Of a DNA stretch of 64,000 nucleotides, positions 1 through 64,000 are shown one piece after another. Location of the stretch: contig CANFXV010000008.1 in NCBI GenBank assembly GCA_947451115.1, positions 1-64,000 on the forward strand. Direction: 5' to 3'. Each line of letters starts with the position of its first letter. The first letter of the stretch is position 1. Source of the DNA: Bacteroidota bacterium (GTDB taxonomy: Bacteria; Bacteroidota; Bacteroidia; Chitinophagales; Chitinophagaceae). Made by a program: the position numbers and the translations under genes. The notes below the pieces were generated by a model. The model was not told the origin of the DNA. It saw only the letters and a program-made list of their open reading frames with translations, and ran no database searches.

Positions 1-282
1 ATTAATGGTGATTTACCTGTCTTAGTGGATTTTTTTGCTGAGTGGTGTGGCCCTTGTAAAATGATGCCTCCCATTTTGGAACAAGTTAGAGATAAGTTAG
101 GGGGTAAGGTTCGTATTATAAAAATTGATGTAGATAAAAATCAAAAACTAGCATCAGAGTTAAATGTATCTAGTGTGCCAACACTTGCAATTTTTTCAAA
201 GGGAGAAATTAAATGGAGACAACCAGGTGTTCAACAAGCAAATACATTGGTTCAATTATTAAATAAGTATATAGTTTCATAA
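1..282 (+). CDS. Thioredoxin, 5'-truncated by the window edge
   Basis: The frame is already open at base 1, so the N-terminus lies outside the window. The 93 visible residues show the thioredoxin fold with the active-site WCGPC motif (about visible residues 15-19), the cis-proline SVPTL motif and a C-terminal helix ending at the TAA. Thioredoxin is a cytoplasmic disulfide reductase that is recycled by thioredoxin reductase. Only the first few residues and first strand appear to be missing. An internal GTG at position 25 is not the true start, because the conserved strand preceding the active site is encoded upstream of it. I cannot tell whether it is TrxA or a paralogue. Confidence 0.9.
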   Translation: MNGDLPVLVDFFAEWCGPCKMMPPILEQVRDKLGGKVRIIKIDVDKNQKLASELNVSSVPTLAIFSKGEIKWRQPGVQQANTLVQLLNKYIVS

Positions 283-540
283 TCTGCCTCTGTGTGAGGA
301 AAACACCTCCTGAATTCGGTCAAAATTGGTTGAATTGGGTTTTGTGAAAACATAACTAACTATAAATCAACGCTTTCATTTTCACCAATTTTGAAAAAGT
401 ATATTGAATGCTTTTACTTTTATGCTGGTAAACAAAACTCAAAATTTAGTTATGTAGCATTTCCTCATTTTAATTCTGGTTTTTTTAAGTGAGCTTCTAT
501 TCAAAGAAAAAATTCAAGTTTAAAAATTTCATTAGGCCTA

Positions 541-1077
541 TTAATTAAGAGAATAATTCAATTTTGTTTTTAATAATTCAATGTGATGAGCCGTATGGAA
601 GGAGGTGAAGAAGGCAAGTTCTGCTAAGGTAACTTTCCCTAAAATTGGATGAGGTAATCTAAAACTAGTTAACTCCTTTTCAGAATGATTATTAATTTTA
701 TTAATTAGACTTTCATTCAAAGATTGATGCTTTTTTATCAAATTGACTTTTTCTTTAAATAATACTGGTTTTGGAATATATAAACTAGGCGCTTTTGCAC
801 CACCTTCTAATGCGTTCTTATATATAGATTGAAGCTCATTAAAGGGTCTAATTTCTTCTTTATTGATACCGTACAATAATTGTAATACCAGTTTAGGTAA
901 TGTAAACCCAATATTTACTATATGGAGTACTTTAATCAAATGAACTAAATCTTGTCCTGCCGACCACTTGTTATTAATATTTATCTCAAATTGATCATTG
1001 GTTAATTTAGAAATCAATTCATTAAATTGATCTGTAGAATCATTTAGTGCATTAATGATATTTGTTTTATTAATCAT
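541..1077 (-). CDS. DinB-like protein
   Basis: A 178-residue protein resembling the DinB/YfiT four-helix-bundle superfamily. It begins with a helix containing STDQF, has a WSAGQDLVHLI segment that fits the first metal-ligand helix (histidine near residue 46), and ends with TSFHTAHHIELL, whose paired histidines are the usual C-terminal ligands. Family members bind a divalent metal and are often thiol-dependent transferases or of unknown role. No signal peptide or membrane helix is visible. It stands alone, with 258 bases downstream in which I see no gene and 142 bases before the next gene. The substrate is unknown; the family assignment is fairly secure. Confidence 0.75.
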   Translation of the reverse strand: MINKTNIINALNDSTDQFNELISKLTNDQFEININNKWSAGQDLVHLIKVLHIVNIGFTLPKLVLQLLYGINKEEIRPFNELQSIYKNALEGGAKAPSLYIPKPVLFKEKVNLIKKHQSLNESLINKINNHSEKELTSFRLPHPILGKVTLAELAFFTSFHTAHHIELLKTKLNYSLN

Positions 1078-1219
1078 GGTTTTGATTTTAATTAGCTTAA
1101 ATAATTGTTTCCCTTCAATTCGCCAGTATTTAAAATTAGTAATTTTAAATTTTTAAAACACCTTCATTTTTCTTTTAAAATAATTATTTAACCCCTGCGT
1201 GAGCAAATTACCCCCTAAA

Positions 1220-1651
1220 TTAACTGAATGTCCAGCTTCCTTCTTCTAGCTCCGCTTCCAATTCTCCCAAATCCCATCCGCAATAGCCAATAAAAACTTG
1301 GATTTCTTGTTGATTGGCAGCTCCGCTGTTGATCGCTTCTAACACTTGCTCCATATTACCACCTAAATAAAGACCATTGGGTGTTTGTTCGCCACCTTTA
1401 ATGAGATCGGGTCGACTGTGCAATACAAATAGATGTTCTCTATCAACAGGGCCGCCATCCATCAGTGTATATGGTTTAGCATGATTGAATTCAATTAGTT
1501 CATGCAAGGACTTTCCAAAGGTTTTATTGGTTACAAAGCCTAAACTACCTTCTTCATTGTGTTGAACGATCAGAATGGTGGTATGTTCGAAGAAACTGCC
1601 ATTCAATGATGCAGTGCTTTTGATTACAATTCCAGCTTTTAGATCTCTCAT
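1220..1651 (-). CDS. Short YqgE/AlgH family protein
   Basis: A 143-residue protein of the UPF0301 (YqgE/AlgH) family. The diagnostic features are an N-terminal segment ending HNEEGSLGFVTNK, the MDGGPVDRE loop in the middle, and the near-terminal GYCGWDLGELEAEL followed by EEGSW. Family proteins are normally about 180-190 residues, so this copy stops roughly 40 residues early, immediately after the EEGSW motif, at a clean TAA. No continuation in another frame is obvious downstream. The biochemical role of the family is not established. It starts 3 bases after the upstream NAD(P)-binding gene, so the two are probably co-transcribed. Confidence 0.82.
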   Translation of the reverse strand: MRDLKAGIVIKSTASLNGSFFEHTTILIVQHNEEGSLGFVTNKTFGKSLHELIEFNHAKPYTLMDGGPVDREHLFVLHSRPDLIKGGEQTPNGLYLGGNMEQVLEAINSGAANQQEIQVFIGYCGWDLGELEAELEEGSWTFS

Positions 1652-1654
1652 GTC

Positions 1655-2287
1655 CTACTTTTCAGCTATACCAATGTATTTTTTTAATTCAGTTTGGTTT
1701 TCTGCTTGTTTTATTAAAAAGTCTGCTACATCTGCTCTATTGATGCCGCCTATATTTATTCCTTTAAATAATTTGTTCTCTACACGGTATTTTTCAGTCA
1801 ATCCCTTGTCTAATAACCTTCCTGGCCTCACCACTGTCCAATTTAGATCTGAATCAGTGATGATTTCTTCCATTTTAGTTTTGTCGGCATAAACGTCTTT
1901 TAATAGGTATTTTAAAAACATCTTTACTAACCAAGGAACATAATTTTTACTTTCTCCAGCTCCAAATCCGGTAACAAAAATAAATGGAACATCAATTTTG
2001 TTTTCCCTTTGTATCTCTACAATTAATTTTGCAAAATCTGAAAACAGGGTAGTAGCTTTCATATTCTTGCTAGTTCCTAATGTTACAATAATAGCTTCTG
2101 CATTTTGGACTGATTTTACTAGGTCAGTTTTATGAGTAGCATCCCCAATTATCATTGTTAACGAATTATTCTCTTCTATTTTAATCTCAGATCGAGAAAG
2201 GGTAGTTATTGTATGTTTTCTATTTAATCCTCTTTTTACTGTTTCTAGTCCTATTCCTGCAGAAGCGCCAATTATAGTTATATTCAT
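1655..2287 (-). CDS. NAD(P)H-binding atypical SDR
   Basis: A 210-residue protein with an N-terminal Rossmann nucleotide-binding motif, GASAGIG at about residues 7-13, followed by an acidic/basic LSRSE turn and a VTLGTS strand. The size, the FVTGFGAG segment and the TVVRPGRL motif (about residue 150) match the atypical SDR group related to NmrA and biliverdin reductase B. These bind NAD(P)H and act as reductases or redox sensors. No classical YxxxK catalytic pair is evident. It precedes the YqgE-like gene by 3 bases in the same direction. Substrate not predictable. Confidence 0.78.
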   Translation of the reverse strand: MNITIIGASAGIGLETVKRGLNRKHTITTLSRSEIKIEENNSLTMIIGDATHKTDLVKSVQNAEAIIVTLGTSKNMKATTLFSDFAKLIVEIQRENKIDVPFIFVTGFGAGESKNYVPWLVKMFLKYLLKDVYADKTKMEEIITDSDLNWTVVRPGRLLDKGLTEKYRVENKLFKGINIGGINRADVADFLIKQAENQTELKKYIGIAEK

Positions 2288-2457
2288 TTTGCTTTTTTAT
2301 TTCAGTTTTAAAAAATATCAAATAGCCTAGTAAAAGTAAGGTAAAGTTGATGGGCAATCAACAATCATCAATGCAAATTATGCTAGTACAAGCTGAAGAA
2401 ACATACATGCCCTACCTGAAGTAACCATCCCCTATAATTAGGTTAAAATTGATGATA

Positions 2458-3282
2458 TCATTCACCGTAAAAATAATTAGCTGTTACGCCGCCATCCATA
2501 AGAAAATCACTTCCAGTGATGAAAGCCCCATCTTCACTCATTAATAAAGCAGCCATGGTACCCACTTCATCTGGGGTTCCTGGTCGCCCTGCTGCAGAAC
2601 TATTGATCATTTTACGATAAACATCGCCTCTTGGCCCTTCCAGTTCGTCTTTTGCTAATGGGGTAATAACAATTCCAGGGCTAATTGCATTAATTCTTGC
2701 ACCTCGCTTTCCCCAGCGAACAGCTTCTGCTCTTACACGTAATGAATTTCCTCTTTTAGAAATTTGATAGGCATGCAAGGAATCTTTTACATTATCTTTT
2801 TTGAGTAAAGGAAGCGTTAATAGCTCCTCTACTGAAGTAGTAGCCAATTGCTTATCTTCTTCAATAGTAAGGGCAGGTAATCTATGTCCAGATTGAGAGG
2901 AGATGACAACACCAGCGCCCCCTTGTTCAATAACATGGCCAAAGGCCTCTAATACCAAGGCTGTTCCATACAAGTCAACCTTTAAAATTGTTTCTACAGA
3001 AGCTTGTGAGGGAGAAACGCCTGCTGCCTGAATTAATCCTACAACTTTACCAATTGAAACAGCTTTTGACACAAGGGCATTTACTGATTCTTTCGAAGCT
3101 ACATCGACTATGGTGGTGCTTACTTCAAACCCTGCATCTGATAAAGTTTTTGCAGCAGTTTCTGCATGTTCAATTTTAATATCTGAAATCAATACATGTT
3201 TACCAGCACTCACTCTTCTTGCGATGGCTTGGCCAATAGATCCGGCACCTATTAATACAACTACTTTAACTTCTTTTTCCAT
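2458..3282 (-). CDS. Short-chain dehydrogenase/reductase
   Basis: A 274-residue classical SDR. It has GAGSIGQAIARR as the cofactor loop (residues about 12-23), DVAS for the adenine-contacting aspartate, VVISSQSGH with the catalytic serine, and YQISKRGN giving the YxxxK catalytic pair. It ends with the FLMDGG motif common in classical SDRs. An insertion between the serine and tyrosine motifs (about residues 140-170, rich in E, L and K) is longer than usual and may form a lid. It lies 11 bases downstream of the exported NTF2-like gene and probably shares its promoter. Substrate unknown. Confidence 0.85.
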   Translation of the reverse strand: MEKEVKVVVLIGAGSIGQAIARRVSAGKHVLISDIKIEHAETAAKTLSDAGFEVSTTIVDVASKESVNALVSKAVSIGKVVGLIQAAGVSPSQASVETILKVDLYGTALVLEAFGHVIEQGGAGVVISSQSGHRLPALTIEEDKQLATTSVEELLTLPLLKKDNVKDSLHAYQISKRGNSLRVRAEAVRWGKRGARINAISPGIVITPLAKDELEGPRGDVYRKMINSSAAGRPGTPDEVGTMAALLMSEDGAFITGSDFLMDGGVTANYFYGE

Positions 3283-3293
3283 AAAAAATATAT

Positions 3294-3722
3294 TTAATTT
3301 GGAAGAACGCTTGCTTTTAAAGCAATTAACTTCCAGTCATTTTTTGTTTTAATAAAGGTCTCTATATAGGACAAGTGTCTAATGATATTATTCCCGCCAG
3401 CGGTAATGTTAAAAATTCCTTTACCGGCCACTATTGCAGTATTATTTAAAACAGTTGTTTTGCTTTCTTCAATGGCTATGCTGTTGTGAATAATGGCACC
3501 ACCTTTAAACGTGGCTAAGTATTGTAATTTTGATTGTGTCTCTCCTTTGCTATTCACTACAATCAATTGTTCATGTAATAAATTATCAATAGAGTCAATT
3601 TTATTTTCAACTTCCCATCTAAATAAACTTTTAGACAATTCTGTTATTTTGTTTTCATTTTTTGATTGAGCAAAAATTATACTAGATGTAAAAAGTAATA
3701 CTATGGCAATGATATGTTTCAC
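3294..3722 (-). CDS. Exported NTF2/SnoaL-like protein (GTG start)
   Basis: A 142-residue protein with an N-terminal signal peptide (MKHIIAIVLLFTSSIIFAQ, cleaved after AQ). The rest resembles the DUF4440/SnoaL-like cone fold, with conserved features such as LFRWEVENKIDSIDNLLHEQL and the terminal ETFIKTKNDWKLIA. The start codon is GTG; it is supported by the signal peptide and by an exact TAnnTTTG promoter 18 bases upstream. NTF2-like proteins of this class are small ligand-binding or isomerase-like proteins without a predictable substrate. The gene is divergent from the TonB receptor at 3863 and leads the SDR gene. Confidence 0.75.
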   Translation of the reverse strand: MKHIIAIVLLFTSSIIFAQSKNENKITELSKSLFRWEVENKIDSIDNLLHEQLIVVNSKGETQSKLQYLATFKGGAIIHNSIAIEESKTTVLNNTAIVAGKGIFNITAGGNNIIRHLSYIETFIKTKNDWKLIALKASVLPN

Positions 3723-3740
3723 TAATTTTAATTATTTATT

Positions 3741-3748
3741 CAAAGATA
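3741..3748 (-). promoter_or_regulatory. Bacteroidota -7 promoter element
   Basis: On the minus strand this reads TATCTTTG, an exact match to the Bacteroidota TAnnTTTG element. It lies 18 bases upstream of the GTG start at 3722, which predicts a short leader. It is back to back with the plus-strand element at 3852-3859. Confidence 0.6.
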
Positions 3749-3851
3749 CTTAATAGTAAACAATTTCTTTTAAATCGAGGAGAATTTGCAATTTTAGTTT
3801 TTATACATTCGCCCTATTTAAAAAACTTATTTTCAAAAGCCAATAAAGCTA

Positions 3852-3859
3852 TATTTTTG
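3852..3859 (+). promoter_or_regulatory. Bacteroidota -7 promoter element, near-leaderless gene
   Basis: TATTTTTG matches TAnnTTTG exactly and ends only three bases before the ATG at 3863. If transcription starts the usual few bases downstream, the mRNA would have essentially no leader. The position argues for ATG 3863 rather than the TTG at 3857, which lies inside the element. Confidence 0.55.
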
Positions 3860-3862
3860 CAA

Positions 3863-6181
3863 ATGCTATTAATTAATAGAAAATTCATTGTACTGCTTGC
3901 GATAGGACTAATTGCAATTTTTCAACCCATAAAGGCGCAAGAAAAAACAACGGTTAACGGTACTGTAAAGGATAAACTTAGTGGTGAATCCATTATGGGG
4001 GCAGTTATAAAAATTGATCAGTTAGCCAACATTGTTGTCACTTCAAATGAATACGGATTTTTTGCAATTTCTTTACCAAAAGGTAAATATGATCTAAGGA
4101 TAAGTTATGTTGGGTATGAAGAAAAAAGAATACCCATTGCTTTAAACGAATCCATATCCATTCCGGTTTTTTTAGAAAGCAAAAATCAACTAGCAGATGT
4201 TGTGGTAGAATCAAAGCGGAAGGATGATAATTTGATTAAGGCTCAAATGGGAACGGAAACGCTGAATATGAAATCCATTAGCAGGGTGCCTGTGCTATTT
4301 GGAGAAAAAGATGTTTTAAAAACGATCCAATTATTACCTGGCGTTAAATCTGCTGGAGAAGGGAATAGTGGTTTTTATGTAAGGGGAGGGGCTTCAGATC
4401 AAAACTTAATCTTACTTGATGAAGCCCCAGTATATAATGCCTCTCATTTATTGGGATTTTTTAGCACTTTCAATAGCGACGCCATCAAAGATGCCACTTT
4501 AATTAAAGGCAATGGACCCGCGCAATATGGTGGCAGACTTTCTTCGGTATTAGATGTAAAAATGAAAGAAGGCAATAATAAAAATTATATTGTTAATGGT
4601 GGTCTTGGTTTAATTAGTAGCAGATTAAGTATTGAAGGTCCTATTCAAGAAGATAAATCTTCTTTTATTTTATCTGGAAGAAGAACTTATGCGGATGTTT
4701 TTTTAAAGGCAACGGATAAGTTCAAGGATAATATATTGTACTTCTATGATTTTAATGCAAAAGCAAATTATAAAGTTGACGATAAAAATAGAATCTATTT
4801 TTCTGGTTATTTTGGTAGAGATGAATTAGGCCTAGGTACAAGTTTTGGTATTAATTGGGGCAATAAAACTGGAACCATACGCTGGAATAGGGTGATTAGT
4901 AATAAATTATTCTTAAATACCTCCTTTATATACAGTGACTATAACTATGATGTGAATTTAAAAAATGGAGAAACGAAATTCAATGTCAATTCAAATATAA
5001 AGGACGTTAATATTAAACAAGATTATACCTATTACTTTAATCCAAAAAACACGATTCGCTTTGGCTTTAATTCTATTTTACATTCCATCACACCTAGTAT
5101 TTTTACGGGCACTGTCAACAATAGTATCAATAAAGTGGGGCGCAATGGATTGGAGAATGCGATCTATTTTAATAATAATTTTAAAGCCAACCAAAAATTG
5201 ACCTTTGACTATGGCTTGAGGGTATCGGCTTATTCAATAATGGGTGGAGATATCTATAATTTGTATAATGGCAATGAAAAAACTTCCTCTATTTTATTAG
5301 AAAAAAATGCTTTCGGTAAAACTTATTTTAATCTTGAACCAAGAATCACAGGAAATTATAGGATAAATGAATTAAGCAGTGTCAAATTGGCTTATGCACG
5401 TAATGTGCAGCATTTGCATTTGCTTAGCAATGCCACCGCTTCTAGCCCATCTGATCAATGGATAGGGGATTCCTATAATATTAAACCTGAATTAGCGGAT
5501 CAAACAAGTATTGGGTATACTAGAAATTTTAAAAACAACACATATGAACTTGGCGCCGAGCTCTATTATAAGGATATGCAAAACCAATTAGATTATAAAG
5601 ATGGAACCAATATTAATACCATTGCAGATGTGGAAAGTGCCCTATTGTATGGAATTGGTCGTGCCTATGGTTTTGAATTATTGGCAAAAAAGAAAATTGG
5701 ATTAGTTTCTGGATGGATTAGTTATACCTTATCTAAATCAGAAAGAAAAATTGAGGGGATTAATGGGGGTGACTGGTATAATGCAAAGCAAGACAGAACA
5801 CATGATATTTCGATAGTTAGTATTGTAGAATTAAATTCAAAATGGTCTGTTTCTGGTGTATTTGTATACTATACGGGCAATGCGGTTACCTTTCCTACAG
5901 GCAAGTATTCGTTTGAGGGGCAAACAATTTATCAATATGCAAAAAGAAATACGAACAGAATGCCCACCTACCATAGGTTTGATATAAGTGTAACCTACGA
6001 AAACAGGGATAGAAAAAAACGAGAAACCTCTTGGAATTTTAGCTTGTACAATGTTTACGGAAGGGAAAATGCCTATAGAATATCCTTCCAAGATGATCCC
6101 CTAGATAAAACCAAAACTCAAATTGTTCAAACAGCTTTATTTAGATGGGTTCCAAGTATCACCTATAATTTTAAATTTTAA
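3863..6181 (+). CDS. TonB-dependent receptor
   Basis: A 772-residue outer-membrane receptor. It starts with a signal peptide (cleavage near IKAQ), followed by a CarboxypepD_reg-like beta-sandwich (about 30-105), a plug domain with VLKTIQLLPGVKSAGEG and FYVRGGASDQNLILLDEA (about 140-240), and a 22-strand type beta-barrel ending in the aromatic terminus SITYNFKF. Such receptors import large substrates using TonB energy. It is followed after 5 bases by a DUF4249 lipoprotein, a common pair in Bacteroidota. Nothing in the sequence names the substrate. The ATG at 3863 is preferred because it gives a standard signal peptide. Confidence 0.93.
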   Translation: MLLINRKFIVLLAIGLIAIFQPIKAQEKTTVNGTVKDKLSGESIMGAVIKIDQLANIVVTSNEYGFFAISLPKGKYDLRISYVGYEEKRIPIALNESISIPVFLESKNQLADVVVESKRKDDNLIKAQMGTETLNMKSISRVPVLFGEKDVLKTIQLLPGVKSAGEGNSGFYVRGGASDQNLILLDEAPVYNASHLLGFFSTFNSDAIKDATLIKGNGPAQYGGRLSSVLDVKMKEGNNKNYIVNGGLGLISSRLSIEGPIQEDKSSFILSGRRTYADVFLKATDKFKDNILYFYDFNAKANYKVDDKNRIYFSGYFGRDELGLGTSFGINWGNKTGTIRWNRVISNKLFLNTSFIYSDYNYDVNLKNGETKFNVNSNIKDVNIKQDYTYYFNPKNTIRFGFNSILHSITPSIFTGTVNNSINKVGRNGLENAIYFNNNFKANQKLTFDYGLRVSAYSIMGGDIYNLYNGNEKTSSILLEKNAFGKTYFNLEPRITGNYRINELSSVKLAYARNVQHLHLLSNATASSPSDQWIGDSYNIKPELADQTSIGYTRNFKNNTYELGAELYYKDMQNQLDYKDGTNINTIADVESALLYGIGRAYGFELLAKKKIGLVSGWISYTLSKSERKIEGINGGDWYNAKQDRTHDISIVSIVELNSKWSVSGVFVYYTGNAVTFPTGKYSFEGQTIYQYAKRNTNRMPTYHRFDISVTYENRDRKKRETSWNFSLYNVYGRENAYRISFQDDPLDKTKTQIVQTALFRWVPSITYNFKF

Positions 6182-6186
6182 TAAAG

Positions 6187-6984
6187 ATGCGTTCAATAAT
6201 ATATTTATACTGTGCAATTCTCTTTTTCGCAAGCTGTGATAAAATTATTACACTTCCCATAAAGGACAATGAGACAAAGGTGGTGATTGATGCAACCATA
6301 ACAGACCAGCCAGGTCCTTATTTTGTAAAGCTGACTCGATCCATTAATTTGAATGAAACAAATATTTACCCAGTGATTGAAAATGGCATTGTTATTATTA
6401 CCGATAATACTGGCATTAAGGATACACTTAAATATGCAAAGGACGGCATCTACAAAACAAAATTAATTCAAGGGGTATATGGAAGGACTTATCATTTAGA
6501 AGTGAATATTGAGGGTAATAAATATACTGCAACCACCACGATGCCCTCTAAGGTATATTTAGATAGTCTCAGAATTAATACTTTCGCCTTTAATGGGGAA
6601 AACCAATATAGTATTATTCCTGTATATACAGACCCTGTGGAACTTGGCAATAATTATCGCTTTATTCAAAAGATCAACGATACTTTGGATAATAACTATA
6701 ATATATTTAACGATAATTTGAACAATGGAAAAATAAATCAACGACCCTTAGGACGCGGCAATAAAGATATCTCAATTAAAAATCTAGACCTTGTGACCGT
6801 AGAAATGCAATGCATCAGTAAAGAAGCACAATTGTACTTTTATACCCTTAGCCAACAAACTGGAGGAGGCCCGGGTGGTGGCACTGCGCCAACAAATTTG
6901 CCCAATAATATTAATGGTGGAGCCTTAGGCTTATTCTCGGCGCATACTTCTCAAATTACATCTATAAGAATACCCAAGTTTTAG
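6187..6984 (+). CDS. DUF4249 lipoprotein
   Basis: A 265-residue protein with a lipoprotein signal (lipobox FFASC, acylated cysteine about residue 17). The pattern KVVIDATITDQPGPYFVKLTRS, then EIT-like beta strands and a C-terminal NNINGGALGLFSA segment, is characteristic of DUF4249. These proteins are encoded directly after TonB receptors and are thought to sit at the cell surface as partners of the receptor. The spacing of 5 bases makes co-translation with the receptor at 3863 likely. The glycine-rich GGGPGGG loop (about 226-232) is within the normal range for the family. Confidence 0.85.
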   Translation: MRSIIYLYCAILFFASCDKIITLPIKDNETKVVIDATITDQPGPYFVKLTRSINLNETNIYPVIENGIVIITDNTGIKDTLKYAKDGIYKTKLIQGVYGRTYHLEVNIEGNKYTATTTMPSKVYLDSLRINTFAFNGENQYSIIPVYTDPVELGNNYRFIQKINDTLDNNYNIFNDNLNNGKINQRPLGRGNKDISIKNLDLVTVEMQCISKEAQLYFYTLSQQTGGGPGGGTAPTNLPNNINGGALGLFSAHTSQITSIRIPKF

Positions 6985-7002
6985 CAAAAAATAATTTAAC
7001 CA

Positions 7003-7272
7003 ATGGAAAGAATAGACATAGATAGAATTATTGAAATGGCCTGGGAGGATCGAACACCTTTTGAAGCAATTGCCATTCAGTTTGGTTTATCAGAGGCAGC
7101 AACAATTAAATTAATGCGCACAGAATTAAAACGAAATAGTTTTAATCTTTGGCGTAAGAGAGTAAATAGTGGTATAAGTCAGAAGCACCTTATGAAAAGA
7201 ACTGCTGATATGAAAAGGTTTAAATGTTCTAGGCAAAAGGCTATTTCAATGAACAAAATAAGCAAGCGTTAG
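7003..7272 (+). CDS. TIGR03643/DUF2805 family protein
   Basis: An 89-residue basic protein matching the TIGR03643 (DUF2805) family: IIEMAWEDRTPFEAI, FGLSEAATIKLMR, and the conserved SFNLWRKRV core. The middle looks like a helix-turn-helix, so DNA binding is possible, but no function is established for the family. The C-terminal half is rich in lysine and arginine. It follows the DUF4249 gene by 18 bases, and its stop lies 5 bases from the convergent desaturase stop. Confidence 0.85.
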   Translation: MERIDIDRIIEMAWEDRTPFEAIAIQFGLSEAATIKLMRTELKRNSFNLWRKRVNSGISQKHLMKRTADMKRFKCSRQKAISMNKISKR

Positions 7273-7277
7273 GATGA

Positions 7278-8018
7278 TCAAACAGCCTTGATGTTAACAA
7301 GTTTAATCATCCTAATTTTATCAAATAGTTTGATAATAGGATAAACAGGGTCAATCTCCCACCATTTAGCAGCAAAATTGGGTCTTGCGCCCGCATGATG
7401 ATGATTATTTTGAAATAATTCACCCAGCATTAAGAAATCAAATATTAAAGTATTTTTTGATTGATCTTTCTCGTCAGGGAAATTACGGTACCCATATTTA
7501 TGCCCTGCCCAATTAACGATGGCACCTTGAATGGGGCCAATTAAAAAATGAATAGGTAATAATAAGAACATCCACCAATGGGTGGCGAATACAATATAAA
7601 AACTAATATAAACTACTGCAAAAAACAATCTAGTGATTAAGTGATCTGCAATTTTATCAATTGCTGGGTATTCTGGGAAATTTTTATCAAATTTAGCTTC
7701 CACTTGAATGCTACCTGTTAATACGCCATTGTAAATTTCTCTTGTATGCATCATCATAGTAAACACTTCTTTAAAAAAATGAGGTGTATGAGGGTCTTTT
7801 TCGGTATCGCTATAGGCGTGGTGCATCCGATGAAGAATGGCATAAGCGCGGGCATTTAAATAAGAGCTTCCCTGTGTAATCCAGGTGAATAGGTACCAAA
7901 ACTTCTCCCAAAATGGAGACATCGTAAACATTTTATGGGCCGCATAGCGATGTAGGTAAAAAGTTTGTCCGAATAAAGAAAGATACCAGTGAAGAAGCAG
8001 AAAAATCAGAATTGCCAT
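7278..8018 (-). CDS. Membrane fatty acid desaturase
   Basis: A 246-residue integral-membrane di-iron desaturase. The three histidine boxes are visible: HRYAAH (23-28), HRMHH (63-67) and NNHHHAG (about 207). Hydrophobic segments at 1-20, about 35-50, 130-150 and 150-175 are consistent with a four-helix arrangement. Family members introduce a double bond (often delta-9) into acyl-CoA or lipid-bound acyl chains. At 246 residues it is a compact bacterial form. A palindromic sequence overlaps its probable promoter (8037-8051). Regiospecificity cannot be read from the sequence. Confidence 0.9.
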   Translation of the reverse strand: MAILIFLLLHWYLSLFGQTFYLHRYAAHKMFTMSPFWEKFWYLFTWITQGSSYLNARAYAILHRMHHAYSDTEKDPHTPHFFKEVFTMMMHTREIYNGVLTGSIQVEAKFDKNFPEYPAIDKIADHLITRLFFAVVYISFYIVFATHWWMFLLLPIHFLIGPIQGAIVNWAGHKYGYRNFPDEKDQSKNTLIFDFLMLGELFQNNHHHAGARPNFAAKWWEIDPVYPIIKLFDKIRMIKLVNIKAV

Positions 8019-8036
8019 ATTGATATTTATAGTAGG

Positions 8037-8051
8037 CGAAAGTAGTCTACT
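8037..8051 (-). promoter_or_regulatory. Possible desaturase promoter with overlapping palindrome
   Basis: The minus strand reads TACTTTCG at 8044-8037, one mismatch from TAnnTTTG. The palindrome AGTAG-T-CTACT at 8041-8051 overlaps it, and a further AGTAG occurs at 8031-8035. This arrangement would suit a repressor site controlling the desaturase, but the element is short and could be chance. I see no gene in the surrounding 249-base gap (8019-8267). Confidence 0.25.
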
Positions 8052-8267
8052 AAATCTATTATTATATGTTTTGTTTAATCATTTACTTATTGATTGATGA
8101 ATAGACACATTATTATCTTTTATAAAAAATTTGTATTCTTAGTACTAATTAAGGCATGGTAGTTTTTTACTAGCAAACCTTACTTTAAAATCATGATTTC
8201 TACCGCTCTTAAAATCTTTTAAATAATTTACTATTTTTCGTATATATTCAATATTCAATCAAAATAT

Positions 8268-9449
8268 ATGAAAAACATCAAAAAACTATTTTTTCTTATT
8301 TTAACTTTATTTTCTACGCAATTATTTTCCCAAGAAGTGGGTCAAATGGAACGTATTGTTTCTCCAGAAATTAGTGCGAATAATGAAGTGACATTTCGTA
8401 TAAAAGCACCAGGTGCCAACTCTGTAAAACTATCAGGTAACTGGATGCCCAATGTTCCGCAGAGTCCGAATCGCCAATTGGTGGACTTGGTGAAAGGGGA
8501 AAAAGGTATTTGGTCCGTTAAGATTCCTGCGCTTGCCCCAGAATTATATGGGTACTCATTTATTATTGATAGTGTTTCTACTTTGGATCCAGCCAATTTA
8601 AATGTGGCAAGAGATGGAATGTTTAGAATTGAAAGCCAATTGTATATACCTGGACCGGCTTCCGAACTTTATTGGGCAAAAGAAGGCCCAAAAGGCACCA
8701 TCCAGCAAATATGGTATGAATCGCCCACTTTGCAATTAACTAGAAGAATGATTGTGTATACACCTCCTGGTTATAACGCCTCTAAAGACAATTATCCTGT
8801 AATGTATTTGTTACATGGTGGTGGTGGTGATGAAGAAGCTTGGCCAACGCTTGGGGTTGCTCCAAATATTTTAGATAACCTCATCAATAGCGGCAAAGCC
8901 AAACCCATGATTGTGGTTATGACCAATGGCAATCCAGGGCAGGCTGCAGCCTTAACTGTTACTCCTCCTATTAAATCAAATACACAAAGCCCTCAAGGAA
9001 TGGCAAGTATGATGTTTGAAAAAAGTTTAGTGAATGATGTGATACCTTATATTGAAGCTAATTTTAGAGTGAAGAAAAATAAAGAAAGTAGAGCAGTCAC
9101 AGGATTAAGTATGGGAGGTTTGCAAACTCAGAATCTAAGTTTTGAAAATCCAAACTTATTTCAATACATAGGGGTGATGAGTATGGGATTTGCAGATCTA
9201 AGTAGATTTGGGATCAAGCTTGACACTTCTAAAAGAGTGAACCAAATTCTTGAACTTAAAAAAGCAAAACCTACATTATACTGGATTGCTGTGGGCAAGG
9301 ATGATTTCTTGTATGAGAGTGTGGTTAAAATGCGTAAAGATTTAGATGCGCAACAATTTAAATATATCTATCGTGAAAGTGCTGGTGGGCATACCTGGAC
9401 CAACTGGAGGGTGTATCTCTCTGAATTCGCGACTATGCTTTTTAAATAA
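8268..9449 (+). CDS. Secreted esterase with N-terminal Ig-like domain
   Basis: A 393-residue protein with a signal peptide ending near LFSQ. Residues about 30-125 form an E-set/CBM48-like domain (VTFRIKAPGANSVKLSGNW), and residues about 140-393 an alpha/beta-hydrolase of the esterase D/feruloyl-esterase type. The oxyanion region is LLHGGGGDEEAW, the nucleophile is Ser281 in GLSMGG, and the likely catalytic histidine is in GGHTW near residue 375. The architecture resembles XynZ/Fee1-type carbohydrate esterases acting on hemicellulose or pectin esters in the periplasm or outside the cell. It stands alone between a divergent desaturase and a terminator. Confidence 0.88.
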   Translation: MKNIKKLFFLILTLFSTQLFSQEVGQMERIVSPEISANNEVTFRIKAPGANSVKLSGNWMPNVPQSPNRQLVDLVKGEKGIWSVKIPALAPELYGYSFIIDSVSTLDPANLNVARDGMFRIESQLYIPGPASELYWAKEGPKGTIQQIWYESPTLQLTRRMIVYTPPGYNASKDNYPVMYLLHGGGGDEEAWPTLGVAPNILDNLINSGKAKPMIVVMTNGNPGQAAALTVTPPIKSNTQSPQGMASMMFEKSLVNDVIPYIEANFRVKKNKESRAVTGLSMGGLQTQNLSFENPNLFQYIGVMSMGFADLSRFGIKLDTSKRVNQILELKKAKPTLYWIAVGKDDFLYESVVKMRKDLDAQQFKYIYRESAGGHTWTNWRVYLSEFATMLFK

Positions 9450-9488
9450 ATTTTTTTGGGTGCACAATACACATAGAATTTTTATTTA

Positions 9489-9522
9489 AAAAAAAGGCCT
9501 CTAGCAATAGAGGCCTTTTTTG
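9489..9522. terminator. Bidirectional intrinsic terminator
   Basis: AAAAAGGCCTCTA, a GCAA tetraloop, and the complementary TAGAGGCCTTTTT form a perfect 13-pair stem flanked by A and T runs on either side. It sits between the convergent esterase gene and the minus-strand lipoprotein gene and can serve both. Confidence 0.9.
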
Positions 9523-9538
9523 TTTTCAAACTTATACC

Positions 9539-10045
9539 TTATTTCATTAAGGCATTTATCCTTATAGGATCGTAATACAGCATTTCCTTCACTATTTTAC
9601 CATCCACAAAGGCATCATATTGGTTTATAGGAACATCGATAGATTGATCACCTTTTTTTAGTGTTAATGTTAAGTAGGTTACCACAGATATGCCTTGTGT
9701 ATTATCTTTTTTTGTAAATCTACTTTCCCAAATTGCAGCAATGTTAGAAACCTTCACTTTGATGCCGGCCAATTGCCATCTAGTTAATATGTTAATATTT
9801 TCTGCCAAACTCATTTTTACACCGTTGTCTAAAAAAACAGCTGTATCCGCATATTTACTTTTATAGCTAGCTGTATCATTGTTGGCCATATCTTCAAATG
9901 AAGCTTTGACAGCATTTATATTAGCCGTGCTGTCGTATTCATATCCATGTGGTTTAGGATTGCCATTACTTTCAGTTTTAGTTTCTTGGCTGGTACAAGC
10001 AATCATTGAGGCAACTAAAAGAAAACTTAATAATCGTTTTTTCAT
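9539..10045 (-). CDS. NTF2/SnoaL-like lipoprotein
   Basis: A 168-residue protein with a lipoprotein signal (SMIACTSQ, cysteine near residue 17). The mature part looks like a SnoaL-like fold: a helical NAVKASFEDMANNDTASY segment, AVFLDNG, and strands through VPINQYDAFVDGKIVKEMLYYDP. It belongs to the same broad group as the genes at 3294 and 24827. Function unknown; it is probably anchored in the periplasm or on the outer membrane. It ends 17 bases from a strong terminator, and no other gene clearly shares its transcript. Confidence 0.7.
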   Translation of the reverse strand: MKKRLLSFLLVASMIACTSQETKTESNGNPKPHGYEYDSTANINAVKASFEDMANNDTASYKSKYADTAVFLDNGVKMSLAENINILTRWQLAGIKVKVSNIAAIWESRFTKKDNTQGISVVTYLTLTLKKGDQSIDVPINQYDAFVDGKIVKEMLYYDPIRINALMK

Positions 10046-10146
10046 GAGGTTTTAATTTGGATGAATAAATGTACAATAAATAGGGCATGTATTTTAATGC
10101 TTTTGGCTAACCTGATTTCATTTGCAATAAACTAAAAAAAATAAGC

Positions 10147-10299
10147 TTATTTATTCTTTTTACATCCTTCGCTACAATACTTTACTTCCTCCCAAGTCTT
10201 TTCCCATTTTTTTCTCCAATTAAAGGGCCTATTGCAATGCAAGCAAATTTTAGAAGGTAGGTTTGCCTTTTTAATAGTTTTTTGTTTGCTATTTTTCAT
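10147..10299 (-). CDS. DUF2256 zinc-finger-like small protein
   Basis: A 50-residue protein. After a lysine-rich start it contains CLHCNRPFNWRKKW, then WEEVKYCSEGC, the diagnostic pattern of DUF2256 (C-x2-C ... C-x3-C, likely one zinc site). Its ATG overlaps the stop of the upstream alkB-like gene as ATGA, so the two are almost certainly translationally coupled. DUF2256 proteins have no assigned function but are often encoded near cryptochrome/photolyase or other DNA-repair genes. The coupling to AlkB fits a link to nucleic-acid repair, but that is inference. Confidence 0.85.
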   Translation of the reverse strand: MKNSKQKTIKKANLPSKICLHCNRPFNWRKKWEKTWEEVKYCSEGCKKNK

Positions 10300-10886
10300 G
10301 TGTGCATTTGTCTGAAGGTTAAATTAATTCTTGGAGCTACAATTTTTTTTGACTTTGGCATAGAATGCAACCAATGTTTTTGAAAACTACCTAGCATTTC
10401 TAATAGTGATCCGTGCTCCAATAAAATGGATTTGGCCTCCTTGGTTGCTTTGTGTTTTAAGGCAAATTTTCTTTCTGCACCCAAACTCAAAGAGGCTATG
10501 GAGCTGTTGGGAATAATTTCCTTTTCATCATCACTATGCCAGCCCATGCCTTCTGCGCCATCATGATACAAGTTTAATAAACAGGCGTTGTAATTGGATC
10601 CAGTGTAGGAACTAACCAATTGTTTTATTTCTATCAGCAAAGGTGTCCATTCCAATCCCTTTTTTGTTTTATTGGAATAAGTATACTCAATTAAATGATC
10701 TGCGTAAAAAGCCACTTTCCTTTTAGTAGTGATTTCCTTACCAAACATCACTAGGTTTTCATTCGTCCATTCTATTTTGTTTAGGAGTTCGTTAAAATAG
10801 ATATGCTTTTGTTCAGCATTTATAATTTTTCCAAAATAATGTGCTTGACCATCCTGGTTTATGATATTTGGAAAATTTGTAATCAT
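10296..10886 (-). CDS. AlkB-family 2-oxoglutarate dioxygenase
   Basis: A 196-residue Fe(II)/2-oxoglutarate dioxygenase of the AlkB family. It has the NLYHDGAEGMGWHSDDE motif with iron ligands His117 and Asp119, ASLSLGAERKF as the following strand, third ligand His174 in HWLHSMP, and the RINLTFR motif with the 2-oxoglutarate-binding arginine near 186 and a second arginine at 192. Members repair alkylated bases in DNA or RNA by oxidative demethylation. Length is typical of AlkBH2/3-like bacterial proteins. It overlaps the DUF2256 gene by 4 bases. I see no adaptive-response regulator nearby. Confidence 0.92.
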   Translation of the reverse strand: MITNFPNIINQDGQAHYFGKIINAEQKHIYFNELLNKIEWTNENLVMFGKEITTKRKVAFYADHLIEYTYSNKTKKGLEWTPLLIEIKQLVSSYTGSNYNACLLNLYHDGAEGMGWHSDDEKEIIPNSSIASLSLGAERKFALKHKATKEAKSILLEHGSLLEMLGSFQKHWLHSMPKSKKIVAPRINLTFRQMHT

Positions 10887-10974
10887 GCAATGGTATCATT
10901 TGATGGTATTCGAAATTATATTTTCCTTTGTGCCACAAAACAAATTTAGATCAAATTGTTTTATTAAAATTCTT

Positions 10975-11748
10975 ATGATGCAAACACCTATCGAGCAATT
11001 AAAATTAAGTATTCAACCTACAAGAGAAGTATTATTATCACATCCAGTGTATAGTCAAATAAAAGACTTTGAAGGCGTCCAAGATTTTGCCAAATACCAT
11101 GTTTTTGCCGTCTGGGATTTTATGAGCTTATTAAAATCTTTACAAATAGGGCTCACTTGCGTAAGCCTGCCTTGGATACCAGTTGGCTCAGCCAATACTC
11201 GTTTTTTAATTAATGAAATTGTATGTGGTGAGGAATCGGATGTTGATGAACAAGGCAATAGGGTAAGCCATTTTGAGCTATATTTAAGCGCCATGCGTCA
11301 AATGGGGGCAAATACAAGCAAAATGGATCAATTATTAAGGTTGTTGCAATCAGATAGGCCCATTAAGGATTGTATAGAGGCTGTTGATTTGCCAATACAG
11401 GTAAAACAGTTTTTACATTTCACTTTTGAAATAGCCATGCACGCACCATTGCATGTAAAGGCCGCAGTTTTTACCTTTGGTAGAGAGGATTTGATTCCAG
11501 ACATGTTTACCCAAATTTTAAATAAAATTTACGCCCAGCATCCAGATAAGATTGCCATATTTAAGTACTATATAGAAAGACATATAGAAGTGGATGGCGG
11601 CCATCATAGTGAATTGGCCATTCAAATGGTCAAGGAACTTTGTGGAGATAGTAAAATAAAATGGGATGAAGCTACTAAGGCGGCTATTGATTCACTAAAA
11701 ATGCGCGCATTATTATGGGATGCCGTTTGTGCTAACTATCTTGTTTAG
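10975..11748 (+). CDS. DUF3050 family protein
   Basis: A protein of about 257 residues matching DUF3050. Key features are the N-terminal HPVYSQI, FAKYHVFAVWDFMSLLKSLQ, and the later FGREDLIPDMF and DGGHHSELA segments. The pattern of helices with histidines resembles the heme-oxygenase/TenA fold, but the chemistry of this family is not known. ATGs at 10975 and 10978 are both possible; the frame is open upstream to 10861 without conserved sequence, so I reject the longer start. It ends 194 bases before the rhodopsin region with a hairpin over its stop. Confidence 0.82.
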   Translation: MMQTPIEQLKLSIQPTREVLLSHPVYSQIKDFEGVQDFAKYHVFAVWDFMSLLKSLQIGLTCVSLPWIPVGSANTRFLINEIVCGEESDVDEQGNRVSHFELYLSAMRQMGANTSKMDQLLRLLQSDRPIKDCIEAVDLPIQVKQFLHFTFEIAMHAPLHVKAAVFTFGREDLIPDMFTQILNKIYAQHPDKIAIFKYYIERHIEVDGGHHSELAIQMVKELCGDSKIKWDEATKAAIDSLKMRALLWDAVCANYLV

Positions 11749-11772
11749 AAAAAAAGCTAATTTTCTAAACAA
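11741..11772 (+). terminator. Hairpin overlapping the DUF3050 stop codon
   Basis: TTGTTTAGAAAA and TTTTCTAAACAA form a perfect 12-pair stem with an 8-base loop, and the stop codon lies inside the left arm. No T-run follows on the plus strand, so it may be a weak terminator or an mRNA-stabilising structure rather than a classical terminator. Confidence 0.4.
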
Positions 11773-11975
11773 AAGACTAAACAAATCTAAATTTATTTTT
11801 CTTTTTTATATTTTTTAACACTTTTTTAATTTTTTTAAATTTAACTTTTCTCTCGGATCTCAAACAACGATTGAATTGCTATTGCTTTGCATAATGTGAT
11901 AAAATAACACATTATGACAGCCGGAATGAACCGTGGAGTGTTGTGAATGAAAACGTTCACCAAAACTCAACAAAT

Positions 11976-12701
11976 ATGGATCATTTATTTCTTCTTGATG
12001 CCTCAATGGCGATTGCAAAGACCGATTATGTGTCTTTCACTTTCTTCATTGGCACAATGGCCATGATGGCCGCGGCGGTATTTTTCTTCTTAGAATTGAA
12101 CAACACTAGTAAAGAATGGAGAACCTCGGTATTGGTATCTGGGTTAATCACTTTCATTGCTGCTGTTCACTATTATTACATGCGTGGTTACTTTTTAGAA
12201 ACGCATGAAAGTCCAACCTTTTTCCGTTATGTAGATTGGTTATTAACGGTGCCTTTAATGTGCGTTGAATTCTATTTAATCACAAAAAAAGCGGGTGGTA
12301 CCACAAGTTTATTATGGAAAATGATTTTAGCCTCTGTTGTAATGTTAGTAACAGGTTATTGGGGTGAAGCAGTTGCCCCAGCTCAAGCTACATTATGGGG
12401 AACTATAAGTGCTATTGCTTACTTCTACATTGTATATGAAGTATGGATGGGAGATGTTAAAAAATTAGCCACTGGCGCTGGTACTGCAGTAGCATCAGCG
12501 AATGCAGCATTAGGCTGGTTCGTTTTAGTGGGTTGGGCTATTTATCCTTTAGGATATTTAATTGGCACAGCCGATGGACAATGGTATGCTAGCTTCAAAA
12601 ATATTGGAATTGACATGAATGTTATTTACAATATTGGTGACGCTGTCAACAAAATAGGTTTTGGTTTGGTTATTTATAGCTTAAGTAGAAAAGCTGCTTA
12701 A
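11976..12701 (+). CDS. Proteorhodopsin, light-driven proton pump
   Basis: A 241-residue seven-helix microbial rhodopsin. Helix C carries RYVDWLLTVPLMCVEF, giving the proton-pump triad Asp87, Thr91 and Glu98; the colour-tuning position is Met95, as in green-absorbing Bacteroidota pumps. His65 in AVHYYYMR is the proteorhodopsin histidine partner of the acceptor. Lys226 in GDAVNKIGFG forms the retinal Schiff base, with Asp222 as counter-ion. It pumps protons out of the cell in light. ATG 11976 is preferred; an in-frame GTG at 11943 would add 11 polar residues and cannot be excluded. A strong terminator follows and the retinal enzyme gene lies just beyond it. Confidence 0.97.
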   Translation: MDHLFLLDASMAIAKTDYVSFTFFIGTMAMMAAAVFFFLELNNTSKEWRTSVLVSGLITFIAAVHYYYMRGYFLETHESPTFFRYVDWLLTVPLMCVEFYLITKKAGGTTSLLWKMILASVVMLVTGYWGEAVAPAQATLWGTISAIAYFYIVYEVWMGDVKKLATGAGTAVASANAALGWFVLVGWAIYPLGYLIGTADGQWYASFKNIGIDMNVIYNIGDAVNKIGFGLVIYSLSRKAA

Positions 12702-12720
12702 TATATTACAGTAACTTTTA

Positions 12721-12750
12721 AGGGGCAAGTTGGTTACTTGCCCCTTTTTT
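12721..12750 (+). terminator. Intrinsic terminator between rhodopsin and blh
   Basis: AGGGGCAAGT, a 5-base loop, and ACTTGCCCCT form a perfect 10-pair GC-rich stem followed directly by a T-run. It lies 19 bases after the rhodopsin stop and only 15 bases before the blh start, which suggests that most transcripts stop here. Confidence 0.92.
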
Positions 12751-12765
12751 ATTTAATTTAGATCC

Positions 12766-13677
12766 ATGCAAATTAAACTACGCCTTTACCTAATACTATT
12801 TGCATTTCTTTTATTTCTTATTGATACATTGTTTGTTTTAAATAACAGCACGCAAATTTCCTTTTTAATCATCGTGCTTATTTTGTTTGGCGTGCCCCAT
12901 GGAGCCCTTGATTTATACATCGACCAACATTTACATCAATCAAATAGCAATCAAAAATTATTTCTTTTAAAATACATGGCTAATATTATTGGCTATGCCT
13001 TAGTTTGGTATTTTTTTCCCATTGCGGCTTTAATTATATTTATTCTTATAACGGCTTATCATTTTGGAGAAATGGATTGGTTGGGAAGAACAGAAAAATG
13101 GATGCATAAAATAGCATATTCAATGATTGGGCTATTATGGATTTTATTTTTGCTTTCTAAGAATATCAATTTTGCCCTGCAGATTTTTATTCGAATGGAG
13201 CGGTCTGCTTTTAATGAAACTCAATGGGTGGGACTTGCAAGCAAAATTTATCCCTTAACCTTTATTGGACTAGCTGCTATTTATTTTATTTTATTCTTTT
13301 TCAAAGCACAGTTCTTTTCAAAAAATAAATACTACTACTATTTAATTTTGCAACAAGCTATACTCATTAGTTTTGCTCTTTTTATGCCTTTATGGCTTTG
13401 TTTTGCCTTTTATTTTGGGTTCTGGCATTCCTTATTATCATTCGATAAAATAAGAATCACTTTTAATATGCCCAATGACTTTAATGGTTGGAAGACCTTA
13501 CTTATCAAAGCAGCACCTTTTTCTATTATGGCCTGGTTTGGCTTTGTTTATATCACTTTTCTAACACTCAATAGTAAGGATGCTTCTGGTATTTTTACCC
13601 TGCTATTTATAAGCCTATCTGTACTAGCCCTCCCTCATTTACAAATATTTACAAAGATTAAGTTGAAGCCTGATTGA
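12766..13677 (+). CDS. blh: Beta-carotene 15,15'-dioxygenase, Brp/Blh family
   Basis: A 303-residue multi-pass membrane enzyme of the Brp/Blh family that cleaves beta-carotene into two retinal molecules, the rhodopsin chromophore. The conserved histidines are in VPHGALDL (His45), AYHFGEMDW (His99), FWHSLLSFD (His221) and LPHLQ (His291). Several hydrophobic helices run through the protein. Its position directly downstream of proteorhodopsin is a classic arrangement, but here a strong terminator separates the two. No carotenoid biosynthesis genes (crtE, crtB, crtI, crtY) are in the window, so the precursor must be made elsewhere. No promoter is obvious in the 15-base gap. Confidence 0.94.
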   Translation: MQIKLRLYLILFAFLLFLIDTLFVLNNSTQISFLIIVLILFGVPHGALDLYIDQHLHQSNSNQKLFLLKYMANIIGYALVWYFFPIAALIIFILITAYHFGEMDWLGRTEKWMHKIAYSMIGLLWILFLLSKNINFALQIFIRMERSAFNETQWVGLASKIYPLTFIGLAAIYFILFFFKAQFFSKNKYYYYLILQQAILISFALFMPLWLCFAFYFGFWHSLLSFDKIRITFNMPNDFNGWKTLLIKAAPFSIMAWFGFVYITFLTLNSKDASGIFTLLFISLSVLALPHLQIFTKIKLKPD

Positions 13678-13763
13678 TCCTTGGAATACCATCAATTTTT
13701 ATATTTAGGTGAGGAAATAATTTCATAAATTGTATTTGAATTTAAATATTCAAATCAAACCAG

Positions 13764-15107
13764 ATGGCTTATAAAATCAAATCATTACTTCTTTTATTTT
13801 TAGTTTGCTATTGTATAGATGTTCAAAGCCAATCTAAAAAACAATCAAGATCTTATTATTTTTCTTTCAACGGCAATGACCTAAATGATGGTACTGTATC
13901 ATCTCCTTATAAATCAATAGGTAAAATAAAAGACTTAGAATTAAAACAGGGCGATAGCATTCTTTTTAAAGCTAAAGAAGTATTTATTGGCAACTTGCTT
14001 TTTGAAAATATAAATGCTAAAATACTAATTACGAGTTATGGTAAAGGTTTGGCCACCATTAATGGAAAGAATAGTGCATCGATTGTTTTAAAAAATTGCT
14101 CCAATTTTAATATTGACAATCTGAATTTAGTGGGCAATGGAAGAAAAGAGGGCAATACCACCAATGGATGTGAAATATCAATGTCTAAAAATATTAAATT
14201 AAATAAACTACATATACAGGGGTTTCAAAAAGCTGGCTTGTATGTATTTGCATCCAATTTAATTAATATAGACTTTTGTGTGGCTGAAAATAATGGAGCC
14301 GCGGGTATCATGGTTGATGGGACAGATAAAAAATCTTCAAAAAACATTATCATAAATAACTCAAAGGCTTTCAATAATCCAGGAGATCCTACCAATTACA
14401 TTAATCATAGTGGCAACGGCATATTAGTTGGATTATGTACCAAAGTGCTCATTGATCATTGCGAAGCTTATAACAATGGCTGGGATATGCCCAGGATTGG
14501 AAATGGACCTGTTGGTATTTGGACCTATGAGTCAGATAGTGTGGTGATACAAAATTGTATATCGCATCACAATAAGACACCGGAGGGAGCCTCAGATGGG
14601 GGTGGGTTTGACTTAGATGGAGGGGTGACCAATGCAGTGATACAAAATTGCACCTCTTATGAGAATGATGGGGCAGGTTATGGCATTTATCAATATGCCG
14701 GCGCTTCAAATTGGAACAATAATAAAATTATCAATTGCAGTAGTTTGAATGATGGCTTAAAATCTGGCGGTAAAGCTGCTGTATATATTTGGAACAGTGC
14801 GCAAGATCAAAAGCAATTTAAAAATTTACTTTTCAAAAACAATACAATTACAAATAACAATAATATAGTTATTAAATTTGATACATTGAGCAATCATGAG
14901 TCCTTCAGTTTTATAGGAAATAAATTTATTGGTAGAGATTCTGTCATTCTATTTAAACAGCTAAATGAAAATGACAAGTTTCAATCCAATACCTGGACCT
15001 CATTAAAAAGAGGCAGGCTTGATATTGATCAACTTTTACATAAGAATATCATTCAATCTTTTATTGATAATCAAAAACCTTTGAATTACTCATCGATTGT
15101 TTATTAG
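13764..15107 (+). CDS. Secreted right-handed parallel beta-helix protein
   Basis: A 447-residue protein with a signal peptide ending near VQSQ. It opens with YYFSFNGNDLNDGT and PYKSIGKI, the start signature of pectate-lyase-like/NosD-type beta-helix proteins in Bacteroidota. Repeated short strands with NN turns follow (FNIDNLNLVGNG, ISHHNKTPEG, NCTSYENDGAGYG). Such proteins are often polysaccharide lyases or glycan-binding proteins, and a catalytic lyase centre is not identifiable by eye. It has its own 86-base upstream gap and 148 bases downstream; I see no operon partner. Confidence 0.78.
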   Translation: MAYKIKSLLLLFLVCYCIDVQSQSKKQSRSYYFSFNGNDLNDGTVSSPYKSIGKIKDLELKQGDSILFKAKEVFIGNLLFENINAKILITSYGKGLATINGKNSASIVLKNCSNFNIDNLNLVGNGRKEGNTTNGCEISMSKNIKLNKLHIQGFQKAGLYVFASNLINIDFCVAENNGAAGIMVDGTDKKSSKNIIINNSKAFNNPGDPTNYINHSGNGILVGLCTKVLIDHCEAYNNGWDMPRIGNGPVGIWTYESDSVVIQNCISHHNKTPEGASDGGGFDLDGGVTNAVIQNCTSYENDGAGYGIYQYAGASNWNNNKIINCSSLNDGLKSGGKAAVYIWNSAQDQKQFKNLLFKNNTITNNNNIVIKFDTLSNHESFSFIGNKFIGRDSVILFKQLNENDKFQSNTWTSLKRGRLDIDQLLHKNIIQSFIDNQKPLNYSSIVY

Positions 15108-15255
15108 GCCTTGATTGTCAAATTAGACCGCTACTATTGATTGGTTCTAAATCATTGCCTATCAATGGCTTAAGTTTAGACCCATTTCTTTCATAACAAA
15201 AGGGCTTAATTGATTTATATTTTTATTAAATTATAAAAGCTTAAAAAGAATAATT

Positions 15256-16083
15256 ATGCAACAAGTACCTGCGCTTATTTTAAAGTTTATGAATGAATCT
15301 TACCCTTTAGATCAATCTCATATTGATTTTTATAAAAATAATGGGTTTATTAAATTAAAGCAAGTATATAGTAAAGAAGAAATAGATTATTTGAATGAGG
15401 TCATCACTACTGAAGTTAATGCACTCAATAAGCAAGTCTTGGCCATGGACCAAAGAGATACCTATGGCAAAGCATTTTTACAAATTATGAATATTTGGAA
15501 AAATTCTGAGCTGGTAAAAGAAATTGTATTTGGAAAAAAGTTAGCCAAAATTGCCACTGAATTAATGGAAGTGACTGGCGTAAGATTATACCATGACCAA
15601 GCCTTATACAAAGAGCCCAATGGGGGGCATACGCCCTGGCATGCCGATCAATATTACTGGCCCTTGGCTTCGGATAAAACAGTTACGGCATGGATTCCAT
15701 TACAAAATACACCACTAGAATGGGGCCCATTAGAATTCAGTGCAGGCAGTGACCAATTAAAAGATGGCCGGGACAAGGAAATTAGTGATGAAAGCCAACA
15801 GTTTTTAGAAACAGCTTTAAAAAATAAAGGATTTGTTCATGTGGTAGAGCCTTTCGATTTAGGTGAAGTTAGTTTCCATAAGGGTTGGTTGTACCATAGA
15901 GCTGGTCCCAACAAGACCAATCAAATGCGCAAAGTTATGACTGTTATTTATATGGATAAGGACATGAAATTAAAAGCCCCAGAAAACAAAAATCAACAAA
16001 ATGATTGGGCATCTTGGTGCCCAGGTGCAATCATCGGTCAAACTGTGGACTCTCCTTTAAACCCAATACTTTATCAACGTTAG
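15256..16083 (+). CDS. Phytanoyl-CoA dioxygenase (PhyH) family protein
   Basis: A 275-residue Fe(II)/2-oxoglutarate oxygenase of the PhyH family. It starts with the typical IDFYKNNGFIKLK segment. Iron ligands are His129 and Asp131 in HTPWHADQYYW and His214 in WLYHRAGPN; AWIPLQNTPLEWGPLEF between them is a family hallmark. Members hydroxylate diverse small molecules, so no substrate can be named. A second in-frame ATG at 15289 (MNESYPL) is an alternative start. The gene is monocistronic and lies before the regulatory region of the 16349 receptor. Confidence 0.88.
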   Translation: MQQVPALILKFMNESYPLDQSHIDFYKNNGFIKLKQVYSKEEIDYLNEVITTEVNALNKQVLAMDQRDTYGKAFLQIMNIWKNSELVKEIVFGKKLAKIATELMEVTGVRLYHDQALYKEPNGGHTPWHADQYYWPLASDKTVTAWIPLQNTPLEWGPLEFSAGSDQLKDGRDKEISDESQQFLETALKNKGFVHVVEPFDLGEVSFHKGWLYHRAGPNKTNQMRKVMTVIYMDKDMKLKAPENKNQQNDWASWCPGAIIGQTVDSPLNPILYQR

Positions 16084-16179
16084 ATTAATTTGCCTAAATG
16101 TCGAAACTTTGGTTTAAGAATTTAATATACTGATTATTGATAACCAATAAATATTTAGGCATGTTGAAAATCAATGTTT

Positions 16180-16212
16180 TGAAGTTATACTTAAGTTGTC
16201 TTTAAGTTGGAA
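16180..16212 (+). promoter_or_regulatory. Three 11-bp-phased AAGTT direct repeats
   Basis: AAGTT occurs at 16182, 16193 and 16204, exactly 11 bases apart; the last two copies share TTAAGTTG. Direct repeats phased by one helical turn are how PhoB/OmpR-type response regulators bind. They lie about 110 bases upstream of the promoter element at 16318, in the gap before the TonB receptor gene. Confidence 0.35.
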
Positions 16213-16247
16213 TAAAATTAATATATAAATATATCATCAATCAATCG

Positions 16248-16285
16248 GTAACATTCAGTTAATAATTAAGTAACTCAATGTTAAT
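16248..16285 (+). promoter_or_regulatory. 22-bp-spaced direct repeat GTAAC-N5-GTTAAT
   Basis: GTAAC-N5-GTTAAT occurs at 16248-16263 and again at 16270-16285, so the repeat period is 22 bases (two helical turns). Each unit itself contains two similar half-sites. The block ends 32 bases upstream of the TAnnTTTG element, a normal position for an activator. I infer a transcription-factor site. Confidence 0.45.
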
Positions 16286-16317
16286 ACCATATAAAATATT
16301 CAAGTAAGCATTACTGA

Positions 16318-16325
16318 TAGATTTG
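16318..16325 (+). promoter_or_regulatory. Bacteroidota -7 promoter element
   Basis: TAGATTTG matches TAnnTTTG exactly and lies 23 bases before the ATG at 16349. It is the probable promoter of the receptor/beta-helix/PepSY/phosphoesterase cassette. Confidence 0.55.
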
Positions 16326-16348
16326 CGTTTCAAATTAAACTAGTTTTT

Positions 16349-19108
16349 ATGAGTGCAAAACAAGTAGTGCAAAAATGCATTATTCTCTCCATTTTCTTAT
16401 TCTCTATAACTGTTAGTGTTTTTGCAGAAGGAGTAAAAGGGCGTGTTCTTGATGCTAATTCCGGTGAACCATTGGTTGGAGCAACCGTAACATTGAACAA
16501 ACAATCTACCTATGTAAAATTGGATGGAACCTATCAGTTCAAAAACGTGGGTGCTGGAAAATATACTATAACAGTTTCCTATACTGGTTATCTGACAGCG
16601 TCTAAAGACGTTCAATTAGCCAATGCAACAGAAACCAAGACTATAGATATTAATTTACAATCTACAAGTGTCAATTTGAGTTCTGTAACCGTGAGTTCTA
16701 ATAGTAAAGAATCTGACAATGGAGTTAGAAGATTAGAAAAAGTAGCGGATCCGATTATCAACGTATTGTCTGCAAAAAATATACAATTATTGCCAGATAT
16801 TACAGTAGCCAATGCTTTGCAAAGAGTAAGTGGGGTGACTATTGAAAAAAGTGGATCTGGTGAAGCGCGTTATCCGATCATTAGAGGGATGGAAAAAAGG
16901 TATATCAATACTTTAGTGAATGGTATTAAAATTCCTAGTCCAGACAATAAAAATCGTTTTATTCCGCTAGATTTATTTCCTTCTGAATTATTAGAAAGAT
17001 TGGAAGTAGGTAAAAGCTTAACCCCTAGTTTAGAGGGAGATGCTATAGGAGGAACTATTAATTTAGTGATGAAAGATGCGCCAGACCATTTAATTATACA
17101 AGGTAATGTGGCAGGTGGATTTAATACTTCTTTCCCTGATCAAACCTATAGTAAGTTTGATAATTCAACCATGCTGCATTCTTCTCCTGCACAAAGATTT
17201 GGTGCAGGCTATGTAGCTAATTTAAATGATTTGCCTGTAGCGCACTTAAATTATACGAATATCTCTAATCCAGTTAACTCTACTTTTGGTTTGACTGTTG
17301 GTAACAGATTTGGAAAAGACAATAAGTTTGGATTTATCATTTCTGGAAGCTATCAAAATATATACAGAGGGACTACTTCCAACTTCTTCTTACCCAATTC
17401 TCAACCAGGTTTAAATAATATTCCTTTATTTTCTGACTTGCAATTAAGAAAATATTCGGTTCAAAGTGAAAGAAAAGGAATTAATGCTAAGTTGGATTAT
17501 CGTTTAAATAAGAATAATAAAATTTCTTTGTTTAATACTTATGTCCATTTAGATGATTATCAAACAAGGTTCATCTGGGATACGGTAGCTTTAAACTCGG
17601 TAGTTGATAACTCACAAAGAAGTCAGTGGACTTTTCAATCCATCAACAATACTACATTACAAGGCGAACATAAGCTTTCCAACTCAGATAAGTTAGATTG
17701 GTCTTTAGCTTATTCTATGGCTAAAAGTAAAACACCAGATCAAACCTCTTTTACACATCAATATGCAATTGTTGCTACTAGCTTAACAGCAGATAAATTA
17801 CAGTCCATGTCAAGAATTTGGACTAGCAATACAGATAAAGATCTATCGGCCTATTTGAATTATACAAAAAACACTACTTTATTGAATCGTGATATTGAGT
17901 TAAAAGTGGGTGGTTTATATAGAGATAAAAATAGAGATAACTACTATATTGCTTATTCACTTAAACCATACCTAGGTTCTGTTTACACAAATATTAATAA
18001 CGCTCAATTCCAGTTTAATACTGGAGATGGTACTCCTTCATTGAATGGCAATAATTATACATTTGAAGAAAAAGTTACTGCTGGTTATTTACAAGGAAAA
18101 TGGAATTTATCTAATCGTTTAGAATTATTAGGTGGTGTTAGAGCGGAAAATACCAATCAACATTATGAGACTTTATTGACCAATGATGTGCAAGCGAAAT
18201 CTGGTACAATTCAATACACAGATATGTTACCTAGTGCTCAAATGAAGTTTGCCTTAACTCCAAATCAAAATTTACGTTTTGCTTATTATAGAGCTATCGC
18301 TAGACCTGGTTTTGCTGAATTAATTCCTGATGGCGCAGATGGAGAATTTTTTAAAGAAGTAGGAGATCCTGTCCATTTGAAACATACAGTTGCTGACAAC
18401 TTAGATTTGCGTTATGAATTCTATAGCAAAGGGTCTGATCAATTGTTGTTTGGTGGATTTTATAAAGACATTCAAAATCCAATTGAAATTTCTGCTGTAA
18501 AACCTCAGAACATCAATAGTTTGTACTTGCAGCCAGTAAATATCGGTAAAGCAACCAACTATGGTCTTGAATTAGTGGCCACTAAGTTCTTTGGTTCATT
18601 TGGAATTTCTGCTAACTATACTTATACAAAATCTAGTATTACCAATGACAGTTTAATTTTCTCCTACAGAAACACTACGGGCCAAATAGTTTCAAAAAGA
18701 GTTTCTGAAACCAGACCCTTACAAGGGCAATCAGACAATATTGGTAATTTATCTTTGATTTATAAAAATCCTAAAATTGGGTTGGATGTTCAAGTGGCAG
18801 GTGTTTATACAGGTGAGCGAATTAGCTTTGTTAGTCCTTATGCTGGTTTAAATTACTGGCAATCACCCACCACTCAATTAGACCTTTCCTTTGAGAAAAA
18901 ATTTGGCAGACACTTTTCTTTTTATGGAAAAATCAACAATTTGACTGATGCGCCTTTAGAACTTTCATTGCATCAATCTTATAATTCTTACATGGAAGCT
19001 AGTGGCTCAAGAGTATTGGCTTTACAAACAGATCCTGCAAATAAAATAATTATCCAAAAGGATTATTATAGAACTACTTATTTATTTGGAATCCGTTATA
19101 AACTTTAA
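16349..19108 (+). CDS. TonB-dependent receptor (TIGR01782-like)
   Basis: A 919-residue outer-membrane receptor. It has a signal peptide ending VSVFA, a CarboxypepD_reg-like domain (about 30-115), and a plug domain with LPDITVANALQRVSGVTIEK and IIRGMEKRYINTLVNG (about 150-260). The ELLERLEVGKSLTPSLEGDAIGGTINL segment and large barrel are typical of the TIGR01782 receptor branch, which is used for carbohydrates, siderophores or other solutes. The barrel ends in LFGIRYKL. It heads a cluster with a beta-helix lipoprotein (24 bases downstream), a PepSY protein and a phosphoesterase. That company hints at phosphate-ester or iron-linked uptake, which is inference. Confidence 0.92.
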   Translation: MSAKQVVQKCIILSIFLFSITVSVFAEGVKGRVLDANSGEPLVGATVTLNKQSTYVKLDGTYQFKNVGAGKYTITVSYTGYLTASKDVQLANATETKTIDINLQSTSVNLSSVTVSSNSKESDNGVRRLEKVADPIINVLSAKNIQLLPDITVANALQRVSGVTIEKSGSGEARYPIIRGMEKRYINTLVNGIKIPSPDNKNRFIPLDLFPSELLERLEVGKSLTPSLEGDAIGGTINLVMKDAPDHLIIQGNVAGGFNTSFPDQTYSKFDNSTMLHSSPAQRFGAGYVANLNDLPVAHLNYTNISNPVNSTFGLTVGNRFGKDNKFGFIISGSYQNIYRGTTSNFFLPNSQPGLNNIPLFSDLQLRKYSVQSERKGINAKLDYRLNKNNKISLFNTYVHLDDYQTRFIWDTVALNSVVDNSQRSQWTFQSINNTTLQGEHKLSNSDKLDWSLAYSMAKSKTPDQTSFTHQYAIVATSLTADKLQSMSRIWTSNTDKDLSAYLNYTKNTTLLNRDIELKVGGLYRDKNRDNYYIAYSLKPYLGSVYTNINNAQFQFNTGDGTPSLNGNNYTFEEKVTAGYLQGKWNLSNRLELLGGVRAENTNQHYETLLTNDVQAKSGTIQYTDMLPSAQMKFALTPNQNLRFAYYRAIARPGFAELIPDGADGEFFKEVGDPVHLKHTVADNLDLRYEFYSKGSDQLLFGGFYKDIQNPIEISAVKPQNINSLYLQPVNIGKATNYGLELVATKFFGSFGISANYTYTKSSITNDSLIFSYRNTTGQIVSKRVSETRPLQGQSDNIGNLSLIYKNPKIGLDVQVAGVYTGERISFVSPYAGLNYWQSPTTQLDLSFEKKFGRHFSFYGKINNLTDAPLELSLHQSYNSYMEASGSRVLALQTDPANKIIIQKDYYRTTYLFGIRYKL

Positions 19109-19131
19109 TATATAATTTACAACAATTTACA

Positions 19132-20535
19132 ATGAAACAAAAGTTTACATATTTAGCAGTGATTTTGATTACAGGATTATTTTCTTGTACCAAAACTGAA
19201 GAAACAAAAAATTTATGGCAAGCAGTGATTATTCCTGCTTCCCCAATTAGTGAATCTACTCCATTGACTGGTGCAATTAAAGGAACAATGTTGGCTGGCA
19301 AAACCTATACTGTTAGTGGAGATATTTATGTCAATGCAGGTGATGTGCTAGTTATTGAACCAGGGGTTACGGTTAATTTTACAGGAACTGCTGGTGTTCC
19401 AGTTGGTTTGGGTGTGAAAGGAACATTACTTTCTCTTGGTACAAAAGAAGCGCCTATTACATTAACTTATCCAGGTGTAACAAGAACAGATGAATTGGGC
19501 TCTAACCCAGATAATGATCCAGCTTTAAAAGGCAAATGGACAGGTGTTATTGGCGCTACTACATGCCCATTAATTGTTTTAAAATGGACCCATGTTGATT
19601 TTGGTGGAGCAGCTATTAGTTCTGCTATGAAAAGCTTTACAGGTAGCTCAAGCCCTTATTCAGTCTATTTTGCGAATCCTGATGGAAGCTTTATTTTAGA
19701 AGATTCTTGGATTTACGGAAGTACCGATGATCCATTTAGAATTAATGGAGGCAAGATTCATGTAATGAGAAATACTTTTGAAAAATGTGGTTATACAGGT
19801 GGCGAGGCGATGAACTCTAAAGCAGGAACCATTGGTGATTTTGCCTATAATTTATGTATTGGTATGGCAACCAATGGTCCAAAAGTTTCTAATATTAACG
19901 TTGCAGTGGGTAAGCCGGGTTCTAATGTGCGTATTTATAACAATACCATGATTAACTGTGGATATAGAAGATCAGCCGCAGGTCGAGGTGGTTCAATTAA
20001 TTTTGAAGAGGGTGCTGGTGGAATGGCTTATAATAATTTGATTGTAAACTGTAAATTTGGATTACGTGTAGTTAACAATCCAATTGCAGATACTGCTAAT
20101 TTAAGATATGGCTATAATTTTTATTATGCCGATTCTATTTCCGTAGCTAGTCAATTTATCCCTTCATTATCGGTAAGTACTGCAATTAGTAAACCCATGG
20201 AAACAGATATTCCAAAACCATCTACTTATTTACCAGTAGGTTGGACAGTGGGTGCTGTTTATACTGCACCGGCTTCAGTAGTAGGCATTAATAACCCACA
20301 ATTTATTAATGCACCTGTGCCTTTACCTGCTGGTTTAAAATTAAGAGACATTGCAGTGGTAGGTAATTACAATTTTGCGTTAAAACCAAACTCTCCATGT
20401 ATTGGGGCTGGTTTTACAGGATTTGCACCTAGAGCAGATGTAATTCAAGATTTAAGATTAGGGGCTACTGAAATTACAGGTCCAGGTAAAGATATTGGTT
20501 GTTATCAAAGCAATGGTAGAGGTAATCAACACTAG
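19132..20535 (+). CDS. Beta-helix lipoprotein partnered with TonB receptor
   Basis: A 467-residue protein with a lipoprotein signal (GLFSCTK, cysteine about residue 21). The sequence GTMLAGKTYTVSGDIYVNAGDVLVIEPGVTVNF is the start of a right-handed beta-helix, and later repeats such as VRIYNNTMINCGYRRS and GMAYNNLIVNCKFGLR continue it; the C-terminus has PNSPCIGAG, also typical. It follows the receptor by 23 bases and is probably its surface-exposed partner, in the place that SusD-like or DUF4249 proteins take elsewhere. An intrinsic terminator follows its stop. No enzyme motif is evident. Confidence 0.82.
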   Translation: MKQKFTYLAVILITGLFSCTKTEETKNLWQAVIIPASPISESTPLTGAIKGTMLAGKTYTVSGDIYVNAGDVLVIEPGVTVNFTGTAGVPVGLGVKGTLLSLGTKEAPITLTYPGVTRTDELGSNPDNDPALKGKWTGVIGATTCPLIVLKWTHVDFGGAAISSAMKSFTGSSSPYSVYFANPDGSFILEDSWIYGSTDDPFRINGGKIHVMRNTFEKCGYTGGEAMNSKAGTIGDFAYNLCIGMATNGPKVSNINVAVGKPGSNVRIYNNTMINCGYRRSAAGRGGSINFEEGAGGMAYNNLIVNCKFGLRVVNNPIADTANLRYGYNFYYADSISVASQFIPSLSVSTAISKPMETDIPKPSTYLPVGWTVGAVYTAPASVVGINNPQFINAPVPLPAGLKLRDIAVVGNYNFALKPNSPCIGAGFTGFAPRADVIQDLRLGATEITGPGKDIGCYQSNGRGNQH

Positions 20536-20561
20536 AATTTAATAAATAAGATTATTATACT

Positions 20562-20597
20562 AAGTGCCTTAAAATTATATTTTAGGGCACTTTTTTA
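20562..20597 (+). terminator. Intrinsic terminator inside the receptor cassette
   Basis: AAGTGCCTTAAAA and TTTTAGGGCACTT form a long stem (one G-T wobble) with a T-run following. It lies 26 bases after the beta-helix lipoprotein stop and only about 12 bases before the PepSY gene start, so the downstream genes depend on readthrough or on a promoter within the hairpin region. Confidence 0.88.
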
Positions 20598-20608
20598 AAT
20601 ATATAACA

Positions 20609-21142
20609 ATGTCTCTTTTACAAAAATTTAGAAATTTACATAAGAAATTTGCATCTGTGCTTTTTGCATTTTTCTTTTTAATTGGATTTACTGGCTGTTT
20701 ATTGGCATTTAAATCGGCTTTTACTAAAACTATTTTTGAAAATAAGGAGGTAGCAGCCGAAAGTAAATTTGCAAATATCTTGCCTTTAGATAGTCTCGAA
20801 AAAATTGCCACCAATACCCTTAATGAAAAAGCTAGTACTAATTTTAAGAAATCTGAAAAGGTAGAGATCAAAATTTCAAAAGGAACCATTTTGTTTTACT
20901 ATAAAGATGCCTATAGCATTCAGTTAAATGGAGCCTCTGGGGCACCTATATTAATTGAAAAGAAATTTGGAGGCATTATTCAAGACATACATGATGGAGC
21001 AATTTTAGATAGTTTGGTAACTAATAAATCAAGTCTATCCAAAAAAGTATATTCTATCATAATGGGTCTTTCCTTGTTATTGCTTACAATTACTGGCACT
21101 TATATGTGGTATAAGCCTAAAATGATTAAAAAAAATAGATAA
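20609..21142 (+). CDS. PepSY-associated transmembrane protein
   Basis: A 177-residue membrane protein with an N-terminal helix (about 15-38, after the LQKFRNLHKKFA start typical of PepSY-TM proteins) and a C-terminal helix (about 147-166) ending TGTYMWYKPK. A short PepSY-like periplasmic domain lies between them. PepSY-TM proteins are often linked to iron or heme uptake or to ferric reduction; this one has two helices rather than the four of larger relatives. Its stop overlaps the next ATG by one base (TAATG), indicating coupled translation with the phosphoesterase. Confidence 0.8.
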   Translation: MSLLQKFRNLHKKFASVLFAFFFLIGFTGCLLAFKSAFTKTIFENKEVAAESKFANILPLDSLEKIATNTLNEKASTNFKKSEKVEIKISKGTILFYYKDAYSIQLNGASGAPILIEKKFGGIIQDIHDGAILDSLVTNKSSLSKKVYSIIMGLSLLLLTITGTYMWYKPKMIKKNR

Positions 21143-22257
21143 TGAAATTTAATAAATACATTTCTTTTAGTGGATTGATTTTGTTGTTATCATTAACAAG
21201 TACAATAGCAAGTGCACAAATTAAAGACAGTGTTATTAATTTTCTATTTACCTCAGATGTTCATTTTGGTTTAACTAAAGATCATTTTAGAGGAAGTCAA
21301 AATGTGCCTGCCAAGGATGTAGATATGGCCATGATGCAGGTAATGAATCAGATATCTGACAATCATTCAATTGTCAACGGAATTGATGCTTTAGTGATCA
21401 CTGGAGACATTGCCAACAGAATGGAAAAAGGAATTCAATCGGCCACTGCATCTTGGGATCAGTTTAAAGAAGTTTTTATCAATAGTAATCACTTGAAAAA
21501 AGCAGATGGAACAAAATCAGACTTATTGGTAGTTCCAGGTAATCATGACATGAGCAATGCCATTGGTTTTCATAGAGCTATGGAACCAAAAAAGGATCCT
21601 GCATCCATGTTGGGAATTTATAATTTAATGTTTCCAAAAAATCAAGCGACTAGTTTTGATAGCAGTTTAATTCGTATTCATTATTCTAAAGATATCAAAG
21701 GGGTACATTTTATTTTTTTAAGTTTGTATCCAGATTCTGCAGAAAGGGTTTGGATGGAAAAAGATTTGAAAATTATTCCATTGTCAACTCCTGTTTTCTT
21801 ATTTGCACATTCCATACCTGATGTAGAGCCAAGATTTTTTGAAAATCCCAATGGTTTACACGACATCAATGAAGACGACAAGTTTGAAAATTTAGTACCC
21901 GAAAGGTATAAAGATGGGAAAGACGTGAAAGGGGAAACGACCATTGAACAAAATGGCTTTGTGGATTTTATCCAACAACATCCCAATATTAAAGTCTATT
22001 TCCATGGTCATGAAAATTGGACGGAGTATTACCAGTATCATGGCCCAAAAAATAATATCAATCTAACATGTATTAGAACAGATAGCCCTATGAAGGGCAG
22101 ATCCTCAGCCAAAGAGGAAACAAAATTAGCTTTTGAGCTCATCTCTATTAATACAAAAAATGGGGATTTAAATGTAAAAGAGGTCTTGTGGAATGCACCC
22201 AATCAAAACAATGGTTTTCAGTGGGGTCAAATGGCTAATTTTAAGTTGAAAGAATAG
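21142..22257 (+). CDS. Exported calcineurin-like metallophosphoesterase
   Basis: A 371-residue protein with a signal peptide ending IASAQ. The two-metal phosphoesterase motifs are in order: DVHFG (about residue 39), GDIAN (about 93), GNHD (about 133), HSIPD (about 218) and HGHEN (about 287). Such enzymes hydrolyse phosphomono- or diesters in the periplasm. It is translationally coupled to the PepSY gene and belongs to the receptor cassette starting at 16349, which suggests release of phosphate or an organic moiety from an imported or surface-bound phosphoester. No metal-ligand residue is obviously missing. Confidence 0.88.
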   Translation: MKFNKYISFSGLILLLSLTSTIASAQIKDSVINFLFTSDVHFGLTKDHFRGSQNVPAKDVDMAMMQVMNQISDNHSIVNGIDALVITGDIANRMEKGIQSATASWDQFKEVFINSNHLKKADGTKSDLLVVPGNHDMSNAIGFHRAMEPKKDPASMLGIYNLMFPKNQATSFDSSLIRIHYSKDIKGVHFIFLSLYPDSAERVWMEKDLKIIPLSTPVFLFAHSIPDVEPRFFENPNGLHDINEDDKFENLVPERYKDGKDVKGETTIEQNGFVDFIQQHPNIKVYFHGHENWTEYYQYHGPKNNINLTCIRTDSPMKGRSSAKEETKLAFELISINTKNGDLNVKEVLWNAPNQNNGFQWGQMANFKLKE

Positions 22258-22360
22258 CCAGCTCGAATTTTAATACTTATAATTTAGATTTAATTAAACA
22301 TTGCGTAAATTGGTGTCCCAATGCGGAGCATTTGCCTCTGCTGGTCTAAATTAAGTGATG

Positions 22361-24769
22361 ATGAAGAAATTTATAGTAAGTCTTATTGCAATCTTGGGCA
22401 TATCTTTTATAACAGTGAAAGCGCAAGCGCAAGTCATTGATTCTGTTTTAAGTATTTATGAGGAGCAATATCCTCATGAAAAAATACATATTCACTTTGA
22501 CAGAACCCTATACAATGTGGGCGAGACTATTTTTTATAAACTCTATGTTTTGAATGGATTGGAATGGACCAATTTGAGTAAGAATGTGTATGTAGTTTGG
22601 TATGACAACAATGGCAATTACATCAAACAAACAGTGACTCCTTTATTTCAATCTTCTTCCAAAGGAAGTTTTGAACTGCCTGCGAATTACAAAGGAGACT
22701 TTATTAGGGTAAAAGCATTTACAAGATGGATGCTTAATGACGACAGTGTATTTCTTTATGAAAAAAATATTGCCATCAACGATGGTTCAGTAAATAAAAC
22801 AAAAACAGCACCTGTAACCAAAACCAAGGTAGAGGTTTTTCCTGAAGGCGGTGTTTTAGTGAATGGACTTATTAGCAAAATAGCTTTTAAAGCCACTAAT
22901 GGTAGTGGTATTCCAGTTTATATTAAAGGGTTCTTAGTCAATGACAAAAATAAAGTTTTAGATACTTTAAAAGTGGCGCATGATGGCATGGGAATTTTTC
23001 AATTAAAGCCAATCGCTGGAGAGAAATATCAGTTGAATTGGACAGATGAAAATGCGCAAAAAGGAACTACGCTAGTAATGCCTGCTAATAAAGAAGGGGT
23101 TGTTCTAAATGTTAGTATGGACTACGAGAAAGCCTATGTGCAGGTAGAACGTAGCTCAGCGGCCCCTCAGAATTTCAAACACACCAGGTTACTAGTTCAT
23201 CAGAACCAACGTTTATTATATAAAGTAGATTTTAAAGGAGAAGATAAATTAATACAGAAAGCAGGCTTGCCTATTGAGGAATTACCCACAGGAGTGGTAC
23301 AATTTTCCTTGTTTACCGAAGATTGGATGCCCATTGCTGAAAGAATTGTGCTGGTAAATAATCGCTTGCATGAATACAATGCAATGATGAACTTGGATTT
23401 GTCTAGTGTACATAAAAGAACTAAAAATATTATTGAAATTTATGTAAAAGATACAGCAGCTAGCAATATGTCTATCTCTGTTACGGATGCGTCTATCGTT
23501 TTACCAGAGCAGCAAAGCATCTACTCCGATTTCTTATTAAGTAACGATATAAGAGGTAAGGTATACCATCCAGCTTATTATTTCTCTAGCGATGCAGATA
23601 GTGTGGCGGCGCATTTGGATTTGGTGATGCTCACCAACGGCTGGAGAAAATTCAATTGGGATAAAATAAAAGCTGCCATTCTACCTACGCAAATTTATCC
23701 TGCAGAAACAGAAACGATGAAACTTACAGGTAGAGTGTACAGTAGTTCTTCTACAAAATTACCTAATGACCTACTTTTAAATTTAATCATCAGCGGTAAA
23801 GACAGTAGTAAAAGAATGTTGTTTCTTCCTGTGGCTAAAGACGGTAGTTTTGAAGATAAAACGGTTTCTTATTTTGATACTGCCAGAATTTTTTATGCCA
23901 TCAATGGAAAAGGGGGACAAAATAGCCCATCGGTGGTGCATTTTGAAAATGGCTTGTATAAACAAGAATTTAAAAGCATACTAGTAGATGGCCAAGATTT
24001 TAAACGCAATTGGAATGATAGTATGGCTAAAGCTAAATTAAATTTGATTTTACTAGAACAAGAAAAGCAAAAAAAACTAATGGCCTCTTTGACTTTGAAA
24101 GAAGTAGTGGTGAAGGCTAAAGTAAAGACGCCTATTCAAATGCTGGATGAAAAATATGCAAGAGGCATTTTTGCTGGTGGAGATGGCTTTGCCTTTGATT
24201 TATCCACTGATCCAAGTGCTGTGGGTTCTATAGATGTACTTTCTTATTTGCAAGCAAAAGTGCCTGGATTAAGTATTTCTGTTTCTGGAATGCAGGCTTC
24301 TGCTTCTTGGAGAGGCTCAAAAACTGATTTTTTCTTAAATGAAATGAACACCCAGATTGAATCCATACAAAGTTTACCTATTAATGATATAGCCTACATT
24401 AAAGCCATGCGACCTCCTTTCTTTGGATCGATTGGTGGGGGAAGTGGAGGTGCAGTAGCTGTTTACACCAAAAAAGGTAAGAGCAACAATGACGTGAATA
24501 TCAATAGCAAGGGGATGGAATATGTAGTATTAGGAGGCTATTCTGTGTTTAAAGAATTTTATAGTCCCAACTATGAAAAGCCTGCAGAAAATTTTGAGGA
24601 AGATACGCGTACTACCTTGTATTGGAACCCTTATGTGTTGACTAACAAAAAAAATCCTAGGATAAGATTAGAATTTTACAATAATGACCTGAGTAAAAAA
24701 TTACAAGTGGTGTTGGAAGGTATGAATGCAAATGGCAAATTGGCTAGGGTGGTAAAATACATAGAATAA
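22361..24769 (+). CDS. Large MG2-like surface protein with C-terminal plug domain
   Basis: An exported protein of about 802 residues with a signal peptide ending KAQAQ. After YPHEKIHIHFDRTLYNVGETIFYKLYV, an MG2-type macroglobulin-like start, come several beta-sandwich domains. Near the C-terminus (about 610-705) is a TonB-plug-like domain (SYLQAKVPGLSISVSGM, then SIGGGSGGAVAVYTKKG) but no beta-barrel follows. This architecture is widespread in Bacteroidota and of unknown function, often annotated as a TonB-receptor plug protein. GTG 22355, ATG 22358 and ATG 22361 are all possible starts. It is separated from the phosphoesterase by 103 bases in which I see no gene. Confidence 0.75.
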   Translation: MKKFIVSLIAILGISFITVKAQAQVIDSVLSIYEEQYPHEKIHIHFDRTLYNVGETIFYKLYVLNGLEWTNLSKNVYVVWYDNNGNYIKQTVTPLFQSSSKGSFELPANYKGDFIRVKAFTRWMLNDDSVFLYEKNIAINDGSVNKTKTAPVTKTKVEVFPEGGVLVNGLISKIAFKATNGSGIPVYIKGFLVNDKNKVLDTLKVAHDGMGIFQLKPIAGEKYQLNWTDENAQKGTTLVMPANKEGVVLNVSMDYEKAYVQVERSSAAPQNFKHTRLLVHQNQRLLYKVDFKGEDKLIQKAGLPIEELPTGVVQFSLFTEDWMPIAERIVLVNNRLHEYNAMMNLDLSSVHKRTKNIIEIYVKDTAASNMSISVTDASIVLPEQQSIYSDFLLSNDIRGKVYHPAYYFSSDADSVAAHLDLVMLTNGWRKFNWDKIKAAILPTQIYPAETETMKLTGRVYSSSSTKLPNDLLLNLIISGKDSSKRMLFLPVAKDGSFEDKTVSYFDTARIFYAINGKGGQNSPSVVHFENGLYKQEFKSILVDGQDFKRNWNDSMAKAKLNLILLEQEKQKKLMASLTLKEVVVKAKVKTPIQMLDEKYARGIFAGGDGFAFDLSTDPSAVGSIDVLSYLQAKVPGLSISVSGMQASASWRGSKTDFFLNEMNTQIESIQSLPINDIAYIKAMRPPFFGSIGGGSGGAVAVYTKKGKSNNDVNINSKGMEYVVLGGYSVFKEFYSPNYEKPAENFEEDTRTTLYWNPYVLTNKKNPRIRLEFYNNDLSKKLQVVLEGMNANGKLARVVKYIE

Positions 24770-24770
24770 A

Positions 24771-24808
24771 AAAAGGGACAGCAATTTTAACATCTTGCTA
24801 TCCCTTAA
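24771..24808 (-). terminator. Intrinsic terminator for the minus-strand lipoprotein gene
   Basis: On the minus strand AAGGGA-T-AGCAA pairs with TTGCT-G-TCCCTT (one mismatch), followed by a run of seven T residues. It lies between convergent genes; the T-run favours the minus-strand transcript. Confidence 0.75.
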
Positions 24809-24826
24809 GAAATTAATATATAATTT

Positions 24827-25327
24827 TTATTTTGCAGGATCTGCATTCCAAATATCCACAATGCACTTCCAACTACCATCGGCTTGTTTTTTCCAAGTTT
24901 CATCAAATTTGCCTGTTTCTTGGGCATCTTTTCCAGCAGCATCTTTAAATTTAAAATGATAAACGCCAGTACTGTAGCCCATATCCGCAGATTTGGAAAC
25001 CTCTGTTTTAGTTGCTTCAAACCTCATATTAGCACCAGGTGTGGCAAACATATTTTTGATAGATGCTGCTCTTGAAGCCTTGTCTAAACATACTTTTTCA
25101 CCAGGAGGCATCATAATGGCATCATCAGTGTAAAAACTTAGCCAACCATCCACTGAATTTAATGCTGATACACTATCCCAGGCAACATCCGCTTTTTCAA
25201 TAGCAGCAATGGCATTGGTTGAATCTAATGTTGAACTAGAAGTTGTTGCTTCAATACCTTTAGATTCATTATTGCAGGCGGTTAAGTAAAGTAAACCTGC
25301 CATCAAAACGATGAATGTTTTTTTCAT
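24827..25327 (-). CDS. DUF4440/SnoaL-like lipoprotein
   Basis: A 166-residue protein with a lipoprotein signal (LLYLTACNN). The mature part is an NTF2-like fold: IEKADVAWDSVSALNSVDGWLSFYTDDAIMMPPGE is the DUF4440 hallmark, followed by TGVYHFKF and the end motif KQADGSWKCIVDIWN. These proteins resemble ketosteroid isomerase and are probably small-ligand binding; the role is unknown. It is located at the periplasmic side or outer membrane and is transcribed alone with its own terminator. Confidence 0.82.
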   Translation of the reverse strand: MKKTFIVLMAGLLYLTACNNESKGIEATTSSSTLDSTNAIAAIEKADVAWDSVSALNSVDGWLSFYTDDAIMMPPGEKVCLDKASRAASIKNMFATPGANMRFEATKTEVSKSADMGYSTGVYHFKFKDAAGKDAQETGKFDETWKKQADGSWKCIVDIWNADPAK

Positions 25328-25377
25328 ATTTATTTTTTTGTGAACTCTAATTTAAATAAATATGCTGAAAATTTCAA

Positions 25378-25875
25378 TTATTTCCTAATCACATACAAAT
25401 CAAGTGCTTGCTCGTTTAGTAGAAAATTTTGGGTAGCCTTAAACCCGCTATTTAATAAAACCTTTTGAGATGCGATATTTTCTTTATTGGTGATGGCATA
25501 CAATTCATTGCAGGGCTGATGAGAGAAAAAATAGGGCACCCCAAATTTTACGAATTCCAGCGCATATCCTTTGCCCCAAAAGGGAGGAAGCAGGGCAAAG
25601 CCTATATGGTAATTAAGCTCGTCTGAAAGCAATAAATAAGAAAACATACCAATTACATGCGTCGTGGATTTTTCTATGACAAGGTACCTTCCTATGACGG
25701 AATCTTGCCTATACAATTGAATGTTTTGGTCTAAGAAAATGGCGCATTCTTCCTTGCTTTTGGCAGGTCTTATATGCTTCATGACTTCAGGGTTCCCATT
25801 GATCTTAAAAAACCCTTCCTCGTCTGCGGCTGTTATTTTTCTTACAATACATCTATCTGTTTCAAACAATAGCAT
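25378..25875 (-). CDS. GNAT family N-acetyltransferase
   Basis: A 165-residue protein of the RimJ/RimL-like GNAT branch. It starts LLFETDRCIVRKITAADEEGFFKIN, has YLVIEKSTTHVIGMFSYL as central strands, and the HIGFALLPPFWGKGYALE motif forms the acetyl-CoA pyrophosphate-binding turn (GKGYA). ENIASQKVLLNSGFKA is the conserved C-terminal helix. It transfers an acetyl group from acetyl-CoA to an amine; the acceptor is unknown. An exact TAnnTTTG promoter lies 44 bases upstream, so it is its own transcription unit, divergent from the SOUL gene. Confidence 0.9.
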   Translation of the reverse strand: MLLFETDRCIVRKITAADEEGFFKINGNPEVMKHIRPAKSKEECAIFLDQNIQLYRQDSVIGRYLVIEKSTTHVIGMFSYLLLSDELNYHIGFALLPPFWGKGYALEFVKFGVPYFFSHQPCNELYAITNKENIASQKVLLNSGFKATQNFLLNEQALDLYVIRK

Positions 25876-25919
25876 GGACTCATTTATTTAATTACCCTTC
25901 AATTAAAGGCTGTTAGCCT

Positions 25920-25927
25920 CAAAAATA
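25920..25927 (-). promoter_or_regulatory. Bacteroidota -7 promoter element
   Basis: The minus strand reads TATTTTTG, an exact TAnnTTTG match, 44 bases upstream of the GNAT start codon. Confidence 0.5.
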
Positions 25928-25973
25928 GCCCTTTAGCTTAAAACCTTTTGGCTATTTCTATGTTATAATAGAT

Positions 25974-26567
25974 ATGAAAATAGTATATTTTTTACTGGCC
26001 ATCGGCCTTGTTTTTGTTGTTTTTCAATCTTTTAGAGCTGTTTCAGCATCTAAAATAGAGACCCAAAAATACCGACTGGTAAAATTGGAAGAAGGGTTTG
26101 AAATACGCTTTTATCCATCTTCTACATTTGCCACCATTCATTCCTCTAGCACCAACTACAAGCAATTAGCCAGTGGAGGTTTTAGAAAACTAGCAGGCTA
26201 TATTTTTGGAGGCAATGAACAAAATAAAAGTATTGCCATGACAGCCCCTGTAAGAATGGAAATGAGTGAACAGGGTTCGTCCATGAGTTTTGTGATGCCT
26301 GAAAAGTATGACGCATCTAGTTTACCCAAACCTAAAGATGCCGGTGTTCAAATCATGCAGTCCAAAGAAATGTATGCTGCTGTTATTTCTTTTGGCGGTT
26401 ATGCCAATGACGAAAAAATAAATAAGTACACCAAACAATTGGTTGATTTATTGAACAAGAAAAACATAAAAATAATTGGTGGCTTTAATTTCTTAGGCTA
26501 CAATGCACCTTTTGAATTCATTGGTCGTAAAAACGAAATATCTATTCCTATAGAGTGGAAAGAGTAA
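25974..26567 (+). CDS. SOUL heme-binding family protein
   Basis: A 197-residue protein of the SOUL/HBP family. It has an N-terminal signal anchor (YFLLAIGLVFVVFQSF), then YRLVKLEEGFEIRFYPSSTFA, the FRKLAGYIFGGNEQNKSIAMTAPV motif that defines the family, and SFVMPEKYDASSLPKP. Eukaryotic relatives bind heme or tetrapyrroles; bacterial members are often encoded beside photolyase or lipid genes and have no proven role. It is followed after 15 bases by an SDR gene in the same direction, so the two are likely co-expressed. Confidence 0.9.
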   Translation: MKIVYFLLAIGLVFVVFQSFRAVSASKIETQKYRLVKLEEGFEIRFYPSSTFATIHSSSTNYKQLASGGFRKLAGYIFGGNEQNKSIAMTAPVRMEMSEQGSSMSFVMPEKYDASSLPKPKDAGVQIMQSKEMYAAVISFGGYANDEKINKYTKQLVDLLNKKNIKIIGGFNFLGYNAPFEFIGRKNEISIPIEWKE

Positions 26568-26582
26568 TCATCTATTTATACT

Positions 26583-27275
26583 ATGTCAACTTATTTAATC
26601 ATTGGAGCCTCTTCCGGTATAGGGGAACAAGTAGCCAAGCAATTAACTGCAGCAGGTCATACTGTATATGCAACTTATCATACACATCCTTTAAGCGATG
26701 CTAGTATTCAATACCATCCATTGAATGCCTTAGAGGATAATATCCAATTAAATTTTTTACCCCCTGTGCTTGATGGTTTGGTGTATTGCCCAGGATCCAT
26801 TAGCTTGAGGCCGTTTGCTCGAATAGCGCCTGAAGATTTTACCAAAGATTATCAATTACAAGTAGTAGGTGCCATTAAAACAATTCAAGCGGCCTTGCCT
26901 CATTTAAAAGCAAGCAACAACGCCTCCATTGTTTTATTTTCAACAGTAGCAGTACAATTAGGACTTAATTTTCATTCTATGGTAGCTAGTTCTAAAGGGG
27001 CCATTGAGGGTTTGACCAAGGCATTGTCAGCAGAGTTGGCGCCTAGCATTAGGGTGAATTGTATAGCGCCATCTTTAACCAATACACCTTTGGCTGCTGC
27101 TTTACTAAATACAGATCAAAAAATAGAAGCCAATGCACAAAGGCATCCACTTAAAAGGGTAGGCAGTTCACTAGACATCGCTAATGCAGTAGAATTTTTA
27201 TTGACCGATAAATCTAGTTGGGTGACAGGTCAAATTTTGCACATTGATGGTGGTATGAGTACGGTTAAATTATAA
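26583..27275 (+). CDS. SDR-fold protein lacking the catalytic tyrosine
   Basis: A 230-residue Rossmann protein with GASSGIGEQVAK (residues 8-19), a catalytic-type serine in VLFSTVAV (Ser120) and the C-terminal LHIDGGMS motif. The canonical YxxxK is replaced by VASSK: Lys138 is present, but position 134 is valine instead of tyrosine. The flanking MVASSKGAIEGL is otherwise standard. This substitution occurs in a known SDR subgroup and suggests altered or absent dehydrogenase chemistry. It is co-directional with the SOUL gene 15 bases upstream. Substrate unknown. Confidence 0.82.
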   Translation: MSTYLIIGASSGIGEQVAKQLTAAGHTVYATYHTHPLSDASIQYHPLNALEDNIQLNFLPPVLDGLVYCPGSISLRPFARIAPEDFTKDYQLQVVGAIKTIQAALPHLKASNNASIVLFSTVAVQLGLNFHSMVASSKGAIEGLTKALSAELAPSIRVNCIAPSLTNTPLAAALLNTDQKIEANAQRHPLKRVGSSLDIANAVEFLLTDKSSWVTGQILHIDGGMSTVKL

Positions 27276-27319
27276 TTAGTTTTTCTTATCTTCATAAGGC
27301 AATTAATAATGCATTGTCT

Positions 27320-28354
27320 ATGAAAAATTTTATTTTAAGTTTTATTGGTGCTTTGTTTTTTAGTGTTGGAATAGGACAGACTAATTTAAAACCTATTTCA
27401 AAACCATTAGTGAGCCACATGTATACCGCAGATCCTTCTGCCCATGTATTTAACAATAAAATTTACATTTATCCTTCACATGATATTGATGCAGGCATTC
27501 CTGAGAATGACAATGGCGATCATTTTGACATGCGTGATTATCATGTTTTTTCCATGGATTCCATTGGGGCTAAAGTGATTGACCATGGCGTAGCCATTGA
27601 TAAAAAAGACATTCCTTGGGCGGGTCGCCAATTGTGGGCGCCCGATGTGGCGTTTAAAAACGGCGTCTATTATTTGTATTTCCCCATCAAAGACAAAGCA
27701 GATATTTTTAAAATAGGTGTGGCTACCAGCAAACGTCCCGAGGGTCCATTTAAAGCCGAACCTGCCGAGATCAAAAGTAGTTATAGCATTGACCCTGCTG
27801 TGTTTAAAGATGACAACAATGAGTATTATATGTATTTTGGAGGCATTTGGGGTGGCCAGCTTCAAAGATGGGATAATAATATTTATCAGGCCGATTCCAA
27901 ACTTAAGACGGCTAATGAAGAAGCCATTTTACCAAGAGTGGCTAAGTTAAGTGCAGATATGAAAAGTTTTGCAGAAGCGCCAAGAGCAATCAAAATATTG
28001 GATAAGAACGGAAATCTTTTTTTAGAACAAAACAATGACAAAAGATTTTTCGAAGCTGCTTGGATGCATAAATATAAGGGCAAATATTATTTTACTTATT
28101 CTACAGGGGATACCCATAATTTATGCTATGCCATTGGGGATAATGTCTATGGGCCTTTTACTTACCAAGGTATTTTCTTAAAACCAGTGCAAGGATGGAC
28201 TAGCCATCATTCCATTATCCAATATAAATCTAAATGGTATCTTTTTTACCATGACACAGAATTGTCTGGTAAAACACATTTGAGAAATATTAAAATGACT
28301 GAATTAAAATACAATAAAGATGGCTCCATTCAAACCATCAATGCGTATCAATAA
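27320..28354 (+). CDS. Glycoside hydrolase family 43
   Basis: An exported GH43 five-bladed beta-propeller enzyme of about 344 residues, with a signal peptide ending GIGQ. The three conserved acids are visible: the base in YTADPSAHVF, the modulating aspartate in SIDPAVFKDD and the acid glutamate in FEAAWMHKY. Single-domain GH43 enzymes cleave beta-xylosides or alpha-L-arabinofuranosides from plant polysaccharides. The araBDA/GH127 genes 10 kb away make an arabinose-releasing role plausible. ATG 27320 is preferred over the TTG at 27314. The stop lies one base from the convergent AKR-RidA gene. Confidence 0.88.
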   Translation: MKNFILSFIGALFFSVGIGQTNLKPISKPLVSHMYTADPSAHVFNNKIYIYPSHDIDAGIPENDNGDHFDMRDYHVFSMDSIGAKVIDHGVAIDKKDIPWAGRQLWAPDVAFKNGVYYLYFPIKDKADIFKIGVATSKRPEGPFKAEPAEIKSSYSIDPAVFKDDNNEYYMYFGGIWGGQLQRWDNNIYQADSKLKTANEEAILPRVAKLSADMKSFAEAPRAIKILDKNGNLFLEQNNDKRFFEAAWMHKYKGKYYFTYSTGDTHNLCYAIGDNVYGPFTYQGIFLKPVQGWTSHHSIIQYKSKWYLFYHDTELSGKTHLRNIKMTELKYNKDGSIQTINAYQ

Positions 28355-28355
28355 T

Positions 28356-29801
28356 TTATGCTACGATGGCTTCTGCTTCAATTTCAACCAAGTATTCATC
28401 GCCTATTAAATTGGCTTGAACCATGGTGTTCACTGGTTGAATGTTAGCAAAACGTTGTCCATGCGCTCTGGCAATAGCTTCCCATTGAGTAATGTCTTTG
28501 ACAAATACCCTAGTACGCACTACATCTTCTAATTGGCCGCCCAAGGATTGAATGGCACCTTCGATTTTATCAAAAATAAAATGGGCTTGTGCGGCAGGAT
28601 CATTTCCTCCAATCAAACTTGCACCATGTGTGGCGGTAGTGCCAGAAACTAAAATTCGATTGCCTTTGCGCACGGCACGACTATAGCCAGCCATGGTTTC
28701 CCAGCTAGTGCCTGACAATGCCTTAGTTTTTCCAGAGGCATCTTTGATGGTAGGATAAGGGGAAGCAATTTCTTTAACATGATGACTTAAATCGCCACTT
28801 GCAGTTAAATAGGGTGGCTTACGGTATTCATCTCCACAATCCCCTGGAATACTATTTCCTTGCGCTAATATTTTTTTGATGGCCTCGCGTTCGGTTTCTA
28901 AAAGGGTTAGTGTAAGTATTTTTTTATTTTCATCCATATGCGCTGAAACACCCAATCTTGCACCCACAATCACGCCGCCCACTGCTGGTAAATCTTTAAT
29001 GTAAGCACTGGCAATGGTAGCGATGGTTACTTGGTGTTTTTTTGCAATTTGATCTAATGTTTCTAATAATGTTTGGTACCAATCCCAGCCACCTGCTGCA
29101 TCAATGTATCTTTTGTATTTCATCTGCGACCAGGTCAAGGACTCAGTCATGGCTGGTGCAGGTTGACGAAGCCATTTTTCGCTAAAAAATCCGCCGGCCA
29201 CGGTACCGAAGGCCAATATTTTTATATTATGTGCTAAACAAGTTGCGCTCATTTTACCAGCAGCACGTTGATCTAGCAAGGAATAACATATTTGATTACT
29301 GACTACAGGGATGCCTGATTGAATTACCATATTTAAATGTGCTTCATCAAAATTGGTTAGTCCAATATTGGCGATCAATCCTTCTTCTTTTAATTTTTGT
29401 AAGCCAAACAAACAATCCAACCAACTTGGGTCTGCATAATTCCATGCATGAAATTGTAGTAACTGAATTTGCTCTACTTGTAATTTTTTTAAGGAAGATT
29501 TTACGGCCTCTTGAATTTGTGCAGGATGAATAGCTCCTGGACTTGGCACCCATTTGGTTAATAGTTGAATGTCCTTAAGTCCGTAGGTTTTTTTAAACAC
29601 TCCTGAAATTTCTTCTGCAGATCCATAATGGTCGGCCATATCAAAACTTGTAAACCCTTGCTCATAATAAGCATGCAAGGCCTTGGCGGACTTTATTGGG
29701 TCTAATTTTTGGTTGTTTCTTTCCAAGTCTGCCACCTGCCATAAGCCTATGAGTACTTTAGAAATGCTTAAAGAGTCGCTTAGTTTTGTCGTAGTATTCA
29801 T
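28356..29801 (-). CDS. Aldo/keto reductase fused to a RidA-like domain
   Basis: A 481-residue fusion. Residues 1 to about 335 are an aldo/keto reductase with the tetrad Asp54, Tyr59, Lys83 and His118 (SFDMADHYGSAEE, LLTKW, LLQFHAWNY). After a linker (about 335-365), residues about 365-481 form a RidA/YjgF domain (AVRKGNRILVSGTT, VVRTRVFVKD, LVEIEAEAI). The arginine that RidA deaminases use (Arg105 in E. coli) is replaced by Asn458 in the PVNTMVQANL segment, so this domain is unlikely to be a classical imine deaminase. It is last in a minus-strand operon after an APC permease (8-base gap). Confidence 0.88.
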   Translation of the reverse strand: MNTTTKLSDSLSISKVLIGLWQVADLERNNQKLDPIKSAKALHAYYEQGFTSFDMADHYGSAEEISGVFKKTYGLKDIQLLTKWVPSPGAIHPAQIQEAVKSSLKKLQVEQIQLLQFHAWNYADPSWLDCLFGLQKLKEEGLIANIGLTNFDEAHLNMVIQSGIPVVSNQICYSLLDQRAAGKMSATCLAHNIKILAFGTVAGGFFSEKWLRQPAPAMTESLTWSQMKYKRYIDAAGGWDWYQTLLETLDQIAKKHQVTIATIASAYIKDLPAVGGVIVGARLGVSAHMDENKKILTLTLLETEREAIKKILAQGNSIPGDCGDEYRKPPYLTASGDLSHHVKEIASPYPTIKDASGKTKALSGTSWETMAGYSRAVRKGNRILVSGTTATHGASLIGGNDPAAQAHFIFDKIEGAIQSLGGQLEDVVRTRVFVKDITQWEAIARAHGQRFANIQPVNTMVQANLIGDEYLVEIEAEAIVA

Positions 29802-29809
29802 TGTTCTAT

Positions 29810-31288
29810 TTATTCAGAAGGTAAATTTTTAAAATATTGCGCATCAAAGCGACCTGATTTTTTTAATTGATTCCAATAGATGGCAAAAATAGCAGTTGCT
29901 AAAATCATTACCACTGCAAATACATAAGTGGCATGAAAATACCAAGCAGACTTGGAAGCGCTTAAATCATTGACCACATTAATAAGGAGCAAAGCACTAA
30001 GGCTAATTAAACCCAAAATAGCAATTAGCTTTTGCACCATTTTATTTTTGATAACGGTAATTTGACTTGCCAATAAAGAATTATTTCGATGGATCAATAG
30101 TACAGCCATACAAATCAATATAAAATTAACCAACATGGCAATGACCATAATGTCGATACCTAAAAATATATCACTAGCAAAATGGCTTCCTAGTATACCA
30201 AGGCTAGAAACTACACCGCTAAAGAAGATGGCCCAATATGGAGTTTTATAGCTAGGGTGTATATTGCTTAAAAATGAAGGAAATAATTGATCCTTGGACC
30301 AGGCAAATAGTAGTCTAGATACCGACAAGATCATTGAAGGCAAATCTTTTAATAAGGCAATACAGGCGCCCAACATGATCAATATCGACCAAAAAGGAGG
30401 CAATACATAATTCAATAAGGTGGTGGCTGAAATATCTTTTTTATTGGCTAAGTCTTGTACAAAATTCCAGGGCGCAATTTTATATACACTGAAAGTAAAT
30501 AACAAATAAAATAAACTTACGCTTACAATAGTGATGATAATGGCTCTGGGCAATGATTTACTTGGATTTTTTGCTTCACCACCTGCTTGGGCAATTGAAT
30601 CAAAGCCAATAAAGCTTGCAAATAGAATGCCGCTGGCAGAAATAAATTGTTGCCAGTTGAACTTTCCTTGCAGATGGGTAATCACTATTCCATCTTTATT
30701 CAATACGCCTTGAATAAAATCTTCTTCGCTGTAAACTAATCCAGCCACGATGACAATGCTGGCCAAAATAAAAGTAATGATGACCAGTCCAATAATGGTC
30801 AATTGATAGGTTTTGATTCCAAAAATATTGATGCCAATAAACAACCATAACAATCCTAAGGGTAAGCATAATTTGGTAGCGCTGTTTTCAAAAAAATGAA
30901 CAAGATTTATCCAATTCATGGCAGCGCAAACATCTCTAAAGAATGGCACCACCATATAAGCTACTACGCCTATCACAATGGATAAGCCAAACCACTGTGC
31001 AAAGCTGGCAACAAATCCCCAGTAAGGATGGATGGACCTACTTGCATAGACATAACTTCCGCCAGCCCTAGGCATGGCACTGGCTAAGATAGCATAGGTA
31101 AGTGCCGCAAATAATGCCGGAATAGAGGCAACAAAAAATGCGGGCAGCAAATAAGGCCCAATACCAGGTACATTTTTTTGCAACATGAAAGGAACAATAT
31201 AAATAGATGCCCCAATCATAGAGGAGATGCCTGTAGCCACTAAACCTGCTACAGTAATATTTCTTGAAAGGGTAGTTGTTGGTTCCAT
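29810..31288 (-). CDS. APC superfamily amino-acid permease
   Basis: A 492-residue integral-membrane transporter with about 12 hydrophobic helices. The helix-1 unwinding motif TGISSMIGASIYIVPF (about 18-33) and the PRAGGSYVYASRSI segment (about 74-87) are APC hallmarks. It should import amino acids or related amines with protons. It lies between an FG-GAP lipoprotein and the AKR-RidA fusion, with gaps of 6 and 8 bases, so the three are one operon, divergent from a GntP/RidA/PLP-enzyme operon. Substrate is likely an amino acid; which one is not readable. Confidence 0.9.
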   Translation of the reverse strand: MEPTTTLSRNITVAGLVATGISSMIGASIYIVPFMLQKNVPGIGPYLLPAFFVASIPALFAALTYAILASAMPRAGGSYVYASRSIHPYWGFVASFAQWFGLSIVIGVVAYMVVPFFRDVCAAMNWINLVHFFENSATKLCLPLGLLWLFIGINIFGIKTYQLTIIGLVIITFILASIVIVAGLVYSEEDFIQGVLNKDGIVITHLQGKFNWQQFISASGILFASFIGFDSIAQAGGEAKNPSKSLPRAIIITIVSVSLFYLLFTFSVYKIAPWNFVQDLANKKDISATTLLNYVLPPFWSILIMLGACIALLKDLPSMILSVSRLLFAWSKDQLFPSFLSNIHPSYKTPYWAIFFSGVVSSLGILGSHFASDIFLGIDIMVIAMLVNFILICMAVLLIHRNNSLLASQITVIKNKMVQKLIAILGLISLSALLLINVVNDLSASKSAWYFHATYVFAVVMILATAIFAIYWNQLKKSGRFDAQYFKNLPSE

Positions 31289-31294
31289 AGTTTA

Positions 31295-32599
31295 TTATTT
31301 CAGCCTTTTAAGTTTATTGTTTTCCCATACCCATTGTAATAGTGGATCGCCATTTATATTTAAACTTTCGTAATAAAGCCGATCATTTTTATTGTAAAAC
31401 TTCATCCAAGTGGGCCCTTTTGAAACAGTTAAATCCATGCCTGCTTCTATGAATGCGCCAGTTTTATCTAGCCACTTTGTGCCATCAAATTTTAAAATCT
31501 GAATTGCCCAATTTTTATAAAAATCAGTAAGTACTTTGTTAACTAGCCTTCCGCCAGTTCTGTTAATTGCGATTTCTAATTTTCCGTCTCCGTCTAAATC
31601 TGCAAAATCAAAATCCAAGACAACGCCAAAATAGCTATTTACCGGAAGATAGCTTACATTTTCTTCATTATATTTATAATTGCTATTGCCCCAATATATT
31701 CTCGTGGCTCCTTCATACTCGGTAGCTATTTTAAAACTGGTATCTTTAACACTAAACTCATGACCACCAAGTATTAAATCCATATATCCATCTTTATTAA
31801 TATCATAAAGCTCACTTGTAAATAAAGAGCCAAGACTAGCTAAATTTATAATGTTGGTTGTTATAGTAAAATTTCCTTTCCCATCATTGATTAAAAAGTA
31901 TGATTTATCGTCTGCCAATGCAAAAATATCTAAATCGCCATCTTTATCAATGTCGCCTGAACAAACACTGTGAAAAACGCCAATGTTATTATTGAATTCT
32001 ACTTTTTTGTATTTTCCACTTGGTATCGATAATATAAGCGCATTAGCTTCCCCTAGAAAAGGACTTTGATCCATACCAAAGCCGGCTAAAAATAGATCAG
32101 GTCTAGCATCATTATTAAAATCGCCAACAATGGATTTCCTGGCTAAATACATTTTTGGGATTTGAGCAGTGTCTATAGTATTTTCATCATAAACATATTT
32201 TCCATTTACATTTAAGTAAACTTGCCCGGCCACTTTTTCTTTTCCTTGAAAAGATAGATTAGTGACAGGATGCACATAAAAATCTTCTAAACCATCTCCA
32301 TTAAAATCTAAATAAGAAGTGGCAGATGCTGAAATACCTTTATTGATTATTTCAGAGGCGGATTGTCCAAGTGAATTTTTAGCATTTACAACGATGTTTA
32401 AAATATCCTCATTTATAGGTGTATTTTGAGTTTCGCAGGATGGATTTTTTAAATTTTTATAATCATAAGTGGTTGGTGCTGTTGTATTGATGGGGGTAGT
32501 AGCTGGTGGAATAGTTGCAGGCACTGTTTCCTGAGGCATGTCCTTTGATTTAGAACAGGCATATAAGATGACTAGAATAACTACATATACATTCTTCAT
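31295..32599 (-). CDS. FG-GAP/VCBS-repeat lipoprotein
   Basis: A lipoprotein of about 434 residues (signal ending ILYACSKSK, cysteine near 15). After a Thr/Pro-rich spacer (about 22-45) come at least four FG-GAP/VCBS repeats with calcium-binding DxDxDG-type loops: FNGDGLEDF, DIDKDGDLDIF, DINKDGYMDLI and DLDGDGKLEI. These build a seven-bladed propeller seen in surface adhesins and binding proteins. Start chosen at ATG 32599; an in-frame upstream extension to 32659 would put extra residues before the signal peptide. It heads the minus-strand operon that includes an APC permease, which is an unusual partner. Confidence 0.83.
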   Translation of the reverse strand: MKNVYVVILVILYACSKSKDMPQETVPATIPPATTPINTTAPTTYDYKNLKNPSCETQNTPINEDILNIVVNAKNSLGQSASEIINKGISASATSYLDFNGDGLEDFYVHPVTNLSFQGKEKVAGQVYLNVNGKYVYDENTIDTAQIPKMYLARKSIVGDFNNDARPDLFLAGFGMDQSPFLGEANALILSIPSGKYKKVEFNNNIGVFHSVCSGDIDKDGDLDIFALADDKSYFLINDGKGNFTITTNIINLASLGSLFTSELYDINKDGYMDLILGGHEFSVKDTSFKIATEYEGATRIYWGNSNYKYNEENVSYLPVNSYFGVVLDFDFADLDGDGKLEIAINRTGGRLVNKVLTDFYKNWAIQILKFDGTKWLDKTGAFIEAGMDLTVSKGPTWMKFYNKNDRLYYESLNINGDPLLQWVWENNKLKRLK

Positions 32600-32640
32600 T
32601 TTAATGAACATTTCTTGAGATAAATATAAGTTTTCTTTTT

Positions 32641-32648
32641 TATCTTTA
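32641..32648 (+). promoter_or_regulatory. Possible promoter of the GntP operon
   Basis: TATCTTTA differs by one base from TAnnTTTG and lies 20 bases before the ATG at 32669, within the 69-base divergent spacer. Confidence 0.3.
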
Positions 32649-32668
32649 GAAGTAGCCATACCTGAATT

Positions 32669-33982
32669 ATGACCCTTGTTTTACTTTTGCTTGCTGTTTT
32701 ATCATTAGTGCTGCTAATCACTGTGGTTAAGCTGCATCCATTCATTTCATTTTTGATTGTTTGTATAGGTACAGGCTTAATAAGAGGCATGGGAGTTACC
32801 CCATTAATGAGCGCGATCCAAAAAGGGATGGGCGATGTGGTAGGTTCACTTATGATTATTCTTTGTTTGGGGGCCATGTTAGGAAAATTGGTGGCAGATA
32901 GTGGTGCAGCCAACAAAATTGCAGGGGGCTTAATTCATTTATTTGGCACTAAGTACATTCAATGGGCCTTGGTACTCACTGCTTTTATTGTGGGTATTCC
33001 TTTGTTTTATGGCGTTGGTTTTGTTTTATTGGTTCCATTAATTATTACAGTAGCTGCTCGATATAAATTACCAGCCGTTTATTTAGGCCTACCTACTTTG
33101 GCAGCTTTATCCGTCACCCATGGTTTTCTACCTCCACATCCATCACCAGTAGCATTGGCTCAACAGTTCAATGCCAATATGGGCATGACCTTGTTTTATG
33201 GCATCCTCATTGCCATTCCCACTATTATTATAGCAGGTCCTCTTTTTTCTGTGACACTTAAAAAATACACACAAAAACCTATTGCTATTTTTTCTACCAA
33301 TGAAATAGCGGAAGAAAATTTACCTGGCATGTTTCCGAGTTTAATGGCCGCCTTCTTGCCCGTCTTGTTAATTGGATTAGATACCATTGTGAATTCATCC
33401 AATGTTCAAAAAAATAGTTGGACTAGTTTTATCCATATGATTGGAGATCCTTCTGTAGCCATGCTTATTTCATTATTGGTTTCCTTGTATACCTTGGGTA
33501 TCAGACAGGGCAAAAGCATTCAAAAAATAATGGGCCCCATTGGAGATTCGGTTAAAGAAGTGTCTACTATTTTACTCATCATTGCGGGTGCGGGTGCATT
33601 GAAACAAGTTTTGTTGGATACAGGCATTAGTGCAGAATTAATTCAACCCCTCACTAAATTATCTTTACATCCTTTATTATTAGCATGGGGCATCGCTGCC
33701 ATATTAAGGGTGAGTATTGGATCTTCTACTGTTGCAGGTTTAACCACTGCAGGTATTGTAGCGCCGCTTATTGTTATTAGTGGTGTCAATCCTTGTTTGA
33801 TGGTACTCGCTACAGGCGCTGGCAGTTTGTTTTTCTCTCATGTCAATGATCCAGGTTTCTGGATGTTTAAAGAATATTTTAATTTGACGGTAAAACAAAC
33901 CATTAAAACTTGGAGCATCATGGAAAGCCTGGTTTCTGTTTTAGGATTGATAGGCGTTTTTATTTTAAATTATTTCATTTAA
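32669..33982 (+). CDS. GntP-family permease (gluconate/D-serine type)
   Basis: A 437-residue integral-membrane protein of the GntP family. Diagnostic segments are FLIVCIGTGLIRGMG near the N-terminus, HGFLPPHPSPVALAQQFNANMG (about 151-172), and the C-terminal ATGAGSLFFSHVNDPGFWMF. The family includes gluconate permeases and the D-serine transporter DsdX. Because it is followed by RidA (14-base gap), a D-serine-dehydratase-like PLP enzyme and a dipeptidase, a D-amino-acid role is more likely here than gluconate uptake; no gluconate kinase gene is nearby. Confidence 0.9.
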   Translation: MTLVLLLLAVLSLVLLITVVKLHPFISFLIVCIGTGLIRGMGVTPLMSAIQKGMGDVVGSLMIILCLGAMLGKLVADSGAANKIAGGLIHLFGTKYIQWALVLTAFIVGIPLFYGVGFVLLVPLIITVAARYKLPAVYLGLPTLAALSVTHGFLPPHPSPVALAQQFNANMGMTLFYGILIAIPTIIIAGPLFSVTLKKYTQKPIAIFSTNEIAEENLPGMFPSLMAAFLPVLLIGLDTIVNSSNVQKNSWTSFIHMIGDPSVAMLISLLVSLYTLGIRQGKSIQKIMGPIGDSVKEVSTILLIIAGAGALKQVLLDTGISAELIQPLTKLSLHPLLLAWGIAAILRVSIGSSTVAGLTTAGIVAPLIVISGVNPCLMVLATGAGSLFFSHVNDPGFWMFKEYFNLTVKQTIKTWSIMESLVSVLGLIGVFILNYFI

Positions 33983-33996
33983 TAAAATTCAAAAAA

Positions 33997-34470
33997 ATGA
34001 GCACACCCGAAGAAAATTTTGCAAAATTAGGTTTAAGCCTACCTCCTGCACCCAAACCATTGGGTGTGTACAAGCCTTTATTGGTAGATGGCAATCATTG
34101 TTTTGTTTCAGGGCATGGTCCAGTTCAAGACAATGGTAGTTTAATCATTGGAAGAGTGGGTGCCGGTTTAAGTATGGAGGAAGGTAAGTTGGCTGCCAGA
34201 CAAGTAGGACTAGCTATAGTAGCCACTATCAAAGCTAATTTAGGCTCACTAAATAAAATTAAAAGAGTAGTCAAAGTATTGGGTATGGTCAGTTGTACCA
34301 ATGATTTTGAAAAACATCCCTACATCATTAATGGGTGCAGTGAATTGTTTGCCTCCATTTGGGGCCCTGATCTTGGCGTGGGTGTAAGAAGCGCAGTAGG
34401 CATGGGTTCACTTCCGGGAAATATTCCTGTAGAAATTGAGGCCATGTTTGAATTGAACGAAAACATTTAA
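33997..34470 (+). CDS. RidA family protein with catalytic arginine
   Basis: A 157-residue RidA/YjgF-family protein. Arg131 in GVGVRSAVGMGSLPG aligns with E. coli RidA Arg105, followed by the conserved PVEIEAM strand. RidA enzymes hydrolyse reactive enamine/imine intermediates such as 2-aminoacrylate, which PLP-dependent serine and threonine dehydratases release. Start at ATG 33997 matches the family N-terminus (MSTPEENFAKLGL); the frame is open upstream but overlaps the GntP gene. It is 10 bases ahead of a PLP enzyme, the expected source of its substrate. Confidence 0.9.
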   Translation: MSTPEENFAKLGLSLPPAPKPLGVYKPLLVDGNHCFVSGHGPVQDNGSLIIGRVGAGLSMEEGKLAARQVGLAIVATIKANLGSLNKIKRVVKVLGMVSCTNDFEKHPYIINGCSELFASIWGPDLGVGVRSAVGMGSLPGNIPVEIEAMFELNENI

Positions 34471-34480
34471 TTTTTTAAAG

Positions 34481-35584
34481 ATGCATTGGTACGAAATAAA
34501 AAATATAGCACAAATTGATTCTCCCTCCTTGGTATTGTATTCGGATAGGATCAAAGAAAACATCAATGCATTGATTAAAATGGTGGATGGACGTGTGGAT
34601 CAGTTAAGGCCACATGTGAAAACAAATAAAATTGCCGAGGTTTGCCAGTTGATGATGGATAAAGGCATCCAAAACTATAAATGCGCCACTATTGCCGAAG
34701 CAGAAATGCTAGGCCGGCTCAAAATACCAGATGTTTTAATTGCACATCAATTGATGGGGCCAAAGTTGGATCGATTGATTACACTTATTAAAACTTTCCC
34801 TTCAACAAAGTTTTCTTGTCTCATTGATCATCTTGCAACAGCTCAATCCATCTCAAAACTTTTTGCAGCAGAGGGGATGAGTTTGCAAGTATACATGGAT
34901 GTAAATATTGGTATGAACCGTTCAGGGATTATTACAGAAAAAGCCATAGAACTATTTAATGCCGTTGCATTGCTACCCAATATAAAAATCATTGGCTTGC
35001 ATTGTTATGATGGGCATATTCGTGAAACTAATATAGGTCAAAGAAATATTTTGGCAGATGAAGCTTTTGAAAATGCAGACAGGCTGAGAAAAAAAATAGA
35101 AGCTTTCTCTAATGAAAACTTAGCATTGATTGTTGCAGGTTCTTGTTCTTTTTCTTCGCATATAAAAAGAAAGGACCTACAAGTTAGCCCAGGCACTTTT
35201 GTTTTTTGGGATTGGGGCTATAAAAACTTATTTCCCGATTTGCCTTTTGAATTTGCTGCCTTGGTAGTGACCAGAATTATTTCAATTATTGATGCACATA
35301 CAATTTGTACGGACTTAGGTCATAAAGCAGTGGCTGCTGAAAATCCAATTCCAAGGGTTCATTTTTTAAATGCCCCTCAAGCCGAACCCAACGGACAAAG
35401 CGAAGAGCACTTGGTAGTGAAAGTAGCGGATAGTTCTTTATATCAGGTGGGTGATGTTTGGTATGGAGTGCCTGTGCATATTTGTCCTACAGTGGCTTTG
35501 TATGACACTGCCTTAGTCATAGAAAAGAATGAAGTGGTGGATCAATGGGAGGTTATTGCACGCAGAAGAAAAATTACGATTTAA
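34481..35584 (+). CDS. D-serine dehydratase/D-threonine aldolase-type PLP enzyme
   Basis: A 367-residue fold-type III PLP enzyme of the DSD1/D-threonine-aldolase family. Lys47 in RPHVKTNK is the PLP lysine; the barrel continues through GLHCYDGHIRE and ends in a beta domain. The C-terminal metal site is His333-x-Cys335 (PVHICPTV). In this family H-x-C is known from eukaryotic D-serine dehydratase, while some D-threonine aldolases have H-x-D, so dehydratase-type chemistry is favoured. Substrates would be D-serine or D-threonine-like amino acids. RidA lies 10 bases upstream and a dipeptidase 9 bases downstream. Confidence 0.87.
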   Translation: MHWYEIKNIAQIDSPSLVLYSDRIKENINALIKMVDGRVDQLRPHVKTNKIAEVCQLMMDKGIQNYKCATIAEAEMLGRLKIPDVLIAHQLMGPKLDRLITLIKTFPSTKFSCLIDHLATAQSISKLFAAEGMSLQVYMDVNIGMNRSGIITEKAIELFNAVALLPNIKIIGLHCYDGHIRETNIGQRNILADEAFENADRLRKKIEAFSNENLALIVAGSCSFSSHIKRKDLQVSPGTFVFWDWGYKNLFPDLPFEFAALVVTRIISIIDAHTICTDLGHKAVAAENPIPRVHFLNAPQAEPNGQSEEHLVVKVADSSLYQVGDVWYGVPVHICPTVALYDTALVIEKNEVVDQWEVIARRRKITI

Positions 35585-35593
35585 TTTTATTTC

Positions 35594-36673
35594 ATGTTCA
35601 TAGTAGATGCTCATTTAGATTTAGCCATGAATGCGGTGGAATGGAAACGTGACTTACAAAAAAAAGTTGACGAAATTAATGCGTTGGAAAAAGGGATGAA
35701 GGACAAGCCCGACAGAGGCAATGCTACAGTGGCTTTGCCTGAATTAAGACAAGGTAATATTGGCTTGGTAGTTGCCACACAAATTGCACGCGTAGAAACG
35801 CCTGGCTCAGGCATCAAAGGTTGGGCCAGCCCTCAGGCAGCTTGGAATCAAACTCAATTGCAATTAGAATGGTATAAATCCATGGAAGCAGCAGGCGAAA
35901 TGGTTCAAATCAAAAACAACCAAGATTTAGCAGCACATCTTTTATTATGGAACAATGAATTGCCTAATCATAATAAACCAGTGGGTTATATACTTAGTTT
36001 AGAAGGAGCCGATTCTATGGTTAATTTAGATTACTTGCATATTGCTCATACCTATGGATTGCGCGCATTGGGACCAGCGCATTATGGACCTGGACGTTAT
36101 GCCAATGGTACCAATGCTACTGGTAAATTAAACGCGCAAGGAAAAGCTTTGTTAAAAGAAATGGATGCATTAAATATGATTTTAGATGCCACCCATTTAT
36201 GTGATGATGCATTTTGGGAGGCCATTGAAATTTACCAAGGAACCATTTGGGCCAGTCACCACAATTGCAGGTCCTTGGTCAACCACAATCGACAACTGAG
36301 CGATGAGATGATCAAAATATTGATCCAAAAAAATGCAGTCATTGGTGCTGCTTTAGATGCTTGGATGATGGTGCCTGATTGGGAAAGAGGACTTTCCACA
36401 CCTTTGGGTATGCAATGTAATTTAGAAAAGATGATTGACCATATGGACCATATTTGTCAAATAGCGGGCAATACCAATCACATTGGTATGGGTACCGATT
36501 TGGATGGGGCCTTTGGTAAAGAGCAATGTCCTTATGATATAAATTCTGTGGCCGATTTGCAAATTGTTCCTAACTTACTGATGAAAAGAGGCTATACTGC
36601 CGATGATTGTGAAAAAATTATGCATGGGAATTGGTTGCGCCTTTTAAGCAATACATGGAATAGCACTGATTAA
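35594..36673 (+). CDS. Membrane dipeptidase, peptidase family M19
   Basis: A 359-residue binuclear-zinc dipeptidase of the renal-dipeptidase family. Metal ligands by comparison are His7 and Asp9 (DAHLDLA), Glu137 (SLEGAD), His201 (DATHL) and His222 (ASHHN); the GMGTDLDGAFG motif is near 300. Unlike most relatives it shows no signal peptide, so it is probably cytoplasmic. M19 enzymes accept dipeptides with a D-residue at the C-terminal side, which fits the neighbouring D-amino-acid enzyme. It follows the PLP enzyme by 9 bases. Confidence 0.9.
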   Translation: MFIVDAHLDLAMNAVEWKRDLQKKVDEINALEKGMKDKPDRGNATVALPELRQGNIGLVVATQIARVETPGSGIKGWASPQAAWNQTQLQLEWYKSMEAAGEMVQIKNNQDLAAHLLLWNNELPNHNKPVGYILSLEGADSMVNLDYLHIAHTYGLRALGPAHYGPGRYANGTNATGKLNAQGKALLKEMDALNMILDATHLCDDAFWEAIEIYQGTIWASHHNCRSLVNHNRQLSDEMIKILIQKNAVIGAALDAWMMVPDWERGLSTPLGMQCNLEKMIDHMDHICQIAGNTNHIGMGTDLDGAFGKEQCPYDINSVADLQIVPNLLMKRGYTADDCEKIMHGNWLRLLSNTWNSTD

Positions 36674-36703
36674 TTAAATTCTTTAACCATAAAATTTTCT
36701 TAC

Positions 36704-37549
36704 ATGAAACCATTACTATTTTTAATAGTTGCTGCACTTTCTGTTGTAGGGGTGAATGCGCAAAAATTGTTTACTTATCCAATAGGCGTTCAAACCTATA
36801 CTTTTAGAGATCATTTCCCAAAGGGGGTTGAAAAAACATTGGATGAAATTAAAAGCTTGGGCTTTACCGAAATTGAAGGCAATGCCCCTAAGGGAATGAC
36901 CGAATCAGCGTATAAAATACTTTGTGATGCCAAAGGCTTAAGCATTCCATCTACGGGTGCCGAATACGATGAACTATTGAAAGACCCAATGGCAGTAGTT
37001 GCCAAGGCTAAAGCTTTGGGCACTAAATTTGTGATGTGTGCTTGGATACCTCATCAAAAAAGTAATTTTAATTTAGAGAATGCTAAAAATGCAGTTCAAG
37101 TTTTTAACAATGCTGGAAAAATACTCAGAGCAAATGGGTTGACTTTATGTTACCATGAGCATGGGTTTGAATTTCAACCCTATGAAGATGGAACACTTTT
37201 GGATTACATTATTAAATCGACCAATCCTAAATATGTTTCTTTTGAGATGGATGTGTTATGGGTAATGCATGGGGGCGGAGCAACCATGCCCGTGACTTTG
37301 TTAAATAAATATCCAGGTCGTTTCAAGTTGATGCACTTGAAAGATTTAAAAAAAGGAGTGAAAGGTGATTTCTCTGGCGGTACGCCTGCTGAAAATGATG
37401 TGCCTGTTGGGGCGGGTCAGGGCAATTGGAAAGAAATTATTAAGTTGGCAAAAAAATATGGAGTGGTACATTGCTTTATCGAAGATGAAAGCAATCACGA
37501 AATGGAAAACATTCCTTTAAGCTTGGCCTATTTAAAAAGTTTAAAATAA
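36704..37549 (+). CDS. Exported sugar-phosphate isomerase/epimerase-like TIM barrel
   Basis: A 281-residue protein with a signal peptide (cleavage near GVNAQ). The rest is a xylose-isomerase-like TIM barrel: IGVQTYTFRDHFPKGVEK, LCYHEHGFEFQ, FEMDVLWVMHGG, FKLMHLKD and FIEDES carry the usual His/Glu/Asp metal ligands. Bacteroidota encode many exported proteins of this type of unknown substrate, often in glycan loci. It is the last gene of the plus-strand operon, 30 bases after the dipeptidase, and shares a bidirectional terminator with araA. Confidence 0.85.
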   Translation: MKPLLFLIVAALSVVGVNAQKLFTYPIGVQTYTFRDHFPKGVEKTLDEIKSLGFTEIEGNAPKGMTESAYKILCDAKGLSIPSTGAEYDELLKDPMAVVAKAKALGTKFVMCAWIPHQKSNFNLENAKNAVQVFNNAGKILRANGLTLCYHEHGFEFQPYEDGTLLDYIIKSTNPKYVSFEMDVLWVMHGGGATMPVTLLNKYPGRFKLMHLKDLKKGVKGDFSGGTPAENDVPVGAGQGNWKEIIKLAKKYGVVHCFIEDESNHEMENIPLSLAYLKSLK

Positions 37550-37566
37550 ATGATACTTCAAAAAAT

Positions 37567-37599
37567 AAAATAAGCCACTACCCACTAGTGGCTTATTTT
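37567..37599. terminator. Bidirectional terminator containing the araA stop
   Basis: AAAATAAGCCACTA, a 5-base loop CCCAC, and TAGTGGCTTATTTT form a perfect 14-pair stem with A/T flanks for both strands. The araA stop codon (37585-37587) lies in the loop and stem, so the last codons of araA form the left arm on its own strand. Confidence 0.9.
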
Positions 37600-39093
37600 A
37601 TAATAGACATCACTCCATTTTAATTCATTTTTAAAGGAGCTTAATTCGGTATTCTTTCCAATCAAAGTAAATTCTATTCCAGCTATTTCTGCAAAATCTT
37701 CTAAATGATCCTTAGTTAAGTTTTGGCTATAACAAGTATGATGAGCACCACCTGCTAAAATCCAAGCAGCACATCCTGTATGCATATTAGGGTATGGCTT
37801 CCACAATACTCTTGCAACAGGCAATAAAGGCAAGGCTTGTATAGGTTTAACCGCCATGACCTCATTCACCAATAATCTAAAGCGATTACCCATATCTACA
37901 ATAGAGGCATTTAATGCAGCGCCAGGCGTGGTATTAAAAACTAATCTTACTGGATCTGCTTTGCCACCAATACCCAATGGATGTATTTCGCAACTTGGTT
38001 TTCCTTCTGCAATACTTGGACATATCTCCAACATATGTGCGCCTAAAACCATTCTATTATCGGGTTGAAAATGATAAGTGTAATCTTCCATGAATGAATT
38101 GCCTCCTTCTAAACCAGCGCCCATTACTTTCATGGCTCTCACTAAAGCTGCGGTCTTCCAATCTCCTTCGCCCGCAAAACCATAACCCTTGGCCATTAAT
38201 CTTTGCGCAGCAATACCTGGTAGTTGTGCAAGGCCATTCAAGTCTTCAAAAGTATCTGTGAATCCTTTGAAATTTCCTTGCACTAAAAACTTTTCAATGC
38301 CTAATTCAATTTTAGCAGCTGCTCTGAGTGAAGCATGTGCGGCTCCGTTTTTTAATAAGCTGGTTTGCAGCTGATATTCTTTTTCATAAATGGCCACTAA
38401 CTCGTCAATTTCTTTTTCTGAAACCTGATCCACCACTGCGACTAAATCGGCAATGCCATAAGTATTCACACTGTAACCAAATTTAATTTCTGCTTCTACT
38501 TTGTCTCCTTCTGTAACTGCCACATAGCGCATATTGTCTCCAAAGCGAACAAACTTAGCGCCCTGCCAATCATGCCAAGCTGCTGCGGCTCTAGCCCAGC
38601 CATTAATTTTTTCTAAAGATTCTTCATCCTGCCAATGACCTACTACTACTTTTCTATGAATATTCATTCTTGCAGTAATAAATCCAAACTCTCTATCCCC
38701 ATGGGCACTCTGGTTTAAATTCATAAAATCCATATCAATGGTCTCCCAAGGAATGTCTCTGTTAAACTGAGTATGAAAATGCAATAGTGGTTTGCTTAAT
38801 ATTTTAAGGCCATTGATCCACATTTTGGCAGGTGAAAAAGTATGCATCCAGCAAACCACCCCGATACAATTTTTATCATTGTTGGCTTCTTGCATGGCTT
38901 TCAATACTTCTTCGCTAGATTTTACCACCGGCTTAAATACCACATTTACAGGAATGGTTTTAGAAGCAGTCAAGGAACCTGCAATGGTATTAGAATGTTC
39001 TGCCACTTTTTTTAAAGTTGCTTCGCCGTATAAATCTTGGCTACCTGTAATAAACCAAACGTCTAATTTTTTTAAATCTGGAATCATACTCAT
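37585..39093 (-). CDS. araA: L-arabinose isomerase
   Basis: A 502-residue enzyme converting L-arabinose to L-ribulose. The opening [16 protein letters not shown] is the family signature. Metal-binding and catalytic segments are [16 protein letters not shown] (first glutamate), [10 protein letters not shown] (second glutamate), [10 protein letters not shown] and GGAHHTCYS (histidines). Length is normal. It follows araD by 6 bases and araB beyond that, the last gene of the arabinose operon. ATG 39087 (two residues shorter) is a possible start. Its stop codon is embedded in a bidirectional terminator. Confidence 0.97.
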
Positions 39094-39099
39094 TTTATT

Positions 39100-39801
39100 T
39101 TATTGACCGTAATAACTATTCGGGCCATGTTTTCTTTGAAAATGTTTTTCTTTTAAGGAATTTTTCATAGGGCTTGCTTCCTTATTAATTTGTTCAGTAA
39201 GTAAAGCAGCTTTTGCGATGAATTCTAACACAGCGCTGTTGTGCACTGCTTTTTTTGCATCCTTGCCCCAGGTAAACGGCGCATGGTTGCCTACTAAAAT
39301 CATTTCTACTTCTTGATAATCTAAATTTCTTTCTTTAAAACAATCTATAATTTGATGCCCTGTTTCAATTTCATAATCCCCTTTAATTTTTTCATCTTTC
39401 ATAGGAACAGCGCAAGGAATTGCGGCAATGGTATAATCTGCATGGGTTGTGCCATAAACAGGAATGTCTCTCAAGCTTTGCGCCCAAGCAGTGGCATAGG
39501 TAGAATGCGTATGCACAATGCTTCCAATATGCGCCCAATGTTTGTACAATACGGCATGAGAATGCGTGTCCGAAGAGGGCTTTAATTTGCCTTCTACTAC
39601 TTGCCCATCAAAATCAACGACCACCATATCTTCGACAGCTAAATTTTCATAGGGTACACCACTAGGTTTAATAGCGAATACTTGATGGGCTCTGTCCACC
39701 ACACTTACATTGCCAAACGTGAATAAAACCAAATCTAATTTTGGTAATTCTAAATTGGCCAAGTAACATTCTTCCTTTATTTTCTGAAATTTTGAGCTCA
39801 T
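39100..39801 (-). CDS. araD: L-ribulose-5-phosphate 4-epimerase
   Basis: A 233-residue class-II-aldolase-like epimerase converting L-ribulose 5-phosphate to D-xylulose 5-phosphate. The N-terminal FTFGNVSVVDRAHQVFAIKPSGVPYENL is the family signature. Zinc ligands are the histidines of IVHTHSTYATAWAQ and the later GNHAPFTWGKDA. The C-terminal FQRKHGPNSYYGQ is the usual AraD tail. It is located between araB (12-base gap) and araA (6-base gap). Confidence 0.96.
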   Translation of the reverse strand: MSSKFQKIKEECYLANLELPKLDLVLFTFGNVSVVDRAHQVFAIKPSGVPYENLAVEDMVVVDFDGQVVEGKLKPSSDTHSHAVLYKHWAHIGSIVHTHSTYATAWAQSLRDIPVYGTTHADYTIAAIPCAVPMKDEKIKGDYEIETGHQIIDCFKERNLDYQEVEMILVGNHAPFTWGKDAKKAVHNSAVLEFIAKAALLTEQINKEASPMKNSLKEKHFQRKHGPNSYYGQ

Positions 39802-39813
39802 GGTTTTGGCTTT

Positions 39814-41487
39814 TTAATTTGTCTTTTGTTCTATGAATTTTCCAAATTCAATATACTTTAAGTAGCGTTCTTTATAATAATTAACCCTTTCTTTATTTGG
39901 CTGATAAGTAATTTCAAATCCCTGTCCCATCGCCTTCATAGCATCTTCAACCTTGTCGTATACACCAGCTGCAGTGGCCGCAAACATAGCAGCTCCCAAG
40001 GCACAGGTTTGTTCACTTTTATGAATTTTTATAGGCATGTCCATCACATCTGACATCATTTGCATAATAAATGGAGATTTTTTGGCCACACCACCAAGTC
40101 CGATAATTCCTTTAATGGGAATACCTTCTTCTATAAATCTATCTACTATGGCCTTGGCCCCAAAACAAGTGGCTTCGACTAAACTTTTATATAATATAGG
40201 GGCACTCGTGGCCAAAGAAATACCTTCTATGGCTCCTTTTAATAATTGATTGGCATCGGGGGTTCTTCTTCCATTCATCCAATCGAGTGCAATAGGATCA
40301 TTGGAATTTAATGGAAGCGCATTAGCAGTTTCATTTAACTGTACTAATATTTTTTCTTCAAGGGCATCCACCTCCGTTTCATCCATAGACCCATTGCCAA
40401 TTTTTGTATTTAATACAATATTTTGCAATGGCCAGGCCAAAATATTTTTAAACCAAGCATAAATATCTCCAAATCCTGATTGCCCTGCTTCTAAACCCAC
40501 CATGCCAGGAAGCACAGAGCCATTGACTTGGCCACAAATGCCCTTGATTAATTTACCTTCTATTTCCTTGGTTGGGGCAACTAAAATATCACAGGTAGAA
40601 GTGCCCATTACCTTGCTTAAATAATAGGGTTCTATTTGTCCACCCACGGCACCCATATGTGCATCAAAAGCACCCACCCCAATTGTAGTAGTGACTGGAA
40701 TACCTAGTTCCGCAGCCCATTGAGCTGTAATTGTACCTACGGAAACAGCGGCACTAAAGGTTTCTTTTGATAGCGAACTGACCACTTTTTCTAGTTTGGG
40801 ATCTAATTCGGAAAAAAATGTACTAGGAGGGTAGCCACCAAATTTTTCGGCCCATAAAGCCTTATGCCCTGCGCTGCAAACACCTCTTTTTATTTTACTG
40901 GCCTGCTTTTCTCCTGTTAATAAATAGGGAATCCAATCACAATGTTCTACCCAGGTATAAATATCTTCCTCCACCGTTTTGTCAATTCTTAAAATATGCA
41001 AAAGTTTGGCCCAATACCATTCACTCGAATAAATGCCTCCAACAAATTCTAAATAGTTGGTGGTGTATTTTTTTGCATGTTCATTTATTTCTTTGGCTTC
41101 GGCTGCTGCCGTATGATCCTTCCATAACACAAACATCGCATTAGGATTTTCTGCATGCTTTGCGGTTAATGACAAGGGGATTCCTTCTTGGTTGACAGCG
41201 ATAGGAGTTGAGCCTGTGGTATCAATGGATAATCCAACAATATTTTCTACAATAGCTTTATCTAAATTTTTTATACAGGCTTTAATGGTAATGCTTAAGC
41301 CATCTATGTAATCTTGTGGATGTTGTCTATATTGATTGATAGCAGGATTGCAGTACAAGCCCTTGGACCATCTTTCATAATAATGCACAGCAGATTGAAC
41401 AATTGATCCATTGGAAGCATCCACCAAAATGGACCTGACAGAATCTGTTCCGTAGTCAACTCCTATTACATAACTGGTTTTAGACAT
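39814..41487 (-). CDS. araB: L-ribulokinase
   Basis: A 557-residue FGGY-family sugar kinase that phosphorylates L-ribulose. The N-terminal ATP-loop VGVDYGTDSVRSILVD and the HYYERW segment are AraB-specific; later motifs are GVGAFDAHMGAVGGQ, KVMGTSTCDI and GLEAGQSGFGDIYAWF, with the C-terminal GLGGVAKKSPFIMQ adenosine motif. It starts the araBDA gene order and is preceded by an 80-base gap holding a hairpin and a near-consensus promoter. Confidence 0.96.
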   Translation of the reverse strand: MSKTSYVIGVDYGTDSVRSILVDASNGSIVQSAVHYYERWSKGLYCNPAINQYRQHPQDYIDGLSITIKACIKNLDKAIVENIVGLSIDTTGSTPIAVNQEGIPLSLTAKHAENPNAMFVLWKDHTAAAEAKEINEHAKKYTTNYLEFVGGIYSSEWYWAKLLHILRIDKTVEEDIYTWVEHCDWIPYLLTGEKQASKIKRGVCSAGHKALWAEKFGGYPPSTFFSELDPKLEKVVSSLSKETFSAAVSVGTITAQWAAELGIPVTTTIGVGAFDAHMGAVGGQIEPYYLSKVMGTSTCDILVAPTKEIEGKLIKGICGQVNGSVLPGMVGLEAGQSGFGDIYAWFKNILAWPLQNIVLNTKIGNGSMDETEVDALEEKILVQLNETANALPLNSNDPIALDWMNGRRTPDANQLLKGAIEGISLATSAPILYKSLVEATCFGAKAIVDRFIEEGIPIKGIIGLGGVAKKSPFIMQMMSDVMDMPIKIHKSEQTCALGAAMFAATAAGVYDKVEDAMKAMGQGFEITYQPNKERVNYYKERYLKYIEFGKFIEQKTN

Positions 41488-41506
41488 AGCTCAAAATCAT
41501 TATTTT

Positions 41507-41514
41507 TAAAGATA
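41507..41514 (-). promoter_or_regulatory. Possible araBDA promoter element
   Basis: The minus strand reads TATCTTTA, one base off TAnnTTTG, 19 bases upstream of the araB start, suggesting araBDA can be transcribed separately from the GH127 gene. Confidence 0.3.
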
Positions 41515-41541
41515 CTAATATAATTAATGACTAAAGCCGCT

Positions 41542-41566
41542 CTAGGCTTAAAAAGCCCATGCCTAG
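41542..41566 (-). terminator. Hairpin after the GH127 gene
   Basis: CTAGGC and GCCTAG pair around a 13-base loop that itself can pair (GGCTT with AAGCC). No clear T-run follows on the minus strand, so it may be a weak terminator or an mRNA-processing structure before araB. Confidence 0.35.
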
Positions 41567-41567
41567 C

Positions 41568-43913
41568 TTATTTTTTTAAAATACTTACACCAAAAATACG
41601 GCCAGCCGTTTTTTCATGATTGGCCAGAATGGTTATCCTGATGGACGCTGCTGTTAATCCGGCAGGCAAAGGGTATTCCATATCATAAAAACGGTTGCTT
41701 TGACCACCCTCCCAATTAACGGTAGTCAGTTTTTTCCCATCAATTAGAATATCAAAAATACTGTTCTTGTCATCCCCAATATAAGTAAGCAATAAACTAA
41801 TTGGGGTAGAGGGTATTATTTTCATGTCAAAAGAAAATTCATTGTTCAATCTTGCTTCACGTCCCATTCTGCCCACCGCAGTCGTCACATAAGATTTTTC
41901 AGTAGCAAGTAAATGATGATCTCTTTCGGGTTGCATTTCTCCAATTCTAAAAGCATCAATAGTTCTATTTTGAATGGCAGTTAATCTTTGTTTTTCTGCC
42001 TGATAGTCTTTTTCTTTTGCTTCCCATTCGAGATTGGTAAACTTGTCCCAATACACGCTGTAAAAATCATCATTGATGGTAAACAATGGTGCCATGGTTA
42101 CATCAAAAGGCTTACCTAAATGATTCCACTTGAATGCTAATTTATTTAAATCTACAGCTTGGATATTTTTTGTAGGTAGTTCATTGTTCATAATTACAGG
42201 CGTGCCAAATACTGGATCGGGTAATTGATTGCCTAATACGCCTGCCAATACAACTGGGCCATATAAAAAGGCAATTCTATTTTTATTGTCAGGAATACTT
42301 TCAGTGGTCAGCTGCATGTTAAAATCAATAATAACTTTGTCGTTGGGGTTCCATATTCTGTCAATGACGGCGTAACCATTTGCGTCTGTGACTGCTTTCA
42401 CCCATTGATTGTTCACTTTTATTTTTAATGGACCTTCATTCCATATAGGTTTTCTGATTCTAAGTTTAAATTGTTTTTTTGCTGCGGCTATAAATTTTAA
42501 ACTAGTCTGATTTTTAAATGGAAAATTGGTTTGCTGTATTACTTGTATTTTATTGCGCTCCCAATTTAAACTAGAGGCCACAAATAAATTTAGGTATAAA
42601 CTGCCATCCGCCCCTTCGAAATAAATGGATTCCGCATATTTGGCATGGTTCTCTAAGCCACTTCCTACACAACAAGTAAAAGTATTGAATTGGTCACTGA
42701 ATTCTTTGGCTGCACCCATTCTTAGTGGCATGAAATAAGTCATCATACCCGTTTTTGAATTTTGCGAAGAAAGTATATGATTGTATAAGGCTCGTTCGTA
42801 ATAGTCCATCAAATTGCTTTTGGGTTGCCAAGAAAACAAATGCCTTGTTAACTTAAGCATGTTGTAGGTATTGCAAGTTTCACAGGTATTGTCGCTTAGT
42901 CGGTCGTTTAATTTTCCTGCATCACCGCAGTATTCATAATTGCTATTGCCACCAATCACATAAGAATGACTATTCACCATGGTCTGCCAAAAAAAACTTG
43001 CAATGGTGTTGTCTTTTATATTGCCTGTTAATTCGTATTGCCTAGCTGCGCTGATGGCCTTGGGCACATTGGTATTGGAATGCTTGCCTGGCATTGGATC
43101 TATTTTTTGCGCTAATTTGCCCATTACAAAATCGTCTTCAAATAAATTAGAGACCCTTAAATATTTTTGATTACCCGTGACTGCATAAATATTGGCAAGC
43201 ACTTCATTCATGCCCCCGTATTCACAAAGCAACATTTTATTACGCACAGTATCTGGCATAGGCACCATTAAATCATAGGTCCAGTCTGCCATTTTAGTGA
43301 CTACCTCTAATGCTTTTTTATTGTCTAAGTACAAATAAGCATCCATTAAGCCTGCCATTAATTTATGCACTGTGTACCAAGGTGACCAAGCCCCATTCAA
43401 ATCAAAGCCCGATGATTTAATTTCTCCATTGCGTACTTTTTGCCATAAGGCATCTTCCTCTGGAATGGCACCTACATAACCAGTATTTCTTTTTTCTTGA
43501 CAAAGCGCAATTTCATCTACTAGGTAGGCGGCTCTTTTTTTAAATTCTTCTTGATGCGTGCTGGCATACATCAAAGAAATAGCCGATAAATAATGGCCCA
43601 CCGTATGTCCCGACAATCCATTAGATTCCCAACCACCATAGACTGAATCTTTGGTAGGCAAACCTGCATTCAAATAAAAGCGAGTCAATAATCTATTGGG
43701 GCTAAGGCTAATCAAATAGGCACTATCAAGTTGCATGGCTTTTTTAAAAGGTCCATTTAGTAAAGTAATTGTTGAAATAGGGAAGGCATAGGCTTGAATA
43801 GGAATAGCAGGGCTTACTATAATATTATGCTCGTTTTTGGAAGCTAAATAAGATTGTGCTTTTGCTTGAAATAAAAATATGCTAAGCAATGAAAATAGAA
43901 GTAGTTTTTTCAT
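41568..43913 (-). CDS. Beta-L-arabinofuranosidase, glycoside hydrolase family 127
   Basis: A 781-residue secreted enzyme (signal peptide ending FQAKAQ). It matches GH127 (former DUF1680): the catalytic zinc centre of this family uses cysteines seen here in DNTCETCNTYNMLK (about 335-350) and FTCCVGSGLENHA (about 430-442), where the first cysteine of CC-type motifs is the nucleophile in characterised members. It releases L-arabinose from arabinofuranosides of plant glycans. The direct downstream araBDA genes consume that product, which supports the assignment. Confidence 0.92.
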   Translation of the reverse strand: MKKLLLFSLLSIFLFQAKAQSYLASKNEHNIIVSPAIPIQAYAFPISTITLLNGPFKKAMQLDSAYLISLSPNRLLTRFYLNAGLPTKDSVYGGWESNGLSGHTVGHYLSAISLMYASTHQEEFKKRAAYLVDEIALCQEKRNTGYVGAIPEEDALWQKVRNGEIKSSGFDLNGAWSPWYTVHKLMAGLMDAYLYLDNKKALEVVTKMADWTYDLMVPMPDTVRNKMLLCEYGGMNEVLANIYAVTGNQKYLRVSNLFEDDFVMGKLAQKIDPMPGKHSNTNVPKAISAARQYELTGNIKDNTIASFFWQTMVNSHSYVIGGNSNYEYCGDAGKLNDRLSDNTCETCNTYNMLKLTRHLFSWQPKSNLMDYYERALYNHILSSQNSKTGMMTYFMPLRMGAAKEFSDQFNTFTCCVGSGLENHAKYAESIYFEGADGSLYLNLFVASSLNWERNKIQVIQQTNFPFKNQTSLKFIAAAKKQFKLRIRKPIWNEGPLKIKVNNQWVKAVTDANGYAVIDRIWNPNDKVIIDFNMQLTTESIPDNKNRIAFLYGPVVLAGVLGNQLPDPVFGTPVIMNNELPTKNIQAVDLNKLAFKWNHLGKPFDVTMAPLFTINDDFYSVYWDKFTNLEWEAKEKDYQAEKQRLTAIQNRTIDAFRIGEMQPERDHHLLATEKSYVTTAVGRMGREARLNNEFSFDMKIIPSTPISLLLTYIGDDKNSIFDILIDGKKLTTVNWEGGQSNRFYDMEYPLPAGLTAASIRITILANHEKTAGRIFGVSILKK

Positions 43914-43924
43914 CGTAATTTATT

Positions 43925-44332
43925 TTATTTGAATCTAGAAAATTTTTCTGTGCGGCCAAGTAATGCGATGCCTATATAACCTCTCACATAAAGCACATCC
44001 TTATTATCATCCATCCACATCTTACAACTATAGGTTGATCCATTGGCGGGGTCGTAAATTTTTCCATTGACCCATTGAGGAGCTTCCCAGTTAAAATCAC
44101 TAAACATAATCAATCCTTTTACCTCTCTATTTCTTAAGCTTTCGTCCTTGTTGTAAATATCTTTTCTTTCTGTTTTTACCCAAATTAATTTTCCATACAA
44201 TTTATTGCCTTGAACATAGGTTTCTACAATCCCTTTTTTACTAGGGGATAACCATTTCCCAATAAATTCTTTTTGAGCCATCACTGAATTAAAAGCGGCC
44301 AAAAAAATGCAAATAGATATAATTTTTTTCAT
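43925..44332 (-). CDS. Exported DUF2147 protein
   Basis: A 135-residue protein with a signal peptide ending SVMAQ. It matches DUF2147: GKWLSPSKKGIVETY, GLIMFSDFNW, GKIYDPANGSTYSCKMW, VRGYIGIALLGRTEKF. The family is a small periplasmic beta-barrel-like fold of unknown function. It precedes the GH127 gene by 11 bases, so it is likely the first gene of the arabinose transcript, although DUF2147 genes occur in many contexts. Confidence 0.9.
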   Translation of the reverse strand: MKKIISICIFLAAFNSVMAQKEFIGKWLSPSKKGIVETYVQGNKLYGKLIWVKTERKDIYNKDESLRNREVKGLIMFSDFNWEAPQWVNGKIYDPANGSTYSCKMWMDDNKDVLYVRGYIGIALLGRTEKFSRFK

Positions 44333-44381
44333 AGGATTTTGGGATAAGTATTTTCAATATTATGGTGTTCTAAGTTAGGAT

Positions 44382-44849
44382 TTAAAAAATTAATTCCATG
44401 GTTTTTTTGTCAGGCACTTCGTTCCATTCTGTAATTAAATCCTTGTAAAGCGTTCTCATTTTAAACAAATCGGTTTCCTTGATCATTAATGGTGGAAGAT
44501 CGGGGTTGGTTTTTTGCAAACTTTCTTTAAATACCTGATTAAAATTTTCAAATGGGTTTTGGGTATATTCAATTAACAATAGGTTGGCCAAGGTTTCGGC
44601 ATACCAAGCTTCATTGCTTAGTTTCATTTGATCTCTTATGGCCTTATTTTCGAAATCTTGTAGCGCAATTCCGCTTTTAATAATGCCATAAAAAGCAGTG
44701 GTATAATGAAGTGTTGTTTCGATAGTATAATGACTCAAATCATGCAGCACTAAAAAATCGTCCCCTTTAGTCCAGGTGGAACTCTTATCAGCTCTTAAAA
44801 AACTAATAATATTTTTCGATTCCTTATTTTTCTGAAATTGCACCTTCAT
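44382..44849 (-). CDS. Conserved hypothetical protein
   Basis: A 155-residue protein that I do not recognise. No signal peptide or membrane helix is present. The opening MKVQFQKNKESKNIISFLRADKS is followed by TWTKGDDFLVLHDLSHYTIETTLHYTTAFYGIIKSG, a helix-rich segment with several histidines (about 41-52) that could bind metal. The rest is helical and acidic. The frame is open upstream to 44984 but would overlap the nhaD gene and its promoter; ATG 44849 is therefore chosen. It is divergent from nhaD. Confidence 0.6.
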   Translation of the reverse strand: MKVQFQKNKESKNIISFLRADKSSTWTKGDDFLVLHDLSHYTIETTLHYTTAFYGIIKSGIALQDFENKAIRDQMKLSNEAWYAETLANLLLIEYTQNPFENFNQVFKESLQKTNPDLPPLMIKETDLFKMRTLYKDLITEWNEVPDKKTMELIF

Positions 44850-44882
44850 GGTTTTAAAGTTATAAAATAAATCTAGTATTTG

Positions 44883-44890
44883 TATCTTTG
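44883..44890 (+). promoter_or_regulatory. Bacteroidota -7 promoter element for nhaD
   Basis: TATCTTTG is an exact TAnnTTTG match, 17 bases before the nhaD start codon. Confidence 0.6.
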
Positions 44891-44907
44891 AAAGAATCAG
44901 TTTATTT

Positions 44908-46194
44908 ATGGCCATTTTATTAGTTAGTCTATTTTTATTGGGATATTTGGCCATCGCTTTTGAAAGCTTTATTAGCATTGGCAAGGCTACAATTGCATCA
45001 GTTATTGCTATTCTATTGTGGACTACATTAGGGCTTGGTACCCAAAATAGTCCTTCGCTTTTTAGTCATTTAGCGATGGCTTTCATGGAAACTTTTAAAA
45101 TTGTTTTGTTTTTATTCGGAGCCATGACTATTGTTGCTTTGATTGACTTACAAGGTGGATTTATACCCATTGGTAAAGCCCTGACCTTGCTTCCAAAAAA
45201 ATATTTGGTTTTGGCCATAGGACTTTTCACATTTTTCTTATCCGCCTTTTTAGACAACCTTACTACTACCATTGTCATGGCTACTATTTTGAATAAAATG
45301 GTTCGTCCTCAAAAAACAAAATGGTTGTTGTTAGGACTAGTCATCATTGCAGCCAATGCTGGCGGCGCTTTTAGTCCCATTGGAGATATTACCACCACCA
45401 TGTTATGGATGGGTGGCCAAATCACCCCTTATCAAATTATGAAACAAACTTTTTTAGCTAGTTTGATGAGTATGTTGTTGCCAGCACTTCTTATCCAATG
45501 GCAATTAAGGGGTAAAATAGAATTGAATGTATTGGATGAAAAAATAGGCAAGACTGAATTTAATTCAACACATAAGAATTCTATTCTATTTACTGGGATG
45601 GCTGGTTTTTTGTTGATTCCGATTTTTAAATGGTTCTTCGACTTGCCTGCCTACTTGGGTATGCTGCTTGTGCTTGGACTGATGGCCTTGATTACGCTAC
45701 TGCTCTGGAATTTTGTACACCCTAAAAAAAATGAAGCCTTCCCATTTAGGCAGTGCTTAGAGAAAATAGATGGAGGCACACTTTTGTTTTTCTTTTCCAT
45801 TTTACTTGCAGTTGCCGCCTTGGATGGGGCAGGTATTTTACCCGCAATGGCCATTCAGTTAAATAAAGCAGTTGGAAACAATTTAAATTTAGTGGCCATG
45901 GGTATTGGCTTGTTTTCATCCTTAGTGGACAATATTCCTTTGATAGCAGCTATTCAGCATATGTATCCATTAAATAATTTTCCTACCGATCATTATTTCT
46001 GGGAATTACTGGCTTATGCAGCGGGTACTGGAGGCTCTTGTTTACTCATAGGATCTGCCGCTGGCATCGCAGTAATGGGTATGGAGCAAATGGATTTTTT
46101 ATGGTACTTAAAGAAGATTAGTTGGATAGCGTTGATTGGTTTTTTTAGTGGCCTACTTATTTTTCTTTTGCAAAATAACCACTTACTAAAATAA
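44908..46194 (+). CDS. nhaD: NhaD-type sodium/proton antiporter
   Basis: A 428-residue ion-transporter-superfamily protein with about 12 helices. Segments FLDNLTTTIVMATIL (about 113-127), GGAFSPIGDITTTMLWMG (about 151-168), SSLVDNIPLIAAI (about 331-343) and GTGGSCLLIGSAAGIAVMG are NhaD hallmarks, the paired DN..TT motifs forming the transport core. It exports Na+ in exchange for H+. In a proteorhodopsin-bearing cell such antiporters link light-driven proton motive force to sodium balance (inference). Monocistronic, with a bidirectional terminator behind it. Confidence 0.9.
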   Translation: MAILLVSLFLLGYLAIAFESFISIGKATIASVIAILLWTTLGLGTQNSPSLFSHLAMAFMETFKIVLFLFGAMTIVALIDLQGGFIPIGKALTLLPKKYLVLAIGLFTFFLSAFLDNLTTTIVMATILNKMVRPQKTKWLLLGLVIIAANAGGAFSPIGDITTTMLWMGGQITPYQIMKQTFLASLMSMLLPALLIQWQLRGKIELNVLDEKIGKTEFNSTHKNSILFTGMAGFLLIPIFKWFFDLPAYLGMLLVLGLMALITLLLWNFVHPKKNEAFPFRQCLEKIDGGTLLFFFSILLAVAALDGAGILPAMAIQLNKAVGNNLNLVAMGIGLFSSLVDNIPLIAAIQHMYPLNNFPTDHYFWELLAYAAGTGGSCLLIGSAAGIAVMGMEQMDFLWYLKKISWIALIGFFSGLLIFLLQNNHLLK

Positions 46195-46209
46195 AGCTAT
46201 CCTAAAAAT

Positions 46210-46246
46210 AACAACGGCTGTAATTTTTAATAGTACAGCCGTTGTT
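46210..46246. terminator. Bidirectional intrinsic terminator
   Basis: AACAACGGCTGTA and TACAGCCGTTGTT form a perfect 13-pair stem with an 11-base loop and A/T flanks, between convergent nhaD and the amidohydrolase gene. Confidence 0.9.
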
Positions 46247-46255
46247 TTATTTTAA

Positions 46256-47848
46256 CTACCAATCCAAACCTGGTTGTGTAATTTTGAAATTGTCTTTTTC
46301 TTTGGCTTTGTCTACCATTAGTTTCACCTCATTCAATAATTGCTTGGCATCATATACAACACCATCTTTAATAGTATATTTTACACCACCCACTCTTACT
46401 GAAGTTCCATCTTGATTTAAATGAATAGCGCCAGTGCCATACAATACTTGTAAATTTTTTAATGGGTTGGCATCTACAATAATAATATCGGCCAATTTAC
46501 CAATTTCCACAGTACCTAAATCTTTTTCCATACCCAATGCTTGCGCGGCATTCAAGGTAGCAGAACGTATCACTTCTAGGGGATGAAATCCTGCTTCTCT
46601 TAACAATTCTAATTCTCTAATAAATCCAAAGCCATAGGTTTGATAAATAAAACCATTGTCTGAACCTGCGGTAACACGACCTCCTCTATTTTTGTATTCA
46701 TTGATAAAAGCCATCCATAATTTATAATTGTTTTTCCATTCTACTTCTTGCTCTGTTCCCCAATCAAACCAATAAGAACCATGAGAATTTCGGCTTGGTG
46801 CATAAAATTTCCAAAGAGAAGGTAGGGTGTATTTTTCATGCCATTCTGCTCTTCTTGTTCTTTGTAAATCGCGGTTGGCTTCGTAAATATTAAAAGTTGG
46901 ATCCAAGGTAAAGTCCAAGGCGATTAATTCATTCATTACTTTATTCCATTTTTCAGAATAAGGCGCAGCTGCTTGTTTCCATAATTTGCCTGCATTTTCA
47001 AACCTGCTTTGCTCATTGGTATAATTATAGTCCAAAGGAAAGTTCTGTATGGTTTTATCTTCAAACAAAGCTTCTGGCAATCCATACCAATGTTCCATAC
47101 TAGTCATACCTGCTCTTGCAGAACTTAATACATTCCATCTAGCTACATCGGTTTGAGCATGATGGGCGCAAGATCTTAAGCCAAGCCTTTTATTTTCTCT
47201 TATGGCAGCGTCCATAACTTCTGGGGATGCACCAAAAAACTTAATACCATCGGCCCCATTTTTTGCATTTTCGTTGACCCAATCTCTCGCATCTTGCGCA
47301 GTGACAATTTCTTTTTTACTTCCTTGCCCAAATCCAGTATAGGCGAGGATGCGTGGGGCAACAATTTTATTTTCAGCACTTCTTTTCTTTTCACTCAAGA
47401 CCCAACTTAAACCATTGCCTGCAGATACATCACGCACAGTAGTGATGCCATGGGCCATCCATAATTTATAAACATATTCTGCGGGCGTGCCTTGTTCTAC
47501 ACCTCCAATATGGGTATGCATGTCAATCAATCCTGGTAAAGCAAACATCCCATTAGCATCAATTTCTTTTCCGTTTTTGGCCAACACAGGTCGGCGTGCA
47601 GTATTAATTGGATTGCCTTCATTGGCTACCACAACAATTTTTACAATTCTATTATTTTCAATAACAATGTCGATGGGTCCAATGGCCGGGGCCCCTGTTC
47701 CATTAATAAGGGTAACACCCCTAATTATTAATTGTGTATAAGGACCTCCACCTTCGTTTCTATCTGGTGCGGGAGTTATTTGTGCATTGGCTACTTGTAA
47801 ACATAAGCAAAGTAGTAAAACTTTAAAAGGGCGAATCAACAATTTCAT
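46256..47848 (-). CDS. Exported metal-dependent amidohydrolase
   Basis: A 530-residue secreted enzyme (signal peptide ending QVANAQ) of the amidohydrolase superfamily. Metal ligands are in LIDMHTHIGG, GIKFFGASPE (possible carboxylated lysine), CAHHAQTD and TAGSDNGFI; the C-terminal KLADIIIVDANPLKNL closes the composite beta-sandwich. It resembles imidazolonepropionase/prolidase-like periplasmic hydrolases of Bacteroidota, whose substrates are cyclic amides or peptides. It stands alone; an upstream gap carries the terminator of the aminotransferase gene. Confidence 0.88.
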   Translation of the reverse strand: MKLLIRPFKVLLLCLCLQVANAQITPAPDRNEGGGPYTQLIIRGVTLINGTGAPAIGPIDIVIENNRIVKIVVVANEGNPINTARRPVLAKNGKEIDANGMFALPGLIDMHTHIGGVEQGTPAEYVYKLWMAHGITTVRDVSAGNGLSWVLSEKKRSAENKIVAPRILAYTGFGQGSKKEIVTAQDARDWVNENAKNGADGIKFFGASPEVMDAAIRENKRLGLRSCAHHAQTDVARWNVLSSARAGMTSMEHWYGLPEALFEDKTIQNFPLDYNYTNEQSRFENAGKLWKQAAAPYSEKWNKVMNELIALDFTLDPTFNIYEANRDLQRTRRAEWHEKYTLPSLWKFYAPSRNSHGSYWFDWGTEQEVEWKNNYKLWMAFINEYKNRGGRVTAGSDNGFIYQTYGFGFIRELELLREAGFHPLEVIRSATLNAAQALGMEKDLGTVEIGKLADIIIVDANPLKNLQVLYGTGAIHLNQDGTSVRVGGVKYTIKDGVVYDAKQLLNEVKLMVDKAKEKDNFKITQPGLDW

Positions 47849-47886
47849 ATGCGATTAATTTAGTACCTAAACTTACGCTTTTTTTT

Positions 47887-47919
47887 AAAAAAAAGCCCTC
47901 CTGAAGAATCAGGGGGGCG
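47887..47919 (-). terminator. Intrinsic terminator on the minus strand
   Basis: On the minus strand CCCCCTGA, TTCT and TCAGGAGGG form a GC-rich stem-loop followed by CTTTTTTTT. It lies 107 bases after the aminotransferase stop and 39 bases before the amidohydrolase start. Confidence 0.85.
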
Positions 47920-48025
47920 ATTAACGATTGCTTGCTTAAAACCTTTCAAAGTTGGCACGAAGGTAATGGGTAAACCCATGGCCTATTATCAATTAATTGT
48001 TAATTCTAAAATGGGGAAAAAAGTA

Positions 48026-49222
48026 CTAGAATGTCTTATTGGGATAAGCCTTTAAGGCTGCTTCTAAACAATCCATGGCTTCATTGATGGCAGCTTCATT
48101 TAAAACATAGGCCAGCCTTACCTCATTGGTGCCTAAGCCTGGGCTAGTATAAAAACCAGTGCCGGGCGCTAACATCACTGTCGCATTTTTGTACCTAAAA
48201 TCGGTCAATAACCATCTGCAAAAAGCATCGGTATTGTCCACAGGCAATTTGGCCATCACATAAAAAGCGCCACTTGGGGCTGGGCAAAAAACGCCTTCCA
48301 TTGTGGAGAGCCTTTGAACCAAGGTGGCCCTTCTGTTTTTGTATTCTGCTCTTGTACCATCAAAATAAGAGGAGGGTAAACTTAACGCAGCTTCTGCAGC
48401 AATTTGTTCCAAAGTAGGAGGGCTTAATCTTGCTTGTGAAAATTTCATTACTGCTTCAATAACGGCTTTGTTTTTAGTGACCAAGGCGCCAATTCTTGCA
48501 CCACATGCAGAATATTTTTTACTGAAAGTGTCAATCATGATCACATGGTCTTCTACACCTTCAAGGGTAAGTGTGCTTTTAACTTTCCCTTCATAACTAA
48601 ATTCAGTATACGCTTCATCAGAAAATAAATACAAATCTTTTTCTTTAATTAAATCTCTGATTTGCAATAATTCTTTTTCACTGTAAACATAGCCCGTTGG
48701 ATTGTTGGGGTTACAAATGAATATTCCTTTTGTTCTTGAAGTTATTTTTTCTTTGAAAGAGGCAATAGGAGGCAAGGCAAATCCACTTTCAATGGTAGAA
48801 GTAATAGGAATAATTTTTATACCAGCAGCCATTGCAAAACCAATGTAATTGGCATAAAAAGGTTCAGGGACAATAATTTCATCGCCTGCATCCAAGCAAG
48901 CCATAAAAGCGAATAAAATGCCTTCACTTCCTCCAATGGTAATTAATATATTTTCGTAACTAACATCAATGCCCTTAGTGATATAATATTCTGCTAATTT
49001 TTTTCTGAAACTTAATATGCCCGCACTGTCTGTATATTCTAATACTTTTAAATCTGCATTTTTTACCGCCTCCATCATGATGCTTGGCGTTTCAATATCT
49101 GGTTGTCCAATATTTAAGTGGTAAACTTTAACGCCCTCTTTTTTTGCAGCATCTGCAAAGGCTGCTAGTTTTCGTATGGGAGAGGAGGGCATTTGTGCGC
49201 CTCTTTGGCTAATACTTATCAT
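48026..49222 (-). CDS. Class I/II pyridoxal-phosphate aminotransferase
   Basis: A 398-residue aspartate-aminotransferase-like enzyme. Key segments are HLNIGQPDIETP, GGSEGILFAFMA (PLP phosphate region), NPNNPTGYVYSEKE, FSDEAYTEF and TFSKKYSACGARIG with the PLP lysine, then NEVRLAYVL with the substrate-binding arginine. It moves amino groups between amino acids and 2-oxoacids. Start is ATG 49222, because an exact promoter element lies between it and the longer start at 49240. Specificity (aspartate, aromatic or branched-chain) is not clear. Confidence 0.9.
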   Translation of the reverse strand: MISISQRGAQMPSSPIRKLAAFADAAKKEGVKVYHLNIGQPDIETPSIMMEAVKNADLKVLEYTDSAGILSFRKKLAEYYITKGIDVSYENILITIGGSEGILFAFMACLDAGDEIIVPEPFYANYIGFAMAAGIKIIPITSTIESGFALPPIASFKEKITSRTKGIFICNPNNPTGYVYSEKELLQIRDLIKEKDLYLFSDEAYTEFSYEGKVKSTLTLEGVEDHVIMIDTFSKKYSACGARIGALVTKNKAVIEAVMKFSQARLSPPTLEQIAAEAALSLPSSYFDGTRAEYKNRRATLVQRLSTMEGVFCPAPSGAFYVMAKLPVDNTDAFCRWLLTDFRYKNATVMLAPGTGFYTSPGLGTNEVRLAYVLNEAAINEAMDCLEAALKAYPNKTF

Positions 49223-49227
49223 TTCGA

Positions 49228-49235
49228 CAAAGATA
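49228..49235 (-). promoter_or_regulatory. Bacteroidota -7 promoter element, near-leaderless gene
   Basis: The minus strand reads TATCTTTG, exact, with only five bases to the ATG at 49222, implying a leaderless or near-leaderless aminotransferase mRNA. Confidence 0.6.
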
Positions 49236-49250
49236 GGCAAGCACTACCTC

Positions 49251-49287
49251 AAAAAAAAACGTCCCCAGGAATGAGAACGTTTTTTTA
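49251..49287 (-). terminator. Intrinsic terminator after the DUF1573 pair
   Basis: AAAAAAACGT and ACGTTTTTTT pair around a 14-16-base loop with an extended T-run on the minus strand. It terminates the DUF1573 operon just before the aminotransferase promoter. Confidence 0.65.
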
Positions 49288-49314
49288 AGCATTATTTTAA
49301 TAACAATTGGTAGT

Positions 49315-49677
49315 TTATAAAATCACTTCTCCTTCGATGATGAGTTCAGTAACTTGTTTTTCTCCTGCAAATTTAACGGTGACACGTTTTTTAAATACAC
49401 CACTAAATGGTGCCGTGTAGGTCACTTTAATATTCCCTTTCTGACCTTTCAAAATAGGATTTTGATTGTACTCTGGTTGAGTGCAACCGCATTCTGCATT
49501 GGCAAATTCGATCACTGCTGGTTTTGTACCAGTGTTTTCATAATTAAAAATGACAGACTTGTGGATGCCTTTTTTAATTTTACCAAAATTGTGGTTTGTT
49601 TTATCAAAGTGGATTGCAGATTGAGCCCAGCTGCTCGCTGAGATAAGTAGGCAAAAAACTAGAGTTTGTATTTTCAT
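49315..49677 (-). CDS. Exported DUF1573 protein
   Basis: A 120-residue protein with a signal peptide ending SSWAQ. The Ig-like DUF1573 domain is complete: HNFGKIKKGIHKSVIFNYENTG, NAECGCTQPEY and GNIKVTYTAPFSG. The CGCTQPE motif is a family signature, possibly a metal or disulfide site. DUF1573 proteins are periplasmic and of unknown role. It is 20 bases downstream of a second DUF1573 gene, so the pair forms one operon. Confidence 0.9.
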   Translation of the reverse strand: MKIQTLVFCLLISASSWAQSAIHFDKTNHNFGKIKKGIHKSVIFNYENTGTKPAVIEFANAECGCTQPEYNQNPILKGQKGNIKVTYTAPFSGVFKKRVTVKFAGEKQVTELIIEGEVIL

Positions 49678-49697
49678 AGATAAATGTTTTTTTATGC

Positions 49698-50138
49698 TTA
49701 ATGGGTGGTACTTGTATTGTTAAGGACAGGAGCGGTTGGTGTATTGTTGGTAATGGCCACTCCTTCTCCAGTAAATTTAGTTTGTTTTTTTAAACCTCCT
49801 GAAAATTCCAAGTCGGTATACCTGCTAAACAATCCCATGGCACTGCCGTTAAATGTAATTTGTACTTCTGTCATTTGGCCGGGTCCCATTTTCTGATTGG
49901 CTTTAAAGTTAGGGGTCGTACAACCACAACCTGGTCGGGCGGTGATTAAAGTAATCGTATCCTTGCTTATATTGGTTATTTCAATGGTATAGGTAGCAGG
50001 CTTGCCAAAGCTAATTTTGCCAAAATCATATTGGTCATTTTTAAACTTAAGTGCGTCTTCCACTTTGGTCTGAGCGTTTAACTGCTTAATAGACAAAGTC
50101 AAGGCTAAAAGGGAGACAAATAGGGTAATTTTTTTCAT
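49698..50138 (-). CDS. Exported DUF1573 protein
   Basis: A protein of about 146 residues with a signal peptide (KKITLFVSLLALTLS, cleavage near LNAQ). The DUF1573 domain shows DFGKISFGKPATYTIEITN, RPGCGCTTPNF and GLFSRYTDLEF, with a Thr/Pro/Asn-rich tail after residue 125. The CGCTTP motif is conserved with its neighbour at 49315. Start chosen at ATG 50138, which gives a normal signal peptide; upstream ATGs at 50156 and 50174 would add residues before it. Confidence 0.87.
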   Translation of the reverse strand: MKKITLFVSLLALTLSIKQLNAQTKVEDALKFKNDQYDFGKISFGKPATYTIEITNISKDTITLITARPGCGCTTPNFKANQKMGPGQMTEVQITFNGSAMGLFSRYTDLEFSGGLKKQTKFTGEGVAITNNTPTAPVLNNTSTTH

Positions 50139-50253
50139 TGTATTATGATTGATCATCAGTAGAAATCCTTGCAAAAGCGGTGTACGAAAATATTGAAAAA
50201 TCGGTAAAAAGCTGATTTTACTTATTTCTTTACTTTATATGCATTTTGACCCC

Positions 50254-50261
50254 TATTTTTG
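50254..50261 (+). promoter_or_regulatory. Bacteroidota -7 promoter element, near-leaderless gene
   Basis: TATTTTTG is an exact TAnnTTTG match four bases before the ATG at 50266, and lies inside the longer reading frame that starts at 50239. This supports 50266 as the true start and a leaderless mRNA. Confidence 0.6.
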
Positions 50262-50265
50262 TCAA

Positions 50266-52644
50266 ATGGAATCCACCCTAGACGCTGTTGCTGAACAAGA
50301 CATGCTCTCCTTTGAGGCATTTCGGACTTCTGTTATTGCCGACTACCGAATGGCACTAATGAGTCGTGAAGTAAGTTTGTTGGGAAGGCGTGAAGTGTTG
50401 ACTGGCAAAGCTAAGTTTGGCATATTTGGAGACGGAAAGGAAGTGGCACAAATTGCCCTGGCTAAATTTTTTCAGAAAGGAGATTTTAGAAGTGGTTATT
50501 ATAGAGATCAAACCTTCATGTTTGCCTTAGACGTGGCCAATGTGGAAGATTATTTTTCCCAATTGTATGCAGATGTGAACAACGATCCCTATAGTGGAGG
50601 GAAAAATATGAATGCGCATTTTGCGACTGAATTTGTCAATAAAAAAGGATCGTGGTCCAATTTAGTGGATAGTTATAATATTTCTGCAGACATCGCGCCC
50701 ACTGCAGGGCAGATGGTTCGTGGTTTAGGATTGGCTTTTGCTTCCAATTGTTTTAGAAGTTCAAAACACAAAGCACAACTGACAAATTTAAGCAACAATG
50801 GAAATGAAGTTTGTTTTTGTACCATTGGCGATGCGAGTACTTCCGAAGGTCATTTTTGGGAAGTAGTAAATGCAGCAGGGGTCTTACAAGTACCTTTGGC
50901 CATTTTTGTTTATGACGATGGCTATGGTATCTCTGTTCCTACCGATTTACAAACGACCAAAGGTTCAATTTCGGAGGCCTTAAAAGGATTTGAAAAAGAA
51001 AAGGGCACTAATGGTATAAAAATATATACCGTTAAGGGTTGGGATTATGCCGCCTTATGTGAAACTTTTGAGGAAGGCATTGCTTATACAAGAGAAACCC
51101 ATACGCCTGTTTTGTTTCATGTGAGAGAAATGACCCAGCCTCAAGGTCATTCTACCAGCGGAAGTCATGAAAGGTATAAAACCACTGAGCGGCTTCAATG
51201 GGAGAGAGATTGGGATTGCAACAAGAAAATGAGAGAATGGCTTTTATTAAATGAACTCACTACCGAAGAGGCTTTACAGGCAATGGAGTCAGCAGTAAAA
51301 CAAGAAGTGCGTTTGTCAAAATTAGCTGCTTGGGAAAAATACATTGCGCCCATCAAAGAAAAAATTAATCAAGGGGTGCAGCTAGTGCAAAAAGGATTAA
51401 ATGAAGTAGAATTAAAAACTGCCATTGAACTTTTACATGAATTAGTGCATTCAAGAGAACCTTTGAAGAGAGATATATTTAGAACCTTGAATTTGATTCT
51501 CGAAAAAATCCCTCATCATCCAAATGCAAAATCTATACAAGCCTTCTTGGAAAATTATTATCAACAAGAAGCGCCTTTTTATAGCAAGGATTTGTATAAC
51601 GAAGGTCCATTAAGTACTTTGAATGTATCACAGGTAGATCCTGTATATCCCGCAGATGCATCTAATTTAAATGGCTATGAAGTATTGAATCATTATTTTG
51701 ATTTACTGTTTGAGCAAAATCCTTTGGTGTATGCTTTTGGCGAAGATTTAGGAAATATTGGAGATGTGAATCAAGGCTTTGCAGGTTTGCAACTCAAGCA
51801 TGGGGTAGACCGTATTTTTGATACAGGTATTAGAGAACAATCCATCATAGGACAAGCACATGGTATGGCGATGAGAGGTTTGCGTCCCATTGCTGAAATT
51901 CAATACTTAGATTATTTATTGTACGGCTTACAAACCTTGAGTGATGACATTGCCACCTTGCATTATCGTAGTAATGGTTTGCAAAGTAGTCCGGTGATTA
52001 TTAGAACAAGAGGGCATCGTTTAGAAGGTATTTTTCATAGTGGCTCTCCAATGGGTGTGATTGTGAATGCCTTAAGAGGGATGTATGTTTGTGTGCCAAG
52101 AAATATGGTGCAAGCCGTTGGTATGTATAATACTTTGTTGCGTGGTAATGACCCAGCTTTATTGATTGAATGTTTGAATGGCTACAGATTAAAAGAAACC
52201 ATGCCTTCTAATATAACCGAGTTTACTGTTCCCTTAGGTAAACCAGAAATATTGAAAGAAGGAAAAGACATTACCATCGTTTCTTATGGTTCTACTTTAA
52301 GAATAATTGAAGATGCCGCCCTTCGTTTACAGGACATGGGTATTGATTGTGAAATTATAGATGTACAAACATTATTGCCCTTTGACATTAATCACCAAAT
52401 TGTAGTCTCCCTTAAAAAAACCAACCGCATTATATTTATTGACGAAGATGTACCTGGTGGAGCAAGTGCCTATATGTACCAACAAGTCATTGAATTGCAA
52501 GGAGGCTATCGCTGGTTGGATGTGGCGGCAAGAACCCTAAGCGCCAAAGCGCATCGTCCGGCCTTTGCAAGTGATGGAGATTATTTTTCAAAGCCCAATA
52601 CAGAAGAGGTGATCAAAGTGATCAAGGAGATGATGAGCGAGTAG
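50266..52644 (+). CDS. 2-oxoacid dehydrogenase E1, alpha-beta fusion
   Basis: A protein of about 792 residues in which both E1 subunits of a branched-chain 2-oxoacid (or related) dehydrogenase are fused. Residues 1 to about 400 are the alpha half, with the thiamine-diphosphate motif GDASTSEGHFWEV and YDDGYGISVP. Residues about 440-792 are the beta half, with VYAFGEDLGNIGDVNQGFAG, DTGIREQSIIGQA, and IDEDVPGGASAYMYQQ. The complex feeds acyl-CoA precursors for branched-chain fatty acids. No E2 or E3 gene is adjacent. Confidence 0.93.
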   Translation: MESTLDAVAEQDMLSFEAFRTSVIADYRMALMSREVSLLGRREVLTGKAKFGIFGDGKEVAQIALAKFFQKGDFRSGYYRDQTFMFALDVANVEDYFSQLYADVNNDPYSGGKNMNAHFATEFVNKKGSWSNLVDSYNISADIAPTAGQMVRGLGLAFASNCFRSSKHKAQLTNLSNNGNEVCFCTIGDASTSEGHFWEVVNAAGVLQVPLAIFVYDDGYGISVPTDLQTTKGSISEALKGFEKEKGTNGIKIYTVKGWDYAALCETFEEGIAYTRETHTPVLFHVREMTQPQGHSTSGSHERYKTTERLQWERDWDCNKKMREWLLLNELTTEEALQAMESAVKQEVRLSKLAAWEKYIAPIKEKINQGVQLVQKGLNEVELKTAIELLHELVHSREPLKRDIFRTLNLILEKIPHHPNAKSIQAFLENYYQQEAPFYSKDLYNEGPLSTLNVSQVDPVYPADASNLNGYEVLNHYFDLLFEQNPLVYAFGEDLGNIGDVNQGFAGLQLKHGVDRIFDTGIREQSIIGQAHGMAMRGLRPIAEIQYLDYLLYGLQTLSDDIATLHYRSNGLQSSPVIIRTRGHRLEGIFHSGSPMGVIVNALRGMYVCVPRNMVQAVGMYNTLLRGNDPALLIECLNGYRLKETMPSNITEFTVPLGKPEILKEGKDITIVSYGSTLRIIEDAALRLQDMGIDCEIIDVQTLLPFDINHQIVVSLKKTNRIIFIDEDVPGGASAYMYQQVIELQGGYRWLDVAARTLSAKAHRPAFASDGDYFSKPNTEEVIKVIKEMMSE

Positions 52645-52650
52645 TAAACG

Positions 52651-53373
52651 CTACCCCATGTTGTGAAATACTTTGTTCACGTCTTCGTCTTCCTCTAATC
52701 TTTCAATCAATTTACTAATATCCTCTGCTTGTTCATCCGTAACGGGAACGGTGGTAGTAGGAATCCACTCTAATTCTGCACTGATGGGATGTAAATTTTT
52801 ATCTTCTAAAGCTTTTTGTAAATTTCCAAAATCGGTGAATGCGCAACGCAAAACAATAATAGCATTCTCATTGTCATCTGTACTTTCTCCTAATTCATCT
52901 AAACCGTGGTCAATTAAATCCAATTCTAAATCATCCATATTCAAACCTTCAGGCTTTAATTTAAATACGCCCATCTTTTTAAATTGAAAACTTACACTTC
53001 CTGAATTACCCAAGGTGCCATGTCCTTTATTAAAATGACTTTTTACATTGGCAACAGTTCTTACATGATTGTCCGTAGCGGTTTCTACTAATAAAGCCAC
53101 ACCGTGTGGTGCGTATCCTTCGTATAATATTTCTTCATAGTTGCTAGTGTCCTTGCCCATGGCTCTTTTAATGGCCGCTTCTACACGATCCTTAGGCATG
53201 CCCACACTTCTCGCATTTTGGTAACATCTTCTTAAAGCAGGATTATCGTCTGGGTTAGGTCCGCTGGCCTTTACTGCAATTACAATCTCTTTACCAATTC
53301 TGGTAAATTGTTTGGCCATACGATCAAATCTTTTGAACATCGTGGCTTTTCTTACTTCAAATATTCTTCCCAT
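52651..53373 (-). CDS. YebC/PmpR family regulator or translation factor
   Basis: A protein of about 240 residues of the YebC family. It starts [60 protein letters not shown] is the family core, followed by [14 protein letters not shown] and an acidic C-terminus. Members bind DNA as regulators or relieve ribosome stalling at proline runs, depending on the branch. ATG 53373 is preferred over an in-frame ATG at 53397, because the family N-terminus begins there and a promoter element overlaps the longer version. Confidence 0.92.
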
Positions 53374-53394
53374 AATCAATCGGTTTAAGGACTG

Positions 53395-53402
53395 CAAAAA
53401 TA
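53395..53402 (-). promoter_or_regulatory. Bacteroidota -7 promoter element for yebC
   Basis: The minus strand reads TATTTTTG, an exact TAnnTTTG match, 21 bases upstream of the YebC start codon. Confidence 0.55.
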
Positions 53403-53410
53403 AGGTAAAA

Positions 53411-53440
53411 AAAATAGTCCCGATTGCTCAGGACTATTTT
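53411..53440 (-). terminator. Intrinsic terminator after the APC permease
   Basis: AAAATAGTCC and GGACTATTTT form a perfect 10-pair stem with a 10-base loop and a T-run on the minus strand, between the permease stop and the YebC promoter. Confidence 0.82.
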
Positions 53441-53458
53441 ATATCAATTAGATGTTTT

Positions 53459-54952
53459 TTACTTGTTCAAGTTGCTATGTTTACGACCGTATGCAAAGTA
53501 AACTACTAAGCCTAAAGCCATCCAAGCAAAAGCCACTTTAAGTGTTTGATTGTCTAATGCATAAATCATGGCCAAGCAAATAACAGCCCCTAAAATAGGC
53601 ACTAATGGCACCAATGGAGTCTTAAATGGACGCTCCATATTGGGTGATTTTCTTCTTAATATCCAAACACCAGCACTTACTAGAACGAAGGCAAATAGGG
53701 TGCCAAATGAAGTTAAATCGCCTGCCACACTACCAGGCACAAAGGCTGCAAATGCGCCTACGAAAACAAATAAAATCCAGTTGGATTTATAAGGCGTTCT
53801 GAATTTAGGATGTAATTCTGAAAACACTTTTGGTAATAATCCGTCATTGGCCATAGAATAAAATACACGTGATTGACCCATCAACATCACTAATATAACA
53901 GAACTAAATCCTGCTAAAATAGCAACGGTAACTGCCGTGGCCAACCAGCCATAGCCAGTCATATAAGTTGAAATAGCATAAGCAACAGAGGCTTCGCGTC
54001 CTTTTAGTGGATCCACAAAATCTTTCCAATTGGCTACGCCAGTTAAAACGTGACCAAATAAAATATATAAAATAGTACATACGACCAATGAACCTAGAAT
54101 ACCAATGGGCATGTCTCTTTTCGGATTTTTTGCTTCTTGTGCTGCAGTAGATACGGCATCAAAACCAATAAAGGCAAAGAATACAATTGCTGCACCACCT
54201 AAAACTCCACCCCAACCATGTTTGAAAGCACCTGAGTAATCTGCAATGACTTTTCCTGAGGCATCAATTAATGGAGGTTGCGTAGCGGGAATAAAATAGG
54301 GGGTATGATTTTCTGGTCTGATAAATTGCCAGCCCAAAATGATAAATAAGATAACAATGGCAACTTTAATAAATACAATAATGGCATTGACAATGGCAGA
54401 CTCTTGTGTTCCTTTAATTAACAATAAAGTCAACAACAATAAAATAACCAAAGCGGGTGCATTCATGATGCCATGGTGTAAAACACCAGCAGTATCAGTA
54501 ACACTTTCGAAAGGGGAATGGCTCCATTCATAGGGAATGCCTCCTCCTAACAGCTTGTTTAAATATTCACTCCAAGCAATAGAAACGGTAGCGGCTCCTA
54601 AAGCATATTCCATTATTAAAGCCCAACCAATGATCCAAGCCACTGTTTCTCCCATAGTTACATACGAATAGGCATAAGCACTTCCTGAAATTGGAATCAT
54701 AGCTGCAAATTCTGCATAACACAAACCTGCAAACGCGCAACCAATGGCAGCAACGATGAAGGATAAAGTTACAGCAGGTCCGGCGGCCTGTCCAGCTGCG
54801 GCGGCAGTTCTTACAAATAAGCCAGCACCAATAATGGCACCAACGCCCAAAGCAACCAAGTTGCCTGCACCTAAAGTGCGTTTTAGTCCTTTTCCACCGT
54901 CTTCGGCTTGTGCCAACATGGCTGTCAAATCCTTTTTTCTAAATAAACTCAT
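53459..54952 (-). CDS. Cationic-amino-acid-transporter-type APC permease
   Basis: A 497-residue integral-membrane transporter with 12 or more helices. LVALGVGAIIGAGLFVRTAAAAG is the APC helix-1 motif, CYAEFAAMIPISGSAYAYSY follows, and FFAFIGFDAVSTAAQEAKNPKRDMP is a CAT-family hallmark. These permeases import amino acids. It is distinct from the APC gene at 29810. It is transcribed alone, between the DctA-type gene region and its own terminator. Confidence 0.92.
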   Translation of the reverse strand: MSLFRKKDLTAMLAQAEDGGKGLKRTLGAGNLVALGVGAIIGAGLFVRTAAAAGQAAGPAVTLSFIVAAIGCAFAGLCYAEFAAMIPISGSAYAYSYVTMGETVAWIIGWALIMEYALGAATVSIAWSEYLNKLLGGGIPYEWSHSPFESVTDTAGVLHHGIMNAPALVILLLLTLLLIKGTQESAIVNAIIVFIKVAIVILFIILGWQFIRPENHTPYFIPATQPPLIDASGKVIADYSGAFKHGWGGVLGGAAIVFFAFIGFDAVSTAAQEAKNPKRDMPIGILGSLVVCTILYILFGHVLTGVANWKDFVDPLKGREASVAYAISTYMTGYGWLATAVTVAILAGFSSVILVMLMGQSRVFYSMANDGLLPKVFSELHPKFRTPYKSNWILFVFVGAFAAFVPGSVAGDLTSFGTLFAFVLVSAGVWILRRKSPNMERPFKTPLVPLVPILGAVICLAMIYALDNQTLKVAFAWMALGLVVYFAYGRKHSNLNK

Positions 54953-55143
54953 AATTAGTAGGTTTCAGTGTTCAATACTAAAGCAAGGTGATGTTTTAGT
55001 ATAAGTTGTTTATGAACAACATAATTTAGATTGAAAAATACCACTTTTTTTGCAATTTCAGCTGCATTTTTTATAAAAATAGAGGCCCTAGTTGGGGTAT
55101 TTTTTTAGCACTTAAGTCTTATATTGCATCACTATCTATTCTT

Positions 55144-56391
55144 ATGAAAAAATCCAATAAGCTCACTTTGTATATTGTCATCGCCATGATTGCAGGTGCA
55201 ATTTTGGGGTATTATATTCATGAAACACAAAGTGTTGAAAATATTGATAGCTATGCAAAAAATTTAAAGGTACTGACCACGATCTTTTTAAGGTTAGTAC
55301 AAATGATTATTGCGCCCTTAGTTTTTAGCACTTTGGTGGTAGGCATTGCAAAATTAGGTGATCTAAAAACTGTGGGGAGAGTGGGTGGCAAAGCATTGTT
55401 GTGGTTTGTTACTGCCTCTTTGATGAGTTTGTTGATTGGACTAGTCTTAGTGAACATTTTCAAACCAGGAGAGGGCATTGCCTTATCTAATGCTGATGTA
55501 ACGGGGGCAAAAGATTTAATGGGCAAAACACAGGCATTTAGCTTGATCAATTTTGTGGAGCATGTGTTCCCAAAAAGCATGATTGAGGCCATGGCCAATA
55601 ATGAAATTTTACAAATAGTCATCTTTAGTATCTTTTTTGGTGTAGCCGCTGCTGCATTGGGAGACACTGCCAAAGGTTTTGTTAAAGCATTGGATACAGT
55701 GGCACACATTATTCTCAAAATGGTGGGCTATGTTATGAACTTTGCACCCTTAGGTGTTTTTGGTGCCATCGCTGCCGTCATTGCAAGCAAAGGCTTGGCT
55801 ATTTTTATTTTTTACGGTAAATATTTATTTTTCTTTTTGATCGGCATTGCTACTTTATGGGTAGTGCTATTAGGAGTAGGATTTTTAATATTAAGAAAAA
55901 GAGTACCCTCTTTGTTAAAACATATTACTACACCTTTGGTGATTGCATTTAGTACCACCAGTAGTGAAGCAGTGTTTCCTAAATTAACCGAAGAATTAGA
56001 AAAATTTGGATGCAAGGATAAAATTGTTTCTTTCGTTTTGCCCTTAGGTTATTCTTTCAATTTAGATGGAAGCATGATGTACATGACCTTCGCAAGTATG
56101 GCCATTGCGCAAGCCTATGGAATTCATTTGGATATAGGAACACAGTTGACTATGTTGTTGGTATTGATGTTGACCAGTAAAGGAATAGCCGGTGTGCCAA
56201 GAGCTTCCTTAGTAGTGGTAACAGCTACTTGTGCCATGTTTCATATTCCTCCAGAAGGAATAGCTTTAATTTTACCCATTGATCATTTTTGCGATATGTT
56301 CCGTTCTGCCACCAATGTCTTGGGTAATAGTTTAGCCACCACAGTGGTAAGTAAATGGGAAGGCGCTTTAGAAACACCTGCTCAAGCATAA
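55144..56391 (+). CDS. Dicarboxylate/amino-acid:cation symporter
   Basis: A 415-residue DAACS-family transporter. Conserved segments are RLVQMIIAPLVFSTLVVGI (about 49-67), FSTTSSEAVFPKLTEEL (about 269-285), FNLDGSMMYMTFASMAIAQ (about 305-323) and SKGIAGVPRASLVV (about 346-359). It imports aspartate, glutamate or C4-dicarboxylates with protons or sodium. It is followed after 9 bases by DedA and then an MFS gene, suggesting one transcript. The substrate cannot be settled by eye. Confidence 0.92.
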   Translation: MKKSNKLTLYIVIAMIAGAILGYYIHETQSVENIDSYAKNLKVLTTIFLRLVQMIIAPLVFSTLVVGIAKLGDLKTVGRVGGKALLWFVTASLMSLLIGLVLVNIFKPGEGIALSNADVTGAKDLMGKTQAFSLINFVEHVFPKSMIEAMANNEILQIVIFSIFFGVAAAALGDTAKGFVKALDTVAHIILKMVGYVMNFAPLGVFGAIAAVIASKGLAIFIFYGKYLFFFLIGIATLWVVLLGVGFLILRKRVPSLLKHITTPLVIAFSTTSSEAVFPKLTEELEKFGCKDKIVSFVLPLGYSFNLDGSMMYMTFASMAIAQAYGIHLDIGTQLTMLLVLMLTSKGIAGVPRASLVVVTATCAMFHIPPEGIALILPIDHFCDMFRSATNVLGNSLATTVVSKWEGALETPAQA

Positions 56392-56400
56392 TATAAAACT

Positions 56401-57072
56401 ATGATTCAGCTATTAGATGCTTTTCATTGGAGTCAATTATTGCAACCACAATATTATATTGAGAATGGGGGCTTATGGTTATTGTTATTTGTAGTGTTTG
56501 CAGAAACTGGATTATTCTTTGGTTTTTTCTTGCCTGGGGATAGTTTACTTTTTGTTGCAGGCATTTACAGTGCGCCACTTGCTGCACAAATTTTTGTGAG
56601 TGAAAATGAATGGGTTAATTTATTGGTCATCTTTTCTTTTATTTCCGTGGCTGGTATCTTAGGAAATTATGTGGGGTATCTTATAGGGAACAAAGTGGGA
56701 CCGGCCATGTATGATTGGAAAGAAAACCTGTTGTTTAAGAAAAAATATTTAGTGCAAGCACATTCTTTTTATGAGAAGCATGGAGGGCGTGCCATTGTCA
56801 TCGCTAGGTTTATTCCTATTGTACGCACTTTTGCGCCCATTGTTGCGGGCATTGTAAAAATGGATAAGAACAAGTTTGTTTATTATAATATTTTGGGCTG
56901 TATTACTTGGGTGGCCACTATGCTTTGCGCTGGCCATTTTTTACAATCTTATATTTTAAATCATTTTCAATTTGATTTAAAGAAACATTTAGAAGTAATT
57001 GTGTTAGGTATTGTTTTTGTGACCACCGCTCCAGTCATTTTTCAAGTATTAAAGCACCGTACTAATAAATAA
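56401..57072 (+). CDS. DedA family membrane protein
   Basis: A 223-residue integral-membrane protein of the DedA/SNARE-associated family. It has ETGLFFGFFLPGDSLLFVAG (about 37-56), GNYVGYLIGNKVGP, then FYEKHGGRAIVIARFIPIVRTFAPIVAGI (about 122-150), the conserved arginine-containing core. DedA proteins act in lipid (undecaprenyl-phosphate or phosphatidylethanolamine) flipping and envelope stability. It is downstream of the DctA-type symporter and 19 bases upstream of an MFS gene. Confidence 0.92.
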   Translation: MIQLLDAFHWSQLLQPQYYIENGGLWLLLFVVFAETGLFFGFFLPGDSLLFVAGIYSAPLAAQIFVSENEWVNLLVIFSFISVAGILGNYVGYLIGNKVGPAMYDWKENLLFKKKYLVQAHSFYEKHGGRAIVIARFIPIVRTFAPIVAGIVKMDKNKFVYYNILGCITWVATMLCAGHFLQSYILNHFQFDLKKHLEVIVLGIVFVTTAPVIFQVLKHRTNK

Positions 57073-57091
57073 AAAATTTTATTAAACGCTT

Positions 57092-58342
57092 ATGACTACT
57101 AAGAAACAAATTGGACTATTGTCATTACCTGTTTTTGTTGCCGCCCTTGGCTATTTTGTGGATGTGTATGACTTGTTGTTGTTTACCATTGTGAGACAAC
57201 CTAGTGTGATGAGCTTGGGCGCTACTGCAGAAACCATTATTGTAGACAGCGCACACATCATTAATTGGCAAATGTCAGGCTTATTGATTGGTGGAATATT
57301 ATGGGGTGTCTTGGGCGATAAGAAGGGTAGATTAAAAGTATTGTTTGGATCTATCATCCTTTATTCGTTAGCAAATTTTTTAACCTCTTTTGTACAAACC
57401 GTAGATCAATATGCTTATTGCAGATTTATTGGTGGCATTGGATTGGCTGGAGAATTGGGCGCAGGAATTACCTTGGTTTCTGAAATGCTACCTAAAAATA
57501 AAAGAGGTATTGGTACTTCTATGGTAGCAGGGATTGGTTTATTCGGTGCCGTGTTTGCTTACTTCACTTTTAAAGCCACTTCAGATTGGAGATTGTGTTA
57601 TCAAATAGGTGGGGTGCTTGGATTTTTCTTATTAATTCTTCGTGTAAAAGTAGCAGAGTCATTTATGTTTGAATCTGCAAAAGTGGCTAAGATTTCTAAA
57701 GGAAATTTTTTGATGTTTTTTACCTCCTATAAAAGGTTTTCAAAATACATCAAAGCCATTTTAATAGGGCTGCCCACTTGGTTTGTAATTGGGGTGATGG
57801 TTAATTACAGTAATAAATTTGCAAGCGGTTTGTATGGTGTAAATTTAATTGATTCTGGCAAGGCCGTTATGTTTGCCTATATTGGTATCGCCTTGGGTGA
57901 CTTGTTAATAGGTTATGTGAGTCAATATTTCCAAAGCAGAAAAAAAGCATTATTGGTTTTTTATTCTTTTAATATTGTTTGCATGGTTTTCTTTTTTAGC
58001 AGCATCAACAGCAATGACAACAGTATGTACTTGATTTGTGGTTTATTGGGCTTTAGTACAGGCTATTGGGCTATTTTCAATACCATGGCCGCCGAACAAT
58101 TTGGTACCAATTTAAGAGCCACCGCTGCCACCACCATCCCTAATATGGTGAGAGGCGCCCTGCCATTGATTAATTTTTTATTCCTTGATATTTTACAAAA
58201 GAAATTGGGTTGGAACATTATTCAAAGTGGCATATTCACAGGAACTACGGTGATGTTGATTACCTTGATGGCCTTTGTTTTTACCGAAGAAACCTACCAT
58301 AAGGATTTGGATTATTTAGAATTTGACCAGCCACTTCCTTAG
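57092..58342 (+). CDS. MFS transporter
   Basis: A 416-residue major-facilitator protein with 12 helices. The first loop has WGVLGDKKGRLKVLFG (the MFS motif A, about residues 70-85) and the RFIGGIGLAGELGAGI helix-4 motif follows. The N-terminal half resembles metabolite:H+ symporters. No substrate is named by the sequence. It is followed after 10 bases by the glycosyltransferase gene, so the two probably share a transcript. Confidence 0.88.
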   Translation: MTTKKQIGLLSLPVFVAALGYFVDVYDLLLFTIVRQPSVMSLGATAETIIVDSAHIINWQMSGLLIGGILWGVLGDKKGRLKVLFGSIILYSLANFLTSFVQTVDQYAYCRFIGGIGLAGELGAGITLVSEMLPKNKRGIGTSMVAGIGLFGAVFAYFTFKATSDWRLCYQIGGVLGFFLLILRVKVAESFMFESAKVAKISKGNFLMFFTSYKRFSKYIKAILIGLPTWFVIGVMVNYSNKFASGLYGVNLIDSGKAVMFAYIGIALGDLLIGYVSQYFQSRKKALLVFYSFNIVCMVFFFSSINSNDNSMYLICGLLGFSTGYWAIFNTMAAEQFGTNLRATAATTIPNMVRGALPLINFLFLDILQKKLGWNIIQSGIFTGTTVMLITLMAFVFTEETYHKDLDYLEFDQPLP

Positions 58343-58352
58343 AATTTAAAGT

Positions 58353-59339
58353 ATGCGTTTATTATTTATACGTTTTTCTTCTATTGGTGATATTGTGCTA
58401 ACCACAGCTGCCATTCGTTGTGCACACAATCAAATCCCTGGGGTAGAGATACATTTTCTAACTAAGAAATCGATGCAGGATTTAGTGGCCTCTAATCCTT
58501 ACATCCATCAATGCCATTATTTAGACAATGACCTGGAGGCGACCATCGCTGAATTGAAAAAAATAGAATTTGATTACATCATCGATTTGCATCATAACCT
58601 AAGGTCTTGGAAAATAAAAAAAGCATTAGGCATAAAAGCATTCAGCTACCAGAAACTAAGTGTAAAAAAGTTATTGTTGGCTAAGCTTCATATTAATCTA
58701 TTGCCCAAAACCCATGTTTGCGAAAGGTATATCGACACACTTCAATATTTTAAAGTGGTCAATGATGGCAAAGGCTTGGATTATTTTTTCCCTAATAATC
58801 ATTCATTTGCCGCAGCCAATTTGCCCACCAGTCATCAGGCTGGATTTATAGCCTTTGTGATTGGGGCTTCCTATTTCAATAAAAAAATGCCTGCAGCTAA
58901 GTGGATACAGTTAGCTGCAAAATTAAAAATGCCCATTGTGCTTATTGGTGGCAAGGAAGATCTAGTAGTGGCCAGTTTAATTACTGCAAGCAATACAAAT
59001 AGCATCTATAATGCCTGTGGAAAGTATAGTTTAGAGGAATCGGCAAGTATTATTCAAATGTCTAAACTAGTGGTCGCGCATGATACCGGATTTTTGCATG
59101 TGGCTGCTGCTTTTAAAAAACCAAGCATCACTATTTGGGGTGCTACCAGTCCTGCCTTACAGTTTGAAGCTTATTATCCAAGTGTAAATACACCTGCGCA
59201 TTTTAATTCCACAGTCCCTCATTTATATTGTCAACCCTGCAGCAAACAAGGAGGTAGCCAATGTCCGCAGGGGCATTTTGCCTGCATGCAACTGCAAGAC
59301 ATTGATTTAATCGCAGCTAAAGTAAAGTCCTTCTTATAA
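58353..59339 (+). CDS. Glycosyltransferase family 9 (heptosyltransferase-like)
   Basis: A 328-residue GT9 enzyme. It opens with LLFIRFSSIGDIVLTTAAIR, the GT9 nucleotide-sugar signature, and has IDLHHNLRSWKIKKAL, then the second-domain FIAFVIGASYFNKKMPAAKW and VVAHDTGFLHVAAAFKKPSITIWGAT. GT9 enzymes add heptose or similar sugars to the lipopolysaccharide core in the cytoplasm. C-terminal cysteines (CQPCSKQGGSQCPQGHFAC) are conserved in many Bacteroidota members. Confidence 0.92.
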   Translation: MRLLFIRFSSIGDIVLTTAAIRCAHNQIPGVEIHFLTKKSMQDLVASNPYIHQCHYLDNDLEATIAELKKIEFDYIIDLHHNLRSWKIKKALGIKAFSYQKLSVKKLLLAKLHINLLPKTHVCERYIDTLQYFKVVNDGKGLDYFFPNNHSFAAANLPTSHQAGFIAFVIGASYFNKKMPAAKWIQLAAKLKMPIVLIGGKEDLVVASLITASNTNSIYNACGKYSLEESASIIQMSKLVVAHDTGFLHVAAAFKKPSITIWGATSPALQFEAYYPSVNTPAHFNSTVPHLYCQPCSKQGGSQCPQGHFACMQLQDIDLIAAKVKSFL

Positions 59340-59358
59340 GCCAGTAAACCTGGGTATA

Positions 59359-59395
59359 AAAGAAAAAGCCTTCCACTTTATATCGTAGAAGGCTT
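59359..59395 (-). terminator. Intrinsic terminator of mdh
   Basis: On the minus strand AAGCCTTCTAC and GTGGAAGGCTT pair (one G-T wobble) around an 8-base loop, followed by TTTCTTTT. It lies between convergent GT9 and mdh genes. Confidence 0.85.
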
Positions 59396-59427
59396 CCCTA
59401 TAAAATAATTACTTATTTATTTTTTGC

Positions 59428-60357
59428 TTACAATGTTTTTAAAACATCATTCATGCTTCTTACAGCATCCGCACTTTTGTTGAAAGCTGCTTGTTCGTCT
59501 GCAGAAAGATCCATTTCAACGATTTTTTCCCAGCCATTTTTTCCAATGACAACAGGTACGCCTAAACAAATGTCTTTTTGACCATATTCGCCATTCAAGC
59601 TAACGCAACAAGTAAATAATTTTTTCTCATCTCTTACAATACTTTCTACCAAGGCAGCTCCGGCAGCACCTGGTGCATACCAAGCAGAGGTACCCAACAA
59701 TTTAGTTAAAGTTGCACCACCCACCATCGTATCATTGATAATTTTTTCTTGTTGGGCAGCGTCTAAGAATTTAGTGACTGGAATACTGTTCCAAGTAGCA
59801 TGATTAATTAAAGGAATCATGGTGGTATCACCGTGTCCACCAACTACCAAAGCATTTAAATCTGCAGGGCTGCAGTTTAAAGTAGTGCTTAATTGATATT
59901 TGAAACGAGCGCTATCTAAAGTACCACCCATTCCGATAATTTTATTTTTAGCGAGTCCAGTAGATTGTAAGGCCAAATAAGTCATGGTATCCATTGGATT
60001 GCTAATAACAATAATAATGGCATTAGGAGAAAACTTTAATATATTTTCACATACCCCTTTTACAATACCCGCATTGGTGCCAATTAATTCTTCACGGGTC
60101 ATGCCTGGTTTACGTGGCAAGCCAGAAGTAATTACTACTACATCGGAGTTGGCTGTTTTTGAATAATCGTTGGTGCTACCACTAATTCTTGTATCAAAAC
60201 CTAATAAGGCGGCTGTTTGCATCATGTCTTGGGCCTTGCCTTCTGCAAATCCTTCTTTGATGTCTAATAAAACCAATTCAGTGGCCAATTCTTTACGGGC
60301 AATATTGTCTGCGCAAGTTGCGCCTACAGCGCCTGCACCAACTACGGTAATTTTCAT
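59428..60357 (-). CDS. mdh: Malate dehydrogenase
   Basis: A 309-residue NAD-dependent malate dehydrogenase of the LDH-like type, oxidising malate to oxaloacetate in the TCA cycle. VVGAGAVGATCADNIA is the Rossmann loop; substrate arginines are in LPRKPGMTREEL, the third arginine and aspartate in GTLDSARFKYQLS, and the catalytic histidine is in VVGGHGDTTMIP. The arginine in the active-site loop marks malate over lactate. It has an exact TAnnTTTG element 39 bases upstream and its own terminator. Confidence 0.96.
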   Translation of the reverse strand: MKITVVGAGAVGATCADNIARKELATELVLLDIKEGFAEGKAQDMMQTAALLGFDTRISGSTNDYSKTANSDVVVITSGLPRKPGMTREELIGTNAGIVKGVCENILKFSPNAIIIVISNPMDTMTYLALQSTGLAKNKIIGMGGTLDSARFKYQLSTTLNCSPADLNALVVGGHGDTTMIPLINHATWNSIPVTKFLDAAQQEKIINDTMVGGATLTKLLGTSAWYAPGAAGAALVESIVRDEKKLFTCCVSLNGEYGQKDICLGVPVVIGKNGWEKIVEMDLSADEQAAFNKSADAVRSMNDVLKTL

Positions 60358-60396
60358 ATCATGTTATTTTTAATGGATGTATTATTTTTTCCGGGG

Positions 60397-60404
60397 CAAA
60401 GTTA
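60397..60404 (-). promoter_or_regulatory. Bacteroidota -7 promoter element for mdh
   Basis: The minus strand reads TAACTTTG, exact, 39 bases upstream of mdh and directly next to the stop codon of the upstream redoxin gene. Confidence 0.5.
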
Positions 60405-60405
60405 A

Positions 60406-60909
60406 CTAATTGCTTTCTATTAATTTAGCCAATTCGAAGACATCTGCGCCTTGTTCATAAACTTTTAATAAACTGCCTTTTAGGTAGATGGCCATAAAAG
60501 GGGTCATTCTTGGTCTAAAGAAGGTAGGAAGCATATAGTTGTGGTCGCGACCAATAAGTACATTGGGACGATTGATCAGATTGTACTTTTCGGCAAATTT
60601 CTTAATAAGTTCCATATCTCTATAGCTGTCCCAAACAAAGACTACATTTTTAAACTTATCTGCGTATTTGTTTAATTCTGCCGCTTCTTTTTCACAATGA
60701 GAACAATCTGGACTAAAGATAATAATGCAAACAAACTTAGATTTTGGAATTTGTTTGTTGGTAATTTCTTTCCCATCTACGCCAACCAAAGAAAAGAAAG
60801 GTATTTTTTTCTCTTTTAAATAAGGGGCGTTAGGGTCAACGGTGGATTCTTGAGCTTGAATTTGAGTTAAAAATAGTACACTCAATACTAAAGTTAATAA
60901 ATGCTTCAT
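60406..60909 (-). CDS. Exported thioredoxin-like/TlpA-type redoxin
   Basis: A 167-residue protein with a signal peptide ending TQIQAQ. The thioredoxin fold has a CSHC active site in FSPDCSHCEKEAAELN (about 70-78), EITNKQIPKSKFVCIIIFSP before it, and FFRPRMTPFMAIYL carrying the cis-proline. It probably acts as a periplasmic thiol-disulfide protein. It lies 21 bases downstream of an ABC ATPase gene on the same strand; whether they are functionally linked is unclear. Confidence 0.88.
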   Translation of the reverse strand: MKHLLTLVLSVLFLTQIQAQESTVDPNAPYLKEKKIPFFSLVGVDGKEITNKQIPKSKFVCIIIFSPDCSHCEKEAAELNKYADKFKNVVFVWDSYRDMELIKKFAEKYNLINRPNVLIGRDHNYMLPTFFRPRMTPFMAIYLKGSLLKVYEQGADVFELAKLIESN

Positions 60910-60930
60910 AGGGATACTTGGTTTTGGGTT

Positions 60931-61704
60931 TTACTTATTTTTTTGTTCTAACATGCGCATCGATTTTGCATCTTGCAAAAATTCAGAAGCGAATATAAAA
61001 TTATTTAATAGTTTATTTTGACTGTAGATGATATCTTCATTAGATCCTTCCCATTCTTTTTTCCCTTGATGCAAATAGATAATATAATTGCCTATTTCCA
61101 TCACACTGTTCATGTCATGGGTAACAACAATGGTAGTGATGTTAAATTCAATGGTTAATTCGTGAATCAATTTATCAATGACCATGGAGGTTTGTGGATC
61201 TAGGCCTGAATTGGGCTCGTCGCAAAATAAATACTTAGGCTCCATTACTAATGCCCTGGCCAGGCCCACTCTTTTTTTCATCCCCCCACTTAATTCAGCA
61301 GGAAATTTATTGTTTACCCCTTCTAATTGAACGCGGGCTAAAATCTCATTCACTTTTGCTTTTTTTTCGTCGATGTTTAATTCGGAAAACATATCTAATG
61401 GGAAGCGAACATTTTCTTCGACCGTCATAGAATCAAATAAGGCATTGCCTTGAAATAACATACCTAAATTTTGCCTCAATTCTTTTCTTTCCTCTTTTCC
61501 CATTTTAGAAAAAGCAAAATTGTCAAAAAGAATTTCGCCCTTGTCTGCTTTTAGTAAATCCACAATACATTTTACCAAAACTGTTTTGCCGCTTCCGCTA
61601 GTGCCAATAATCAAATTACAAATACCAGGTTTGAACTGGGCACTAATGTCATCAATGATCACACGGTCACCAAATTTTTTACTGATATGTTGAATCTCAA
61701 TCAT
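60931..61704 (-). CDS. ABC transporter ATP-binding protein, MlaF type
   Basis: A 257-residue ATPase with Walker A GTSGSGKTV (about 35-43), Q-loop MLFQGNALFDSMTVEENV, signature LSGGMKKRVGLARAL, Walker B YLFCDEPNSGLD and the switch histidine in VVTHD. The FQGNALFDSMTVEENV segment and size match MlaF/Ttg2A, which power phospholipid transport between the membranes. The partner permease (MlaE) and MCE protein genes are not in the neighbourhood. It starts 2 bases after lysA and precedes the redoxin gene. Confidence 0.88.
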   Translation of the reverse strand: MIEIQHISKKFGDRVIIDDISAQFKPGICNLIIGTSGSGKTVLVKCIVDLLKADKGEILFDNFAFSKMGKEERKELRQNLGMLFQGNALFDSMTVEENVRFPLDMFSELNIDEKKAKVNEILARVQLEGVNNKFPAELSGGMKKRVGLARALVMEPKYLFCDEPNSGLDPQTSMVIDKLIHELTIEFNITTIVVTHDMNSVMEIGNYIIYLHQGKKEWEGSNEDIIYSQNKLLNNFIFASEFLQDAKSMRMLEQKNK

Positions 61705-61706
61705 GC

Positions 61707-62924
61707 TTATTGGTTAAGGGGCATTTGTAATGCCAATAAATCTTCAAAAGTATCAGGCCTGCTAATTAATCGGTGTGCCCCATTTTCAAACAATACTTGT
61801 GCAGGCTTATATCTTGCATTGTAATTGCTAGACATTTCATAGCCATAAGCCCCCGCATTGTAAAACACCAAAAAATCTCCTTCGGTAATGGTAGGAATAG
61901 GTCTGTCCCATGCAAAAGTATCTGTTTCACAAATATTGCCCACCACTGCATAGTGTTTTAGTTCTTTGGAAGGGGCAGTTAAGTTATCAATATGATGGTA
62001 GGCATCATAAAACATGGGTCTAATCAAATGGTTTAATCCACTATTGATGCCTGCAAAATTGATCTCGCCTGATTGTTTTAGCACATTTACTTTGGTAATA
62101 AAGAATCCGGCCTCACTCACTAAATATTTACCTGGTTCAAACCAAGCAGTTAGGTTTCTGCCCACTTTAGCAGACAATTCAGCCATTACTTTATTTACTT
62201 CCTGGCCCAATAAAGCAATATCGGTTCCTTTTTCATTGGATTGATAAGGCACTTTAAAACCACCACCAAAATCCAAAATATTCACCGTAGGAAAATCGGG
62301 CAATAGTTGTTCAAATACTACGGCCGATTGTAAAAATACCGCTACATCTTTAATTTCGCTACCGGTATGAATATGTAAAGTAGCAATATTGATTTTATAC
62401 TTTTCTTGCAAAGCCTTTAGTTCTTTGATTTGTTTGGCAGGGATACCAAATTTGCTTTTGTCATGACCAGTCGAAATTTTTAAATTACCACCTGCCATGA
62501 TATCAGGTCTTATTCTAACGCCCACTGGGTATCTACCACCAAAGGTCATTCCAAATTTTTCTACATTAGAAAGGCTGTCAATGTTCACATGCACACCCAA
62601 GCTTACGGCTTCTTTAATTTCTTCAAAGTCAACGCTGTTGCTAGTGTACAAAATATTAGAAGGGTCATAGCCCACATGAATGGCCAACTTAACTTCATTG
62701 ATAGAACTGCAATCAATATTGCAACCTGCTTTTTTAAAAACGTCTAAAACATGAATATTGGTTAAGGCCTTGCATGCATAAAAAAAGCAAACCGACTTAT
62801 TAGAAAAGTGGTTAATTAAATTTTTATATTGGTCTACCATTTTTTCTGCATGGTATACATACAAAGGGCTGCCATAGGTTTGGGCAGCTTCATTTAATTG
62901 CGCGTAGGTCAAACTAGAATTCAT
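61707..62924 (-). CDS. lysA: Diaminopimelate decarboxylase
   Basis: A protein of about 405 residues with a fold-type III PLP barrel that converts meso-diaminopimelate to L-lysine. CFFYACKALTNIHVL carries the PLP lysine; later motifs are HIHTGSEIK, LDFGGGFKVPYQ, EPGKYLVSEAGFFITKV, CETDTFAWDRPIP and GAYGYEMSSNYNARYKP. The start at ATG 62924 gives the usual N-terminus (MNSSLTYAQL); an in-frame alternative five codons upstream exists. A near-consensus promoter (TATCTTCG on the minus strand at 62938-62931) precedes it. Confidence 0.94.
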   Translation of the reverse strand: MNSSLTYAQLNEAAQTYGSPLYVYHAEKMVDQYKNLINHFSNKSVCFFYACKALTNIHVLDVFKKAGCNIDCSSINEVKLAIHVGYDPSNILYTSNSVDFEEIKEAVSLGVHVNIDSLSNVEKFGMTFGGRYPVGVRIRPDIMAGGNLKISTGHDKSKFGIPAKQIKELKALQEKYKINIATLHIHTGSEIKDVAVFLQSAVVFEQLLPDFPTVNILDFGGGFKVPYQSNEKGTDIALLGQEVNKVMAELSAKVGRNLTAWFEPGKYLVSEAGFFITKVNVLKQSGEINFAGINSGLNHLIRPMFYDAYHHIDNLTAPSKELKHYAVVGNICETDTFAWDRPIPTITEGDFLVFYNAGAYGYEMSSNYNARYKPAQVLFENGAHRLISRPDTFEDLLALQMPLNQ

Positions 62925-63012
62925 TGCACGAAGATACAATGAGAACTAGGTTCGCTGATTATATCAACAATATAATTTTGAAAAAAAGTAGGAATGGAAA
63001 AGCTGCTAAATC

Positions 63013-63732
63013 TTATTCAACTGGACTTTCAGGGCTGGCATCTTCTTCATTAGATTCCGCCTCGAAACCATCTGTCTCTTCAGGAAGATTAGGTGTTTCT
63101 GCTTCATCCCCCTCTTCGGTTTGATCAAAAACGCTGTTGTCAGTGAAATCTTCAGGTTTGATGATGGTGGCTTCTACCAATTGGTCGGCCAAAACCTCTC
63201 TTATTTTAGGCAAATCATCCGTGGAGTTGATGCCGAAATAATCCATGAAGTTTTTAGAGGTAGAATAGACCAAAGGTTTACCAGGTAAATGTTCGTTTCT
63301 ACCACTGATGGTGATTAATTCCTTCTCCAATAATTTTTGAATAGAATAATCGCTGTTCACGCCTCTGATGGCTTCTACTTCCCCCTTAGTAATGGGTTGT
63401 TTATAGGCAATGATGGCCAAAGATTCTAAAGCCGCATTGGACAAACGCTTTAAAAATTTATCTCCATTTAATTGAGCAATGGTTTTGTGAAAGTCGGGCT
63501 TGGTTAAAAACTGCCAGCCACCGCCACTTTGTTTTAATTCAAAAGGGTAAAATTCAGTGCTGTACTTTTCTTGAATTCCGTTTAAGGCGCTTTCCACTTG
63601 ATCCAAACTAATGCGCTCTTCTAAAAATCCAAAAGCGTTGTTGATTAATTCAGTAATGTCGTTGGCATTCAATGCTTTTTCACTTGCAAAAATGAGGGCT
63701 TCAATATGCGGAATAATTTGACTGATTTCCAT
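63013..63732 (-). CDS. scpB: Segregation and condensation protein B
   Basis: A 239-residue ScpB with the tandem winged-helix core (about residues 1-165): SQIIPHIEALIFASEKALN, then LSNAALESLAIIAYKQPITKGEVEAIRGVNSDYSIQKLLEKELI, the family hallmark. ScpB works with ScpA in the SMC condensin complex. The C-terminal 65 residues form an acidic, disordered tail rich in E, D, S and P, longer than the standard protein. It is 13 bases after the atpG fragment on the same strand. Confidence 0.92.
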   Translation of the reverse strand: MEISQIIPHIEALIFASEKALNANDITELINNAFGFLEERISLDQVESALNGIQEKYSTEFYPFELKQSGGGWQFLTKPDFHKTIAQLNGDKFLKRLSNAALESLAIIAYKQPITKGEVEAIRGVNSDYSIQKLLEKELITISGRNEHLPGKPLVYSTSKNFMDYFGINSTDDLPKIREVLADQLVEATIIKPEDFTDNSVFDQTEEGDEAETPNLPEETDGFEAESNEEDASPESPVE

Positions 63733-63745
63733 ATGGGTATTGGGC

Positions 63746-64000
63746 TTAACCGTTTAACGCTGCAGCACCACTCACGATCTCGGTAAGTTCTGTGGTAATA
63801 GCCGCTTGACGTGCACGGTTGTAAGATAATTTCAATGATTTTAATAATTCGTTAGCGTTCTCGCTTGCTTTATCCATCGCAGTCATTCTTGCACCATGTT
63901 CGCTGGCATTGGCATCTAGCACGGCTTTGAATAATTGCGTGTTTAATATTTTTGGCATCAATTCAGCCACTAATACTTCTTTATGCGGTTCAAAAATAAA
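63746..64000 (-). CDS. atpG: ATP synthase gamma subunit, 3' part only
   Basis: The last 84 residues of the F1 gamma subunit; the 5' end lies beyond base 64000. The conserved C-terminal coiled-coil is clear: [55 protein letters not shown]. The gamma subunit is the rotor shaft of F1Fo ATP synthase. In a rhodopsin-carrying cell this complex turns light-driven proton motive force into ATP (inference). The stop lies 13 bases before scpB. Confidence 0.95.

Follow-up and report, generated by a model that had tools for sequence, protein, structure and literature searches.

A recurrent GntP-Rid1-PLP lyase-M19 gene module of Bacteroidota and its possible role in the catabolism of oxidised amino sugars

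The window (the whole 64,000-nucleotide stretch analysed here) carries four consecutive plus-strand genes, encoding a GntP-family permease, a Rid1 protein, a fold-type III PLP lyase and an M19 amide hydrolase, and this quartet is a real module that recurs in many Bacteroidota genera. With modest confidence we regard it as the cytoplasmic end of an oxidised amino-sugar pathway, the substrate of which would most likely be 2-acetamido-2-deoxy-D-gluconate (GlcNAc1A).

A recurrent four-gene module

The quartet and its divergent neighbours are arranged as follows:

28356-29801, minus strand: AKR-RidA fusion (PF00248 + PF01042); neighbour, outside the module
29810-31288, minus strand: APC amino acid permease (PF13520); neighbour, outside the module
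31295-32659, minus strand: FG-GAP lipoprotein (PF13517); neighbour, not counted in the module
32669-33982, plus strand: GntP-family permease, proposed (N-acetyl-)glucosaminate importer (PF02447, 494 bits; TIGR00791, 507.5)
33997-34470, plus strand: Rid1 imine hydrolase with Arg131 (PF14588, 48.3 bits, cut-off 35)
34481-35584, plus strand: fold-type III PLP lyase, DSD1 type, proposed D-glucosaminate dehydratase (PF01168 + PF14031)
35594-36673, plus strand: M19 amide hydrolase (family name: dipeptidase), proposed GlcNAc1A deacetylase (PF01244, 159.6 bits, cut-off 26)

The coordinates, strands and gene families given in an earlier note, including the assignment of the last protein to the M19 dipeptidases, were borne out when they were re-checked and matched to profiles. 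The gaps within the quartet are 14 (GntP-Rid), 10 (Rid-lyase) and 9 (lyase-M19) bases. Judging from its sequence, the true start of the FG-GAP lipoprotein is probably a Met ahead of the lipobox, 48 or 60 bases inside the listed reading frame.

A comparison across genomes showed the order GntP-Rid-lyase-M19 to be conserved. The complete quartet was found in 27 of 66 lyase loci; a set of 20 additional M19 loci, all from separate genera, contributed 15 more. Within the genus, the M19 protein was present only alongside the lyase, in 25 of 25 cases, and in 0 of 83 genomes without it, raw counts that are unadjusted for relatedness and completeness. On the other hand, M19 was undetected in 6 of 30 module genomes, which counts against the pathway that we favour. 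The M19 protein search returned at least 8000 scored candidates, all with E <= 1e-30, and was uninformative on gene context.

The minus-strand genes, which the earlier note had enlisted as pathway partners, did not hold up as such in the loci of relatives. The AKR-RidA fusion occurs in 13 of 200 genomes, that of the window included, and the APC permease gene adjoins it in all 11 relative loci fetched. Because these two genes lie on contigs apart from the lyase in all five relatives that also carry the lyase, we place them outside the module as a separate pair. No homologue of the FG-GAP lipoprotein is listed at the other loci compared.

Permease, Rid1 protein, lyase and M19 protein

The permease had been described as GntP/DsdX-type, of which the GntP part stands. 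It scores 507.5 with the GntP gluconate:H+ symporter subfamily model TIGR00791 (cut-off 292.75), and 474.5 bits with the gluconate transporter model PRK14984 against 241.4 bits with DsdX (NF007395, cut-off 618), both of the latter scores being below the equivalog cut-offs.

In the Rid protein Arg131, named as catalytic in the earlier note, is at least 98% conserved across 57 aligned sequences (the window included, some genomes counted twice), but the subfamily is PF14588/Rid1 rather than RidA proper; the PF01042 score, 27.3 bits, is just at the cut-off. An arginine rule for Rid imine hydrolases is given in PMC4433059. Solved relatives of the protein include PA0814 and ACIAD3089, both listed as Rid1 in PMC5619798. 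The in vivo substrates of Rid1-3 were described as wholly obscure in the 2015 Rid survey (PMC4433059).

The lyase combines PF01168 and PF14031 with the H-x-C metal site that had been noted before (H333-x-C335), and all 34 rows aligned from its Bacteroidota clade keep the motif. We take Lys47 to be the PLP lysine from its motif. Domains and metal site are those of DSD1-type zinc D-serine dehydratases, but the lyase reaches only 50.5 bits with the solved structure 3anu and its genomic context is unlike theirs. By score its closest solved relatives, at 95 to 82 bits, are of the D-threonine aldolase/BhcC kind; these four, however, have H-x-D in the alignments. A D-threonine aldolase, for which H-x-D is expected, was ruled out by the H-x-C found, and with the BhcC equivalog the lyase scored 108.5 against a cut-off of 690. 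We count the H-x-C motif in favour of the dehydratase role proposed below.

In the M19 protein His7, Asp9, Glu137, His201, His222, Arg233 and Asp302 are conserved among 51 aligned sequences, as expected of an M19 dipeptidase; we take the metal ligands to correspond to those of DPEP1.

Proposed pathway and alternative substrates

Sugar genes adjoin the module in a minority of lineages, as seen from selectively annotated neighbours. KdgK-like and KDPG aldolase genes lie between the Rid and lyase genes in five of nine f25/g64 loci (L106, L109-L112). At L215 a KDPG aldolase gene lies 6 bp past M19, with a kinase-6PGD fusion close by, and at L210 such a fusion adjoins the module together with M81 and YdjC genes. 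A GH20 hexosaminidase gene is adjacent in g64 (9/9 loci, a link that may be plain synteny), at L216 and in Chitinophaga niastensis (L044), and an MGH1-like glycoside hydrolase gene follows M19 in all five f23/g73 loci. The genome of the window has three GH20 genes; its KdgK-like (PfkB kinase) and Eda (KDPG aldolase) genes adjoin UxaC/UxuA (L188), apart from the quartet. Both KdgK and Eda are encoded in 28 of 30 module genomes versus 46 of 83 without the lyase, again unadjusted for relatedness and completeness, and the kinase scores fall under the NCBIfam cut-offs.

Other neighbours were considered as partners. An S66 LD-carboxypeptidase-like gene, coding for a peptidase related to D-amino acids, is found next to the module at 16 of 66 loci, much of the genus; it looks like chromosomal synteny, since it persists at loci that have no M19 gene (L131, L134) and adjoins methionyl-tRNA synthetase. 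We weigh it against an amino-sugar pathway and the f23 glycoside hydrolase gene in favour of one, and judge the two to balance. An L-serine dehydratase gene lies upstream of the module in G107, G086 and partly G029. As a conserved partner it is unsupported, because full-length serine dehydratase genes are on other contigs in seven genomes (G026, G034, G041, G073, G085, G096, G118) and none was found in the genome of the window. ORFs of 525 aa, the same length as L-serine dehydratase, precede the module at L036 and L042. Adjoining SusC/SusD genes did not discriminate between glycans and peptides. One SusC/SusD pair common to two lineages was rejected, as identity between their SusD proteins is about 26% and none of the SusC matches from one lineage to the other passed the filters; the best SusD match of the window genome was at 29%. 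Co-occurrence with LPMOs found no support, LPMO_10 being detected in 1 of 395 genomes of the phylum, with 0 matches in that of the window (89% complete).

A 2-(acyl)amino-2-deoxy aldonate is favoured because of the permease scores and because KDG kinase, KDPG aldolase, kinase-6PGD and GH20 genes adjoin the module in some relatives. In the pathway that we infer, the permease would import the sugar acid and the M19 enzyme would remove the acetyl group from GlcNAc1A to give D-glucosaminate. D-Glucosaminate is a 3-hydroxy-D-amino acid, from which the Zn/PLP lyase could eliminate water; Rid1 would then hydrolyse the resulting enamine/imine, releasing ammonia and leaving 2-keto-3-deoxygluconate (KDG). 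The final conversion to pyruvate and glyceraldehyde-3-phosphate would fall to the KDG kinase and KDPG aldolase whose genes lie elsewhere in the genome of the window.

The main rival, the D-serine and dipeptide system proposed in the earlier note, has D-serine or D-containing dipeptides taken up, the D-residue freed by M19 and dehydrated by the Zn/PLP enzyme, and 2-aminoacrylate cleared by Rid. Its chemistry largely stands: an amide would be hydrolysed, PLP-dependent elimination would act on a 3-hydroxy D-amino acid and Rid would hydrolyse the imine, and each step fits. What is more, most PDB relatives of the M19 protein go by the name of dipeptidase, which also counts against a deacetylase, H-x-C is a dehydratase-type metal motif, DsdX itself belongs to the GntP family, and the S66 and upstream L-serine dehydratase genes would suit such a system. 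OngC, the functional analogue of the lyase discussed below, also deaminates D-serine and D-threonine, according to PMC9537276. However, the permease scores about twice as high with PRK14984 as with DsdX, the KdgK, Eda, kinase-6PGD and GH20 neighbours would be useless for D-serine, the S66 gene resembles synteny, and the full-length serine dehydratase genes lie on other contigs in seven genomes, so that we consider D-serine or other D-residues a serious but unlikely substrate.

It is less probable still that the substrate is another 2-amino-2-deoxy aldonate, such as galactosaminate, or glucosaminate with another N-acyl group, for instance an amino acid cut off by M19 as a peptide-like bond. The same neighbours suit every 2-amino-2-deoxy aldonate, amino-acyl bonds are the usual targets of M19 enzymes, and two loci (L084, L088) with M19, 3HCDH and ceramidase-like genes suggest an enzyme pair with several substrates; among the annotated neighbours, however, none indicates a particular alternative sugar or acyl group. 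A chance neighbourhood of unrelated amino-acid genes, an apt description of the APC and AKR-RidA genes, is scarcely credible for the quartet, being refuted by its recurrence in many genera.

We propose tentatively, as something short of probable, that the GlcNAc1A route extends across Bacteroidota, that it was put together independently of ong and that a clade of M19 'membrane dipeptidases' acts as GlcNAc1A de-N-acetylase. If so, a phylum central to polysaccharide breakdown would have its own catabolism of oxidised chitin, most of whose components are not homologous to those known, and the proteins named membrane dipeptidase or D-TA family enzyme would in many cases need renaming. It would also assign a defined substrate to a Rid1 protein and predict cross-feeding, in which LPMO-less Bacteroidota could live on oxidised chitin monomers freed by LPMO users.

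Comparison with dsd, alphaproteobacterial and ong loci

As in the dsd system for D-serine utilisation, a GntP family permease adjoins a PLP dehydratase-type enzyme, but the permease stays below the DsdX cut-off and the lyase is DSD1-type rather than DsdA-type. Alphaproteobacterial loci with D-TA, M81, RidA, RpiR and sugar ABC genes (L196, L197) likewise group an amide hydrolase, a PLP lyase and a Rid protein, and L197 also has GH20; they differ in having M81 in place of M19, and the L197 lyase is 24% identical. We know of no characterisation of these loci.

The ong genes of Pseudoalteromonas encode a gammaproteobacterial pathway for C1-oxidised GlcNAc (GlcNAc1A) in oxidative chitin utilisation (PMC9537276; OngB structure, PMC12017989). 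According to PMC9537276, the PLP lyase OngC converts glucosaminate to KDG; the same paper calls the role of OngD unknown, and its homology survey finds the full pathway in Gammaproteobacteria and a single Betaproteobacterium only; the word "Bacteroidetes" occurs 0 times in its text. No Bacteroidota version turned up in the accessible part of the literature searched, which takes in few subscription papers. The OngB/OngC/OngD/KdgK gene order is also found in P. piscicida (L160). The module here has M19 instead of the D-aminoacylase-type OngB, Rid1/PF14588 instead of a PF01042 Rid (OngD) and GntP instead of the SSS-family permease OngIT, and is without an LPMO. No meaningful alignment was obtained between M19 and the OngB-like protein of P. 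piscicida, between the two Rid proteins or between GntP and OngIT, and the lyase, 21% identical to OngC, falls outside the OngC clade in a tree whose long branches make the placement unsure.

Since alignments and tree found no orthology to the ong enzymes, functional analogy is left, and on our best reading the module may be an ong analogue of the Bacteroidota, with M19, GntP and Rid1 in the places of OngB, OngIT and OngD. Both systems cluster an amide hydrolase, a fold-type III PLP lyase, a Rid protein (here of the Rid1 subfamily) and an inner-membrane permease, and the KdgK, aldolase and GH20 genes that are clustered in ong adjoin the module in some relatives or, as with the kinase and aldolase in the genome of the window, lie elsewhere.

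A conserved four-gene module

The genes of the locus and its flanks in the window are as follows.

27314-28354: GH43 family protein (PF04616), adjoining the AKR-RidA fusion
28356-31288, minus strand: APC permease and AKR-RidA fusion
32669-33982, plus strand: GntP permease (Pfam, strong, 494 bits)
33997-34470, plus strand: Rid protein (PF14588, 48.3 bits, cut-off 35)
34481-35584, plus strand: DSD1-type PLP enzyme, the lyase (PF01168, 60 bits, and PF14031, 59 bits, both clear)
35594-36673, plus strand: M19 enzyme (Pfam, strong, 160 bits)
36704-37549: PF01261 protein, a TIM barrel with an N terminus resembling a signal sequence, 30 bp past M19
37585-41487, minus strand: AraA-, AraD- and AraB-like genes, recognised by eye

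The gaps within the plus-strand quartet measure 14, 10 and 9 bases, in agreement with the 9-14 bases of the earlier note, and the lipoprotein, APC permease and AKR-RidA fusion that it described on the divergent strand are present. The assembly (2.12 Mb, 59 contigs) is 89% complete. Records matching the lyase include some titled Sediminibacterium, Chitinophagaceae and Chitinophaga niastensis.

Using tblastn, we scored 66 lyase loci, one per genome: C. niastensis, 29 of the 37 same-genus lyase genomes, 35 loci from outside the genus (every phylum-search match of at least 280 bits there) and genome G195. Homologues were counted on the lyase strand when they started within 6 kb of the lyase; L116-L119, with weak lyase matches, were fetched but excluded. 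The full quartet was found in 27 of the 66, some loci being cut by contig ends, while 13 had Rid, lyase and M19, 5 lyase and M19, 2 GntP, Rid and lyase, 7 Rid and lyase, and 12 the lyase alone. The second set comprised all 20 further M19-bearing genomes of family f25 (probably Flavobacteriaceae, we infer), each a different genus; 15 carried the quartet, Rid was missing in 1, GntP in 3, and in 1 (L218) M19 had no lyase near by. On a Parabacteroides distasonis plasmid the annotated order is gluconate:H+ symporter, DUF4833, RidA, D-TA enzyme and membrane dipeptidase. The quartet is thus a conserved module, its proposed gene order recurring in many relatives.

Individual loci vary. The DUF4833 protein lies at L161 7952-8473, between GntP and RidA of the P. 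distasonis module. In two lineages a 3-keto-disaccharide hydrolase domain gene is found upstream of GntP, at L154 5021-5701 and L206 2262-2861, with one gene between in L206. The lyase at L216 7355-8445 is split over two overlapping frames, reflecting either inactivity there or a sequencing error, and that of genome G081 was likewise matched in two pieces. Distant homologues of the PF01261 protein (28-36%) occur near M19 on the same strand in four loci (L085, L087, L091, L115) and on the opposite strand in genomes G107 and G012, so a link to the module is possible.

M19 was detected (E <= 1e-40) in 25 of 120 same-genus genomes (G001-G120, taken as one genus from the rows shown), all 25 with the lyase, and in none of the 83 without it, statistics that ignore relatedness and genome completeness. 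The same search found no M19 in 6 of 30 module-type genomes, including G075, where an 18% piece lies at a contig end. The more distant genomes G174 and G709 have additional M19 copies away from the lyase. In other loci M19 and the lyase accompany 3-hydroxyacyl-CoA dehydrogenase-like genes, ceramidase-like genes (L084 and L088) or an aminotransferase (L152); the contexts of L084, L088, L082 and L152 suggest that the pair serves other substrates elsewhere.

The AKR-RidA fusion occurs in 13 of 200 genomes, the window genome counted (E <= 1e-60), and an APC homologue adjoins it in all 11 loci fetched from the 12 relatives (L140-L150). Five of these relatives (G018, G029, G084, G117, G150) also have the lyase, on a different contig in each case; the G117 assembly has just 6 contigs. 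The two genes, which had been proposed as partners of the system, are therefore ruled out as module members and form a conserved separate pair.

Active-site residues

The predicted H-x-C metal site of the lyase lies at positions 333/335 and is the same in 34 of 34 aligned rows of its clade; among 45 aligned rows H-x-D was seen in BhcC alone, and the solved D-threonine aldolases share it. Of the two motifs, H-x-C is associated with dehydration, H-x-D with aldol cleavage. In M19, H7, D9, E137, H201, H222, R233 and D302 are conserved in the alignment; they would correspond to the residues that in DPEP1 bind metal, bind the carboxylate (the arginine) and act in catalysis (the aspartate). In a dipeptide and in 2-acetamido-2-deoxy-D-gluconate (GlcNAc1A, C1-oxidised GlcNAc) alike, the amide to be cut adjoins a carboxylate, so these residues do not separate the two as substrates. 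Arg131, noted earlier in the Rid protein, is present and conserved in the aligned sequences, and Rid1 proteins that have it use imines and 2-aminoacrylate as substrates, according to two reports (PMC5619798, PMC4433059).

Candidate substrates

The earlier note proposed D-serine-like and dipeptide utilisation for the quartet. The quartet stands as a module, but permease scores and KdgK, Eda and GH20 neighbours make us lean towards GlcNAc1A as substrate, with M19 as its putative deacetylase; D-serine or dipeptides now seem unlikely, and a related aldonate or another acyl group would be quite improbable. With the PRK14984 gluconate model the window permease reaches 474.5 bits, vs 241.4 with DsdX, and the P. 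distasonis homologue behaves similarly (461 vs 228). Among nine loci of f25 genus g64, five (L106, L109-L112) have a PfkB kinase and a KDPG/KHG aldolase between Rid and lyase and SusC/SusD upstream, and all nine have DeoR-family and GH20-family genes beside M19, families assigned by clustering with scanned members. The best NCBIfam matches of this kinase (KHG/KDPG aldolase/sugar kinase fusion) and aldolase (bifunctional KHG/KDPG aldolase) fall below cut-off. In L215 a KDPG aldolase follows M19 by 6 bp on the same strand; L215 and L210 share a convergent fusion (626 aa in L215) of a shikimate-kinase-like domain (by eye, gluconokinase) and 6-phosphogluconate dehydrogenase, and L210 has M81 and YdjC genes after M19 with a PIG-L gene beyond. 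GH20 immediately precedes Rid in L216 and, in convergent orientation, immediately follows the lyase in C. niastensis. In 5 of 5 loci of genus g73 in family f23, M19 is followed by an MGH1-like glycoside hydrolase (one gene intervening in L089). KdgK (2-keto-3-deoxygluconate, KDG, kinase) and Eda (KDPG aldolase) are both present in 28 of the 30 genomes with the module, in 3 of 7 divergent-lyase genomes and in 46 of 83 without the lyase (module vs no lyase, Fisher p = 1e-4, kinship and completeness ignored). Since the pair adjoins UxaC and UxuA in the window genome, the organism can probably use KDG.

Other observations point the opposite way. Many quartet loci have no sugar gene among the neighbour families looked for, neighbours being annotated selectively. 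An S66 LD-carboxypeptidase-like gene, which fits a D-amino-acid theme, is a neighbour of the module at 16 of the 66 loci, all same-genus; as it adjoins methionyl-tRNA synthetase in most of them and persists where M19 is missing (L131, L134), we read it as synteny. An L-serine dehydratase gene lies upstream of the module in G107 and G086 (a fragment in G029), and seven other module genomes have a full-length homologue on other contigs; none was found in the window genome. LPMO_10 occurs in 1 of 395 phylum genomes, so that the supply of an oxidised sugar would depend on other organisms or on a different oxidase.

Comparison with the ong and related pathways

The Rhizobium acidisoli and Qingshengfaniella loci combine M81, RidA, a D-TA enzyme, an RpiR regulator and sugar ABC genes, with GH20 in Qingshengfaniella. 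The D-TA PLP enzyme and M81 'metallopeptidase' lie at L196 3466-7056 and, with GH20, at L197 3514-7038, and these alphaproteobacterial loci are possibly another amino-sugar-acid pathway. On a Klebsiella plasmid (L162 2895-13664) a distant lyase relative annotated as alanine racemase accompanies RidA, hydantoinase/oxoprolinase and amino acid ABC genes.

In Pseudoalteromonas prydzensis, according to PMC9537276, OngB removes the acetyl group of GlcNAc1A, OngC forms KDG and ammonia from glucosaminate and is active as a deaminase on D-serine and D-threonine too, the RidA protein OngD is essential with an unknown role, KdgK phosphorylates KDG, and the route is likened to D-amino acid catabolism; the OngB structure is described in PMC12017989. 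A study of two Aeromonas strains (PMC11653859) reports no close OngB or OngC, its authors allowing that other deacetylases and deaminases may fill in. An unannotated record of P. piscicida (L160) carries the ong gene set in the same order. A common logic links ong and the window module, but M19 and OngB, Rid and OngD, and GntP and OngIT give no meaningful alignment, and the window lyase, 21% identical to OngC, falls outside the OngC clade (with a long-branch warning). The window module would thus work like ong, yet is not an ong member by homology.
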